DNA of 64,000 nt. It comes from Kordia sp. Lineage in GTDB: Bacteria > Bacteroidota > Bacteroidia > Flavobacteriales > Flavobacteriaceae. This document shows, piece by piece, positions 1 to 64,000 of this stretch. The notes below the pieces were generated by a model. It searched no databases. It saw nothing but the letters and a program-made list of their open reading frames with translations, and was not told where the DNA came from. A program made the position numbers and the translations under genes. Numbering within the stretch: the first letter of the stretch is position 1; every line of letters begins with the position of its first letter. The stretch is taken from assembly GCF_022447245.1 (NCBI RefSeq), contig NZ_JAKVBC010000001.1:124001-188000 (forward strand), written 5' to 3'.

Positions 1-302
1 AATGTTGTGGGTTCGTCATAATATTTACTTCCATTATCGCCACTTACCAATATATATTCTATTTTTCCAGCTTTGTAGAGTTGTACTGCTGCATTGATTC
101 TGTTTGAGTAAAATAAATTGACTCTTCCGTTTTTGAGATATTTAGCGGTTCCTAGCAACAATCCGACTTTATTTTTTGGAATTTCAGAAACTTTATTGAA
201 TGTTTTCCCATTCGAACATACTTCAACATATACATTACAACTTATGATACCGACAACCAATAGTACAAGCGTCCAAGCTACTCGCTTTACCCATTTTTTC
301 AT
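1..302 (-). CDS. SanA/YdcF-type DUF218 membrane protein, 3' end outside window
   Basis: This is the N-terminal ~100 residues of a protein whose C-terminus lies beyond the left edge. Reading on the minus strand from the ATG at 300-302, it starts with a basic MKKWVKR, then one hydrophobic segment (about residues 8-22) ending near a Cys, then GLLLGTAKYLKNGRVN and YSNRINAAVQLYKAG followed by ILVSGDNG. The GTAK and SGDNG segments are typical of the DUF218 fold of the SanA/ElyC/YdcF family, which is linked to envelope integrity in other bacteria. A single membrane anchor with the domain outside the cytoplasm is the expected topology. The product is recognised at family level only; the exact role is not shown. 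Confidence 0.75.
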   Translation of the reverse strand, partial: MKKWVKRVAWTLVLLVVGIISCNVYVEVCSNGKTFNKVSEIPKNKVGLLLGTAKYLKNGRVNLFYSNRINAAVQLYKAGKIEYILVSGDNGSKYYDEPTT

Positions 303-336
303 TTGAAATTTATCTAATTTTCCCTTCATATATTAA

Positions 337-363
337 AAAGCCCTTTCAAATTGAAAGGGCTTT
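337..363 (-). terminator. Rho-independent terminator of the copy-1 pseudogene
   Basis: A near-perfect inverted repeat, AAAGCCCTTTCAA with its complement, is followed on the minus strand by a T-rich run. It lies just downstream of the minus-strand pseudogene ending at 386 and upstream of the SanA-like gene start. Confidence 0.75.
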
Positions 364-385
364 CAGTTTGTTTAGTTAGCTATTT

Positions 386-1219
386 TTAAATAGTATTAAT
401 ATACTGAATTAGTTTTTTAAGCTCTCTTCTTTATTGAGTTTGATACGGTTTTTCTTTATAAATGCACTAATTTGATTTACTTTATCAAGAAACAACTCTA
501 AGAGTGCTTTTTTCCATTTTGGAAGCTTAATAGCATGCCCATTATGTGCCTTTTCAATGAAGAATTCGCAACGCATATCTTTGAATTCTGTAGTCACTGA
601 AGAAGCTGAATTTCCATAGGTAGCTTTTTTACGCTTCACCATCTTTTTACATTCTTTCTTGTATAATGAAATCTTATCATTGTCTTCAAGACTGATCTAG
701 TATAGCCTAAGTCATTTTCTTTTTTGCTATTGATATTTTCTAACACACCAAATGTAATATTGTTTGCATGTTGATTGATTACATAACATTTCTTTTTAGA
801 AAATATCAATACATCTTCCTTTTTGGCTCCTTTACTACCATATCATCCATTAGTATATTGTAACGCATTAAATATATTTTGTTTACAGGAGCAATATTTG
901 CTGTAGTAAACGATTCTTGTTTGTACGGCGTTCCAATGGTATTGGATTCATCTACAATTCCCTGATTTCTAACGATCACTGAATTGAGGTCATTATGCAA
1001 ATCCATAGAAGCTCTTAAAGCAAGATCAATACCAGATGCAGGTGGTTTTTCTCCGTAGCTTCCTCCCTTACAATGTTGTGAAAATCCTTCAAAGCTTAGT
1101 AGTAAACAAAATACCATAAGGTATATTAGTTTATTTAACGTGGTTTTGGTGTGATTTATTTTATAATAAATCTTTTTTTGGTTTAATGTTAACTTAAAGT
1201 TACAAAAAATTATGAGCAA
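386..1219 (-). pseudogene. copy 1 of a tandem secreted-protein family, frameshifted
   Basis: This is a degraded relative of the intact gene at 2188-2910. Shared pieces in order are a signal-peptide-like stretch ending FEGFSQ, then RASMDLHNDLNSV, IGTPYKQESFTTANIAPVN and LMRYN, then YVINQHANNITFGVLENI, and finally FIEKAHNGHAIKLPKWKK and FIKKNRIKLNKEES. The pieces lie in different frames, with breaks near 825 and near 695. A third break, apparently one A lost from a run near 412-417, cuts off the ending; restoring it gives KKLIQYINTI and a stop at 386-388. The original start is unclear: an ATG exists at 1219, but by comparison with the other copies the signal peptide starts further in, around 1117-1150. 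Function unknown. Confidence 0.8.
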
Positions 1220-1278
1220 GCGAAATTATTGAGGCTGTTTTCACAAATAAGCATCTGATTCTGTATAATTTACATAAA

Positions 1279-1308
1279 AAAGCATCAACCTTTATTGCTT
1301 GATGCTTT
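1279..1308 (-). terminator. terminator of the copy-2 pseudogene
   Basis: The inverted repeat AAAGCATCAA / TTGATGCTTT has a 10-base loop and a T-run on the minus strand. It sits just below the stop of copy 2. Similar GCATCAA-type hairpins follow copy 4 (3153-3175) and atpC (4056-4087). Confidence 0.65.
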
Positions 1309-1339
1309 CACTATTTTGTGTAATGAGTAAAGTATATGA

Positions 1340-2063
1340 TTACAGTAAATTCACATAAGTCATTATTGTTTTCAAATCTTCATCTCTTGTTACTTTTAAT
1401 TTATTTTCTTTCATAAATGCTTTTACAGCAGCTATTTTATCTCCAAAAAATTTGGCAATGCCTCTTCGTGTTCTTGACAGTTTTTAAGCATTTCCGCTTT
1501 TATTAAATTCTACGTAATACACCGTATTCATTGGCTGAAATTCGATAACAATTTCAGGAGCTGTCATCATGTATGACATATTTTTTAGACCAACTGCTAG
1601 TATTTTAGTATTCTTTTTGTGGAGAGAAACGTAATCGCTTTCCAATAAATCCACATAATAGCCTAATATGCTTTTATCTTTTCTATCGTCCGGATCTAGG
1701 ATTTTATAAATAGCTCCATTTTCAGTAAAAACAATTTTATCTTAGAGACGACTTTTATTTATCCATCCCTCTTTTTCTTAACTCTTCACTTCCATTCCAT
1801 CCAAAAACACATTGTAGCCTGTTTTAACTTCAGTTTCAGTTGAATCTGCACCTATTACTGGCTTAAACTCTTCATCAAAATACTGTGAACCATCTGCAAT
1901 CTCAATTAGACTTTTATTTGGATTTATGTCCAAATAATGGGTTGTAATGTAGAACAATAAAAAATATAAGTGTCGGAGTATTGTTTCGTTTTAATATAAT
2001 TGTTTGCTGCGAATATATATTGGATATAAATAACAGCATTACTACACAAAGACAACTGATCAT
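1340..2063 (-). pseudogene. copy 2 of the tandem secreted-protein family, heavily degraded
   Basis: From an ATG at 2061-2063 the minus strand gives a plausible signal peptide ending NIYSQQ, then, after frame changes, GSQYFDEEFKPVIGAD, NVFLDGMEV, AIYKILDPDDRKDKS, LGYYVDLLESD and VSLHKKNTK, ending FMKENKLKVTRDEDLK and a stop at 1340-1342. These align with GTPYYDESF, KILEYVESKKDEK, LGYYVQL and FIKKNKIKLTKEKDL of the intact copy. There are at least two in-frame stops (one near 1485, one near 1780) and frameshifts in the N-terminal third. The span of 724 bp against 723 bp for the intact copy supports these ends. It is too diverged for its lesions to be simple sequencing errors. Confidence 0.75.
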
Positions 2064-2187
2064 TGAAAATGATCTCTTAGGTAATTGCTTTTAATTGTTA
2101 GTTTACAAACTTGTAGTTGCAATTTAACCAAAAAAAACTTAGCGAATTACATTATTTAGAATTCTATTTTATACCTAACACACTATT

Positions 2188-2910
2188 CTACAATGAGTTG
2201 ACATATCCAATCAATTTAATCAAGTCTTTTTCTTTGGTGAGTTTGATTTTATTTTTTTTGATGAATGCCTTTACTTCTTTTTCTTTACTAGCGAATAGTT
2301 TGATTACTGATTTTTTCTTTTTAGGTAGTTTTACAGCTATTCCATTATCACCATACTCAATATAGAATTCACTTTTTTGCTTTTTGTATTTAGCAGAAGT
2401 TCCTCCTAAGTTTCCATTGTAAGCTGCTTTCTTAACTTCCACAAACTTTTTTCTATCTTTTCTGTATAGTTTAACCTTTGCTCCTTTAGTCAACTGCACA
2501 TAATACCCTAGTTTTTCATCTTTTTTACTTTCGACATATTCTAGGATTTTATAAGTGACATTACCTTTATTCTGATTGATAATGTAATTTTTGTTACTCT
2601 TATTCATGATCAGTGTATCACTTTTTTGAATAACCTCCATTACATCTAAAGCTGCATTGTAACGCACCATAAATACTTTATCTATGGGAGCAATGGTTGC
2701 TGAGTTAAAACTTTCGTCATAATAAGGTGTTCCCTCGATATTAGCTGCTATTATTTTAGACATATTCTTTTGCAATATTGCTTGAGATGAAACATCATTG
2801 TGAAACATTGATGCTTGAACTGCCTGTCTAGGACTTTGGGAAAATCCTACTGTCGTTACTAAAATAACACCACAAAGTGCTATTAATTTTTTCTTTATTG
2901 TCAATTTCAT
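2188..2910 (-). CDS. secreted basic protein of unknown family (only intact copy of four)
   Basis: A protein of 240 residues with a signal peptide (about 1-24, ending VGFSQ), followed by MFHNDVSSQAILQ, GTPYYDESFNSATIAPIDK and FMVRYNAALDVMEVI. The middle resembles a small beta-rich domain, and the C-terminal third is very lysine-rich (KLPKKKKSVIKLF, AFIKKNKIKLTKEKD). I do not recognise a named domain. The mature protein should be periplasmic or surface-exposed. It is the only uninterrupted member of four tandem paralogues, which argues that this one is under selection. The sequence TCAAACATAAAACCAA just upstream of the start is shared with copy 4 and, less well, copy 1, so the promoter region was duplicated with the gene. 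Confidence 0.8.
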   Translation of the reverse strand: MKLTIKKKLIALCGVILVTTVGFSQSPRQAVQASMFHNDVSSQAILQKNMSKIIAANIEGTPYYDESFNSATIAPIDKVFMVRYNAALDVMEVIQKSDTLIMNKSNKNYIINQNKGNVTYKILEYVESKKDEKLGYYVQLTKGAKVKLYRKDRKKFVEVKKAAYNGNLGGTSAKYKKQKSEFYIEYGDNGIAVKLPKKKKSVIKLFASKEKEVKAFIKKNKIKLTKEKDLIKLIGYVNSL

Positions 2911-3152
2911 TACATTTTGGTTTTATGTTTGAGTGAATTTACGAATTGAACCGTGTTCGCTCCAAATTATTAATTCTTTTTAATAAACATCAAATATTAT
3001 TCCAATTTATGAAAATCAATTTTTTTAGCCTTAAAACTTGCTTTTCAATTTATATGACATCAGCCTAATTCTTTTATAGAATGTGAACCCATTTCATATA
3101 AGACACATAATATGTAATAAGGTTTAATGATGTAACTTTTAAAAATAAAAAC
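2911..3152. other. intergenic region, nothing further recognised
   Basis: AT-rich spacer between copy 3 and the terminator of copy 4. Apart from the conserved leader sequence directly before copy 3, I see no reading frame of note and no RNA-like structure. Confidence 0.5.
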
Positions 3153-3175
3153 GCATTAAACTTATGATTTGATGC
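3153..3175 (-). terminator. degenerate terminator of the copy-4 pseudogene
   Basis: The arms GCATTAAA and TTTGATGC pair with one mismatch on the minus strand and are followed by TTTTTATTTTT in that direction. This is a weaker version of the hairpin found after copy 2 and atpC. Confidence 0.45.
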
Positions 3176-3244
3176 TTTTTCTATTCAAAAAAGAAAACAA
3201 TATTCACAATGAATTTACATGCATATTTACTGCTCTCTTTTGTT

Positions 3245-3949
3245 TTATTTTGATACGGTATTAGCATAAGTAATAAACTTAATAAAATCTTTTTCTTTGG
3301 TAACTTTGATTTCATTTTTTTTGATGAAAGCCTTTATTTCTTTTTCCTTACTGGCAAATAATTTGGTAACTGTCTTTTTCTTTCTTGGCAATTTTACCGC
3401 AGTTCCATTATTTCCATATTCTATGCAAAACTCACTTTTTTGTTCTTTATATTTTGCAATATTCTCTTCGATTTTACCGTAACTTGTTCGCTTTATTTCT
3501 ACAAATTTCCTTCTATCTTTTCTGTATAGTTTTACTTTTTTCCCCAGTAGTCAACTGCACATAATATCCTAATTTATCTTTACTAGCACTCTCTACATGT
3601 TCTAGGATTTTATAAACAACATTTCCTTTATTTAGCTTTACAATATAGTTTTTGTTTTTCTTGTTCATAAAAAGTGTATCTCTTTTTTTAATCACTTCCA
3701 TGATGTCTAAGGCTACATTGTAACGCACCATCAATATTCTATTTATCGGAATAATCGTTGCATAGTTAAAGTTTTCATCATAGTAAGGCGTGCCTTGTAC
3801 AGAAAATCTATATTCCTTCCTCATGTTTTATTGTAATATGGGCTGCTTTGAAATATCATTGTGAAACATAGAGTATATTCCAGCATTTTGAGATAATGTT
3901 ACTGCACTCAGTAAAATGACATAAACTTTTTTTTGACAACTAATTTCAT
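3245..3949 (-). pseudogene. copy 4 of the tandem secreted-protein family, three lesions
   Basis: This is the closest relative of the intact copy: from MKLVVKK at 3949, through SMFHNDISKQPILQ, GTPYYDENFNYATIIPIN, LMVRYNVALDIMEVI and KILEHVES, to FIKKNEIKVTKEKDF and a stop at 3245-3247. Three lesions break it: a frameshift inside the signal peptide (about 3922), an in-frame TAA at 3828-3830 where the intact copy has a Lys codon, and a frameshift near 3540 just before the KVKLYRKDRRKFVEIK part. It is less diverged than copies 1 and 2, suggesting later loss. Confidence 0.85.
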
Positions 3950-4055
3950 ACTATTATTGGTTTTATGTTTGACTTGACTACAGATTGAGTCATATTTTTA
4001 GGCAATGTCAAAAATCAATCCAAATGTAAAAAACATTATGATTTTTGATTAAAAA

Positions 4056-4087
4056 AAAAGCATCAAACAGTTTTGTTTGATGCTTTT
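4056..4087 (-). terminator. terminator of atpDC
   Basis: AAAAGCATCAAAC and its complement enclose a short loop, with T-runs on the minus strand (and shorter ones on the plus strand). It lies 37 bases below the atpC stop and probably ends the atpDC transcript. Confidence 0.75.
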
Positions 4088-4123
4088 ATATATGATTATA
4101 AAATGTAATAGCTATAATTAGTA

Positions 4124-4399
4124 TTAGTCTGCTAATACAATGACTTTATTATCTTTCATTTCAATAGTACCAGAATTAATCGCTAAGATTGTTTCTTTAC
4201 CATTTTGTGTAAACTTGTCAGCGATATCTTCATCTAGAGTGATATCTCCTTGAATTTTCACACTTCCTGCACCTAGTAATGATACAATTGGTGCGTGATG
4301 GTTTAACATTTGAAACTCACCATTGATTCCTGGAACTGCTACCGAAGTAACTTCTCCACTAAATAACATCGCTTCTGGTGTAACAATTTCTAAATACAT
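4124..4399 (-). CDS. atpC: F1F0 ATP synthase epsilon subunit
   Basis: A 91-residue epsilon subunit of the F1 sector, part of the central stalk that couples rotation to catalysis. MYLEIVTPEAMLFSGEVTSVAVPGINGEF followed by LNHHAPIVSLLGAGSVKI is the classic N-terminal beta-sandwich signature (written here in parts: LEIVTPEAMLFSGEV, PGINGEFQMLNHHAPI). The usual C-terminal two-helix hairpin, which in E. coli can inhibit the enzyme, is absent; short epsilon subunits are normal in Bacteroidota. It lies downstream of atpD, separated by 82 bases, in the same orientation and probably the same transcript; the other atp genes are not in the window. Confidence 0.95.
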   Translation of the reverse strand: MYLEIVTPEAMLFSGEVTSVAVPGINGEFQMLNHHAPIVSLLGAGSVKIQGDITLDEDIADKFTQNGKETILAINSGTIEMKDNKVIVLAD

Positions 4400-4409
4400 A
4401 TTCTTCTAG

Positions 4410-4437
4410 TATTGAGTTATGAGTATTGAGTTATGAG
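4410..4437. repeat. 14-bp tandem duplication between atpD and atpC
   Basis: TATTGAGTTATGAG occurs twice back to back, then a related ACTCAA stretch follows about 20 bases on, so a weak hairpin can form between the two genes. It may be a simple slippage duplication; a role in setting the atpD/atpC ratio is only a guess. Confidence 0.6.
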
Positions 4438-4481
4438 TTGATAGTTTTCTCGCTATTCACAACTCAATTCCCTGTACTAAA

Positions 4482-5993
<1,512 letters not shown>

Positions 5994-6075
5994 TTAAGTG
6001 TTTAATGTTTAGGTTATTAAATATCGAAAAACGAATTTCATATTTTATGCTAAAACATGACCGTTTTTCGCCGTG

Positions 6076-6083
6076 CAAAGATA
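6076..6083 (-). promoter_or_regulatory. candidate -7 box for atpDC
   Basis: TATCTTTG on the minus strand matches the Bacteroidota -7 consensus TAnnTTTG and lies 86 bases before the atpD start. I found no convincing -33 TTTG at the best spacing. The rest of 6084-6299 is AT-rich and shows only a small palindrome, AGGATTTGAAATCCT, at 6263-6277. Confidence 0.45.
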
Positions 6084-6299
6084 TATTTTTATTAATTAAA
6101 ATTAGTAGTGTTTTGCAATGATTTTTAAGATTTACAAAAAAAACTTTTTGAGGTCTTTGTTTTCGTGTCCCTGGAATCGTAGTAATCACAAAAAAACTAT
6201 ATTTATTTCACCTTTTTGTGGTGATAATTTTCTAAATTTATTTAATATTACACCCAAATTTTAGGATTTGAAATCCTGATGCCGATAAAATAACAATAA

Positions 6300-6326
6300 A
6301 GTTCCCCTTTTCAATACTTGTTACCC
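6300..6326 (-). promoter_or_regulatory. bipartite motif before the sigma gene, shared with peptide leaders
   Basis: On the minus strand this reads GGGTAACAA, 12 bases, GGAACT. The same two halves with the same 12-base spacing occur at 11416-11442 before peptide B, and with 13 bases at 10907-10934 before peptide A. Here it is inverted relative to the downstream gene and 40 bases before the sigma start. It could be an operator for a dimeric regulator or an ECF-type promoter element pointing away from the sigma gene. Confidence 0.4.
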
Positions 6327-6365
6327 TATCAAAAAGTAATCTTATTTAATAGCGTTATTGTTTGT

Positions 6366-6932
6366 ATGACATCAACACAAAATGATTTTTTAAGTACTCT
6401 TTCTAAGGGAAAGGAAGAAGATATCCTTGTGTTTTACCAAAAGGTATTTCCGAAAGTGTCTCGTTTTATTGTAAGTAATAATGGCCGCGTGAGTGATGCT
6501 GAAGATATTTTTCAAAAAGCATTGCTACAAGTGATTGTTCGATACAGAAAGGAGCCTTTTGCCATTAAAACTTCTTTTGAGAACTATTTTTTTACTGTTT
6601 GTCGAAATTTGTGGCGACGCGAGTTAAATTCGTCTAAATTGAAAACACATCATTTGGATACGCTTGAAAATATAAGTGATGTTGAAGATTCGGCTTTTGC
6701 CATTGTAGAACAAGAACGTTATGAGTTGTTTTCTGAAAAACTAGCATTGTTGTCTGAGAATTGCGGAAACTTACTTTCACTGTTTTTTAAAAGAACACCT
6801 TACGTGACAATTATGCAAAAAATGGGCTATAATTCTGAAAATGTGGTAAGACAACGTATTTTTAAGTGCAAAAAGCGATTGATTGAGCTTATAAAGAAAG
6901 ACCATAGGTATGATGATTTAAAAGATATATGA
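6366..6932 (+). CDS. ECF-type RNA polymerase sigma factor
   Basis: About 188 residues from the chosen start MTSTQNDFLS; an upstream in-frame ATG at 6318 would add 16 hydrophobic residues that do not fit the family. Region 2 is visible as VFPKVSRFIVSNNGRVSDAED (listed in parts: FPKVSRFIVSN, DAEDIFQKALLQVI) and TSFENYFFTVCRNLWRRELN, and region 4 as LLSLFFKRTPYVTIMQKMGY with NVVRQRIFKCKKRLIELI. Such factors direct polymerase to a small regulon and are usually restrained by a partner encoded next door; the gene at 6929 overlaps by four bases and fills that place. The likely regulon includes this operon and perhaps the two peptide genes, but that is inference from a shared upstream motif. Confidence 0.85.
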   Translation: MTSTQNDFLSTLSKGKEEDILVFYQKVFPKVSRFIVSNNGRVSDAEDIFQKALLQVIVRYRKEPFAIKTSFENYFFTVCRNLWRRELNSSKLKTHHLDTLENISDVEDSAFAIVEQERYELFSEKLALLSENCGNLLSLFFKRTPYVTIMQKMGYNSENVVRQRIFKCKKRLIELIKKDHRYDDLKDI

Positions 6933-7723
6933 TGGAAGACAATATATTAATTGAGCAATATTTAAAAGGTACACTGACCGATGCGCAAAAAACTGCTTTT
7001 TTGAAACGGTTGGAATCCAATGCTGTTTTTAAAGCGCAAGTACAACTTGAAGAGCAAATGTTGGCTGCGCTTGGTGAAACGTATTGGAGTTTTGCCAATA
7101 ATACATCTCATGCAAGAGTTGAAGCTTACAAACAGCTATTGGAAAGCGAAGAAACACAATTAGTAAAGTCCACCATTGCAAATGCTCATAAAGCTTATAA
7201 AATTTCACAAGAGAATAAGTCAAAAGCTACGAATCCTATTTTTAAGCTACGAATCGTGGCAAGTATCGCTGCCATATTCATGATTTTGATTTCTATTTTT
7301 TGGTTTTTTAGTACTGATACTAACACCATTGATTATAAAGCGATTGCTACTAAAGCATGGAAGAAAGATGTCGGTCTAGATTTTACGGTACGAAATGGCA
7401 CTGTAGATAGCACAAAAGTGAATTTAGCGAAAGCTTTACAGTTATATAAAAATAAAGAGTATTCACAAGCCATAGCTTCACTCCAAAAATATTCAAATAC
7501 TTCTTCACATTACAAAGACATTTTAGTTGTACGTGCGCTGTCATATCACAAACTTCAAAAAACATCAGTTGCATTACAAACATTGGACAGCTTGAGTGCC
7601 TATACACCTAGAATTTCTCAATGGTACAAAGGATTGATTTATTTAGAAAAAAACAAACTCGAAAAAGCCGCTTTGTTTATACACATCCCCACCAAAGAAA
7701 ACCAAGAAATTAAACTCAAATAA
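6929..7723 (+). CDS. membrane TPR protein in anti-sigma position
   Basis: A 264-residue protein overlapping the sigma stop by four bases (ATGATGG; an ATG three bases later is an alternative). The N-terminal ~90 residues (EDNILIEQYLKGTLTDAQ, then FLKRLESNAVFKAQV) resemble the cytoplasmic helical part of anti-sigma-like proteins of Bacteroidota. One membrane segment follows (about 108-127, IVASIAAIFMILISIFWFF). The C-terminal half is outside the cytoplasm and carries TPR-like helices (LYKNKEYSQAIASLQKY, ALSYHKLQKTSVALQTL). The layout suggests a receptor that senses something through its TPR part and releases the sigma factor. Sequence alone does not prove binding. Confidence 0.7.
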   Translation: MMEDNILIEQYLKGTLTDAQKTAFLKRLESNAVFKAQVQLEEQMLAALGETYWSFANNTSHARVEAYKQLLESEETQLVKSTIANAHKAYKISQENKSKATNPIFKLRIVASIAAIFMILISIFWFFSTDTNTIDYKAIATKAWKKDVGLDFTVRNGTVDSTKVNLAKALQLYKNKEYSQAIASLQKYSNTSSHYKDILVVRALSYHKLQKTSVALQTLDSLSAYTPRISQWYKGLIYLEKNKLEKAALFIHIPTKENQEIKLK

Positions 7724-7727
7724 ACTC

Positions 7728-10700
7728 ATGAAGAACAGTTTTTATCTTTTTTGTGCATTTCTGCTACTAGGAATGCCCTTAAAACTACATGCTCAAAAAA
7801 ACTCAACAACACAAACACAATTAAATCAAGGAAAAGAGCTTTTATTTTATGGAAAATACGATCAAGCCTCTAAGATTTTTCAAAAAATACTCATTACGGC
7901 AACTGCATCCAATAATGCTATAGAAATTGCCGCTGCTTATAATGGGCTCGCAAAAACATATACACATCAAGCCAAATTACGACAAGCACTTGACTATGCA
8001 AAAAAAGCATTGGAATATAGCGGCAAAAACAAAGAAACTGGCAAACTGCAAGAAGCGACTGCTTTGGAGAATCTTTCTGTCTTATTCGGCATATTTGGAG
8101 ACTCTAAAATTGCACTTAAAAATAGTAACGAAGCTCTAGAAATTCGCAAAAAATACTTTAAAGATGATAAACTTTCCTTAGCACGTTCGCATTTTTACGT
8201 TGGACTTGCCTTGCATCGCGATAGAAAATTGAAGCTCGCTTCTAAAAAACTAGAGACCGCTTTATCCATAGACCTTGAAACATCAGTGGAGCGTACTATT
8301 TTATATGCTGATATTTATGAAACCCAAGGACATTTGTGTTACGACTTAGGTCAAATTAATAAGACACTTGCCCTTTTTGAAAAAACATTAGCATTAGCAC
8401 AGAAAGTCTATCCAAAAAACAATCCATATTACGGGAAAGTATACAATAACCTCGGACTTATATATGCCACAAATAAGCGATTTAATGAGAGTTTAGAATA
8501 CTACCACAAAGCGCTCAGTATCAGCATTCAAAATCATGGCCTTGACAATCATGATGAGCAAGTTCGTATTAATTTCAATATTGCAGATATCTACATGAAT
8601 TTGGGTATCAAGGACAAAGCGTTTGCATATACTTACAAAACGATTGAATTGGGCACAAAGTTTTATGGTGCAGACCATCCGAAAATGCATTATCCGTATA
8701 GCATGTTAGGTACCATTTATGGTGATGAAAGAGGAATTCCAGATCTTGAAAAAGCGCTTTCTATTTGCTTAAATGCTAAGGAAGTCAATTATGTGATTGC
8801 TGGTTTTTTATATGAATATATATACAATATTTACTTTAAAGTTGAGAATTATAAGGATGCTTTGATAAATGCTGAAAAGTCATTAGAAATTCGTCGTAGG
8901 ATTCACGGTTTGCAAAATGTGAACACCATTCGCACCTACAATGACATTGCAAAAACAAAAGCTCTTTTGAATGATTTTGAGAATGCATTCATTGCTAATG
9001 AAAAAGCACTCACATACAATAAGCTAATCAACACAACAAATGACAATCGCTTTTCGAATACCAATTATGTGAATAGCGAATTGCTATTGGAATCGCTAAA
9101 AACCAAAGGCGACATTTTATTTCTCCAATTTTTAAATACAAACAATGTTGCGTATTTAAGACAAAGTATTATTTTTTTTAATGAAGCGGTTTCGTTTATT
9201 GAATTAGCCAGAGAGTCGCGACAGAATCGCCAAGATAAAATTCAATTTTCTGAAATTGTAAAAACTGTATTTGCTAAAAAAATTGAGGCAGCGCTTTTAC
9301 TTGAAGAAATTGAACCCACGAATAAAACTCTAGAGAATTCATTTTATGCTTCCGAAAAAAGCAAAGCGTATGTATTGCGCGAATTGTTGAGTAATGCCGA
9401 AGCAAAACGAAAGACCAATCTTCATAAGGAGATTTTAACGTTGGAAAAATCCATCAATAGAAAACTTGACATGTTGCGATCTCAAATCCTAACAGAAACG
9501 TCACAAAAAGAAGTAGACACTGTAAAATTATATGCATTACAAGGTGCATTTTTTGACGCTTCCAAGCAAAAAGATTCACTTGAAAATAGCATCGAAGCTG
9601 CAATGCCAAATTATTATAAGTTGAAATACGGAAATACGGTTATTACTATTTCCAAATTACAAGGAAAATTAAACGCCAGCACTACACTGATAGAGTTTTT
9701 TAGCACAAAGAATGCTCTATATGCTTTTATCATCTCAAAAGAAACATTCCATGTAGAAAAAATTGATGTTGATGCAGATTTGGCTAAGCTTATTTCACTT
9801 ATGAATACAAGCATTATCTCAAAAGATCAAGCTACTTATGAAGTAACTGCCGAAAATTTGTATTCAGAAGTAATTGCGCCGCTTAAAAAATATTTTATAG
9901 GCGACGAACTAATTATTATTCCTGATGAATCTCTTTGGCATTTACAGTTTGATTTACTTTTAACAGGGAAAAATGAAAACAAAGAAAAGCCTGCGTATTT
10001 GTTGCACGATTACGCCATTAGTTATGCAAATTCGGCAAGTTTACTTTTTAATGAAAGTGAACCTATGCAAACTTCTAATTTCGCAAACGAATGTGTGGCG
10101 TTTTCATTTACTAGTACAGATACCATTTTAGCACAGAGCAATACCATTCGCTTGGCAGATTTAAGAAATTCACAAATTGATTTACCAGGAACACGTAAAG
10201 AGATTAAGGAAATTTCAACGATTTTAGATGGAACTTATTTTTATGGCAATATCGCTAATGAAATGAACTTTAAGAAGTACGCAAATACTTCTAGAGTGTT
10301 ACATTTAGCCTTACATGGCGATATTGACAATAATAATCCAGAGAATTTGAAAATTTATTTTTCAAAAGGAAGTCCCAAAGATGATGACCAACTTTTTAGT
10401 CACGAATTGTATTCTATGCATATTCCAGCAGATTTGGTGGTTTTGAGTGCTTGCAATACAGGAAATGGTCAAGTAAGCCGAGCTGAGGGAATTCAAAGTT
10501 TAGGAAATGCATTTCAATACGCCGGAACCAAAAGTTTATTATTAAGCAGCTGGGAAATTTCAGATAAAACTACTCCAGAAATTATGCGTCAGTTCTATAA
10601 AAATCTAAAAGAAGGCATGCCAAAACACAAAGCGCTGCAAAGTGCTAAAATCGATTTTTTAGAAACATCAGACACCTTTAGTGCAATGCCTTTTTACTGG

Positions 10701-10838
10701 GGAAGCTTTTATATTTTAGGAAATACTGCCCCAATTCCTTTTGCTACAGCTAATTATACAATCTGGAGCATCGGGTTGACCATATTTGTGGTTATACTTT
10801 TAATTTTCATCATGGTCAAAAGAAGAAGCAGAACTTAA
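7728..10838 (+). CDS. TPR-CHAT domain caspase-like protein
   Basis: A 1036-residue protein with a signal peptide (about 1-23, ending LKLHAQ), many TPR units (about 30-450, e.g. YNNLGLIYATNKRFNESLEY), a helical linker, then a CHAT domain (about 700-990) and a C-terminal membrane helix (about 1007-1028) followed by basic residues. The caspase-family dyad is present: His863 in LHLALHGD and Cys909 in VLSACNTGNG, with SLLLSSWEISD and PFYWGSFYILG after it. CHAT proteins are peptidases related to caspases and separases, usually activated by partner domains. The topology puts the CHAT domain on the periplasmic side with the tail in the membrane. It starts four bases after the TPR membrane gene, so the three form one operon. 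The substrate is unknown. Confidence 0.9.
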   Translation: MKNSFYLFCAFLLLGMPLKLHAQKNSTTQTQLNQGKELLFYGKYDQASKIFQKILITATASNNAIEIAAAYNGLAKTYTHQAKLRQALDYAKKALEYSGKNKETGKLQEATALENLSVLFGIFGDSKIALKNSNEALEIRKKYFKDDKLSLARSHFYVGLALHRDRKLKLASKKLETALSIDLETSVERTILYADIYETQGHLCYDLGQINKTLALFEKTLALAQKVYPKNNPYYGKVYNNLGLIYATNKRFNESLEYYHKALSISIQNHGLDNHDEQVRINFNIADIYMNLGIKDKAFAYTYKTIELGTKFYGADHPKMHYPYSMLGTIYGDERGIPDLEKALSICLNAKEVNYVIAGFLYEYIYNIYFKVENYKDALINAEKSLEIRRRIHGLQNVNTIRTYNDIAKTKALLNDFENAFIANEKALTYNKLINTTNDNRFSNTNYVNSELLLESLKTKGDILFLQFLNTNNVAYLRQSIIFFNEAVSFIELARESRQNRQDKIQFSEIVKTVFAKKIEAALLLEEIEPTNKTLENSFYASEKSKAYVLRELLSNAEAKRKTNLHKEILTLEKSINRKLDMLRSQILTETSQKEVDTVKLYALQGAFFDASKQKDSLENSIEAAMPNYYKLKYGNTVITISKLQGKLNASTTLIEFFSTKNALYAFIISKETFHVEKIDVDADLAKLISLMNTSIISKDQATYEVTAENLYSEVIAPLKKYFIGDELIIIPDESLWHLQFDLLLTGKNENKEKPAYLLHDYAISYANSASLLFNESEPMQTSNFANECVAFSFTSTDTILAQSNTIRLADLRNSQIDLPGTRKEIKEISTILDGTYFYGNIANEMNFKKYANTSRVLHLALHGDIDNNNPENLKIYFSKGSPKDDDQLFSHELYSMHIPADLVVLSACNTGNGQVSRAEGIQSLGNAFQYAGTKSLLLSSWEISDKTTPEIMRQFYKNLKEGMPKHKALQSAKIDFLETSDTFSAMPFYWGSFYILGNTAPIPFATANYTIWSIGLTIFVVILLIFIMVKRRSRT

Positions 10839-10906
10839 TTTTAAAATTTATAACAACTTCAATATCAACATAATACGATTTTTATCATAAAAAAATAGAA
10901 ATCTTA

Positions 10907-10934
10907 GGGTAATAAATTCCATTTTTTTGGAACT
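10907..10934 (+). promoter_or_regulatory. bipartite motif upstream of peptide A
   Basis: GGGTAATAA, 13 bases, GGAACT, with an internal inverted repeat TTCCA / TGGAA. It is nearly the same as the element before peptide B. GGAAC followed 15 bases later by GTC would also fit a generic ECF promoter, though the second half is not kept before peptide B. It lies 195 bases before the peptide A start. Confidence 0.45.
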
Positions 10935-11026
10935 ATGAAATGGAAGCAGTCACTGTTTTCCTTTCAATTTTTAACCAAAACTCAAAAGATAACATTAAAA
11001 CCGATTATTATCTTTTTACAATATTC

Positions 11027-11074
11027 TTTCGCGAAGAATAGACATAAAAAGTGAGTGTCTCAAAATGTTCACTC
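11027..11074 (+). promoter_or_regulatory. conserved leader hairpin block before peptide A
   Basis: TTTCGCGAAGAATAGACA, then GTGAGTGTCT, then AAATGTTCACT. These strings recur before peptide B at the same distance (27 bases) from the start codon. AGACA can pair with TGTCT, or alternatively AGTGA with TTCACT, so two exclusive hairpins are possible. A role in the 5' untranslated RNA is inference. Confidence 0.45.
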
Positions 11075-11101
11075 GTTACATTACCTTTTAAATTTTATAG
11101 T

Positions 11102-11284
11102 ATGAAAAAAAGAAAGCTAAATTCATTAAAATTAAACAAGAAATCAATTTCAGATTTAACCAAAGAGAAGAATATTGGAGGAATCAACACTGCTAATTGT
11201 GGACCTTCAAATAATGCTTGGTGTACTTATGATGACAGTTGTTTCAGCAAAGGACCTGGCTGTAGCAGATGGCAAATTTGCTAA
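11102..11284 (+). CDS. lanthipeptide-like precursor peptide A (Gly-Gly leader, 5-Cys core)
   Basis: A 60-residue peptide. Residues 1-27 form a leader, MKKRKLNSLKLNKKSIS..., which matches the LNLKKxSI-type leader of class I lanthipeptide and related natural-product precursors of Bacteroidota, ending in IGG (26-27). The core of 33 residues has Cys at 33, 41, 47, 54 and 60 and six Ser/Thr, compatible with thioether rings or with disulfides. The ATG at 11102 is chosen over a longer upstream frame because the leader starts there and matches peptide B residue for residue. No LanB, LanC, protease-transporter or other maturation gene is in the window, so the peptide is an orphan here. A strong terminator follows. 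Confidence 0.75.
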   Translation: MKKRKLNSLKLNKKSISDLTKEKNIGGINTANCGPSNNAWCTYDDSCFSKGPGCSRWQIC

Positions 11285-11305
11285 TGCATTAGCCAAACTA
11301 TACTT

Positions 11306-11332
11306 AAGCGAACTTCGGTTCGCTTTTTTTTT
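11306..11332 (+). terminator. strong Rho-independent terminator after peptide A
   Basis: AAGCGAAC, a TTCG tetraloop, GTTCGCTT and a run of T. A textbook hairpin 22 bases after the stop, which shows that peptide A is transcribed as its own unit or is the end of the upstream operon. Confidence 0.9.
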
Positions 11333-11415
11333 ATGATTTCTTCACTGTTAAACCACTCACAATCTGCACAATACACTTTTTAGGTGTGTTTTTTTAAAGA
11401 AAGTACAAAAATACT

Positions 11416-11442
11416 GGGTAACAAATTCCATTTTTTGGAACT
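11416..11442 (+). promoter_or_regulatory. bipartite motif upstream of peptide B
   Basis: GGGTAACAA, 12 bases, GGAACT, with TTCCA / TGGAA inside. It shares both halves and spacing with the inverted element at 6300-6326. It lies beyond the peptide A terminator, so peptide B very likely has its own promoter. Between this element and 11664 the DNA holds an open frame (11450-11713) that I judge non-coding. Confidence 0.45.
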
Positions 11443-11663
11443 ATAAGTTATGAGAGATAACTGTTTTAAAACTAAAAACACATTTGTTTATACCAAATAC
11501 TTACTTTCAAATAAGTATTCACAAGCTATTTATTCTTATCAAAAAGCAGGCAGTTTTTATCGTTTCTACTTTGGAGCACATACTATAATTCTCTCAAAAT
11601 TTTCAACCAAAAAGATAAAAAGAATGTTCGCGCAAAGCGAATTACTACTATTCAAAAATATTT

Positions 11664-11710
11664 TTTCGCGAAGAATAGACACAACTGTGAGTGTCTTTAA
11701 ATGTTCACTT
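11664..11710 (+). promoter_or_regulatory. conserved leader hairpin block before peptide B
   Basis: Repeat of the block at 11027-11074: TTCGCGAAGAATAGACA, GTGAGTGTCT and AAATGTTCACT. Here the first stem is AGACAC / GTGTCT; in the A copy the sixth pair is a T-G wobble, so the stem is kept while the bases differ. Confidence 0.45.
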
Positions 11711-11736
11711 TAAGAATTAACTATACAATTTAAATT

Positions 11737-11925
11737 ATGAAAAAAAGAGATTTAAAATCATTAAGCCTTAACAAGAAGTCAATTTCAAATTTTGATAACA
11801 GCGAATTAGTTGGAGGAACAGGTATCACAAATATTTATGAGTGCCCATCAGCATTAGTAAAGCCTCATTGCTTTATTAAAGAATCATTCATTACAATATG
11901 TCAGTGCCCATCTAACGTATGCTAA
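11737..11925 (+). CDS. lanthipeptide-like precursor peptide B (Gly-Gly leader, 5-Cys core)
   Basis: A 62-residue paralogue of peptide A. The leader MKKRDLKSLSLNKKSIS... ends in VGG at exactly the same position (26-27). The 35-residue core has Cys at 36, 45, 55, 57 and 62 and six Ser/Thr, but shares almost no residues with core A: the leader is conserved and the core is free to vary, the pattern expected of a modified or exported peptide. The Cys spacing also differs. No maturation enzyme is encoded nearby. The pair may act together, or be two variants served by one remote machinery. Confidence 0.75.
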   Translation: MKKRDLKSLSLNKKSISNFDNSELVGGTGITNIYECPSALVKPHCFIKESFITICQCPSNVC

Positions 11926-11978
11926 TTACCTATTTTAAACAACATACAAACAAGCTTTCAAGCTGTATTGTTCAAAAA

Positions 11979-12006
11979 AAAAGGCTGCCAATTGGCAGCC
12001 TTTTCC
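11979..12006. terminator. bidirectional terminator between peptide B and the TonB receptor
   Basis: AAGGCTGCCAATTGGCAGCC hairpin with A-runs before and T-runs after, so it can end transcripts from both sides: peptide B on the plus strand and the receptor gene on the minus strand. Confidence 0.9.
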
Positions 12007-12027
12007 ATACAATATATTTTAATTTTC

Positions 12028-14874
12028 TTATTGATTGATAACCCAAGAAATAAAGTATTGTGATCCAATAGTACCAACTCCTGGCGCACTTACATATTCG
12101 TATCCTAAAATGTTAGCTGCTCCAAGTTTGAATGTTGATTTCTTGTAACGGTAATTTACTTGCAAATCAACTAATGAACGTGCTGATACTGTTCCATCTG
12201 CAAAACTTGATTCCCAAAGGAAAGAATCATTCCATCTCCAATTAATGTTAAATCCAAAATTATCAAAAAGGTTTCTGTTTCCAAAAGAAGCTTTTACCTT
12301 GTGTTCTGGCGTGTTAAAGTTTGTTTCAAAATCTGGATCGCTTGCTCTATCAAAGTCAAGTTTTGCATACGTATAGTTGATTCCAAAGTCATAATCTCCA
12401 AATACTTTAGTATTCGCTCCAATTGCAACACCATAAGAACTGATATCAGCATTTGAATTAGAATACAATTGGAAAGGTGTAAAGTCACCATTGGCTGCTG
12501 CAATTAATGCGTTTGGTGTTGGCGCTCCACCTACTGGAGTTAAGTCTGTGATATCTGAAAAGTCTACATTACCATAGTTTGGAACAATTACGGTTCTGTT
12601 TGCAATGAAATCTTTGTATGAGTTATAGTATGCACTTACATCTACAGAGATATTATCATACACAATTCCACGATATCCAACTTCAAATGCAGATACTTGC
12701 TCTGGCTTTACAAAATCAATATTAGCTCTTTGTAATAATGCTGGGTTAGGTGCTCCTGCTGCTGAACTTGCTCCAAATTCCTGAAATGATGATAGTGTAA
12801 ATGAGTTGTTATATGCATCACTTCCAGAAAGTGTTACTGTTCTCGGTAAGCCTAGTGCTTCTAATCCTGCTGGGAAGTTATTTGTAATTGGTCTACTCGT
12901 GTAACGATTCAAGTTATCAGGAGCCGAACCTACTAAGATTGCATTTCCAACATCTAAACCAATATATTGATCCTGCGTACTTGGGTTACGGAAACCTGTT
13001 TGGAATGAAGCTCTAAAGTTATGTTTTTTAGCTTCATCTGGAGAATATACCAATGATAATCTTGGGGAAACATTTCCATCAAAGTTTTGTGCTTTATCAT
13101 AACGGATAGAACCTGTAAACTTCATCTTATCTTCCAAAAACTTTTTCTGTACTTGCACATACGCACCGTATTCATCATATCGAATTGGTCCATCAGTATC
13201 TGTAAAGATCGTTCCTTGAGAATCCAATACATATTCACGATATGACCCACCAACTTGAATGTCAGCAACATCAACTAAATGTGAAAAATTATAATTTACA
13301 TCAACATGATATAATTTTGTATTGTCTATAAATCTTGCTCCAGTTAATAAATCTCCATCAGCAGTTACCGCATCTAAAGCATTTCTAAATCCTGTTGAGC
13401 CCGGCACTAAACGACCTGTATCTGCCAAGCCCCTTGCAAAAGCGTGTGCTACTGTTGGATCACCTGGTGTAACTCCAGGAATCGCTCCTGTGATAGCTCC
13501 TAAATATCCTGTTGCATATTCTGTAAACCATTGTTGATCTGATTTCCATCTTCTGTTTACATTGATTGCTGCAAAACGTGTATCGTATGAATCGTTTGCC
13601 TTTTCAGCAGTAACATATCCACGAACAAAGAAGTTATCATTACGAACTTCTAATTTGTGTTGTTGCATGAAGAAGTTTTTGATAGAATATCTATTTGCTC
13701 CTTGGTAGATTGTGTTACCACGACCAATTTTTGAATTCCAAATCACTGTAAAGTCATTTGCCCAAGGCTTGTAATGCATTGCTAAATCTGCTTTTACGCT
13801 TTCTGCATCATAATCCATTAAATCGCGTTCCTCGTAACCAGTTCTTGAAACTGCTGCAGAACCAAAAGTTCCCGCTGGAACCCCTGCTAAAGTATCAAAA
13901 TTTAAAGTAGTTGAAACTTCATCTCCGTAAATATTCAATCCGTCATAGTTTGGATCAGATACTCTATCTCCAGCAATTGCATCACCAGAAGCTGCATCGA
14001 AGTTTGTATAATCAGTAGCAAACCATTCTGTTCCGTTTAAGAAAGAGAAAGAAGCTTTAATTGCAACTTTATCACTAAATGCATGTGCTGCTCTAAATCC
14101 AAAGTCAACAAAATTATTATCTCCTGCATTGTCTGATGAAGTCATTCCTGTTTTTGCATAAAAGCTAATTCCTTGCTCTTTGAAAGGATCTTTACTACGC
14201 ATAAACATGATACCGTTAAACGCATTTGCTCCATATAGTGCTGAGGAAGCTCCAGGTAATAATTCTACCGTCGCTACATCTAATTCAGACATTCCTAATA
14301 AGTTTCCTAAGGCAAAGTTTAAGGCTGGTGAAGAATTATCCATTCCATCTACCAACTGCATAAATCGTGTATTGGCAAAGGTGGCAAAACCTCTTGTGTT
14401 AACAGATTTAAAAGTTAAACTATTCGTATTAATATCAACACCTTTTAAGTTTTCTAAGGCATCATAATAATTTGGAGAAGATGCATTCTTAATAGCTCTA
14501 GCATCCATACGCTCAACCGTTACTGGAGATTCTCGGATTCTTTCTGGTGTTCTCGAGGCAGAAAGAACGATTTCATCTAACTCTGTTCCTTCTTTTAGAA
14601 CAATAGTAACGTCTTCATTGTCTTTGGTAATTTCTACAGTAGCAGAATCAAATCCGATACTACTAGCTGTAATTTTAAAAGGTGGGTCTTGATTTACCGA
14701 TAGTTTGAATTTTCCATCAAAATCAGTACTAGTTCCAGTAGAAGATCCTACTACTACGATGTTTACACCTGGGATTGGCATGTTATTGCCATCAACAACT
14801 TTTCCACTAACATTGGTTTGTGCAAATAGACCTGCACAAACCAACATAGCTAAAATTGATAGATATGCTCTCAT
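12028..14874 (-). CDS. TonB-dependent outer membrane receptor with CarboxypepD_reg-like N-terminus
   Basis: A 948-residue outer membrane protein. Signal peptide 1-19 (ending GLFAQ), then a carboxypeptidase-regulatory-like beta domain (about 20-100: VSGKVVDGNNMPIPGVNIVV, STDFDGKFKLSV), a TonB box region LDEIVLSASRTPERIRES, the plug (about 110-235, with LPGASSALYGANAFNGIM) and a beta-barrel to the end. Such receptors import a ligand using TonB energy. No SusD partner follows, so a siderophore, vitamin or peptide ligand is as likely as a glycan; the substrate cannot be told from the sequence. It lies 80 bases below the glmS end in the same direction. Confidence 0.92.
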   Translation of the reverse strand: MRAYLSILAMLVCAGLFAQTNVSGKVVDGNNMPIPGVNIVVVGSSTGTSTDFDGKFKLSVNQDPPFKITASSIGFDSATVEITKDNEDVTIVLKEGTELDEIVLSASRTPERIRESPVTVERMDARAIKNASSPNYYDALENLKGVDINTNSLTFKSVNTRGFATFANTRFMQLVDGMDNSSPALNFALGNLLGMSELDVATVELLPGASSALYGANAFNGIMFMRSKDPFKEQGISFYAKTGMTSSDNAGDNNFVDFGFRAAHAFSDKVAIKASFSFLNGTEWFATDYTNFDAASGDAIAGDRVSDPNYDGLNIYGDEVSTTLNFDTLAGVPAGTFGSAAVSRTGYEERDLMDYDAESVKADLAMHYKPWANDFTVIWNSKIGRGNTIYQGANRYSIKNFFMQQHKLEVRNDNFFVRGYVTAEKANDSYDTRFAAINVNRRWKSDQQWFTEYATGYLGAITGAIPGVTPGDPTVAHAFARGLADTGRLVPGSTGFRNALDAVTADGDLLTGARFIDNTKLYHVDVNYNFSHLVDVADIQVGGSYREYVLDSQGTIFTDTDGPIRYDEYGAYVQVQKKFLEDKMKFTGSIRYDKAQNFDGNVSPRLSLVYSPDEAKKHNFRASFQTGFRNPSTQDQYIGLDVGNAILVGSAPDNLNRYTSRPITNNFPAGLEALGLPRTVTLSGSDAYNNSFTLSSFQEFGASSAAGAPNPALLQRANIDFVKPEQVSAFEVGYRGIVYDNISVDVSAYYNSYKDFIANRTVIVPNYGNVDFSDITDLTPVGGAPTPNALIAAANGDFTPFQLYSNSNADISSYGVAIGANTKVFGDYDFGINYTYAKLDFDRASDPDFETNFNTPEHKVKASFGNRNLFDNFGFNINWRWNDSFLWESSFADGTVSARSLVDLQVNYRYKKSTFKLGAANILGYEYVSAPGVGTIGSQYFISWVINQ

Positions 14875-14912
14875 AAGTCTTTTTGGTTTAGTTATTACGA
14901 GAACAATATACG

Positions 14913-14938
14913 CTTTTTTAGGATATCCCTAAAAAAAG
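14913..14938. terminator. palindromic hairpin between glmS and the TonB receptor
   Basis: CTTTTTTAGG and CCTAAAAAAAG form a compact inverted repeat. It could end glmS transcription or be a regulatory palindrome of the receptor promoter; the T-run lies inside the stem, so it is not a standard terminator. Confidence 0.45.
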
Positions 14939-14954
14939 TGTTAATATTTTAAAG

Positions 14955-16802
14955 TTATTCTACTGTTACGGATTTTGCCAAGTTTCTTGGTTGATCCACA
15001 TTACAATCGCGCATTACTGCGATATAATACGACAATAATTGTAGCGGGATTGTTGTTAATAAGGGAGTTAGCAACTCTAGTGTTTCAGGAATTTCAATAA
15101 CGTAGTCCGCAATTTTCTTGATCGATTTATCTCCTTGCATGACTACTGCAATAATTTTTCCTTTTCTAGATTTTATCTCTTGAATGTTACTTACTACTTT
15201 TTCGTAGTGTCCTTTACGTGTAGCAATAACCACAACTGGCATTTGTTCATCAATTAATGCGATAGGTCCATGTTTCATTTCTGCTGCTGGATATCCTTCT
15301 GCATGTATATATGAAATCTCTTTTAATTTTAAGGCACCTTCTAACGCTACTGGGAAGTTATAACCTCTTCCTAAGTACAAGAAATTAGTAGCATCTTTAT
15401 AAATATTTGAGATCGTTTTTACGTGATTATCTGATTCTAGTGTTTTTTCAACTTTTGCAGGAATAGCATCCATTTCAGATAAATACTAGTGGAATTCTGA
15501 GGTAGAAATGGTTCCTTTTTTCTGTGCTAATTTTAAAGCTATTAACGTCAATACTGTAATTTGCGTTGTAAATGCTTTTGTAGAAGCTACCCCAATTTCT
15601 GGACCTGCATGTGTGTATGCTCCAGCATCAGTTTCTCTAGAAATTGAAGATCCTACCACATTACAAACACCAAATACAAATGCACCCTTGCTCTTTGCTA
15701 ATTTTATTGCTGCTAAAGTATCTGCCGTTTCTCCTGATTGAGAAATTGCAATTACTACATCATTTTCAGTAATAATAGGATTTCTATATCTGAACTCAGA
15801 AGCATATTCTACTTCAACAGGTATTCTTGTTAAGTTTTCAAATACATATTCAGCAACCAATCCTGCGTGCCATGAAGTTCCACATGCAACAACTAGGATT
15901 CTGTTAGCATTTAGGAATTTTTCAATATTATCGTCAATTCCAGCCATACGAATGATCCCTTCATTTGATAGCATTCTTCCTCTGAATGTATCCAAAATTG
16001 CTCTTGGTTGCTCGTATATTTCTTTCAACATAAAGTGATCGTAACCACCTTTTTCTATTTGCTCTAAGTTTAATTGTAATTCTTGAACGTACGGATCAAC
16101 TAAAGAATCATCTTTAATTTTACGAACTTTTACTTTTTTACCTCTGCGCACAATTGCCATTTCTTCATCTTCAAGGTAAATAGCATTGTTTGTATATTCA
16201 ATAAAAGGAGTGGCATCAGAAGCGATAAAAAATTCTTCTTCACCAATACCAATTACTAACGGACTTCCCAATCGTGCTACTACAATTTCGTCTGGTTTAT
16301 TTTTATCAAATACGGCAATCGCATAGGCTCCTACAACTTGGTTTAAAGCAATTTGTACAGCTTTCCCAAGTTTTACATCTTCATTTTTCTTTACATCCTC
16401 AATAAGATTTACCAATACTTCAGTATCTGTATCCGATTGAAATGTATACCCTCTATTAATCAATTCTTGCTTTAACGGCTCATAGTTTTCGATGATCCCA
16501 TTATGAATAATTACCAATTCGCCTGAATTTGAATAATGAGGATGCGAGTTTACGTCATTTGGTTCTCCATGAGTAGCCCAACGTGTATGTCCTATAGCTA
16601 AAGATCCATCGACTGAGATTTCATCTTTCACACGACTTTCTAAATCAGCAACCTTTCCTTTTGTTTTAGATAGTTTGATGTTTTTACCATCATATATGGC
16701 AACTCCTGCACTATCATATCCTCTATACTCTAGCCTTTTTAAACCTTTTAGCACCACAGGATATGCTTCTCTGTGACCTATATAACCTACGATTCCGCAC
16801 AT
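14955..16802 (-). pseudogene. glmS: glutamine-fructose-6-phosphate aminotransferase, interrupted by in-frame TAG
   Basis: GlmS makes glucosamine-6-phosphate, the first step to peptidoglycan and LPS amino sugars. The frame starts MCGIVGYIGH with Cys2 as the glutaminase nucleophile, shows GHTRWATHGEP, and two SIS domains (LVVACGTSWHAG near 300; [20 protein letters not shown] near 470) and ends [10 protein letters not shown]. Codon 439 of 615 is TAG (15486-15488), between SEFH and [13 protein letters not shown]; the frame is the same on both sides and nothing else is damaged. The stop falls in the linker between the two SIS domains. A CAG-to-TAG change would explain it. Loss of this enzyme is normally lethal without amino sugars, so options are sequencing error, read-through, reinitiation at the ATG five codons on (15471-15473) giving a two-part enzyme, or a second glmS elsewhere. 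Confidence 0.9.
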
Positions 16803-16823
16803 AATTTTCTTAGTTATTGATGT

Positions 16824-18464
16824 TTAATTGGTTTCTGAAATTGTGTAAAATATTTCTAACTTTAACCTTTTGTCTTCGGGAGAAGCCGTTGTACTTCCAT
16901 GCAAAACAGTACCAAATGGATTAGTAATTGAAGCAGCAGGCACAAAATCATCATCTGTAGTCCCAGTTTCAATTTCTCCATTATTAATAATACGAATATC
17001 AGAAGTAACTACTAATCCAAGTTTTACATTATCTGCATCATTACGTATCACATTATTCAAATGTTCTGTTAACCTGATTTTATAACGCAATGGTTTATCA
17101 TCATCATCTAACTCCAAAATTCCACCGTGTACCGCTTTTGACAAGGAAGGTGCCGTTGGATTTGTAGTTTGATCAACTGTATAATCTGCCAAAGGAATAT
17201 TATCTTTCATGTTGTACAAATAGATACGTTGTGGATCTTCAGCACCATCAACCTGAATATTAGTATTTACATAAAACACTAAATTTGCATCATTGATAAT
17301 CCATCCATTTTCTCTTATTTCTTCTAATTGATCTGCTACTCCGTTATTATCCGTATCAGGACCAAAAAGCTCAATAACGGTCATGGAACCTTCTCCTCCT
17401 TTTAGAAACAAGTTATTTTCATTTGCTTCTACATTTTGTGTAAATGTAGGTGTATTAAGTGTATTCACAACATTTGCTGTTGATAAGCTGAGCGTAAATG
17501 AAGCTTTTTCTGACTCAACAGTATCATCAGAAGGATCAGTATTTCCTTGTGTATTTACTTTCTGATAAATGTAGTTAATCTCAATATTTGCATTTTCAAT
17601 ATCTAACAACATTAACGCTTCTGCATTAGCTGCTGTTATGTGCAACCCTTTGAATAAATCTCCTGCACGGAAGACATTATTGTTTGAAAGATCAATACTT
17701 CCTTCGTTATCTATAATTCGCTCTTGAAAAAAGTCTTTATCTAATTCCACACGGATTCTTGGAGATAATGTTTGTGCAATGACAGGATTTCCGTTTTCGT
17801 CAAACACAATTCCCCCATCGATATCTGTTTCTGGTATCTCTACCTGTTCTTGATCGATCATAAAGTCAGGATTCTGATAGAGTGTTTCACCAACTTGCAT
17901 CGAAAAATCTTCATTAGAAAAGAAAACTTGTGGATCTCCTTCTTCGTCAAAAGCTCTTAAAAAGTATGTAAGTTCTTGTACATTAAGATTGAAAGTCTGC
18001 TCAATATTTCCATATAAAGAATCTACTTCTACTTCCGTTTCTCCTTCATCATTAACACTACTCGAGCTGAAATATGGAATATTTAACCATACTTCTGTAA
18101 CCGTTTCCATTTCTTCCGTATCTGTCAAGTCCGCATCTTCTTCTTCTTGACTTTTATCTCCAAATTCAGGGTTTTCTGTTCCTGAAACTAAACTTGCTTG
18201 TATCGTAAGACTTGAATATGTAGTTCCGTACACTGGATCTACATTTTTTCCAAGTTGATACACTGGTAATCCGTTTGCTTGTACTGGTCCCAAACGTTTG
18301 TTATACGCTCGTACTTGAGAGTCTACAAACAAAGCTGTAGTGAAGTTATTATTCTCAATAATTTCATCTCCAACTGTACTAAACTCATCATCACAAGCAA
18401 CAAAGCCTAGTACCATCAAAAGCACTACTAAGCCACATGTTAGTGTCTTCTTAAATTTGTTCAT
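16824..18464 (-). CDS. DUF4270 lipoprotein
   Basis: A 546-residue predicted lipoprotein with an N-terminal hydrophobic segment and lipobox (LGFVACDDEF, Cys at about 24). The remainder is rich in beta strands and acidic residues and matches the layout of DUF4270, a Bacteroidota family of surface or outer membrane lipoproteins of unknown function. It is encoded 21 bases upstream of glmS and 18 bases downstream of the glycogen-synthase-like gene, a gene order I associate with Flavobacteriaceae. The link to GlmS suggests cell-envelope work but nothing in the sequence proves it. Confidence 0.8.
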   Translation of the reverse strand: MNKFKKTLTCGLVVLLMVLGFVACDDEFSTVGDEIIENNNFTTALFVDSQVRAYNKRLGPVQANGLPVYQLGKNVDPVYGTTYSSLTIQASLVSGTENPEFGDKSQEEEDADLTDTEEMETVTEVWLNIPYFSSSSVNDEGETEVEVDSLYGNIEQTFNLNVQELTYFLRAFDEEGDPQVFFSNEDFSMQVGETLYQNPDFMIDQEQVEIPETDIDGGIVFDENGNPVIAQTLSPRIRVELDKDFFQERIIDNEGSIDLSNNNVFRAGDLFKGLHITAANAEALMLLDIENANIEINYIYQKVNTQGNTDPSDDTVESEKASFTLSLSTANVVNTLNTPTFTQNVEANENNLFLKGGEGSMTVIELFGPDTDNNGVADQLEEIRENGWIINDANLVFYVNTNIQVDGAEDPQRIYLYNMKDNIPLADYTVDQTTNPTAPSLSKAVHGGILELDDDDKPLRYKIRLTEHLNNVIRNDADNVKLGLVVTSDIRIINNGEIETGTTDDDFVPAASITNPFGTVLHGSTTASPEDKRLKLEIFYTISETN

Positions 18465-18482
18465 AAGTGTAATCTGTTAACC

Positions 18483-19292
18483 TTAATTTAAAACTTTTGT
18501 ATTGTAAAAATCTGTGTATGCATCGGCAAACTCTTCACTGTTTTTGTATTCAAGAACTGGTTTTTCAAGACCGGTGAGATATTCTTGAACATCAGTAGGA
18601 ATTTCCTCAGATGCAATTACTACGGCATCCGAATGATCCACAGCAACTTTTAGAAGGTTAGAGTAGTTTGGCTCAGCAAGTATTTCTACATTACCATCGC
18701 CAATATTGTCAAACTTGATTTTGTTTAGCATTTCTTTATCTAAAGTTCCATCAAATTCTTGTTTGTATACAGAAGTAACAATTTTACTATCTGTAAACAA
18801 TGGTTCGTCTTTGTAATATTTACGTAAGTATAAAGGCAATAATGAAGCCATCCATCCGTGAACATGAATGATATCTGGAGCCCAATTTAATTTCTTTACT
18901 GTTTCAATTACGCCTTTCGCAAAGAAAATAGCGCGCTCGTCATTGTCTGGAAACAAGTTCCCTTCTTCATCTGTAAATGTAGCTTTACGTTTAAAGTACT
19001 CTTCATTATCAATAAAGTACACTTGTATTCTTTCTTTTGGGATAGAAGCTACTTTAATAATTAACGGCATATCCATATCATTAATTACCAAGTTCATTCC
19101 TGATAAACGAATTACTTCGTGTAATTGATGTCTTCTTTCATTGATATTTCCAAAACGTGGCATAAATATCCTTATTTGTCCACCTTTGCTATTTACCATT
19201 TTTGGAGCTTCAAAAGACATTGATGAAATTTCAGTTTCTGGCAAATATGGTACTACTTCAGATGAAACGTACAAGACTCTTTTATTATTCAT
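18483..19292 (-). CDS. glycogen/starch synthase-like protein, N-terminal (GT5) half only
   Basis: A 269-residue protein with KRVLYVSSEVVPYLPETEIS, IRIFMPRFGNINERRHQLHE (motif in the Glyco_transf_5 fold), DNDERAIFFAKGVIE and APDIIHVHGWMASLLPLYL, as in the N-terminal domain of glycogen synthases. Full GlgA proteins are about 480 residues; the whole C-terminal GT1 domain is missing, and so is the N-terminal KTGGL ADP-glucose loop. Both suggest it does not make glycogen. Short proteins of this kind next to panC are, as I recall, common in Flavobacteriaceae, so the truncation is not recent. It begins the minus-strand unit with the DUF4270 gene and glmS. Confidence 0.75.
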   Translation of the reverse strand: MNNKRVLYVSSEVVPYLPETEISSMSFEAPKMVNSKGGQIRIFMPRFGNINERRHQLHEVIRLSGMNLVINDMDMPLIIKVASIPKERIQVYFIDNEEYFKRKATFTDEEGNLFPDNDERAIFFAKGVIETVKKLNWAPDIIHVHGWMASLLPLYLRKYYKDEPLFTDSKIVTSVYKQEFDGTLDKEMLNKIKFDNIGDGNVEILAEPNYSNLLKVAVDHSDAVVIASEEIPTDVQEYLTGLEKPVLEYKNSEEFADAYTDFYNTKVLN

Positions 19293-19330
19293 AAAAATAC
19301 TTTTCCTTTAATAATTCAGCGTAAAACATG

Positions 19331-19376
19331 CAAAATTACAAAAATTATGCAGATTAACAGTAATATATTAAGTTTG
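19331..19376. promoter_or_regulatory. divergent promoter region, glycogen-synthase-like gene / panC
   Basis: TAATTTTG on the minus strand (19331-19338) and TAAGTTTG on the plus strand (19369-19376) both fit the -7 box TAnnTTTG, each about 40 and 22 bases before the respective start codons. Confidence 0.45.
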
Positions 19377-19397
19377 CACGCTGTTAATTTTTTCCAA

Positions 19398-20246
19398 ATG
19401 ACTATATACTACACACAAAATACGCTAAAAACGTTTATTGAAACTCAAAAATCTGAAGGAAAAACCATTGGTTTTGTTCCCACAATGGGCGCACTACATA
19501 AAGGTCACTTATCGTTGGTAAGGAACGCTATGACTGATAATGATATTGTATTTGTAAGTGTTTTTGTGAATCCTACACAGTTTGACAATGCTACTGACTT
19601 GGAGAAATATCCTCGCACACTAGAAGCCGATGTAGCATTGCTAAAAACTTTAGGAAAAAATATTTTTGTGTACGCTCCAAGTGTGAAAGATATATACAAT
19701 TCTGATGTAAATGCTGAAAAATTCAGTTTTGACGGACTTGAATTTGAAATGGAAGGAAAATTTAGAACAGGACATTTTGATGGTGTCGGAACGATTGTAA
19801 AACGTCTTTTTGAAATTGTCACACCAAACAATGCTTATTTTGGAGAAAAGGATTTTCAACAGTTAATGATTATCAAAAAACTGGTTTCAAAATATAAATT
19901 ACCTGTACACATTGTTGGATGTAAAATTTTCAGAGAAGCTTCAGGACTAGCAATGAGTTCTCGTAATGATCGTTTGTCTGAAGAAGCAAGAAAAGAAAGT
20001 GCATTTATCTACAAAACACTTCTAGAAGCCAAGGAAAAGTTTGGCACAAAAAGTGCTAGACAAGTAAAAGAATGGGTTCAAAAAGAATTTAGCAAACATC
20101 CGTTATTAACCTTAGAATATGTTGAAATTGCTAACCTTAAAAACCTAAAAACGGTAAAAAGAAAATCAAAAAACGAAACGTATCGCATATTCATTGCTGC
20201 TTTTATTGAAAACATTCGATTAATAGACAACTTAGCATTGAATTAA
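19398..20246 (+). CDS. panC: pantothenate synthetase
   Basis: PanC joins pantoate and beta-alanine with ATP to give pantothenate, the precursor of coenzyme A. From the chosen ATG the protein has 282 residues; an in-frame ATG at 19347 adds a poor N-terminus lying over the promoter. Motifs: [17 protein letters not shown] (the HIGH-like ATP site), [54 protein letters not shown] and MSSRNDRLS. It heads a plus-strand run with panD directly behind. Confidence 0.97.
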
Positions 20247-20275
20247 GAACTTTAAAATTATTAACTTTGTCCCCT

Positions 20276-20626
20276 ATGCAAGTAAACGTAGTAAAATCAA
20301 AGATACACAGAGTAAAAGTTACTGGAGCTGACCTAAATTATATTGGCAGCATTACCATTGACGAAGACCTAATGGATGCCGCAAATATCGTACAAGGAGA
20401 AAGAGTTCAAATTGTAAATAATAACAATGGAGAACGCCTTGAAACGTACGCTATTCCTGGACCAAGAGGTAGTGGCGAAATCACATTAAATGGTGCTGCA
20501 GCTAGAAGAGTAGCAAAAGATGACGTCCTTATTTTAATTACATATACCTGGATGGATATTGAAGAAGCGAAACAATTTAAACCTTCTTTAGTTTTTCCTA
20601 ACGAAGCTGATAACACACTTACATAG
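20276..20626 (+). CDS. panD: aspartate 1-decarboxylase (pyruvoyl enzyme)
   Basis: PanD turns aspartate into beta-alanine, the other substrate of PanC. The 116-residue proenzyme starts [20 protein letters not shown]; a TTG nine bases earlier is not needed. The self-cleavage site Gly24-Ser25 (NYIGSITID) is intact, so Ser25 becomes the pyruvoyl group. Later motifs [12 protein letters not shown] and [13 protein letters not shown] also match. It is 29 bases after panC. Confidence 0.97.
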
Positions 20627-21589
20627 TTGAAAATAAAGACCTCAAAAATACTAAAGATTCTACTCCCAATTCTTCTGGGAGTTTTTTTAGTTTGGTATTC
20701 TTTATCCAAAACACCTCTAGACGAACTTATTGAACATTTCAAAAAAGCAGATTATACTTGGGTAGCTTTAGGTGTAGTTTGTGGAATTTTAAGCCACTTA
20801 TCTAGAGCATATCGCTGGCAGTTTATGTTAGAACCCATGGGATACAAACCTAAATATCCCAACAGTGTCATGGCAGTTTTTGTAGCTTATTTAGCAAATT
20901 TAGGAATTCCTCGTTCCGGCGAAGCTTTGCGCGCATTGACTTTGACAAATTATGAAGATGTTCCTTTTGAAAAAGGATTTGGAACTATTGTAGCAGAACG
21001 AGTTGCAGATTTAATTGTCATGCTATTAGTAATCATTGCAACGCTTTTTATGCAGTTTGATTTTATTTGGAATCTACTCATGACAAAGCTAAATCCTACA
21101 AAGGTTATTCTTTTACTTTCAGCAATGATTACAGGCGCAATTGCTTTAATTATATTTATTAAAAGAGCAAAAAAAGGCATTGCACATAAAATCAAAAATT
21201 TTGTTATTGGAGTCTTTGAAGGCGCCACTAGCATTTTAAAAATGAAACGCAAATGGGCTTTTATTTTCCACACGCTGTTTATTTGGGCAATGTACATTTT
21301 AATGTTTTATGTAACAATGCTATCTGTAGCTGACTTGCAAGGAAAAGTTCCTGTAGGTGCCATTTTAATTGCATTTATAGCTGGTAGCTTTAGCATTGCT
21401 GTAACCAATGGTGGAACGGGCGCGTATCCATTAGCAATAGCAGCTGCATTCTCATTATTTTATATAGAGCGCGGACCTAGTGAAGGTTTTGGTTGGATCA
21501 TGTGGGCTTCGCAAACGTTAATGATTATTGTGATGGGCGGATTATCTTTTCTATACTTACCTATTTTTAATCGCAAAAAAAATCTTTAA
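20627..21589 (+). CDS. lysylphosphatidylglycerol synthase-type membrane protein (UPF0104 family)
   Basis: A 320-residue protein with about eight membrane segments, e.g. ILLPILLGVFLVWYSL, WVALGVVCGILSHLSRAYRW, a central VFVAYLANLGIPRSGEALRA and AFIAGSFSIAVTNGGTGAYP near the C-terminus. The HLSRAYRW, NLGIPRSGEALR and NGGTGAYPLAIA motifs mark the LPG_synthase_TM (UPF0104) family, membrane parts of flippases or transferases; there is no soluble aminoacyl transferase domain, so lysine transfer is unlikely. The start is a TTG directly abutting the panD stop, as no ATG fits. Confidence 0.85.
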   Translation: MKIKTSKILKILLPILLGVFLVWYSLSKTPLDELIEHFKKADYTWVALGVVCGILSHLSRAYRWQFMLEPMGYKPKYPNSVMAVFVAYLANLGIPRSGEALRALTLTNYEDVPFEKGFGTIVAERVADLIVMLLVIIATLFMQFDFIWNLLMTKLNPTKVILLLSAMITGAIALIIFIKRAKKGIAHKIKNFVIGVFEGATSILKMKRKWAFIFHTLFIWAMYILMFYVTMLSVADLQGKVPVGAILIAFIAGSFSIAVTNGGTGAYPLAIAAAFSLFYIERGPSEGFGWIMWASQTLMIIVMGGLSFLYLPIFNRKKNL

Positions 21590-21619
21590 CTTGCTAATCT
21601 AAATCAACCAATCTACCTC

Positions 21620-22771
21620 ATGAAAAAGTACCTCATGTTATTCGTTGCGTTTGTATGTTTCACAAATATCAATGCACAAACTTCTCTTGAAAAAATCAAG
21701 TCTAAAAAATTAAATGAAACTCGTGACATCCAATTGTATATCCCTGAAGGATATTCAGAAGACAAAGTCTATCCAATAATTGTGGTTTTGGATGCACACT
21801 ATCTTTTTGAAACCGTTGTTTCCAATGCTCGCTATTACAGCTATTGGGACGAAATGCCAGAATGTATTGTTGTTGGCGTGAATCAGCCTAAAACAGAAGA
21901 TCGTGCGCGTGACTGCATGTACGCAGACGCCAGCGGTTTACCTGAAGAAAAAGGCGCTAAGTTTTTTGAATTTATAGGAATGGAATTAATTCCTTTTATT
22001 GAAAAGAATTACAATACAGCCAATTTTAAAATGATTGTCGGACATGATTTAACAGCAAATTTTGCGAATTACTACCTCTTCAAAGAAGTTCCTTTGTTTG
22101 ACGCTTATATAAACTTAAGTCCATATTTTGCTCCAAAGATGGAAGGTCGTATCGCAACACGATTAGAAGAGTTTGAAACTAAAAAATTCTATTATTTAGC
22201 TACCGCAGATGAAGACACAAAAAAAGCAGCACAGCGAATCAGAGAACTAAATGAATCATTAAGCGGATTAAAAAACGAAAATGTTTTTTATTACTATGAT
22301 GATTTTACAGAAGCCAATCATAATTCGCTAGCGGTGCAAGCCATTCCTAGAGCAATGAGTAAAATATTTACCATTTATCGCCCAATTAGCGTTAAAGAAT
22401 TCAAAGAGACTATTGTAAACCTAAAAACATCTCCATACTTATATTTAACAGATAAATACAATACGATTAAAGAACTATTTGGTTTTGAAAAACGTGTTTC
22501 TGTAAATGATTTTATGGCAATTTATTCTGCAGTTCGCAAATCAAAAATTAATAATGAAGATTTAAAATTACTTGCTAAGCTAGGCAAAAAAGAATATCCT
22601 GACACTTGCTTGTTTCACTTTTTTATGGGTGAATATTACGAGAAAACTGGAAAACCTAAAAAAGCATTACGCATGTACCAAAATGGCTTTAGCATGAATG
22701 CAATAGATTTCATCACAAAAGATTTAATGCTCGACAAAGCTGATAAACTCAAACAAGACTTCGGTTGGTAA
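21620..22771 (+). CDS. secreted alpha/beta-hydrolase (esterase D/Fes-like) without the nucleophilic serine
   Basis: A 383-residue protein with a signal peptide (1-19, ending NINAQ). Residues 20-260 fit the esterase-like alpha/beta-hydrolase fold: RDIQLYIPEGYSEDKVYPII, VVLDAHYLFE and VGVNQPKTEDRARD. At the nucleophile elbow, where relatives have GHSxGG, it reads VGHDLTANF with Asp at about residue 143. A His remains in EANHNSLA. The C-terminal ~120 residues carry a helical, TPR-like tail (FHFFMGEYYEKTGKPKKALR). Ester hydrolysis by the usual serine mechanism looks impossible, so it may bind rather than cut. It lies between the UPF0104 gene and radA. Confidence 0.75.
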   Translation: MKKYLMLFVAFVCFTNINAQTSLEKIKSKKLNETRDIQLYIPEGYSEDKVYPIIVVLDAHYLFETVVSNARYYSYWDEMPECIVVGVNQPKTEDRARDCMYADASGLPEEKGAKFFEFIGMELIPFIEKNYNTANFKMIVGHDLTANFANYYLFKEVPLFDAYINLSPYFAPKMEGRIATRLEEFETKKFYYLATADEDTKKAAQRIRELNESLSGLKNENVFYYYDDFTEANHNSLAVQAIPRAMSKIFTIYRPISVKEFKETIVNLKTSPYLYLTDKYNTIKELFGFEKRVSVNDFMAIYSAVRKSKINNEDLKLLAKLGKKEYPDTCLFHFFMGEYYEKTGKPKKALRMYQNGFSMNAIDFITKDLMLDKADKLKQDFGW

Positions 22772-22779
22772 ATTAATAT

Positions 22780-24138
22780 ATGGCAAAAGTAAAAACTTCC
22801 TTTTTCTGTCAAAACTGTGGCACACAATTCTCTAAATGGCAAGGACAATGTTCTTCGTGCAAACAATGGAATACTATTGTAGAAGAAGTAATTCAAAAAG
22901 AAGTAAAAGCCAATTGGCAAAAACAAGAAAAAGGTAGTTCTCGAGTTGCAAAACCTACGTTAATTCATGAAATTAGTTCTGCAACCGAAAAACGTTTACC
23001 AACATCTGATAAAGAGTTGGACAGAGTGCTTGGTGGCGGAATTGTTCCAGGCTCTTTGATTTTACTTGGTGGCGAACCTGGTATTGGAAAGAGTACTTTA
23101 TTGCTTCAAATTTCATTAAAATTACCTTACAAAACCTTGTATGTTTCTGGTGAAGAAAGTCAGAAGCAAATTAAAATGCGCGCTGAGCGTATCAGTCAAA
23201 AAAATTCCAATTGTTTTGTGCTGACCGAAACAAAAACCCAAAATATATTTAAGCAAGTTGCCGAAGTTGAACCAGATATTGTTGTAATTGATTCCATTCA
23301 AACCTTACATTCAGACTATATAGAATCGTCTGCAGGAAGCATTTCACAAATTAGAGAATGTACAACAGAATTGATCAAATTTGCCAAAGAAAGCGGTATT
23401 CCTGTATTTTTAATTGGTCATATTACAAAAGACGGAAATATTGCTGGACCCAAGATTTTAGAGCATATGGTGGATACGGTTTTACAGTTTGAAGGCGATC
23501 GAAACCACGTGTATCGAATTTTACGTTCGCTGAAAAATCGTTTTGGTTCTACTTCTGAATTAGGAATTTACGAAATGCTATCCGATGGCTTACGCGAAGT
23601 ACACAATCCTTCCGAAATTTTGATTTCCAAAAACGCTGATGAACTTAGCGGAACAGCTATTGCAGCTACTTTAGAAGGCGCACGACCTCTAATGATCGAA
23701 ATTCAAGCTTTGGTGAGCACCGCGGTGTACGGAACACCTCAACGAAGTGCTACAGGTTATAATGCCAAACGTTTAAACATGTTATTGGCTGTACTGGAGA
23801 AACGTGCAGGTTTTAAACTAGCCGCAAAAGATGTCTTTTTAAACATTACAGGTGGGATTAGCATTGACGACACTGCGATTGATTTGGCAGTAACTGCCGC
23901 TATACTTTCAAGCAATGAAGATGAAGAAATTTCAAAGACCAATTGTTTTGCAGCGGAAATTGGACTCGCAGGCGAAATTCGTCCTGTAAACAGAATAGAT
24001 CAACGTATTTTAGAAGCCGAAAAGTTAGGCTTCACAACCTTTTTTGCTTCAAAGCACAACAAAATATCACTAAAAAACACTAAGATTAATATTGTTTTAA
24101 TCTCGAGAATTGAAGATGTAGTAGCGCATCTTTTTTAA
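22780..24138 (+). CDS. radA: DNA repair protein RadA (Sms)
   Basis: A 452-residue RadA helicase involved in recombination and branch migration. It has the N-terminal C4 zinc finger (CQNCGTQFSKWQGQCSSCKQW, in parts CQNCG and CSSC), Walker A GGEPGIGKSTLLLQ, the KNRFGSTSELGIYEM signature and a C-terminal Lon-like domain (SIDDTAIDLAVTAAILSSNED; catalytic Lon dyad not expected). Starts nine bases after the esterase-like gene and is the last gene before a strong terminator. Confidence 0.97.
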   Translation: MAKVKTSFFCQNCGTQFSKWQGQCSSCKQWNTIVEEVIQKEVKANWQKQEKGSSRVAKPTLIHEISSATEKRLPTSDKELDRVLGGGIVPGSLILLGGEPGIGKSTLLLQISLKLPYKTLYVSGEESQKQIKMRAERISQKNSNCFVLTETKTQNIFKQVAEVEPDIVVIDSIQTLHSDYIESSAGSISQIRECTTELIKFAKESGIPVFLIGHITKDGNIAGPKILEHMVDTVLQFEGDRNHVYRILRSLKNRFGSTSELGIYEMLSDGLREVHNPSEILISKNADELSGTAIAATLEGARPLMIEIQALVSTAVYGTPQRSATGYNAKRLNMLLAVLEKRAGFKLAAKDVFLNITGGISIDDTAIDLAVTAAILSSNEDEEISKTNCFAAEIGLAGEIRPVNRIDQRILEAEKLGFTTFFASKHNKISLKNTKINIVLISRIEDVVAHLF

Positions 24139-24203
24139 TCTGAACTACAATAAATAAATATATTTACTAGTTTACATAAAAGCAAGATTGCCTAAAAAAC
24201 CAG

Positions 24204-24238
24204 AAAAGGGAACGCAACGCAATGTCCGTTCCCTTTTT
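24204..24238 (+). terminator. terminator after radA
   Basis: AAAAGGGAACG, loop, CGTTCCCTTTTTT. It ends the panC-panD-UPF0104-esterase-radA run. Confidence 0.9.
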
Positions 24239-24344
24239 TATTGTCTGTTATATTCTTAAACGCAGATTGCCACAAGTTTTTTCAAAACTTTCGCAATAAC
24301 GTTTGAAAGAAATCTAAAATTCCAATAGTATGAGTAAGCCCAAA

Positions 24345-25379
24345 TTATGGTGCTGGATTTGGAATACTACTGTGAATTTCATTGATTCCATCAAGTACTT
24401 CTTGCGATAATTCCACATCAATACTTGCTATATTTTCTTTAAGCTGTTCCATATTGGTAGCTCCAATAATATTTCCAGTTACAAATGGTTGCTGATTGAT
24501 ATATGCCAATGCCATTTGCGGCAAACTTAAATTGTGTTTTTGCGCCAATTCAAAATATTTCTGTGTCGCTTCTGTAGCTTCTTTTCCACTGTAACGCGCA
24601 AATCGCGGAAACAATGTAAGACGAGAACCTTCTGGTGTTTTCCCGCCTAAATACTTTCCTGAAAGGACACCAAATCCTAATGGAGAATATGCTAATAAAC
24701 CAATACCTTCTCGCATAGAAACTTCTGCTAAACTGGTTTCAAAACTTCTACATAATAATGAATATGCATTTTGGATGGTTACCATTCTTGGCAATCCTTT
24801 TTTAGATTCTTCCAAATAACGCATCGCTCCCCAAGATGTTTCGTTTGAGATTCCTACTTGACGAATTTTCCCTTCTTTAATCAATCCGCCTAAGGTTTCT
24901 AAACTTTCATGAAAATTATATTCCCAAGGGTCGTTTGGATTGTGTGTGTAATCACGTACTCCAAAGAAATTTGCATTTCGTTCTGGCCAATGCAATTGAT
25001 ATAAATCTATATAATCTGTTTGCAAACGTTGCAAGCTTTTTTCCACTGCATCTTTGATGGCTTCTGGCTTGAAACCATTCGTTCTAATATGCGCAGTATA
25101 GTCTCCTGGACCTGCAATTTTTGATGCTAATACAACTTTATCTCTGTTTCCCGTTTTTTTGAACCATGTTCCTATGATGCGTTCTGTTTCTGCATAGGTC
25201 TCTGCCGTTGCTGGCACAGGATACAATTCGGCAGTATCAAAAAAGTTGACCCCTTGATCAAGTGCATAATCCATTTGCTCATGACCTTCGGCTTCAGTAT
25301 TTTGATTTCCCCAAGTCATGGTTCCGAGGCAAATTTTACTGACTTCTATGTCAGTATGTGGAATTTTTGAATATTTCAT
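24345..25379 (-). CDS. aldo/keto reductase (Tas-like)
   Basis: A 344-residue NADPH-dependent reductase of the aldo/keto family. MKYSKIPHTDIEVSKICLGT is the typical start, GVNFFDTAELYP carries the catalytic Asp and Tyr, VLASKI the Lys, and DYIDLYQLHWPERN the His. The C-terminal GNIIGATNMEQLKENI binds the cofactor phosphate. The TMTWGNQNTEAEGHEQMDYA stretch points to the Tas subgroup. The substrate is not known. It is transcribed alone, facing radA. Confidence 0.92.
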   Translation of the reverse strand: MKYSKIPHTDIEVSKICLGTMTWGNQNTEAEGHEQMDYALDQGVNFFDTAELYPVPATAETYAETERIIGTWFKKTGNRDKVVLASKIAGPGDYTAHIRTNGFKPEAIKDAVEKSLQRLQTDYIDLYQLHWPERNANFFGVRDYTHNPNDPWEYNFHESLETLGGLIKEGKIRQVGISNETSWGAMRYLEESKKGLPRMVTIQNAYSLLCRSFETSLAEVSMREGIGLLAYSPLGFGVLSGKYLGGKTPEGSRLTLFPRFARYSGKEATEATQKYFELAQKHNLSLPQMALAYINQQPFVTGNIIGATNMEQLKENIASIDVELSQEVLDGINEIHSSIPNPAP

Positions 25380-25492
25380 ATTCTATTTTCTTTTTCGGTT
25401 TTTTATTTTTTTTTCTAATGTTTGACTCCGCATTAAGGATGGAGCATTTCGACTACGTTCAATACAAGCTTTTGTTGGAGCTCTTTGTGAGA

Positions 25493-25535
25493 TGCTGAAT
25501 CATACTGAACCAAGTTCAGCACAAGAGTTCAGCAT
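25493..25535. repeat. intergenic palindromic repeat with GTTCAGCA units
   Basis: TGCTGAA at 25493-25499 pairs with TTCAGCA at 25515-25521, enclosing CTGAAC and GTTCAG, and a second GTTCAGCATGACG follows. Sequence of this kind is, as I recall, scattered between genes in many Flavobacteriaceae. It looks like a small interspersed repeat, not a gene. Confidence 0.5.
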
Positions 25536-25596
25536 GACGAACACAAGCGACCAACGAGAGCCTGACCTCTGATTTGTAAGAGGAAATACCAAAACT

Positions 25597-26358
25597 TTAC
25601 ACGTCAATTTCAACTAAAATTGGACAATGATCAGAATGTTTAGCTTCAGGTAAAATGGTAGCTCTGGTAATATTATCTTTTAATGGTTCGCTCACCATAT
25701 TATAATCGATACGCCAACCTTTGTTATTGGCACGCGCATTCGCTCGATAGCTCCACCAACTGTAATGATGTGGTTCTTTGTTTAGGTGACGAAAAGAATC
25801 AATAAATCCGCTATCGATAAAACTTCCTATCCAAGCACGTTCTTCAGGTAAGAATCCTGAAACACCTTTCATTTTCGGATTATGAATATCTATTTCTTCA
25901 TGACAAATGTTATAATCACCACACACGACTAAGTTTGGAATTTCTTTTCGGAGGTTCGTCAAATATTCTTTAATTTCGTCCATGTATTGAAACTTAAAAC
26001 TCAAACGTGCATCATTAGTTCCAGAAGGCAAGTACATACTCATGATAGAGATATTATCATAATCGACACGCAAATTACGACCTTCAAAATCCATGGTTTC
26101 AATACCTGTTCCGTATTCTATATGATTTGGCTCTTCTTTACACAGAACAGCCACACCACTGTAGCCTTTTTTTTGTGCACTGAACCAATAATGATATTTG
26201 TAACCTAAAACCTCAAAAGCTTCTAAATCGAGTTGTTCTTTTTGTGCTTTAGTTTCTTGGATACAAAGCACATCTGGATTTGCTTGTTGCAACCATTTTA
26301 AAAAACCTTTCTTTACGGCAGCACGAATTCCGTTTACGTTATAAGATATTATTTTCAC
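25597..26358 (-). CDS. xth: exodeoxyribonuclease III
   Basis: A 253-residue AP endonuclease / 3'-5' exonuclease of base excision repair. KIISYNVNGIRAAVKKGFL, DVLCIQETKAQ (metal-binding Glu), VCGDYNICH, and the C-terminal RIDYNMVS and AKHSDHCPILVEI (catalytic Asp-His) are all present. Single gene with no obvious operon partners. Confidence 0.96.
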   Translation of the reverse strand: MKIISYNVNGIRAAVKKGFLKWLQQANPDVLCIQETKAQKEQLDLEAFEVLGYKYHYWFSAQKKGYSGVAVLCKEEPNHIEYGTGIETMDFEGRNLRVDYDNISIMSMYLPSGTNDARLSFKFQYMDEIKEYLTNLRKEIPNLVVCGDYNICHEEIDIHNPKMKGVSGFLPEERAWIGSFIDSGFIDSFRHLNKEPHHYSWWSYRANARANNKGWRIDYNMVSEPLKDNITRATILPEAKHSDHCPILVEIDV

Positions 26359-26397
26359 GCTTCTATTTTTTTAATTTCTGTGGAATGAATAAAATTG

Positions 26398-26424
26398 AAA
26401 AGCGCATATTAGGGTAGCGCTTTT
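26398..26424 (-). terminator. terminator of the OlsF-like gene
   Basis: AAAAGCGC, 11-base loop, GCGCTTTT. On the minus strand it overlaps the stop codon of the OlsF-like gene by two bases and ends in TTTT. Confidence 0.65.
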
Positions 26425-28228
26425 ACTCTTCCTCGTTATCGTTTAGTCTACGTTCTAGTTCTGCTTGAAATTCTTCCATTACAGGTTTTACAGTACATTC
26501 CGGAAGGTCAGCAATACGTATATACATTAAACCATCAACAGCATTATTGAACAACGGATCTACATTGAATGCAATTACTTTTGCATTTTGTTTTACGTAT
26601 TTTTTGATCAATACGGGCATACGTAAGCTTCCTGGTTCTATTTCGTCAATGATTTTATCAAACTTATTTAAATCTGCTGCAGTTTCATCAAAAATAAAGT
26701 CTTTGTCAGCATCTTTAAGTTTTACTTTAAATTCTTTTTTCGGATGAATATATTGTGCGATATACGGATCGTAATAGTGCGATTTCATAAACTCAATCAT
26801 CAATGATTTTGAGAAGTTTGAAAACTGATTACTAATACTCACACCACCAATAAGATATTTATGTTCAGGGTGACGCAAGGTTGTGTGTACAATCCCTTTC
26901 CACAATAAGAATAATGGCATTGGTTTTTGCTGATATTCTTTAATGATAAAAGCTCTTCCCATTTCAATGGACTGACTCATCATTTTGTGTAATTCTGGCT
27001 CAAAGCGGAATAAATCTTGCAAATAGAAACCATTGATTCCATAACTCGCATAAATCTGACTTCCAAGCCCCATTCGATATGCTCCTGCTATTTTTTTGGC
27101 ATCACTATCCCACAAGAACATGTGATGATAATAATGATCAAACTTATCTAAATCAATTGCCTTATTGGTTCCTTCACCAATTTCACGGAAGGTAATTTCG
27201 CGAAGTCTTCCCATTTCACGTAATACATTCGGGATTTCTGAAGCTTCTGCCAAAAACACTTGATAGTTTTTACTCGTAAGTAAATGATGTTTTTTAGACA
27301 AGCTTTCAACTTCTTGCTGAATTACTTCAGCCGAAACAGGCGTAATGATTTGCTTTGGCGGCTTCGGAATTTTTAATGATGTTGGCACTTTACTCAACAG
27401 GTTTTGCTTTTCATACGTATTCGATAACATGTATGTCTTTTTACGTAGAAACTCTGTAAAGTCTGCTAAATTTTCATATTCATTTTGTGCTTTTACAGAA
27501 ATAGGCTTTCCAATGCGCACTTTAATGACTCTATTTTTTTGCGTTAATAATTCTGATGGTAATTTTGCTGTTCTTAAAGTGTCACTAATTCTAGCTAATC
27601 TATAAAAGAAACGACTGTTTTTTGCATGAAAATAGATTGGCACTACAGGAACCTTTGCTTTTTGCACCAATTTCATGGCAGCTTCTTCCCAAGGCTTATC
27701 TACAATTAGTTTACCATCTTTATAAGTTGAAACTTCTCCTGCTGGGAAAATCCCTAATGGTTTTCCTTCACGCAAATGCATGATAGATTGTTTGAAACCG
27801 GCAATACTTGACTTTGCTCCTTTGTGGTCTTCAAAAGGATTTACAGGCATTACATACGGCTTTAACGGCTCTACTCGATGCAGCAAAAAGTTCGCTATAA
27901 TATTATAATCAGGTCGCTGTTCTATCATTAATTTTAGCAGCAATATTCCATCAATTCCACCAAGAGGATGATTGGAAATTGTAACATACGCACCATTTTT
28001 TGGAAGACGCTTTAAATCTTCTTCTGGAATTTCAAATTTAATCTGATACTCTTCCAATAATGCATTCAAAAATTCTAAATCATCGAGGTGTTTGTATTTG
28101 TCATAAATTTTATTGACATCCGAGATACGCAACACGTTCATCAAAACCCAACTTACGAAGGTTCCGACGAAGCCATATTTATCTAATTTGACAGCTTTTG
28201 CAACTTCTTTTGCAGTTACCAATCCCAT
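26423..28228 (-). CDS. bifunctional acyltransferase, OlsF-like (amino-acid lipid synthesis)
   Basis: A 601-residue fusion. The N-terminal half (about 1-280) is a PlsC-type acyltransferase with TISNHPLGGIDGILLLK and LGIFPAGEVSTYKDG. The C-terminal half (about 310-560) is a GNAT-fold N-acyltransferase (REITFREIGEGTNKAIDLD, DKFDHYYHHMFLWD, ISNQFSNFSKSLMIEFMKSH). This pairing is that of OlsF, which N- and O-acylates ornithine to ornithine lipids; in Bacteroidota close relatives make glycine lipids. Which amino acid is used cannot be told. Membrane-associated, acyl-ACP-using. It lies 55 bases below the aspartate kinase gene in the same direction. Confidence 0.8.
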   Translation of the reverse strand: MGLVTAKEVAKAVKLDKYGFVGTFVSWVLMNVLRISDVNKIYDKYKHLDDLEFLNALLEEYQIKFEIPEEDLKRLPKNGAYVTISNHPLGGIDGILLLKLMIEQRPDYNIIANFLLHRVEPLKPYVMPVNPFEDHKGAKSSIAGFKQSIMHLREGKPLGIFPAGEVSTYKDGKLIVDKPWEEAAMKLVQKAKVPVVPIYFHAKNSRFFYRLARISDTLRTAKLPSELLTQKNRVIKVRIGKPISVKAQNEYENLADFTEFLRKKTYMLSNTYEKQNLLSKVPTSLKIPKPPKQIITPVSAEVIQQEVESLSKKHHLLTSKNYQVFLAEASEIPNVLREMGRLREITFREIGEGTNKAIDLDKFDHYYHHMFLWDSDAKKIAGAYRMGLGSQIYASYGINGFYLQDLFRFEPELHKMMSQSIEMGRAFIIKEYQQKPMPLFLLWKGIVHTTLRHPEHKYLIGGVSISNQFSNFSKSLMIEFMKSHYYDPYIAQYIHPKKEFKVKLKDADKDFIFDETAADLNKFDKIIDEIEPGSLRMPVLIKKYVKQNAKVIAFNVDPLFNNAVDGLMYIRIADLPECTVKPVMEEFQAELERRLNDNEEE

Positions 28229-28283
28229 ATACTTACTTTAACGCGAATTACAAATATAGGAAAACAACCTTAATAAAGGTCAT

Positions 28284-29534
28284 TTATTTTACAACTAGCT
28301 GAATCGTTTGTTCCGCGCGCTGTTCCAATAGAATTTCTTTCTCTTTTTGCAATCCTTCAATCGCAGATTCTGTAAAGTGTCGAATTGTATACAGCGATAC
28401 ATTTTCGTGATGTGTAACCTTGAATTTTGAACGTAGCGTTTTAAGTAATTTTTCTAAATTATTGAACTTATTATCCACACAAACTGAAAAACTAATCGCA
28501 GAGTTTTGAATTACATCTACTTTCATTTTACAACTGTGAAGTAATTTGAATATTTTACTGATATTATCTTCTACAATAAAAGAGAAATCTAATGACGAAA
28601 CTGAAATTAATACTAGATTCTTTTTGACAATAAAACATGGGACATTTGGCGTAATTCCAACTCCTTTTGCCACAGCAGTTCCTTCACCTTTTGGATTTAA
28701 AAATGATTTTACATACAATGGAATTTCTTTACGTTGTAATGGTTGTAATGTTTTTGGATGAATCACAGACGCTCCATAAAACGCTAACTCAATGGCTTCA
28801 CGATACGAAATATTATGTAATAATTGTGCGTTTTCAAAATAGCGTGGATCCGCATTTAAAACGCCTGGCACATCTTTCCAAATAGTCACACTTTCAGCAT
28901 TTAAGCAATACGCAAAAATTGCCGCAGTATAATCTGAACCTTCTCGCCCAAGTGTGGTTGTAAAGTTATTTGGATCACTTCCAATAAAACCTTGTGTAAT
29001 ATTGAGTTTTGAACGATTTACATTTTGTTTGATCTTTTCTTGTGTCAATTCCAAATTCACTTTTGCGTCACGATAATTCGTATCTGTTTTAATCATCTCA
29101 CGGACATCCAACCACGTATTTTCGATAGAAATACTATTTAAATACGCACTAACTATTGTTGTGGAAATCAACTCTCCATACGAAATCAATTGATCATACA
29201 CATAGTTATAATCTGGTGATTTATTTCGCCCTAAAAAGCCTTGCATTTCTTCAAAAAGCTGTTTCACTTTTCCGAAAATCGGATGGCTTTCATTTGGAAA
29301 TAACTCTAACAAAATTTCATTGTGATATTTGGCAATTTCCTGAATAGATGCTTGCAATTCTTTATTTTCTTCAAAGTAATTTTTGATCACCACTTCTAGA
29401 GCATTGGTTGTTTTTCCCATTGCAGAAATCACAATTAGCATATTATCATAACCAACTTCTTGTAATACGTTGACTAAATTTTTGACGCCTTCTGCATCTT
29501 TTACAGACGCTCCACCAAATTTGAATATTCTCAT
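28284..29534 (-). CDS. lysC: aspartate kinase
   Basis: A 416-residue monofunctional aspartokinase, which phosphorylates aspartate at the start of lysine, threonine and methionine synthesis. MRIFKFGGASVKDAEGVKNL (Lys for ATP), LITQGFIGSD-like NITQGFIGSDPNNFTTTLG and GREGSDYTAAIFAYCL are the family motifs, followed by a C-terminal ACT region (from about 290, VLISVSSLDFSFIVEDNI) for feedback control. There is no fused homoserine dehydrogenase. Confidence 0.92.
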   Translation of the reverse strand: MRIFKFGGASVKDAEGVKNLVNVLQEVGYDNMLIVISAMGKTTNALEVVIKNYFEENKELQASIQEIAKYHNEILLELFPNESHPIFGKVKQLFEEMQGFLGRNKSPDYNYVYDQLISYGELISTTIVSAYLNSISIENTWLDVREMIKTDTNYRDAKVNLELTQEKIKQNVNRSKLNITQGFIGSDPNNFTTTLGREGSDYTAAIFAYCLNAESVTIWKDVPGVLNADPRYFENAQLLHNISYREAIELAFYGASVIHPKTLQPLQRKEIPLYVKSFLNPKGEGTAVAKGVGITPNVPCFIVKKNLVLISVSSLDFSFIVEDNISKIFKLLHSCKMKVDVIQNSAISFSVCVDNKFNNLEKLLKTLRSKFKVTHHENVSLYTIRHFTESAIEGLQKEKEILLEQRAEQTIQLVVK

Positions 29535-29668
29535 GTGTTTATTTTTATTTCTTTTCTAACTAAAAATTAAATTTCACATTACTTCTCGATGCTATTTTTT
29601 TACAAAAAATCACTTAAAGTGACGAAACTCTAACTCGTTGTATCGAGATTTACTTTGTTTTTATATTA

Positions 29669-30151
29669 TTATTTATTTTTTGCTAAATAGTTTTGAATTC
29701 CTTGCGCATCCAATTGCACAACATGCCAATCACGCATAACGTTAGCACCAATATGTTCGTAAAACTCAATGGCTGGCGTATTCCAATCTAACACTTCCCA
29801 ACCAATTCGTTTGACACCTAAATCATTTCCAAATTCAATTACCTTCTGCAATAATGCGCCACCAACACCTTTACCGCGTGCTTTTTCACTCACTATTAAA
29901 TCTTCTAAATGCAATACTTCTCCTTTCCATGTTGAATATCGCATGTATACGAGCGCTATTCCTATCACCTCCTCAGTAGTTTCCGCGACAAAACAATGAA
30001 ATTTTGGCGCTGCTCCAAAACCATCCTCACGTAGTATTTCTGGCGATATAATAACCGCCTCAGGTTCTTTTTCAAATATGGCTAATTCATTAATTAGTTG
30101 AAAGATAGCATTAACATCTGTAGCAACGGCTTTTCGTGTGGTAAAGTTCAT
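29669..30151 (-). CDS. GNAT family N-acetyltransferase
   Basis: About 160 residues from the chosen ATG (MNFTTRKAVATDVNAIFQLI); a longer frame to 30187 adds a Cys-rich start with no family support. Motif A is VLHLEDLIVSEKARGKGVGG with ALLQKVIEFG, and WNTPAIEFYEHIGA is the C-terminal motif. The pattern resembles spermidine/diamine-type acetyltransferases, but the substrate is not certain. It lies opposite fbp, 113 bases away. Confidence 0.88.
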   Translation of the reverse strand: MNFTTRKAVATDVNAIFQLINELAIFEKEPEAVIISPEILREDGFGAAPKFHCFVAETTEEVIGIALVYMRYSTWKGEVLHLEDLIVSEKARGKGVGGALLQKVIEFGNDLGVKRIGWEVLDWNTPAIEFYEHIGANVMRDWHVVQLDAQGIQNYLAKNK

Positions 30152-30264
30152 AGGTTGTAAAATCTTTACACAAAGGTAACAAGGCAAAAATTATAATTTT
30201 TACGAAAACGTTATAGTTTTACAAAATTATCGATATTTGTGATCTGAGAAACAAAGTAGACAAA

Positions 30265-31269
30265 ATGGCTAAACAAAATCAAACCCTAGGAGAATTTATT
30301 ATTGAAAACCAAGCTGAATTCAAATATTCTTCTGGAGAACTCTCCCGATTAATCAATTCTATCCGATTGGCAGCAAAAGTAGTGAATCATGAAGTAAACA
30401 AAGCTGGATTGGTAGATATCATTGGCGCCGCTGGCGAAACAAACATTCAAGGAGAAGACCAACAAAAACTGGACGTATATGCTAATGAGAAGTTTATCCA
30501 AACGTTGAGCAACCGAAATATTGTCTGCGGAATTGGTTCTGAAGAAAATGATGATTTTATCGCAATTAATAGTTTAGACGAAAACAATCAAAACAAATAT
30601 GTGGTACTCATTGATCCTTTGGATGGTTCTTCTAATATTGATGTAAATGTTTCTGTGGGAACAATTTTTTCTGTGTACAGAAGAATTACACCAGTTGGGA
30701 CTCCAGTTACAATAGAAGATTTTCTGCAAGAAGGAAACCAACAAGTTGCTGCTGGATATGTTATTTATGGAACGTCAACTATGTTGGTATATACAACTGG
30801 ACATGGTGTAAATGGTTTTACTTTAAATCCTGCTATTGGAACATTCTACTTATCGCATCCAAACATGCAATTTCCAGAAACTGGGCGTATTTATTCTATC
30901 AACGAAGGGAATTATGCACATTTCCCACAAGGGGTAAAAGATTATATTAAATATTGCCAAGAAGAAAAAGAAGACCGACCATATACATCTAGATATATTG
31001 GTTCTTTAGTTTCTGATTTTCACAGAAATCTAATTAAAGGAGGAATTTATATTTACCCACAAACCTCCAAAGCTCCAAACGGGAAACTTCGTTTACTATA
31101 TGAATGTAATCCAATGGCATTTCTTGCCGAGCAAGCTAATGGACTAGCAACAGATGGTTTTCAACGCATTATGGATATAAAGCCAACAGAGTTGCATCAA
31201 CGTGTTCCTATCTTCTGTGGAAGTCGAAAAATGGTAGAAAAAGCAAAGGAGTTTATGAAGAACTCGTAG
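30265..31269 (+). CDS. fbp: fructose-1,6-bisphosphatase class I
   Basis: A 334-residue gluconeogenic enzyme that removes the 1-phosphate from fructose-1,6-bisphosphate. [13 protein letters not shown] and [20 protein letters not shown] bind the metals, [15 protein letters not shown] and [18 protein letters not shown] belong to the substrate site, and [14 protein letters not shown] ends the protein. Single gene with the usual length. Confidence 0.97.
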
Positions 31270-31297
31270 GAAACGTACTCACTTTCCTAAAAATTAT

Positions 31298-31305
31298 TAC
31301 TTTTG
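31298..31305 (+). promoter_or_regulatory. candidate -7 box for the GTPase/kinase cluster
   Basis: TACTTTTG fits TAnnTTTG and lies 33 bases before the first gene of the cluster at 31338. It follows a weak TAGGAAA / TTTCCTA hairpin after fbp, so the cluster probably starts its own transcript here. Confidence 0.4.
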
Positions 31306-31337
31306 TGTTGAACCCTAGAACAATAAAATACTTCTAA

Positions 31338-31706
31338 ATGGCAACAAAAGGTAAAAATACCAACGATGCTGATCAAACAAATCCAAGCATTACAGACCCG
31401 TCTACTAAGATTGAAGCAATTAAGAATTTAATTTTTGGAGAAAATATTCAGGAGTATAATTCTGAGTTCGACAATATTAAAAATGATATTCTTGCCAAAA
31501 AGCAAGCTCTTGAAAACTTGATTGAAGAAGTGCGTTCAGAATTGATCCAAAATATTGATAATCTCAGCACAGACTTAAATATTCGTATTACCGAATTGGA
31601 ATCCAATATAGAAAATAATTTAGACGATTTAAACGAGAAAAAAGTGGACCGCAGACAATTAGGTCAGTTACTTATCAATCTAGGCGAAAAGATAGGAAAA
31701 GAGTAA
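31338..31706 (+). CDS. small coiled-coil protein of the GTPase/kinase cluster
   Basis: A 122-residue protein without signal or membrane segment. Residues 1-20 are polar, then IEAIKNLIFGENIQEYNSEF begins a long coiled coil (about 35-100, with LENLIEEVRSELIQNIDNLS and RITELESNIENNLDDL) and it ends RRQLGQLLINLGEKIGKE. I know similar coiled-coil stretches from cyanobacterial and flavobacterial proteins linked to small GTPases, but no named function. It is first in a four-gene plus-strand unit, 27 bases before the next gene, and likely an adaptor. Confidence 0.65.
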   Translation: MATKGKNTNDADQTNPSITDPSTKIEAIKNLIFGENIQEYNSEFDNIKNDILAKKQALENLIEEVRSELIQNIDNLSTDLNIRITELESNIENNLDDLNEKKVDRRQLGQLLINLGEKIGKE

Positions 31707-31733
31707 AGCTCAACATAGTTCTCATGTGTATTT

Positions 31734-32570
31734 ATGACGGAAGCTGATAAATTAGCGTTATTAAAAGATTTATTACTCACGGATGATCGTGCGTATGCAG
31801 AATCGATACACAATAAAATTAAAGCGCTCGAGCAAATTATAAACGAGCAAAAAAAACTTTCCAATAAGGTTGATCCAATTATTGATAATAAATTGGAAGA
31901 GTTTATTGAGGAAATTCCAGAAACACTTGGACCAACAATTACAGAAGCCTTAGCGGAACAGATTAAAAATTCCAAAGATCAGGTAGTAGAGGCATTATAC
32001 CCTATTATGGGTAAAATGATTAAGAAATATATTTCTCAAGAAATCAGTTTACTTTCTGAACGTATCAACAAACAATTGGAAGATAGTTTTTCCACCAAAA
32101 GCTGGAAGCGAAAATTTAAATCGTGGTTTGGCGGTGTTAAGGAAGAAGAATTGTTGCTAAGCGAATTAAATGCTATCTCTAAAATAGAACAAGTATTAGT
32201 TATTGAGAAGAATTCTGGTTTACTTATTGGGCAATATGCTAAAACTGAAACGATTGACAAAGATATGGTCTCTGGAATGCTTACAGCCATTAAAAGTTTT
32301 GTGGAAGATGCCTTTCAAGGAAAAAGTCAAAACTTAGAGCTAATCGAATACGAATTATATCACATTCATATTCAGAGCTTTGTATCTTTTTACGTTGCAG
32401 TTGCTATTTCTGGCGAATATAATCTTATATTTAAGAACAAATTACAAGATATAATCTTTAATTTTACGGATAACTTCTTAAATTTATTTAACGATTTAAA
32501 TGAAATTAAAGAAGAAGATATTACTAACGAATTAGAATTCTACTTTAGTACGAATGAAGAAAGCCTCTAA
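31734..32570 (+). CDS. coiled-coil protein with sensor-like (roadblock/longin-type?) C-terminal domain
   Basis: A 278-residue cytosolic protein. Residues 1-120 form helices and coiled coil (ALEQIINEQKKLSNKVDPII); a basic linker (SWKRKFKSWFGG) follows, then a domain from about 150: KIEQVLVIEKNSGLLIGQYA, MVSGMLTAIKSFVEDAFQ, LIEYELYHIHIQSFVSFYVA. The same kind of domain (a strand with SGLLI, then SGMLTAI..FV.D.F) occurs, as I recall, in some OmpA-family proteins of cyanobacteria and Bacteroidota and has the outline of a roadblock/longin-like fold, which typically binds small GTPases. Its 3' end overlaps the GTPase gene by 17 bases, supporting a direct partnership. Domain identity is inference. 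Confidence 0.6.
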   Translation: MTEADKLALLKDLLLTDDRAYAESIHNKIKALEQIINEQKKLSNKVDPIIDNKLEEFIEEIPETLGPTITEALAEQIKNSKDQVVEALYPIMGKMIKKYISQEISLLSERINKQLEDSFSTKSWKRKFKSWFGGVKEEELLLSELNAISKIEQVLVIEKNSGLLIGQYAKTETIDKDMVSGMLTAIKSFVEDAFQGKSQNLELIEYELYHIHIQSFVSFYVAVAISGEYNLIFKNKLQDIIFNFTDNFLNLFNDLNEIKEEDITNELEFYFSTNEESL

Positions 32571-33048
32571 AAAAATAATTCTACTGGGTCACTTTGGTGT
32601 CGGAAAATCTTCATTGATCCGACAGTTTGTAGAAAACACTTTTACGAGTGATTACAAAGTTACCATTGGAGTTCACATCTTAAAAAAGGAAGTTGAAATT
32701 TCGCCTGACGAAACCATTTCACTTATTATTTGGGATTTGGAAGGATATGACGATATTAAAAAAACACGTGCTTCGTATTTATTAGGAACGCATGGATTTA
32801 TTTATGTATTTGATGTGACTCGACCTGCTACTTTTGAAAATTTAGAAAACGACATTACCTACCTAACCAATCAATATGCAAATACTCCATTGAAAGTCGT
32901 TGGAAATAAAGTAGATTTAGTGACAAAAACCTATTTAAAAGAAAATAAAGACATGTTTGGTGTGGCACCTGACTTTTTTACAAGTGCAAAAACAGGTGAT
33001 AAAGTAGACGATATGTTTATCGCACTGGCCAAAGAACTTGTGAAATAA
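32554..33048 (+). CDS. Ras-like small GTPase
   Basis: A 164-residue Ras/Rab-type GTPase standing alone. G1 GHFGVGKSSLI, G3 IIWDLEGYDD, G4 VVGNKVDLV and G5 TSAKTGD are all present; the switch-1 Thr is in YKVTIGVHI. Rab and Ras proteins have DTAGQ in G3; here it is DLEGY, so the catalytic Gln is replaced by Tyr and hydrolysis may need a helper protein. No lipid-anchor Cys at the C-terminus. Bacterial relatives such as MglA act as polarity or signalling switches. Located between the sensor-like protein and the kinase, with three bases to the latter. Confidence 0.85.
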   Translation: MKKASKKIILLGHFGVGKSSLIRQFVENTFTSDYKVTIGVHILKKEVEISPDETISLIIWDLEGYDDIKKTRASYLLGTHGFIYVFDVTRPATFENLENDITYLTNQYANTPLKVVGNKVDLVTKTYLKENKDMFGVAPDFFTSAKTGDKVDDMFIALAKELVK

Positions 33049-33051
33049 TAT

Positions 33052-34587
33052 ATGATGTTAGAAACATACAGAGAAATCTATTTTCATCCCAGAACACAGT
33101 TTATAACGATTGACACTTCTGGTAATGTATTGGAAAGCGACGATATTCTCTTCAAGCTTAAAAAAGGAGATGACATTAGCTCAGTGAGCCTTTTTTTTAA
33201 AGGACTTTCTGCTTATTTTGATGTTGATGAAGAAAATGACATCAAGTTTACCTGTATTCATTTAGAGAATAATGATCGGCAAGAATATACCTGTGATATT
33301 GAATTCAAAACTTTTGCAGGAGCCCAACCAACACTCATTATTATTCACGATTTTTCTGAGCATTATAAGTATTACCAAGAAGTGGCACAGAGCCGAAATG
33401 AATCGGTTATCAATTCGCAAATTTTAGAACTGAAGAATAAATATTTAAAAGAAAAAGAAGATTTTAAAAATACATTCATCGCGAATTTTAGTCATGAATT
33501 GCGCAATCCATTAACAGGCGTTACAGCATTTTGTTCCGTATTGCAAAAAACAGACATGACACCAGAACAGCAAGATTATGTAGAAGTTATTAAATCTTCC
33601 GCAGATCATTTGCGTAATATGATTGGCGATATTTTAGAAGTGTCTAAAATTGAAGTTGGAAAACTTTCATTACATGAAGAATTATTCGATTTTCATGAAC
33701 TCATAGACATGCTGGAGTTTACGTATAGCGTAAAAGCTAAGCAGAAAAATATTGAGTTTGAAATTGATTTTGACGAAAAAATCCCAAGATATATTGAGAG
33801 CGATAAAACCCGTATCAAACAGATTTTAGAAAACTTGATTGAAAATGCATTAAAATTTACTTCGTCAGGAAAAATTACAGTATTAATCAAGGAAAATCAG
33901 CGTAGAGCACGAAAAGTAAACTTAAGTATTAGTGTTCAAGATACTGGTATTGGAATTCCTGACGAAAAACTAGTACTTATTTTCAACAGTTTTACACAAC
34001 TAAACAACTCAAGAAAGTTTGTGGGCACAGGACTCGGTTTGTCTATTGTAAAAGGGCTGGTTGAGTTGATGGATGGTAAAATTACGGTGGAAAGCAAAGT
34101 AAAAGAAGGGTCAACTTTCAAAATAAATATAAACCTACGCTATCCTATTAACCAAGAAGCAACGTCTTTGGAAACTAAATCAGATATTGAACGAAAAAAC
34201 TATTTATCAAAAGAGAAATACAATATTTTACTTGCTGAAGATTCAGAGCTAGCACAAATGGCTGTATTGAAAATATTAGCACAAGAAGGGAATTTCTTTT
34301 TAGATATTATTACCAATGGAGAAGATGTGATTGAAAGTGTAATTCACAATGAATATGACATGATTTTAATGGATATTCGCATGCCTGGTACTCACGGAGA
34401 CGAATTGACAAAAATGATTCGTTCACTTCCTGTTCAAAATTGCAAAACCATTCCTATTTTAGCTTTAACAGCCAATTTATATGATGCTGACAAAAAGCGC
34501 TACAAAAAAATGGGTATGAACGATATCATTGAAAAGCCATTTGACGAAAGCACATTGCTCAAGAAGATTTATAAGCATTTGAAATAA
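33052..34587 (+). CDS. soluble hybrid histidine kinase (PAS-like, HisKA, HATPase, REC)
   Basis: A 511-residue cytosolic kinase. Residues 1-105 look PAS-like (FITIDTSGNVLESDDILF), a coiled coil follows, then HisKA with His148 in FIANFSHELRNPLTG, HATPase (TRIKQILENLIENALKFT, VQDTGIGIPDEKL, GTGLGLSIVKGLVELM) and a C-terminal receiver (ILLAEDSELAQMAVLKIL) with Asp441 in MILMDIRMPGTHGDEL. There is no membrane segment or DNA-binding part, so it must take its signal inside the cell, possibly from the GTPase encoded three bases upstream, and pass phosphate to a separate Hpt or regulator. The start could also be the ATG three bases later. Confidence 0.9.
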   Translation: MMLETYREIYFHPRTQFITIDTSGNVLESDDILFKLKKGDDISSVSLFFKGLSAYFDVDEENDIKFTCIHLENNDRQEYTCDIEFKTFAGAQPTLIIIHDFSEHYKYYQEVAQSRNESVINSQILELKNKYLKEKEDFKNTFIANFSHELRNPLTGVTAFCSVLQKTDMTPEQQDYVEVIKSSADHLRNMIGDILEVSKIEVGKLSLHEELFDFHELIDMLEFTYSVKAKQKNIEFEIDFDEKIPRYIESDKTRIKQILENLIENALKFTSSGKITVLIKENQRRARKVNLSISVQDTGIGIPDEKLVLIFNSFTQLNNSRKFVGTGLGLSIVKGLVELMDGKITVESKVKEGSTFKININLRYPINQEATSLETKSDIERKNYLSKEKYNILLAEDSELAQMAVLKILAQEGNFFLDIITNGEDVIESVIHNEYDMILMDIRMPGTHGDELTKMIRSLPVQNCKTIPILALTANLYDADKKRYKKMGMNDIIEKPFDESTLLKKIYKHLK

Positions 34588-34633
34588 AGTTTTATGAATT
34601 ACGTTTGTACAGAGAACTTTATGTAATGTCTCT

Positions 34634-35413
34634 GTGCAAAAACAACTTATACTAAGTATTTATTTTATTTTGAAAGTTACCGCTACTTTTGGACAAACAG
34701 TAGCCGAAGTAAAACACGTCTTAAAAAACAAAAAATTTACTGCATTCATGAATCTTGTTCAAAGTGAAACGAATAAGCAACACGGCGTGCGTTTTTTTAA
34801 ATTTCAATTACGAGATATTACTCCAAGTTATAAAGAAGGTATGTTTGCTTTTGAAAAATATATTCCAAATGATAAAAACCCAAGCATAAGTAGTGTTTAT
34901 AGTTATAGAATACGAATCATAACCACTAAAAAAGAGCTAATTTTTTATGAATTTAATGAAGAAAAAAACAAAAAAGTAGCTGAGCATTGGAAACCTTACT
35001 ATAACAACATTGTTGCTTTCAAAGATCCACAACACTACGAACAATTAAAGCTTGAATTCAAAAAAATTTTCCGAACAACTCCTCTAGAAAGTGAGTTATT
35101 TAAAAGAGATATTGTGTATGGAGAAACGTGTATTGTAGGCACAGAGCCTAGAGGAAGGGTATATATGAAAAAACTAGTTGATGAATTCAATAAGGAGAAA
35201 ATTCTAGAATGGTTGAAATCAGTGAATACAGAAAAACAAATCTATGCAGTTGAAGCCTTACTACAATTAAAAGACTGTGGTATTGCATTGACACAACAAG
35301 AAGAAGAAATCATCAACTTTATCATAGCAAAAGAAGGAAGTATTGAAACTTGTGGCGGTTGCTCTTACCTTCAACGAGAAATCAAAGAGGTTGTTAGGCA
35401 GTTTAAACGTTAA
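34634..35413 (+). CDS. secreted hypothetical protein
   Basis: A 259-residue protein starting at a GTG (no usable ATG upstream), with a signal peptide (about 1-20, ending TATFGQ). The remainder is mixed alpha/beta; the C-terminal part has EKILEWLKSVNTEKQIYAVE and ALLQLKDCGIALTQQEEEII, resembling a helical repeat, and a CGGCSYLQREIKEV end with paired cysteines. I do not recognise the family. It follows the kinase by 46 bases but may not belong to that unit. Confidence 0.6.
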   Translation: MQKQLILSIYFILKVTATFGQTVAEVKHVLKNKKFTAFMNLVQSETNKQHGVRFFKFQLRDITPSYKEGMFAFEKYIPNDKNPSISSVYSYRIRIITTKKELIFYEFNEEKNKKVAEHWKPYYNNIVAFKDPQHYEQLKLEFKKIFRTTPLESELFKRDIVYGETCIVGTEPRGRVYMKKLVDEFNKEKILEWLKSVNTEKQIYAVEALLQLKDCGIALTQQEEEIINFIIAKEGSIETCGGCSYLQREIKEVVRQFKR

Positions 35414-35416
35414 TAG

Positions 35417-35892
35417 CTACTTTATTTTCCAATCATGAAATCCAGCTCTTTTCCATTGTCCAGCTTCCGATTGCCAAATATTTGTAATTCGATATTCGTT
35501 GTGGGTAATTGTTCCTTCTTTTTTGTTTGAAACGGATACTTTCCCTGTAACAATAGCTGTATTTCCATAAAGTTCAATTTCAACCTCATCTATTTGGGAA
35601 GCAACAACTTCAAGGGTTCCTGATTTAATTTCTTGTGCTCTTTTCTTCAAGTATGCAAACCACTCTTTTTGCGGATCGCTTTTGAGTTTCCATTTGTATG
35701 TATATTAGTATCCATGACAAAAGATGCAATGGTTTCCATATCTCCTATTTGAAAAGCCTTATTGAATGTATCAATTGCTTCCAATAATTCTTTTTTGACA
35801 CTACCACTTTCTTGATGTTTTGTTTCTTTATGAGAACAATTAAAAAAAACAAATACAGTACTAAAGATCACTAATCGTTTACACAATTTCAT
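35417..35892 (-). pseudogene. NTF2-like (SnoaL/DUF4440-type) lipoprotein gene with one frameshift
   Basis: The first part (from 35892) has a lipoprotein signal (VFVFFNCSHKE) and the NTF2-like start KELLEAIDTFNKAFQIGDM and IASFVMDTNIHTNG. The frame then runs into a stop, while the next frame continues KLKSDPQKEWFAYLKKRA, VEIELYGNTAIVTGKVSV and ITNIWQSEAGQWKRAGFHDW to 35417, the usual end of the family. Adding one G near 35687 (AATGGAAA to AATGGGAAA) restores a protein of about 158 residues. Either a recent 1-bp deletion or a sequencing error. Such proteins are small binding or enzyme scaffolds; no specific function can be given. Confidence 0.8.
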
Positions 35893-35935
35893 AAGTTCAC
35901 AAATTAGTATTAGTGAATATAAATATACACAATAA

Positions 35936-35966
35936 AAAAGCCGAGTTCCACTGAAACTCGGCTTTT
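35936..35966. terminator. terminator after the TerB-like gene
   Basis: AAAAGCCGAGTT, short loop, AACTCGGCTTTT; T-run on both strands. On the minus strand it ends the TerB-like transcript. Confidence 0.85.
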
Positions 35967-35990
35967 ACATATCTTGAAATCGTTTTACAA

Positions 35991-36422
35991 TTAACGATTC
36001 ATATTTTTGATTTCATCTTTAAAATAGTCTGCATCTACTCCTTTACCTACCAACATTAATGCCTTATGCACAACATAGGCAACGTTCTCTGGAGAAAACC
36101 CTAAACCAATACCCAAACGCTCTAAAAGTACAGTTTGTTTTGGTCCTAATTCATGGTCAGCATACACCATTCTTGATAAATCATACAAACGATCTAAACG
36201 TTCGTTGTACATTGTTGGTGGATTAATCGGGTGTGATTTGTAATCTTTTAGAATCTCTTTGTAATCATCTTCAGAGACATCTAAATTTCTTGCCATTCTA
36301 TCTAAAAACGCTTTTTCTTCGTCAGTAATAACGTCATCACTCATGGCTACACGAACGATGGCTGCAAAATGACTTTGATTTCTTTTCTGAAATCCACTTG
36401 AATATAAATCTGATATAGACAT
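35991..36422 (-). CDS. TerB family protein
   Basis: A 143-residue all-helical protein. FAAIVRVAMSDDVITDEEKA and FLDRMARNLDVSEDDYKEIL form the first TerB-like half, YDLSRMVYADHELGPKQTVL the second, each with acidic residues (SDDVITDEE, ADHELG) that could bind a metal ion. TerB-like proteins occur in tellurite-resistance and stress contexts, but most stand-alone copies have no proven role. Followed by a strong terminator; no ter genes nearby. Confidence 0.8.
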   Translation of the reverse strand: MSISDLYSSGFQKRNQSHFAAIVRVAMSDDVITDEEKAFLDRMARNLDVSEDDYKEILKDYKSHPINPPTMYNERLDRLYDLSRMVYADHELGPKQTVLLERLGIGLGFSPENVAYVVHKALMLVGKGVDADYFKDEIKNMNR

Positions 36423-36571
36423 TTCTTAATTTTTAGTGCTGCAAATATAGTTATTCTATCGTCTTTTTCAGTCTGTTGCTTTATAATTTTTAACAGAAAA
36501 ATCAGCTTCTATACAGATTCTCATTTTATTGATTAGAAACAAGAGTTACAGCAATGAATTTTTGATGTTTC

Positions 36572-37036
36572 TCAATCATTATTACATAGTCGTGACAACA
36601 TTAACACAATATTAAATAACGCAAAAAAATCACTTCCTTTATCTGTTATAAATACCTTTTTATTACCTCTTTTATCAATAATCAATAATTCACATTCTAA
36701 TTCTTTTTGGATACGTTTTTGACTTTTTGGAACCATAAATTGTAGTTCATAAAAGCTTTTAGAAGTAGAGCGTTGAATTTCATCTAGTGAAATGGAATTC
36801 ATTCTTTCACCGTCATAACCAATAATCATTTTAGTTCCCACAGCTGTCCAATTATCTTCTGAATCTGTGAATAAAAGTACTATTTTCCCTGTTTTCTCAC
36901 GGCTTATCTGTCTCATATATTGAGCTCTTTTTTGTTTATCCAAACCTTCAAAAAGGAATACGCGCTCATTAGGTAAATTGTATTGAGAAGCTTTCCATTT
37001 AATTCTATTCTCAATAAATGATTCTGATTTTTTCAA
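36572..37036 (-). CDS. hypothetical protein
   Basis: A 154-residue protein with no signal or membrane segment, lysine- and arginine-rich in the first third (ENRIKWKASQYNLPNERVFL, RAQYMRQISREKTGKIVLLF), then alternating strands (MIIGYDGERMNSISLDEIQ, CELLIIDKRGNKKVFITD) that suggest a small beta-rich, possibly PH-like, domain. I do not recognise it. It is divergent from mfd, 109 bases apart. Confidence 0.55.
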   Translation of the reverse strand: MKKSESFIENRIKWKASQYNLPNERVFLFEGLDKQKRAQYMRQISREKTGKIVLLFTDSEDNWTAVGTKMIIGYDGERMNSISLDEIQRSTSKSFYELQFMVPKSQKRIQKELECELLIIDKRGNKKVFITDKGSDFFALFNIVLMLSRLCNND

Positions 37037-37118
37037 AAAGATGTTTTTAAGTCACTCTCAAAAATACAAATATCCTATAAAATTCTAGTTTGATTTTCAA
37101 GGTTTCTAAGGAGTTCAG

Positions 37119-37126
37119 TATATTTG
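37119..37126 (+). promoter_or_regulatory. candidate -7 box for mfd
   Basis: TATATTTG fits TAnnTTTG and lies 20 bases before the GTG start of mfd, implying a very short untranslated leader. Confidence 0.45.
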
Positions 37127-37145
37127 CGTCTAAATTTTTAGTATC

Positions 37146-40100
37146 GTGAGTATATCCAAAATCTCGCAGCACTTTTCACAGTCTCCCGAACTTGGGAAAT
37201 TGAGGCAAGCCATAGCCAAAAATCAAGAAAAAATACATGTAAAAGGAACTACTGGTTCAAGTTTATCGTTTATCATTTCAGAAGCATACAAGCAGTCTGA
37301 CATGCCTTTTCTTTTTATTTTAGATGATAAAGAAGAAGCAGCGTATTACTTGAATGATTTAGAACATTTACTCAACGATAAAGATGTCCTGTTTTATCCC
37401 GGAAGTTACCGCAGACCGTATCAAATTGAAGAAACAGATAATGCCAATGTGCTGCTCCGTGCAGAAGTGTTGAACCGAATTAATTCGCGCAGAAAACCTT
37501 CATTAATTGTTACCTATCCTGATGCTTTATTTGAAAAAGTAGTCACACGCAAAGAACTGGAAAAAAACACACTCAAAATTTCACTAAACGATAAGTTATC
37601 CATCGATTTTGTAAACGAAACACTGTTTGAGTACAATTTTAATCGTGTTGATTTTGTCACAGAACCCGGAGAATTTTCCGTGCGTGGAGGAATTGTGGAT
37701 GTGTATTCATTCTCAAATGATGAACCGTATCGAATTGAGTTTTTTGGTGATGAAGTAGATAGCATTCGTACGTTTGATGTGGAAACACAGCTTTCCACCG
37801 AAAAGGTAAAAAAGATTAGCATCATTCCGAATGTAGAAAATAAAGCCTTGCAAGAGTCTCGCGAAAGCTTTCTAAAATACATTCCTGGAAAAACCATTGT
37901 ATTTGCTAAAAATACAGAGTTATTACTAGGCAGAATCGATAAATTATTCGGCAAAGCAACCACGGCTTTTACAGAATTATCGGAAGACATTAAACATAAT
38001 ACGCCTGAAGAATTATTCTGTACAAAGGCACTGTTACAACGTCAATTTTTAGACTATACAATTGTTGAATTGACCACAAATCCGTTGTTAAAAGCCGATA
38101 CATTTATCAACTTTAATACAACACCGCAACCTTCGTTCAATCGCCAATTTGATCTATTGATTCAAAATTTGGACGAAAATCACGATAAAGGATATGTCAA
38201 CTATATTACGTGTACTAGCGAACAGCAAGCAAAACGTTTTAACGATATTTTTAAAGATGTAGAACAAAAAGTATTTTACGAAACTGTTGTACTTCCGCTT
38301 TATCAAGGGTTTATAGATCATCAAGACAAAATTGTTTGTTATACAGATCACCAAATATTTGAGCGTTATCACAAATTCCATTTAAAGAATGGATATGCTA
38401 AAAAGCAGGCAATTACCCTGAAAGAATTGACCAATTTAGAAGTCGGCGATTATGTAACGCATATTGATCATGGAATTGGAAAGTTTGGTGGCTTAAAAAA
38501 GATTGATGTAGAAGGAAAGAAGCAAGAAGCGATCAAATTAATTTACGGCGAACGCGATATTTTGTATTTGAGCATTCACTCGTTGCACAAAATTTCTAAG
38601 TTCAATGGAAAAGATGGAAAACCTCCAAAAATATATAAACTAGGTTCTGGTGCTTGGAAAAAACTAAAGCAAAAGACCAAAGCCCGTGTGAAGCATATTG
38701 CTTATAATTTAATTGAATTATATGCAAAGCGACGCATGCAAAAAGGAATTCAGTATGGTCCAGATACGTATATGCAACACGAGTTGGAAGCTTCTTTTAT
38801 GTATGAAGATACGCCCGATCAGTCGAAAGCAACTCGTGATGTAAAAGAAGATATGGAAAGTGAACGTCCAATGGACAGACTAGTCTGTGGCGATGTTGGC
38901 TTTGGTAAAACTGAAGTTGCTATACGTGCTGCATTTAAAGCTGTAGACAACGGAAAACAAGTAGCTGTCTTGGTACCAACAACTATTTTAGCATTTCAGC
39001 ATTTTAAAACCTTTAGCGAACGTTTGAAGGATATGCCAATTACGATTGATTATTTGAATCGTTTCCGAAGCACCAAACAACGCAACGAAGTATTGAAAGG
39101 ATTGGAAGCTGGAAGTGTTGACATTGTGATTGGAACACATCAATTAGTGAATAAAGCCGTTAAATTTAAAGATCTTGGTTTGCTAATTGTGGACGAAGAA
39201 CAAAAATTTGGAGTTGCCGTAAAAGACAAGTTAAAAACCATCAAAGAAAATGTAGATACGTTAACCTTAACTGCTACACCAATTCCAAGAACCTTACAAT
39301 TCAGCTTAATGGCTGCACGCGATTTATCAGTGATTACAACGCCGCCGCCTAATCGCTATCCAATTGAAACACATGTAGTTCGTTTTCAAGAAGAAACTAT
39401 TCGCGATGCGGTAAGTTATGAGATTCAACGTGGTGGACAAGTATTTTTTATTCACAATCGTATTGAAAATATTAAAGAAGTCGCAGGCATGATTCAGCGT
39501 TTGGTTCCTGATGCCAAAATTGGTATTGGACATGGACAAATGGAAGGAAAAAAATTGGAGAAGTTGATGCTTGCTTTTATGAATGGAGAGTTTGATGTAT
39601 TGGTGTCTACAACGATTATTGAAAGTGGTTTGGATGTGCCAAACGCGAATACCATTTTTATCAATAATGCCAATAATTTTGGACTGAGTGATTTGCATCA
39701 GATGCGCGGTCGTGTAGGAAGAAGTAATAAAAAAGCATTCTGTTATTTCATTACACCGCCAGATTCTGTCATGACGCAAGATGCCCGCAAACGTATCAAT
39801 GCATTGGTGCAATTTTCTACTTTAGGAAGCGGATTTAATATTGCCATGAAAGATTTGGAAATTCGTGGTGCAGGAGATTTGCTTGGTGGTGAACAAAGTG
39901 GTTTTATAAATGAAATTGGCTTTGATACGTATCAAAAAATCTTGAACGAAACCATTGAAGAACTCAAAGAAAACGAGTTTAAAGAGTTGTATAATGCGCA
40001 ACAAAGCAAGGAAGAAAAAGTATTCTTAAAAGAAACACAGATTGATTCTGACTTTGAGTTATTATTCCCTGATGCGTATATCAATACTGTTTCAGAACGA

Positions 40101-40487
40101 TTGGTATTGTATAATAAATTGAGTGAACTCAAAACAGAAGAGGAACTACAAACCTATGAAAAGGAACTTATTGACAGATTTGGTCCATTACCTGTACCAG
40201 CCGTTGCATTGTTAGATTCGGTTCGTATCAAATGGATTGCAACACGATTTGGTTTGGAGAAAATCATTATGAAAAAAGGAAAAATGGTTGGATATTTTAT
40301 TGCCGATCAACAATCTGAATTCTATCAAAGTACGGCATTTACGCGCATTTTACAGTTTGTTCAACACAATTCATCGATTTGTAAGATGAAAGAGAAGCAA
40401 ACGCGAAACGGTTTGCGCTTATTGCTTACTTTTGAACAAATTACCTCTGCTAAGAAGGCCTTAAATGTGTTAGAAAAAATAGTGTAA
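37146..40487 (+). CDS. mfd: transcription-repair coupling factor
   Basis: Mfd removes RNA polymerase stalled at DNA damage and recruits UvrA. 1113 residues from a GTG start (VSISKISQHF; no nearer ATG). UvrB-like N-terminal module (DKEEAAYYLNDLEHLL, PGEFSVRGGIVDVYSF), polymerase-binding domain (LEVGDYVTHIDHGIGKFGG), then the RecG-like motor with Walker A CGDVGFGKTEVAIRAAF, DEEQKFGVAVKDKL, LTATPIPRTLQFSLMAARDL, HGQMEGKKLEKLM, IIESGLDVPNANTI and EIRGAGDLLGGEQSGFI, and a C-terminal UvrA-regulating domain. Complete. Confidence 0.97.
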   Translation: MSISKISQHFSQSPELGKLRQAIAKNQEKIHVKGTTGSSLSFIISEAYKQSDMPFLFILDDKEEAAYYLNDLEHLLNDKDVLFYPGSYRRPYQIEETDNANVLLRAEVLNRINSRRKPSLIVTYPDALFEKVVTRKELEKNTLKISLNDKLSIDFVNETLFEYNFNRVDFVTEPGEFSVRGGIVDVYSFSNDEPYRIEFFGDEVDSIRTFDVETQLSTEKVKKISIIPNVENKALQESRESFLKYIPGKTIVFAKNTELLLGRIDKLFGKATTAFTELSEDIKHNTPEELFCTKALLQRQFLDYTIVELTTNPLLKADTFINFNTTPQPSFNRQFDLLIQNLDENHDKGYVNYITCTSEQQAKRFNDIFKDVEQKVFYETVVLPLYQGFIDHQDKIVCYTDHQIFERYHKFHLKNGYAKKQAITLKELTNLEVGDYVTHIDHGIGKFGGLKKIDVEGKKQEAIKLIYGERDILYLSIHSLHKISKFNGKDGKPPKIYKLGSGAWKKLKQKTKARVKHIAYNLIELYAKRRMQKGIQYGPDTYMQHELEASFMYEDTPDQSKATRDVKEDMESERPMDRLVCGDVGFGKTEVAIRAAFKAVDNGKQVAVLVPTTILAFQHFKTFSERLKDMPITIDYLNRFRSTKQRNEVLKGLEAGSVDIVIGTHQLVNKAVKFKDLGLLIVDEEQKFGVAVKDKLKTIKENVDTLTLTATPIPRTLQFSLMAARDLSVITTPPPNRYPIETHVVRFQEETIRDAVSYEIQRGGQVFFIHNRIENIKEVAGMIQRLVPDAKIGIGHGQMEGKKLEKLMLAFMNGEFDVLVSTTIIESGLDVPNANTIFINNANNFGLSDLHQMRGRVGRSNKKAFCYFITPPDSVMTQDARKRINALVQFSTLGSGFNIAMKDLEIRGAGDLLGGEQSGFINEIGFDTYQKILNETIEELKENEFKELYNAQQSKEEKVFLKETQIDSDFELLFPDAYINTVSERLVLYNKLSELKTEEELQTYEKELIDRFGPLPVPAVALLDSVRIKWIATRFGLEKIIMKKGKMVGYFIADQQSEFYQSTAFTRILQFVQHNSSICKMKEKQTRNGLRLLLTFEQITSAKKALNVLEKIV

Positions 40488-40532
40488 TTTGTTTTGGCTC
40501 AATTATTGAATTAGATTTAAAAAAAGAAGATC

Positions 40533-41873
40533 ATGATAAAAAAATTACTTTGTATCCTCATCTTGATTCCTATGTGTATGCAAGCACAAAAAATCATGTC
40601 AGGTACATTTTCTCCAGCCGAAAAATTCGAATGGTTTATCATTTATAAATTAAAAACAACTCATCAAGCATACATAGATAATGGAAAGATTGTTGATGGA
40701 AAGTTGAATTATACCTTTAAGCCTGAAGCTAAAAAAGGAATGTATCGATTGGTGTATGGATTGCCGCAAGAATCTGAAAATTTCGATTTTATATACAACG
40801 GAGAAGAAGATATTACGTTTACATTTAATGCAGAAGAAGACAACGTAACGCTCGAATTTACAACTTCTAAAGAGAATCAATTACATACCTCGTATTTTGA
40901 AAACATTAACGAAGCTAAACGTTTGATCAATTCATTTTATAAAAGTGGAAGTACGAATGAAGCAGCTTTCTTAGAAGTTTTCAATACTATAAATACACTT
41001 CAAGAAACATTTGAAAAAGAAGCGAAAGGAACTATTGCATACGAGTTTATCAAAGCAAGTCGTTCATACATGCCAACTGCTTATGAGAAGCCACAAGTAC
41101 TGGTTGATAATATTAAAAAACATTATTTTGATCATGTAGATTTTTCGAATCCAGTATTACAAAACTCTGATTTTATTGCTGATAAAATGTCTAATTACGT
41201 ATTTACAGCATTGCCAATGAAAGAGTTTACTGCGGAAGAATTAACGAATGAATACAAAAAGAATATCGCGACAATTGTAGAAAAGATTACTCCTGTTGCA
41301 GCAGCTGATTATCAAAAATCATTACTCAATGTTTTATGGGAGCAAATGACTGTTGTAGAAAATCAGGATATTGCTGTTCATATTGGCGACGAATATTTGA
41401 TGGCGCTCGCAAAGCAACTGAACGACAAAGTATTGATTGAAAAACTGCAAGTATACAAGCGTTTGGCATTTGGTGCTGTAGCTCCTGATTTTTCTTGGGT
41501 AAAAGATAATAAAACTCAAAAGCTAAACGAATTAGATGACGCTGAAAACTACATCATTGTATTTTGGAGTAGCACCTGTTCGCATTGTTTAAAAGAAATG
41601 CCAAAACTCAAAACCTTCGTCAACTCACAAGAAAAAGGAATGTTTAAAGTGATTGCCATTGGTTTGGAAGACGAGCACGCAAGTTGGGCAGATGAAAGTT
41701 CGTTTTATCCAGATTTCATTCACGTCTTAGGATTGCAAAAATGGGATAATGAAATTGGAAACTTATACGATGTAAGCGCAACACCAACCTTTTTTGTATT
41801 GAACAAAGACAAGCGTATTATTGGAAAGCCGTATGGAGTTAAAGAATTGAAAGAATTTTATACGAAAGAGTAA
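40533..41873 (+). CDS. secreted thioredoxin-fold protein (TlpA/AhpC-like, DUF4369-type N-terminus)
   Basis: A 446-residue protein with a signal peptide (1-18, ending CMQAQ). The N-terminal ~100 residues resemble the beta-rich DUF4369-type part often found before Bacteroidota thioredoxins; a long helical middle follows; the C-terminal ~150 residues form a TlpA-like thioredoxin domain with the redox site FWSSTCSHCLKEMPKL (CSHC), and the cis-Pro region VSATPTFFVLNKD. It should act in the periplasm or outer membrane on protein or cytochrome thiols. A terminator follows. Confidence 0.85.
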   Translation: MIKKLLCILILIPMCMQAQKIMSGTFSPAEKFEWFIIYKLKTTHQAYIDNGKIVDGKLNYTFKPEAKKGMYRLVYGLPQESENFDFIYNGEEDITFTFNAEEDNVTLEFTTSKENQLHTSYFENINEAKRLINSFYKSGSTNEAAFLEVFNTINTLQETFEKEAKGTIAYEFIKASRSYMPTAYEKPQVLVDNIKKHYFDHVDFSNPVLQNSDFIADKMSNYVFTALPMKEFTAEELTNEYKKNIATIVEKITPVAAADYQKSLLNVLWEQMTVVENQDIAVHIGDEYLMALAKQLNDKVLIEKLQVYKRLAFGAVAPDFSWVKDNKTQKLNELDDAENYIIVFWSSTCSHCLKEMPKLKTFVNSQEKGMFKVIAIGLEDEHASWADESSFYPDFIHVLGLQKWDNEIGNLYDVSATPTFFVLNKDKRIIGKPYGVKELKEFYTKE

Positions 41874-41895
41874 AAATCGTTATTGTAAACACAGT

Positions 41896-41930
41896 AAAGG
41901 TTGTATAGCATTTTATACAACCTTTTTTTA
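41896..41930 (+). terminator. terminator after the thioredoxin-fold gene
   Basis: AAAGGTTGTATA, loop, TATACAACCTTTTTTT: a perfect hairpin with T-run 22 bases after the stop. Confidence 0.9.
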
Positions 41931-41984
41931 TGCTCTTTTCAAAAATGGAATAGCAATAAAAAATTAGACAAAAAGTTAAGGGAT

Positions 41985-42545
41985 TTATGCTGCTTTTCTA
42001 CTCATAGATTGTTTGACAAACCCTTTATAACTTTTAAGAACAGAAGCGAATAGATTACTTGCATATTGCGAGCCTCTATCTGAATGAAAAATCAATAATT
42101 ACAGTTAAATACAGCCAACCTTTGCTAGTGTGTAAATAGGTAATATCATATACCCATACTTAATTTTTTCTATGGACTTTAAAATCCTGATCTAATAGAT
42201 TAGCTGCTACAGGATAGGTATGATTGCTATCTGTTGTAATTTTAAACTATGTTTACGCTTTACAATTAGATTAAGTTCTCGCATTAATCTTGCTATTTTG
42301 CGTTTAGATACATAATGATCATATTTTTCTAATTCAGCTTTCATTCTTTCTGCTCCATAGCTTTGATAACTATATTCAAAAATATGTTTGATGAAATACA
42401 TAATAGAATGATTGTTTAACCATCGTTTTGATGGACCTTTGCTCAACCAACTATAATAACTACTCCTACTTACTTATAATACTTTACACATCTTCTCAAC
42501 TGGATACTTCAATTTATGGTGCTTTATAAATCTATAGTTGTCCTG
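41985..42545 (-). pseudogene. IS3-family orfB (DDE transposase), internally deleted
   Basis: Reading on the minus strand: RFIKHHKLKYPVEKMCKVL, an in-frame TAA, VSRSSYYSWLSKGPSKRW, YSYQSYGAERMKAELEK and SKRKIARLMRELNLIVKRKH (the HTH_21 region), then after frame changes VWVYDITYLHTSKGWLYLTV with IIDFS, which holds the first catalytic Asp, and directly after that FHSDRGSQYASNLF, which holds the second. The ~60 residues normally between the two Asp motifs are gone, and the final Glu region is missing, so the enzyme is dead. Confidence 0.85.
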
Positions 42546-42838
42546 TCGCTCTTGGAAAAGATGCTTACCGCTTTTTTTAATATTTCATTCTCTAAGGGAC
42601 ACTCTGGTAATTGTTTCTTTAGTTTGGCTATTTCTTTTTGATCATCTGTTTGTTTTGGATTTGCGCGTCCTGGAAAACTGTTTTGACCATATTCATTATA
42701 CGCTTTTCACCAACGTTGCAACACTGATGTTGATAATCCTAATTCTCGGAAAGTTTCTTCTACATTACCCTTTTGATGGCTTAATGCTAGAGCTTTGCGC
42801 TTAAATGACTCTGTGTGAGTCTTTCGTTTTGTTGACAT
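42524..42838 (-). pseudogene. IS3-family orfA (helix-turn-helix) with an in-frame TGA
   Basis: MSTKRKTHTESFKRKALALS, then FRELGLSTSVLQRW followed by TGA where the family has Arg (TGG CGN in relatives), then KAYNEYGQNSFPGRANPKQT and EIAKLKKQLPECPLENEIL with the leucine-zipper-like end. 105 codons in one frame apart from the stop. It overlaps orfB by 22 bases in the -1 frame arrangement usual for IS3 elements. Confidence 0.85.
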
Positions 42839-43030
42839 CTTTACAAAGTTGAGTTAATTAATAATTTAATCTCTTAACTCTATGTCCAATCAAATGTAAA
42901 CATTCTAGCATCTGTTTTACATAAAAAACGAACATTCAAAAAATAACAATCGTTTTCTCTCTATGTACAGGGTTACTGAAACAGTTTTTGAATGTGCTGT
43001 TTTACTAAATTACCAACCTGTACATATTTA

Positions 43031-43061
43031 AAATCCCGCTCTCTAAATAGGAGCGGGATTT
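43031..43061. terminator. perfect hairpin, terminator-like
   Basis: AAATCCCGCTC, 9-base loop, GAGCGGGATTT. Strong stem, but only three to four T on either strand and no adjacent gene on the plus strand. It could end an unseen small RNA or the minus-strand transcript from the 44 kb genes. Confidence 0.5.
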
Positions 43062-43252
43062 CTCGTAAAACTAAAATTACGTAAAAAGTTTGTTAAATTC
43101 AAATCTGATAAATCTTTTTTTCTCTCGAAAATAGCCCTAAGATCTATCTACCTACTAAACAGAAATTGTCAATTCTTCCACGCAAACTTTTATATATCAT
43201 ATATGATACTGTTATATAAACAGTTCGTTTCTTATCACAATTATGTACAGCG

Positions 43253-43387
43253 TATGCTGCATAATAAAACAGCATAAGACGTAAATCGATAATTGCAATC
43301 GAAATCTTTATAGTCTCTTTGATTGATTCTTTACAGAATCATATATAAAGTGGGCGCTAGGGGTAACGTGTTGTGTAGTTAATACAC
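43253..43387. other. cluster of small inverted repeats, possible structured RNA
   Basis: TATGCTG / CAGCATA (43253-43276), GATTCT / AGAATC (43325-43340) and GTGTA / TACAC (43373-43387) follow one another within 135 bases. Three hairpins in a row in a gene-free stretch could be an RNA gene or decayed DNA; nothing decides between them. Confidence 0.3.
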
Positions 43388-43563
43388 TTTCTGCTTTATG
43401 AATTGTAAAAAATAGTTGTCTAAACATTTTTTTACATGCATCTAAAATAGTGAAAATATATTTCTACCAAACAAATTTCTGAATTAAAATTGAAGTTCTA
43501 CCGCGTAGAAACACCTGTTTTTTTATCAGCAAAACTTCTTTGTAAGATTTTCAACTATTTCTA

Positions 43564-44223
43564 TTACAGTGATTTCAAGTTTTTAATTACAGCAAATGCT
43601 TTATCAACTTGTTCATCGTTCACTAAAATGGTGAATTCGTTTGTGGTAGAAATCACTTCGTAAATATTTACACCTTCCCAAGACAATCGTTGGAAAATGA
43701 AATAATAAATTCCTGGCACATTTACGTTATCTTTTGGAAGCTTCACCGTAATTGAAGAAAGATTTTCTTGCTTTTCTAGTAAAATCTCATTCTTAAAAAT
43801 CTTTCCTACCAATTCAGCAACTTCATTGCTTACTACAATATTTGATTCATTAACACCGCGAGATGATGTGTAAAAAACAGTGTTCAAACTTTCTATTTCC
43901 GACATAAACGTAGCCTGATTCTTCAATAAGGTTTCCGATACCTTAAACGTATAATCATTTAAAGAAGAACGAACCGTAATTTCACCAATATTTCGAACAA
44001 ACTTTAATACACGATGCGTAACACGAAATTCTAATTCCGATGACAATCGCTTTAACGCCATTACAATAGCTCCATTCTTTACTTCTTTTCCTAACTGATG
44101 TTCTATTTCAGGTTTGATAAGTCGCGATAAAGAAGTTAAATTGATTATTCCTTGTGATAAGGCGCTTGATAAGAATGGTTTTGTTTTTATATATTCTTCT
44201 ACAATTGATGAAATTGTTTTCAT
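43564..44223 (-). CDS. ACT-like domain protein
   Basis: A 219-residue cytosolic protein. The N-terminal half (SSIVEEYIKTKPFLSSALSQ, GIINLTSLSRLIKPEIEHQL, GAIVMALKRLSSEL) looks like a small winged-helix-type unit that is also seen in flavobacterial relatives annotated only as hypothetical. The C-terminal part (PGIYYFIFQRLSWEGVNIYE, VISTTNEFTILVNDEQVDKA) has the beta-alpha-beta order of an ACT domain, as in aspartate kinase. A ligand-responsive regulator is likely, though the ligand and target are unknown. Confidence 0.65.
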   Translation of the reverse strand: MKTISSIVEEYIKTKPFLSSALSQGIINLTSLSRLIKPEIEHQLGKEVKNGAIVMALKRLSSELEFRVTHRVLKFVRNIGEITVRSSLNDYTFKVSETLLKNQATFMSEIESLNTVFYTSSRGVNESNIVVSNEVAELVGKIFKNEILLEKQENLSSITVKLPKDNVNVPGIYYFIFQRLSWEGVNIYEVISTTNEFTILVNDEQVDKAFAVIKNLKSL

Positions 44224-44307
44224 TTAGTCTATTCTTTTAGTAGGCTACAAAAGTACAAACCGAAATATTATTTTCAAAACAATTTGTTATAATTATAACA
44301 GTATTTT

Positions 44308-44667
44308 TTAAAAATGGTAAAAGGCGTCCTCTATGTGATTTATTGTGACATCGTTTTTTTGCATCAAAACAGCAATTACATCAAAGCGCACTTCTACATC
44401 TAAATCACTATCATTAATATAGTTATCTATCGCTTTTACTAATAATTGAATCTTCTTTTTACTAACAAACTCTTCTGGGTTTCCAAAATCAGCTGAAGTT
44501 CTTGTTTTTACTTCTACAACAACTAGTATATCTTTTTTTCGCGCAATAATGTCTACTTCTGCCTTTTGAAATCGATAATTTGTCTCCAAAACATCATATC
44601 CTTGCTTTTTAAGATGTATAACCGCTAATTTTTCTCCTTCAATTCCTACTTCGTTATGTGTTGCCAT
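44308..44667 (-). CDS. yraN: YraN family protein (UPF0102)
   Basis: 119 residues from the chosen ATG (MATHNEVGIEGEKLAVIHL); a frame open up to 44832 is not supported by the family. ETNYRFQKAEVDIIARKKDI and LVVVEVKTRTSADFGNPEE are the restriction-endonuclease-fold motifs (ExVD...ExK). YraN proteins are conserved but poorly understood, with a proposed nuclease role in recombination or envelope upkeep. Divergent from the methyltransferase at 44823. Confidence 0.92.
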   Translation of the reverse strand: MATHNEVGIEGEKLAVIHLKKQGYDVLETNYRFQKAEVDIIARKKDILVVVEVKTRTSADFGNPEEFVSKKKIQLLVKAIDNYINDSDLDVEVRFDVIAVLMQKNDVTINHIEDAFYHF

Positions 44668-44822
44668 GAACTGTTTGTAATTTTTCACATAAAATACGTA
44701 TCTTATAGTGATAATCAATGATAACAAACCAGAATTTTTGCATATTTCATCCCGATATACTATGCATAATTGCATCATGAAATATGCGTGATATATACTA
44801 AAATAACCCAAAGCTCCACCAA

Positions 44823-45611
44823 ATGAATGCAAAGTATGATCATATTGGAAAAGGATATAATAATACCCGAAAAGCTGATCCCTATTTATTAGAACGATTG
44901 TCGTACCACTTAAATCCTATCAATAAAGGCTGGTACTTAGATATTGGTTGCGGCACAGGAAATTACACCTCTAAATTGCATAATAAAGAAACAAAATTTA
45001 TCGGTGTTGATCCTTCAGAAAAAATGCTAGCAAAAGCTCAGGAAAACTATCCAAATCGTATTTGGAAATTAGGAACTGCAGAAGACATTCCTCTCGAAAA
45101 TAATAGTATTGAAGGCGTTGTTGGAACATTAACTCTACATCATTGGACGAACTTAGAAAAAGGGTTTTCAGAGTTATTTCGAGTGATGAAAAATTATACA
45201 AACATTATTTTTTTTACGGCAACTCCTGAACAAATGAAAGGGTATTGGCTAAATCACTATTTCCCAAAAATGATGAAAGCTTCTATAGAACAAATGCCTT
45301 CGTTAGAAAAAATTAGCAACGCCATGGAAACTGCTGGTTTTAAAGACATTTTCACAGAAAGGTATTTTATCCAACCCGATTTAAAAGATCATTTTTTATA
45401 TGTCGGGAAACAAGATCCAAAGAAATATTTAGACGAAAAAATCCGCAATGGAATTTCTTCTTTTTCACATTTAGCACATCAAGAAGAAGTCCAAAAAGGA
45501 TTGACACAACTTGAAAAAGATATTGTTTCGGGAGAAATAAACAATATCATCAAATCGTACGAAAATCGTACTGGTGATTATCTTTTTCTTTTAAGTCAGA
45601 AAGGAAATTAA
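44823..45611 (+). CDS. class I SAM-dependent methyltransferase
   Basis: 262 residues with the SAM site WYLDIGCGTGNYTSKL (motif I), FIGVDPSEKMLAKAQ (motif II) and SIEGVVGTLTLHHW (motif IV/post-I). The pattern is that of the Methyltransf_11 group that methylates small molecules. Start ATG follows a TAAG-rich spacer. Its last four bases overlap the end of the convergent LD-carboxypeptidase gene. The substrate is not known. Confidence 0.88.
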   Translation: MNAKYDHIGKGYNNTRKADPYLLERLSYHLNPINKGWYLDIGCGTGNYTSKLHNKETKFIGVDPSEKMLAKAQENYPNRIWKLGTAEDIPLENNSIEGVVGTLTLHHWTNLEKGFSELFRVMKNYTNIIFFTATPEQMKGYWLNHYFPKMMKASIEQMPSLEKISNAMETAGFKDIFTERYFIQPDLKDHFLYVGKQDPKKYLDEKIRNGISSFSHLAHQEEVQKGLTQLEKDIVSGEINNIIKSYENRTGDYLFLLSQKGN

Positions 45612-46498
45612 AAACGCAACGAAACTTCAGAAGCTACTTCTAATTGTGCTTTTTTACCAAAAATTAAAGCGCGATTATCATCTACATGTCCAGCTGGAAA
45701 ATTGAAACAAATCGGAAAATCATATTCAGAAGTTACATCTAAAATAATTTCCTCAGCGTTCTTTCCAAAAGGAATGGTATTATCGTGCATATCGGTCATT
45801 CCTCCTACTATTAACCCAGACAAACCTTCAAAATACTTGTTGTGTTTCAAATTCATCATCATACGGTCAATATGATACAGGTATTCGTCTAAATCTTCTA
45901 AAAATAAAATTTTCCCAGTAGTATCTAACGACAAGTTTGAGCCAGTCATACTGTACAACATACTCAAATTCCCTCCAATAAGTTCTCCTGTAGCAATTCC
46001 CTTTTTATTAGAATATACAGTTGGAATTGTATAATTTAGATTTTCGCCAAAAAGTACTTTTCGTAAGCTTTCTAAAGATGCTGGACTGTTTTCTGCCACA
46101 TTAATAGGCATGGTTGCATGTGCAGTTTCAAATCGCAGCTGCTGTCCTATTGCATGCAAAACGGTTACATCCGAATATCCAATAATCCATTTTGGTTGTT
46201 GAATGAATCTTGAAAAATCTAAATGATCTATGATACGGATAGTTCCATAGCCGCCGCGAGCACACCAAATAGCATCAATACTATCGTCGTCCATAAACTG
46301 CTGAAAATTAAGGACACGTGTCATGTCGTCACCAGCAAACTGGTGTTCTTCTAAGTCAATCGTTATTCCTAGAACAACTTTCAAATCCCAACTGTGCAGT
46401 AACTCTATGGCAGCTTCTATTTCAGCTATAGATATCTTGCGTGCTGTCGATAAAATACCCACAGTGGCTCCTTTGTGTAGTGGTTTGGGTTGGTTCAT
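45608..46498 (-). CDS. LD-carboxypeptidase (peptidase family S66)
   Basis: 296 residues. LD-carboxypeptidases take the terminal D-Ala off muropeptide tetrapeptides during peptidoglycan recycling. ATVGILSTARKISIAEIEAA opens the protein, IDAIWCARGGYGTIRIIDHL and WIIGYSDVTVLHAIGQQL hold the catalytic Ser (GYSDVT), LFLEDLDEYLYHIDRMM the Glu, and FPAGHVDDN the His. Without a signal peptide, so cytosolic. Close to LdcA in design, but specificity is not proven. Confidence 0.9.
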   Translation of the reverse strand: MNQPKPLHKGATVGILSTARKISIAEIEAAIELLHSWDLKVVLGITIDLEEHQFAGDDMTRVLNFQQFMDDDSIDAIWCARGGYGTIRIIDHLDFSRFIQQPKWIIGYSDVTVLHAIGQQLRFETAHATMPINVAENSPASLESLRKVLFGENLNYTIPTVYSNKKGIATGELIGGNLSMLYSMTGSNLSLDTTGKILFLEDLDEYLYHIDRMMMNLKHNKYFEGLSGLIVGGMTDMHDNTIPFGKNAEEIILDVTSEYDFPICFNFPAGHVDDNRALIFGKKAQLEVASEVSLRF

Positions 46499-46643
46499 AT
46501 ACTAAAATTAATAGAAAAAATAAAGTATCAAGATTTCGTTAAAAACAAAATTCTATTTTAGATAATCTGCAAAAATCATCGTTTTAGTGAATTCTTGTTG
46601 AATTATTACTACGTAAATCTTTAAAATTTGTGGTGTAAATACG

Positions 46644-46651
46644 TATTTTTG
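46644..46651 (+). promoter_or_regulatory. candidate -7 box for metG
   Basis: TATTTTTG fits TAnnTTTG; it lies 73 bases before the ATG of metG. A TTTG at 46627 is closer than the best -33 spacing. Confidence 0.4.
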
Positions 46652-46723
46652 CACGTTAAATACGCGGTTATCATACCGAACATATAATGAGAACTGCACC
46701 TTATTGAATTGAAAACAAACGAA

Positions 46724-64000: not shown

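Follow-up and report, generated by a model that had tools for sequence, protein, structure and literature searches.

In the window (the whole 64,000-nucleotide stretch of Kordia sp. DNA analysed), a tight operon for an ECF sigma factor, a TPR membrane protein and a TPR-CHAT protein is followed by two genes for Gly-Gly precursor peptides, each preceded by a conserved motif (motif B) and a pseudoknot leader RNA (element A). We interpret this as a cassette in which the sigma factor, a membrane anti-sigma factor and a periplasm-facing TPR-CHAT protein would control sigma-driven genes for secreted peptides, and give this reading a probability of about 0.5. At similar odds, it extends to the Flavobacteriaceae: an envelope CHAT protein, via an anti-sigma and an ECF sigma factor, may switch on Gly-Gly peptide genes that carry a previously undescribed pseudoknot leader. 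The module would move as a unit and could act in trans with lanthipeptide enzymes or C39-VKOR exporters that themselves adjoin CHAT/sigma modules.

Organization of the locus and its proteins

The open reading frames (ORFs) match the arrangement described in the original prediction, an operon of three genes followed by two peptides with Gly-Gly and five Cys (Table 1). The sigma factor matched TIGR02937 (sigma70-ECF; 48.7 bits, NCBIfam cut-off 42.9) and PF04542 (Sigma70_r2; 25.6 bits, Pfam cut-off 24). Orthologues align from about the ATG at 6366, which is therefore its probable start. The protein encoded right after it has a single hydrophobic segment and a TPR match under the Pfam/NCBIfam cut-off. 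Its score with the curated NCBIfam anti-sigma family NF052375 was 15.7 bits, below the cut-off of 100, and we presume from position and topology that it is a membrane anti-sigma factor.

Table 1 Features of the sigma/CHAT/peptide locus, in window positions
Feature	Position	Strand	Basis or remark
Motif B copy, GGGTAAC-N15-GAACTTT	6298..6326	-	Just upstream of sigma, oriented away from sigma
ECF sigma factor	6318..6932	+	ORF and family models
TPR membrane protein, presumed anti-sigma factor	6929..7723	+	Weak TPR; one TM segment, residues 102-131
TPR-CHAT protein, His863/Cys909	7728..10838	+	Signal-like N-terminus (by eye); TM segment 1006-1035
Motif B upstream of peptide 1	10907..10936	+	Motif search
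Element A, hairpin and pseudoknot RNA leader of peptide 1	11020..11076	+	Model/alignment
Precursor peptide 1, 60 aa, LxLxK-type leader, Gly-Gly, five Cys	11102..11284	+	ORF
Intrinsic-terminator-like hairpin between peptide units	11306..11325	+	Sequence
Motif B upstream of peptide 2	11416..11444	+	Motif search
Element A, RNA leader of peptide 2	11657..11712	+	Model/alignment
Precursor peptide 2, 62 aa, Gly-Gly, five Cys	11737..11925	+	ORF

The third protein has a CHAT domain (PF12770, 184.3 bits against a Pfam cut-off of 24, 4.5e-54) plus TPR. Its catalytic pair, said earlier to be intact, is indeed so: a 4-sequence alignment shows no variation at His863 and Cys909, and 64 of the 69 CHAT domains aligned have His and Cys at these positions. 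In the remaining five rows the domain was badly cut; the His motif is present in each of these proteins, and the Cys motif was found in two by pattern and in two more (L087, L144) by eye. We therefore class the window protein as a CHAT peptidase by domain match and catalytic residues, with proteolysis as its predicted activity. The CHAT domain is predicted to be membrane-anchored and on the periplasmic side.

This placement bears on a reading in which CHAT acts as an effector in defence or self-limitation, the peptides are co-released toxins and sigma serves as a general switch under stress. Type III-E CRISPR immunity does employ a CHAT protease (PMC10028731), and the one other-genus element A peptide scanned has a bacteriocin-like leader (leader_Chryseo NF047798, 18.7 bits, below the cut-off of 23.5). 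The signal-like N-terminus and C-terminal anchor, however, put the window CHAT at the envelope, and we regard an effector role as improbable.

An AlphaFold model of CHAT built from the 4-sequence alignment had a mean pLDDT of 65.8, with no 10-residue block above 76 after residue 640. The best 50 Foldseek matches in the PDB were mostly TPR or other helical-repeat proteins; the transmembrane anti-sigma factor DdvA stood at ranks 8 and 13 among the matches listed, which included no CHAT or caspase entry. Searching solved structures by sequence yielded TPR matches. The AlphaFold and Foldseek results are not the basis of any conclusion here.

Precursor peptides and lanthipeptide enzymes

The two peptides are paralogous with alike leaders, as proposed (40% identical overall, leaders similar). 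Because the terminator-like hairpin lies between them, they probably form two transcription units. Peptide 2 is 63-76% identical to counterparts in three other species, and the cores vary between species (87 aa with a different core in G001; a 43-aa first peptide in G007 and G002). Both window peptides scored below the cut-off of lant_leader_L1a (NF038153; 13.4 and 18.0 bits against 22). The window genome holds 117 weak or strong LxLxK precursor matches, 20 of them above cut-off; 97 were read and 20 left out. Five Cys per peptide had been put forward as a shared trait. The count is correct for both, but 10 of the 71 clean Gly-Gly precursors among the 97 also have five, and we dropped it as a hallmark.

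The window was said to lack a modification enzyme and an exporter. Inspection of the ORF list by eye agreed, and the three LanC and six C39 matches of the window genome all lie outside the window. The window peptides thus lack the LanB and LanC in the same cluster that are expected of class I lanthipeptide precursors. The original prediction offered a remote LanBC locus as the alternative partner, and such a locus does exist. A LanB/LanC/C39 exporter cluster lies ~38-51 kb past the window end (cluster region C1:218-239 kb, LanC/LanB at C1:227.6-232.0 kb) and holds two clear NF038153-type precursors and one weak one. The cluster itself adjoins a sigma/CHAT locus.

Other CHAT loci of the genus with an LxLxK peptide nearby were rejected as counterparts. 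In L175 the peptide lies tail to tail; in C78-type loci an epimerase gene (in L171 also others) separates CHAT from the peptide; and in L144-type loci the peptide lies past an aminopeptidase. None has element A or motif B at that place.

Conservation of the unit and of motif B

A genome-contig scan for CHAT relatives gave three loci only, and whole-genome searches were therefore used. CHAT proteins were present in 12/12 genomes examined (the genus and one neighbour). The operon itself is present in five of 11 genus genomes, between atpD and a TonB receptor, and each carrier has one or two Gly-Gly five-Cys-type peptides behind it. The other six genomes have neither operon nor peptides at that site. 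Sigma, TPR protein, CHAT and peptides are thus jointly present or absent, carriers are scattered over the genus tree, and CHAT is 57-62% identical between the species that carry the operon. The outcome named beforehand as refuting, a CHAT operon never found with the peptides in relatives, did not arise, as five of the 11 genomes carry both. Joint loss of neighbouring genes is physically easy, which weakens the presence/absence argument.

Motif B (GGGTAAC-N15/16-GAACTAT) precedes eight of the nine peptide genes of the genus loci and recurs in the sigma region and at other CHAT loci. With up to one mismatch allowed, it occurs 16 times in 0.97 Mb of sequence from CHAT and syntenic loci (including the window); on the same 0.97 Mb, 12 shuffled motifs gave 0-5 matches (mean 0.8) and six other spacings gave 0-2. 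In other genera mostly just the GGGTAAC half lies between sigma and CHAT (5/7 loci; 0.12 expected). B-like matches also occur at a few unrelated places, and one in L161 (10952) was discounted because it is inside the sigma coding sequence. Motif B is probably the target of this sigma factor. The reverse copy upstream of the window sigma may be a remnant of the divergent sigma/CHAT layout known from other genera. When 79 precursors of the window genome were scanned, three besides the window pair had a B-like upstream match, with ~1 expected by chance. As these matches are few and the A model finds the window pair alone in this genome, the remaining peptides appear to be controlled otherwise.

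The peptides might themselves be the signal, with the exported mature peptide binding the TPR arm of CHAT and starting the sigma response. Joint inheritance of peptide and CHAT agrees with such a quorum-like arrangement, as would positive feedback via motif B, but the cores differ between species (G001, G007, G002) while CHAT keeps 57-62% identity. We consider it unlikely.

Element A, a predicted pseudoknot leader RNA

Element A is a leader of ~57 nt that precedes six of the nine peptide genes of the genus loci and, in the copies measured, ends 25-31 nt before the start codon. Alignment A3 contains 40 copies, after removal of three of 43 candidates (two chance matches and a partial copy before C39-VKOR in L240). 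It covaries as a hairpin and pseudoknot, with two crossing helices that are 98% and 93% paired and have four pairs each with two-sided changes. None of 500 shuffles reached the number of cells paired or the covariation score; for P2 alone, the number of two-sided pairs was reached by 27/500. Crossing helices, compensatory changes and a position upstream of a coding sequence are the features of a pseudoknot cis-regulatory RNA, and element A has all of them.

P0 is a near-perfect palindrome, as would suit a DNA operator with interleaved inverted repeats. Against this stand the two-sided changes in crossing helices, the excess of G-U over A-C cells on the sense strand (36 versus 7, one pair left out) and the near-constant distance to the start codon, and we doubt that element A works as DNA. 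As an RNA leader, it would act on peptide translation or mRNA stability.

Element A matched no Rfam 15 model in the loci searched. At gathering score, no match fell on element A in 12 loci, the sole match being Flavo-1 elsewhere in L240. At E<=1 there was no match on an A copy in window positions 6000-12100, and at E<=5 positions 1100-1700 of L218 gave just a weak mir-34 on the other strand, below gathering score. We found element A in 47 of 397 Flavobacteriaceae genomes and 39 of 237 genera. It precedes a Gly-Gly-type precursor in 38 of the 40 aligned copies; in G070 it precedes a 175-aa lipoprotein gene instead.

CHAT and element A in other genera

Of 97 element A clusters, 15 have a CHAT domain no more than 8 kb away, against an expectation of 0.87; 15/15 are on the CHAT strand and 14/15 downstream. 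In L291 the CHAT domain was found by a separate search. Thirteen come from other genera, and the seven of these that we read all have the sigma and TPR-membrane gene pair. The closest non-orthologues of the window sigma in the loci compared are the sigmas of CHAT/element A loci from seven other genera (44-55% identity), while sampled paralogues from its own genus reach at most 42%. The window CHAT belongs to a different CHAT lineage from the element A-linked CHATs (25-29% identity, three among the matches listed), an observation that counts against our preferred explanation.

This recurrence, the joint presence and absence in the 11 genus genomes and motif B at the peptides, the sigma region and other CHAT loci support the proposed sigma-controlled peptide system. 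They also bear on the possibility of chance proximity. In a genome so dense in LxLxK precursors, one near a CHAT operon might need no explanation; the joint inheritance, elements A and B at the locus and the recurrence lead us to reject that account as very improbable.

Gene order in these loci also informs peptide maturation. Four loci have the order CHAT, C39-VKOR, peptide with element A, C39 exporter, and C39-type genes are found in 4/7 of the other-genus loci read (Pfam-checked in L238). In G127 (L285) the order is CHAT, LxLxK peptide with element A, LanC. For the remaining 82 of the 97 clusters, the 8 kb on either side contain no CHAT, so element A-peptide systems in general can do without it. 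The original prediction had proposed that CHAT cuts the leaders at Gly-Gly, and a maturation protease might also trim the exported core. Element A lies <1 kb downstream of the CHAT domain in five genomes, and the adjacent exporter in G127 has no C39 match, which leaves room for another protease. However, C39-type genes are present in most of the loci read and six times in the window genome, most A clusters do without CHAT, and a periplasmic CHAT would come after C39 processing. We therefore do not retain CHAT as the Gly-Gly leader protease and hold any role in maturation to be unlikely.

Proposed mechanism

To our knowledge, few inputs or targets of CHAT proteins have been described outside CRISPR. 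In type III-E CRISPR, a TPR-CHAT protease is reported to relieve sigma inhibition by cleavage (PMC10028731), and by analogy we infer that the window CHAT gates its sigma factor. An envelope or contact event would act on CHAT via the TPR arm, and CHAT would then cleave or destabilise the sigma inhibition (the anti-sigma factor; in other loci a small lipoprotein), like Csx29 on Csx30/CASP-sigma. The freed sigma would transcribe the peptide units from motif B, and the pseudoknot would set translation or mRNA stability. A C39 exporter encoded elsewhere would then export the Cys-rich precursor and cleave it at Gly-Gly, perhaps once LanB/LanC of the C1 cluster have acted on it.

These natural loci unite protease, sigma, promoter motif, target peptides and leader RNA, making the circuit testable. 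Element A can also guide searches: a single short model finds it in 39 of the 237 genera sampled and, in the copies read, marks Gly-Gly-type precursor genes, including some without a nearby enzyme.

Comparison with known systems

We found no report linking CHAT to lanthipeptide leader peptides, or on a CHAT domain with peptidase and sigma factor in Bacteroidetes, ECF sigma with lanthipeptides in Bacteroidetes, a bacteriocin-associated pseudoknot RNA motif in Flavobacteria or a pseudoknot motif RNA in Flavobacteriaceae. A search for CHAT domain and bacteriocin gave a Pseudomonas genome paper only. The absence of this system from print holds within the literature searched.

Craspase (Csx29, Csx30, CASP-sigma), as described in PMC10028731, likewise groups a TPR-CHAT protease with a sigma factor and a sigma inhibitor at a single locus. 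There a crRNA complex activates Csx29, whereas the window locus has a signal-like N-terminus and C-terminal anchor on CHAT, a membrane TPR protein and peptide genes. A published prediction couples a caspase-like domain, a TPR protein and an ECF sigma factor in the same way; by its description it has other domains (EACC2, TRADD-N), and the passages available do not include peptide precursors or a leader RNA.

The window peptides share leader type and Gly-Gly with Bacteroidota class I lanthipeptide precursors (NF038153), but score below that cut-off, have no adjacent enzyme and carry element A and motif B. The bacteriocin-like Gly-Gly peptides of NF047798 are small Cys-containing precursors beside C39 exporters, and element A precedes such peptides too; their leader sequence differs, and the loci read encode the exporter, C39-VKOR and MFP on site. 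In the RseA/DegS system, an envelope protease carries out regulated proteolysis of a membrane anti-sigma factor. The window locus likewise combines a membrane anti-sigma factor (here presumed), an ECF sigma factor and a predicted envelope protease, but its protease is a CHAT caspase-like protein.

Locus organization and distribution in the genus

Open reading frame and domain analysis bore out the original reading of a sigma factor, a TPR membrane protein, a TPR-CHAT protein and two precursor peptides at one locus. A terminator-like hairpin lies between both peptide genes. Because the CHAT protein combines an N-terminus that is signal-like (judged by eye, not by a signal-peptide program) with a C-terminal TM segment, its protease domain is probably on the periplasmic side.

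Genes of the sigma/CHAT/peptide locus, in window positions
Feature	Position	Strand	Remarks
ECF sigma factor	6318-6932	+	
Membrane protein, weak TPR	6929-7723	+	One TM segment at 102-131
TPR-CHAT protein	7728-10838	+	His863/Cys909 pair present
Small precursor peptide 1	11102-11284	+	
Small precursor peptide 2	11737-11925	+	

The peptides had been proposed to belong with the CHAT operon, and relatives agree. Four of the ten other genus genomes carry CHAT orthologues (E up to 1e-60; 57-62% identity), all at the window's site, with atpD on one side and the same TonB receptor on the other; one peptide gene lies downstream in G001 and two in each of the other three. The remaining six, where atpD and receptor are about 0.25 kb apart, have neither operon nor peptide between the two genes; nor does G011, from another genus, with a gap of about 1.9 kb there. 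The five carriers do not form a single clade in a tree of atpD plus TonB receptor: G008 and G002 pair with the non-carriers G006 (100% support) and G010 (93%), respectively; several deeper nodes are weak (35-75%). This distribution indicates that the unit was gained or lost whole more than once, yet physical linkage alone favours joint loss.

A promoter-like motif upstream of the peptides

A promoter-like motif (motif B), GGGTAA[C/T]-N15/16-GAACTAT, precedes 8 of the 9 peptide genes from five species; the window holds an extra copy pointing away from sigma. The ninth gene, the second peptide of G008, lacks both its own motif B and its own leader element (element A, below); it may share a transcript with the first. 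The CHAT and syntenic loci, including the window, amount to 0.97 Mb of sequence and contain 16 matches at up to one mismatch; 12 shuffled versions of the motif gave 0-5 there (mean 0.8), and six alternative spacings gave 0-2. Nine lie at the window-type locus, five upstream of genes at the genus subtilase-CHAT loci, one within a sigma gene and one elsewhere. Across 12 whole genomes there were 18 exact matches, nine at the window-type locus, and three for a reversed control pattern. We infer that the window sigma reads motif B. Scanning up to 620 nt upstream of 79 precursors in the window genome gave B-like matches for three beyond the window pair (C12:75883, C67:32703, C19:63683), with about one expected. 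The one-mismatch motif at C12:75883 (minus strand) starts 56 nt before the precursor leader match; this precursor is a possible trans target of the window sigma, although about one such match is expected by chance.

A structured leader element

Element A, a leader of about 57 nt with a hairpin (P0) and two helices (P1, P2) crossing as a pseudoknot, precedes six of the nine peptide genes: the two of the window and one in each of the four other species. It is better conserved than its flanks. Copies in other genera were reached in 397 Flavobacteriaceae genomes with a 16-base core pattern at one mismatch, which has many chance matches. Downstream of 38 of 40 aligned copies, 25-31 nt after P2, there is a small precursor carrying GG or GA as its Gly-Gly-type site; for one exception no ORF was found and the other precedes a 175-aa lipoprotein. 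Over the 40 copies the structure pairs in 92.2% of its cells; shuffles give 83.5%, and sliding gives no more than 52.6%. P1 (98.3% paired) and P2 (93.3%) each have four pairs changed on both sides; the P2 two-sided count alone was reached in 27 of 500 shuffles, other measures in none of 500. The least consistent helix is P0, with 85% pairing and an inner pair that is broken in 19 of 40 copies. Outside that pair, the excess of G-U over A-C cells (36 versus 7) favours element A acting as RNA on the sense strand.

The covariance model built from these 40 copies, which is biased towards the core pattern through which they were found, has 145 hits, spread over 47 of the 397 genomes and 39 of 237 genera (E up to 0.001; E-values rough). 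No Rfam model matched element A, and no such leader is described in the accessible portions of the literature searched. Because a partial element A stands before a C39-VKOR gene in locus L240 (7544), processing and export genes may come under the leader RNA as well.

Element A and CHAT genes in other genera

CHAT genes (89 altogether) occur in 32 of the 47 element A genomes. A CHAT domain lies within 1 kb of 5 of the 97 element A clusters, within 2.5 kb of 12, within 5 kb of 14 and within 8 kb of 15, against density expectations of 0.15, 0.30, 0.56 and 0.87; the other 82 have none within 8 kb. These 15 clusters share the strand of the CHAT gene without exception, and 14 of them are downstream of it. 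Two come from genus members (one being the starting locus) and 13 from other genera, of which seven, each from a different genus, were read (the CHAT frame of L291 was taken from a separate CHAT search and alignment). Sigma and TPR-membrane genes are present in all seven, divergent from the CHAT side. Four (G334, G300, G386, G370) have approximately the order CHAT, C39-VKOR-thioredoxin, element A, C39-type ABC exporter, peptide with element A, MFP; the labels follow likeness to L238, where Pfam was used to check the proteins. G127 (CHAT, LxLxK-leader peptide with element A, LanC) is closest to the window. In G070 element A after CHAT precedes a lipoprotein gene, and in G344 the element A peptide lies beyond sigma, on the far side.

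With the seven sigmas the window sigma shares 44-55% identity, and with the own-genus paralogues sampled, the LanC-linked one among them, no more than 42%; in contrast, the window CHAT is only 25-29% identical to element-A-linked CHATs (three among the matches listed). These identities point to a common sigma line and a CHAT of different history. GGGTAAC occurs between sigma and CHAT in five of the seven loci (0.12 expected); the second half of motif B was mostly not found there. Small lipoprotein-like genes also lie in this interval (L285 13048-13485, L280 15501-15902, L238 16120-16689). Some resemble, by eye, the N-terminal part of subtilases preceding CHAT in the genus, and may thus be propeptide-like regulators.

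Precursor family and candidate enzyme supplier

Kordia is a known source of many biosynthetic clusters (PMC10734526, PMC7477175). The window peptides are members of a large dispersed family: the NF038153 leader model has 117 matches in the window genome (E up to 10; 20 above cut-off), so proximity by itself would say little. Clean Gly-Gly precursors numbered 71 among 97 read, with 0-11 Cys. The genome also has six CHAT matches (one weak), six C39 matches and three LanC-like matches (one short with an internal stop); the scattered precursor set is far above what three LanC matches suggest.

The alternative that a remote LanBC locus serves the peptides was right about the locus, which lies beside subtilase-CHAT and sigma genes at C1:218-239 kb, outside the window. 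A subtilase-CHAT operon faces a sigma and an anti-sigma-like TPR-membrane protein; the sigma side also carries LanC, LanB in an N and a C part, a TPR-containing regulator of AraC type, two clear LxLxK-like precursors and one weak, MFP and a C39 exporter. By coordinates, 10 of 11 genus genomes have LanC about 5.5-9.8 kb from a subtilase-CHAT gene; the exception is G005, where they are on separate contigs, each close to a contig end. Thus a CHAT/sigma module also accompanies the likely source of modification and export functions.

Elsewhere in the window genome, downstream of another sigma, TPR-membrane, CHAT operon (L086, contig C61), come a protein of 1144 aa and one of 817 aa whose end is C39-like. 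In G001 (L175 4566-5667), four LxLxK precursors and another CHAT gene converge tail to tail, with neither element A nor motif B.

Possible role of the CHAT protein

Sigma/CHAT-linked peptide production is our preferred reading (probability about 0.85). Leader cutting by CHAT at Gly-Gly, as first proposed, was not borne out and is unlikely: C39-type genes are local in four of the seven other-genus loci and present in the window genome, most element A clusters (82 of 97) lack a nearby CHAT, and a predicted periplasmic CHAT would come after C39 processing. By analogy, it is more likely that the window CHAT would be a switch acting on sigma, although for the full mechanism we see even odds. The accessible portions of the open literature searched, on CHAT, sigma, lanthipeptides, bacteriocins or pseudoknots in these bacteria, contain no description of such a system. 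The analogue is type III-E CRISPR, where the TPR-CHAT protein Csx29 is reported to cleave Csx30 and so relieve inhibition of CASP-sigma (PMC10028731); the likeness, drawn as an analogy, would be a TPR-CHAT protein controlling a sigma factor.
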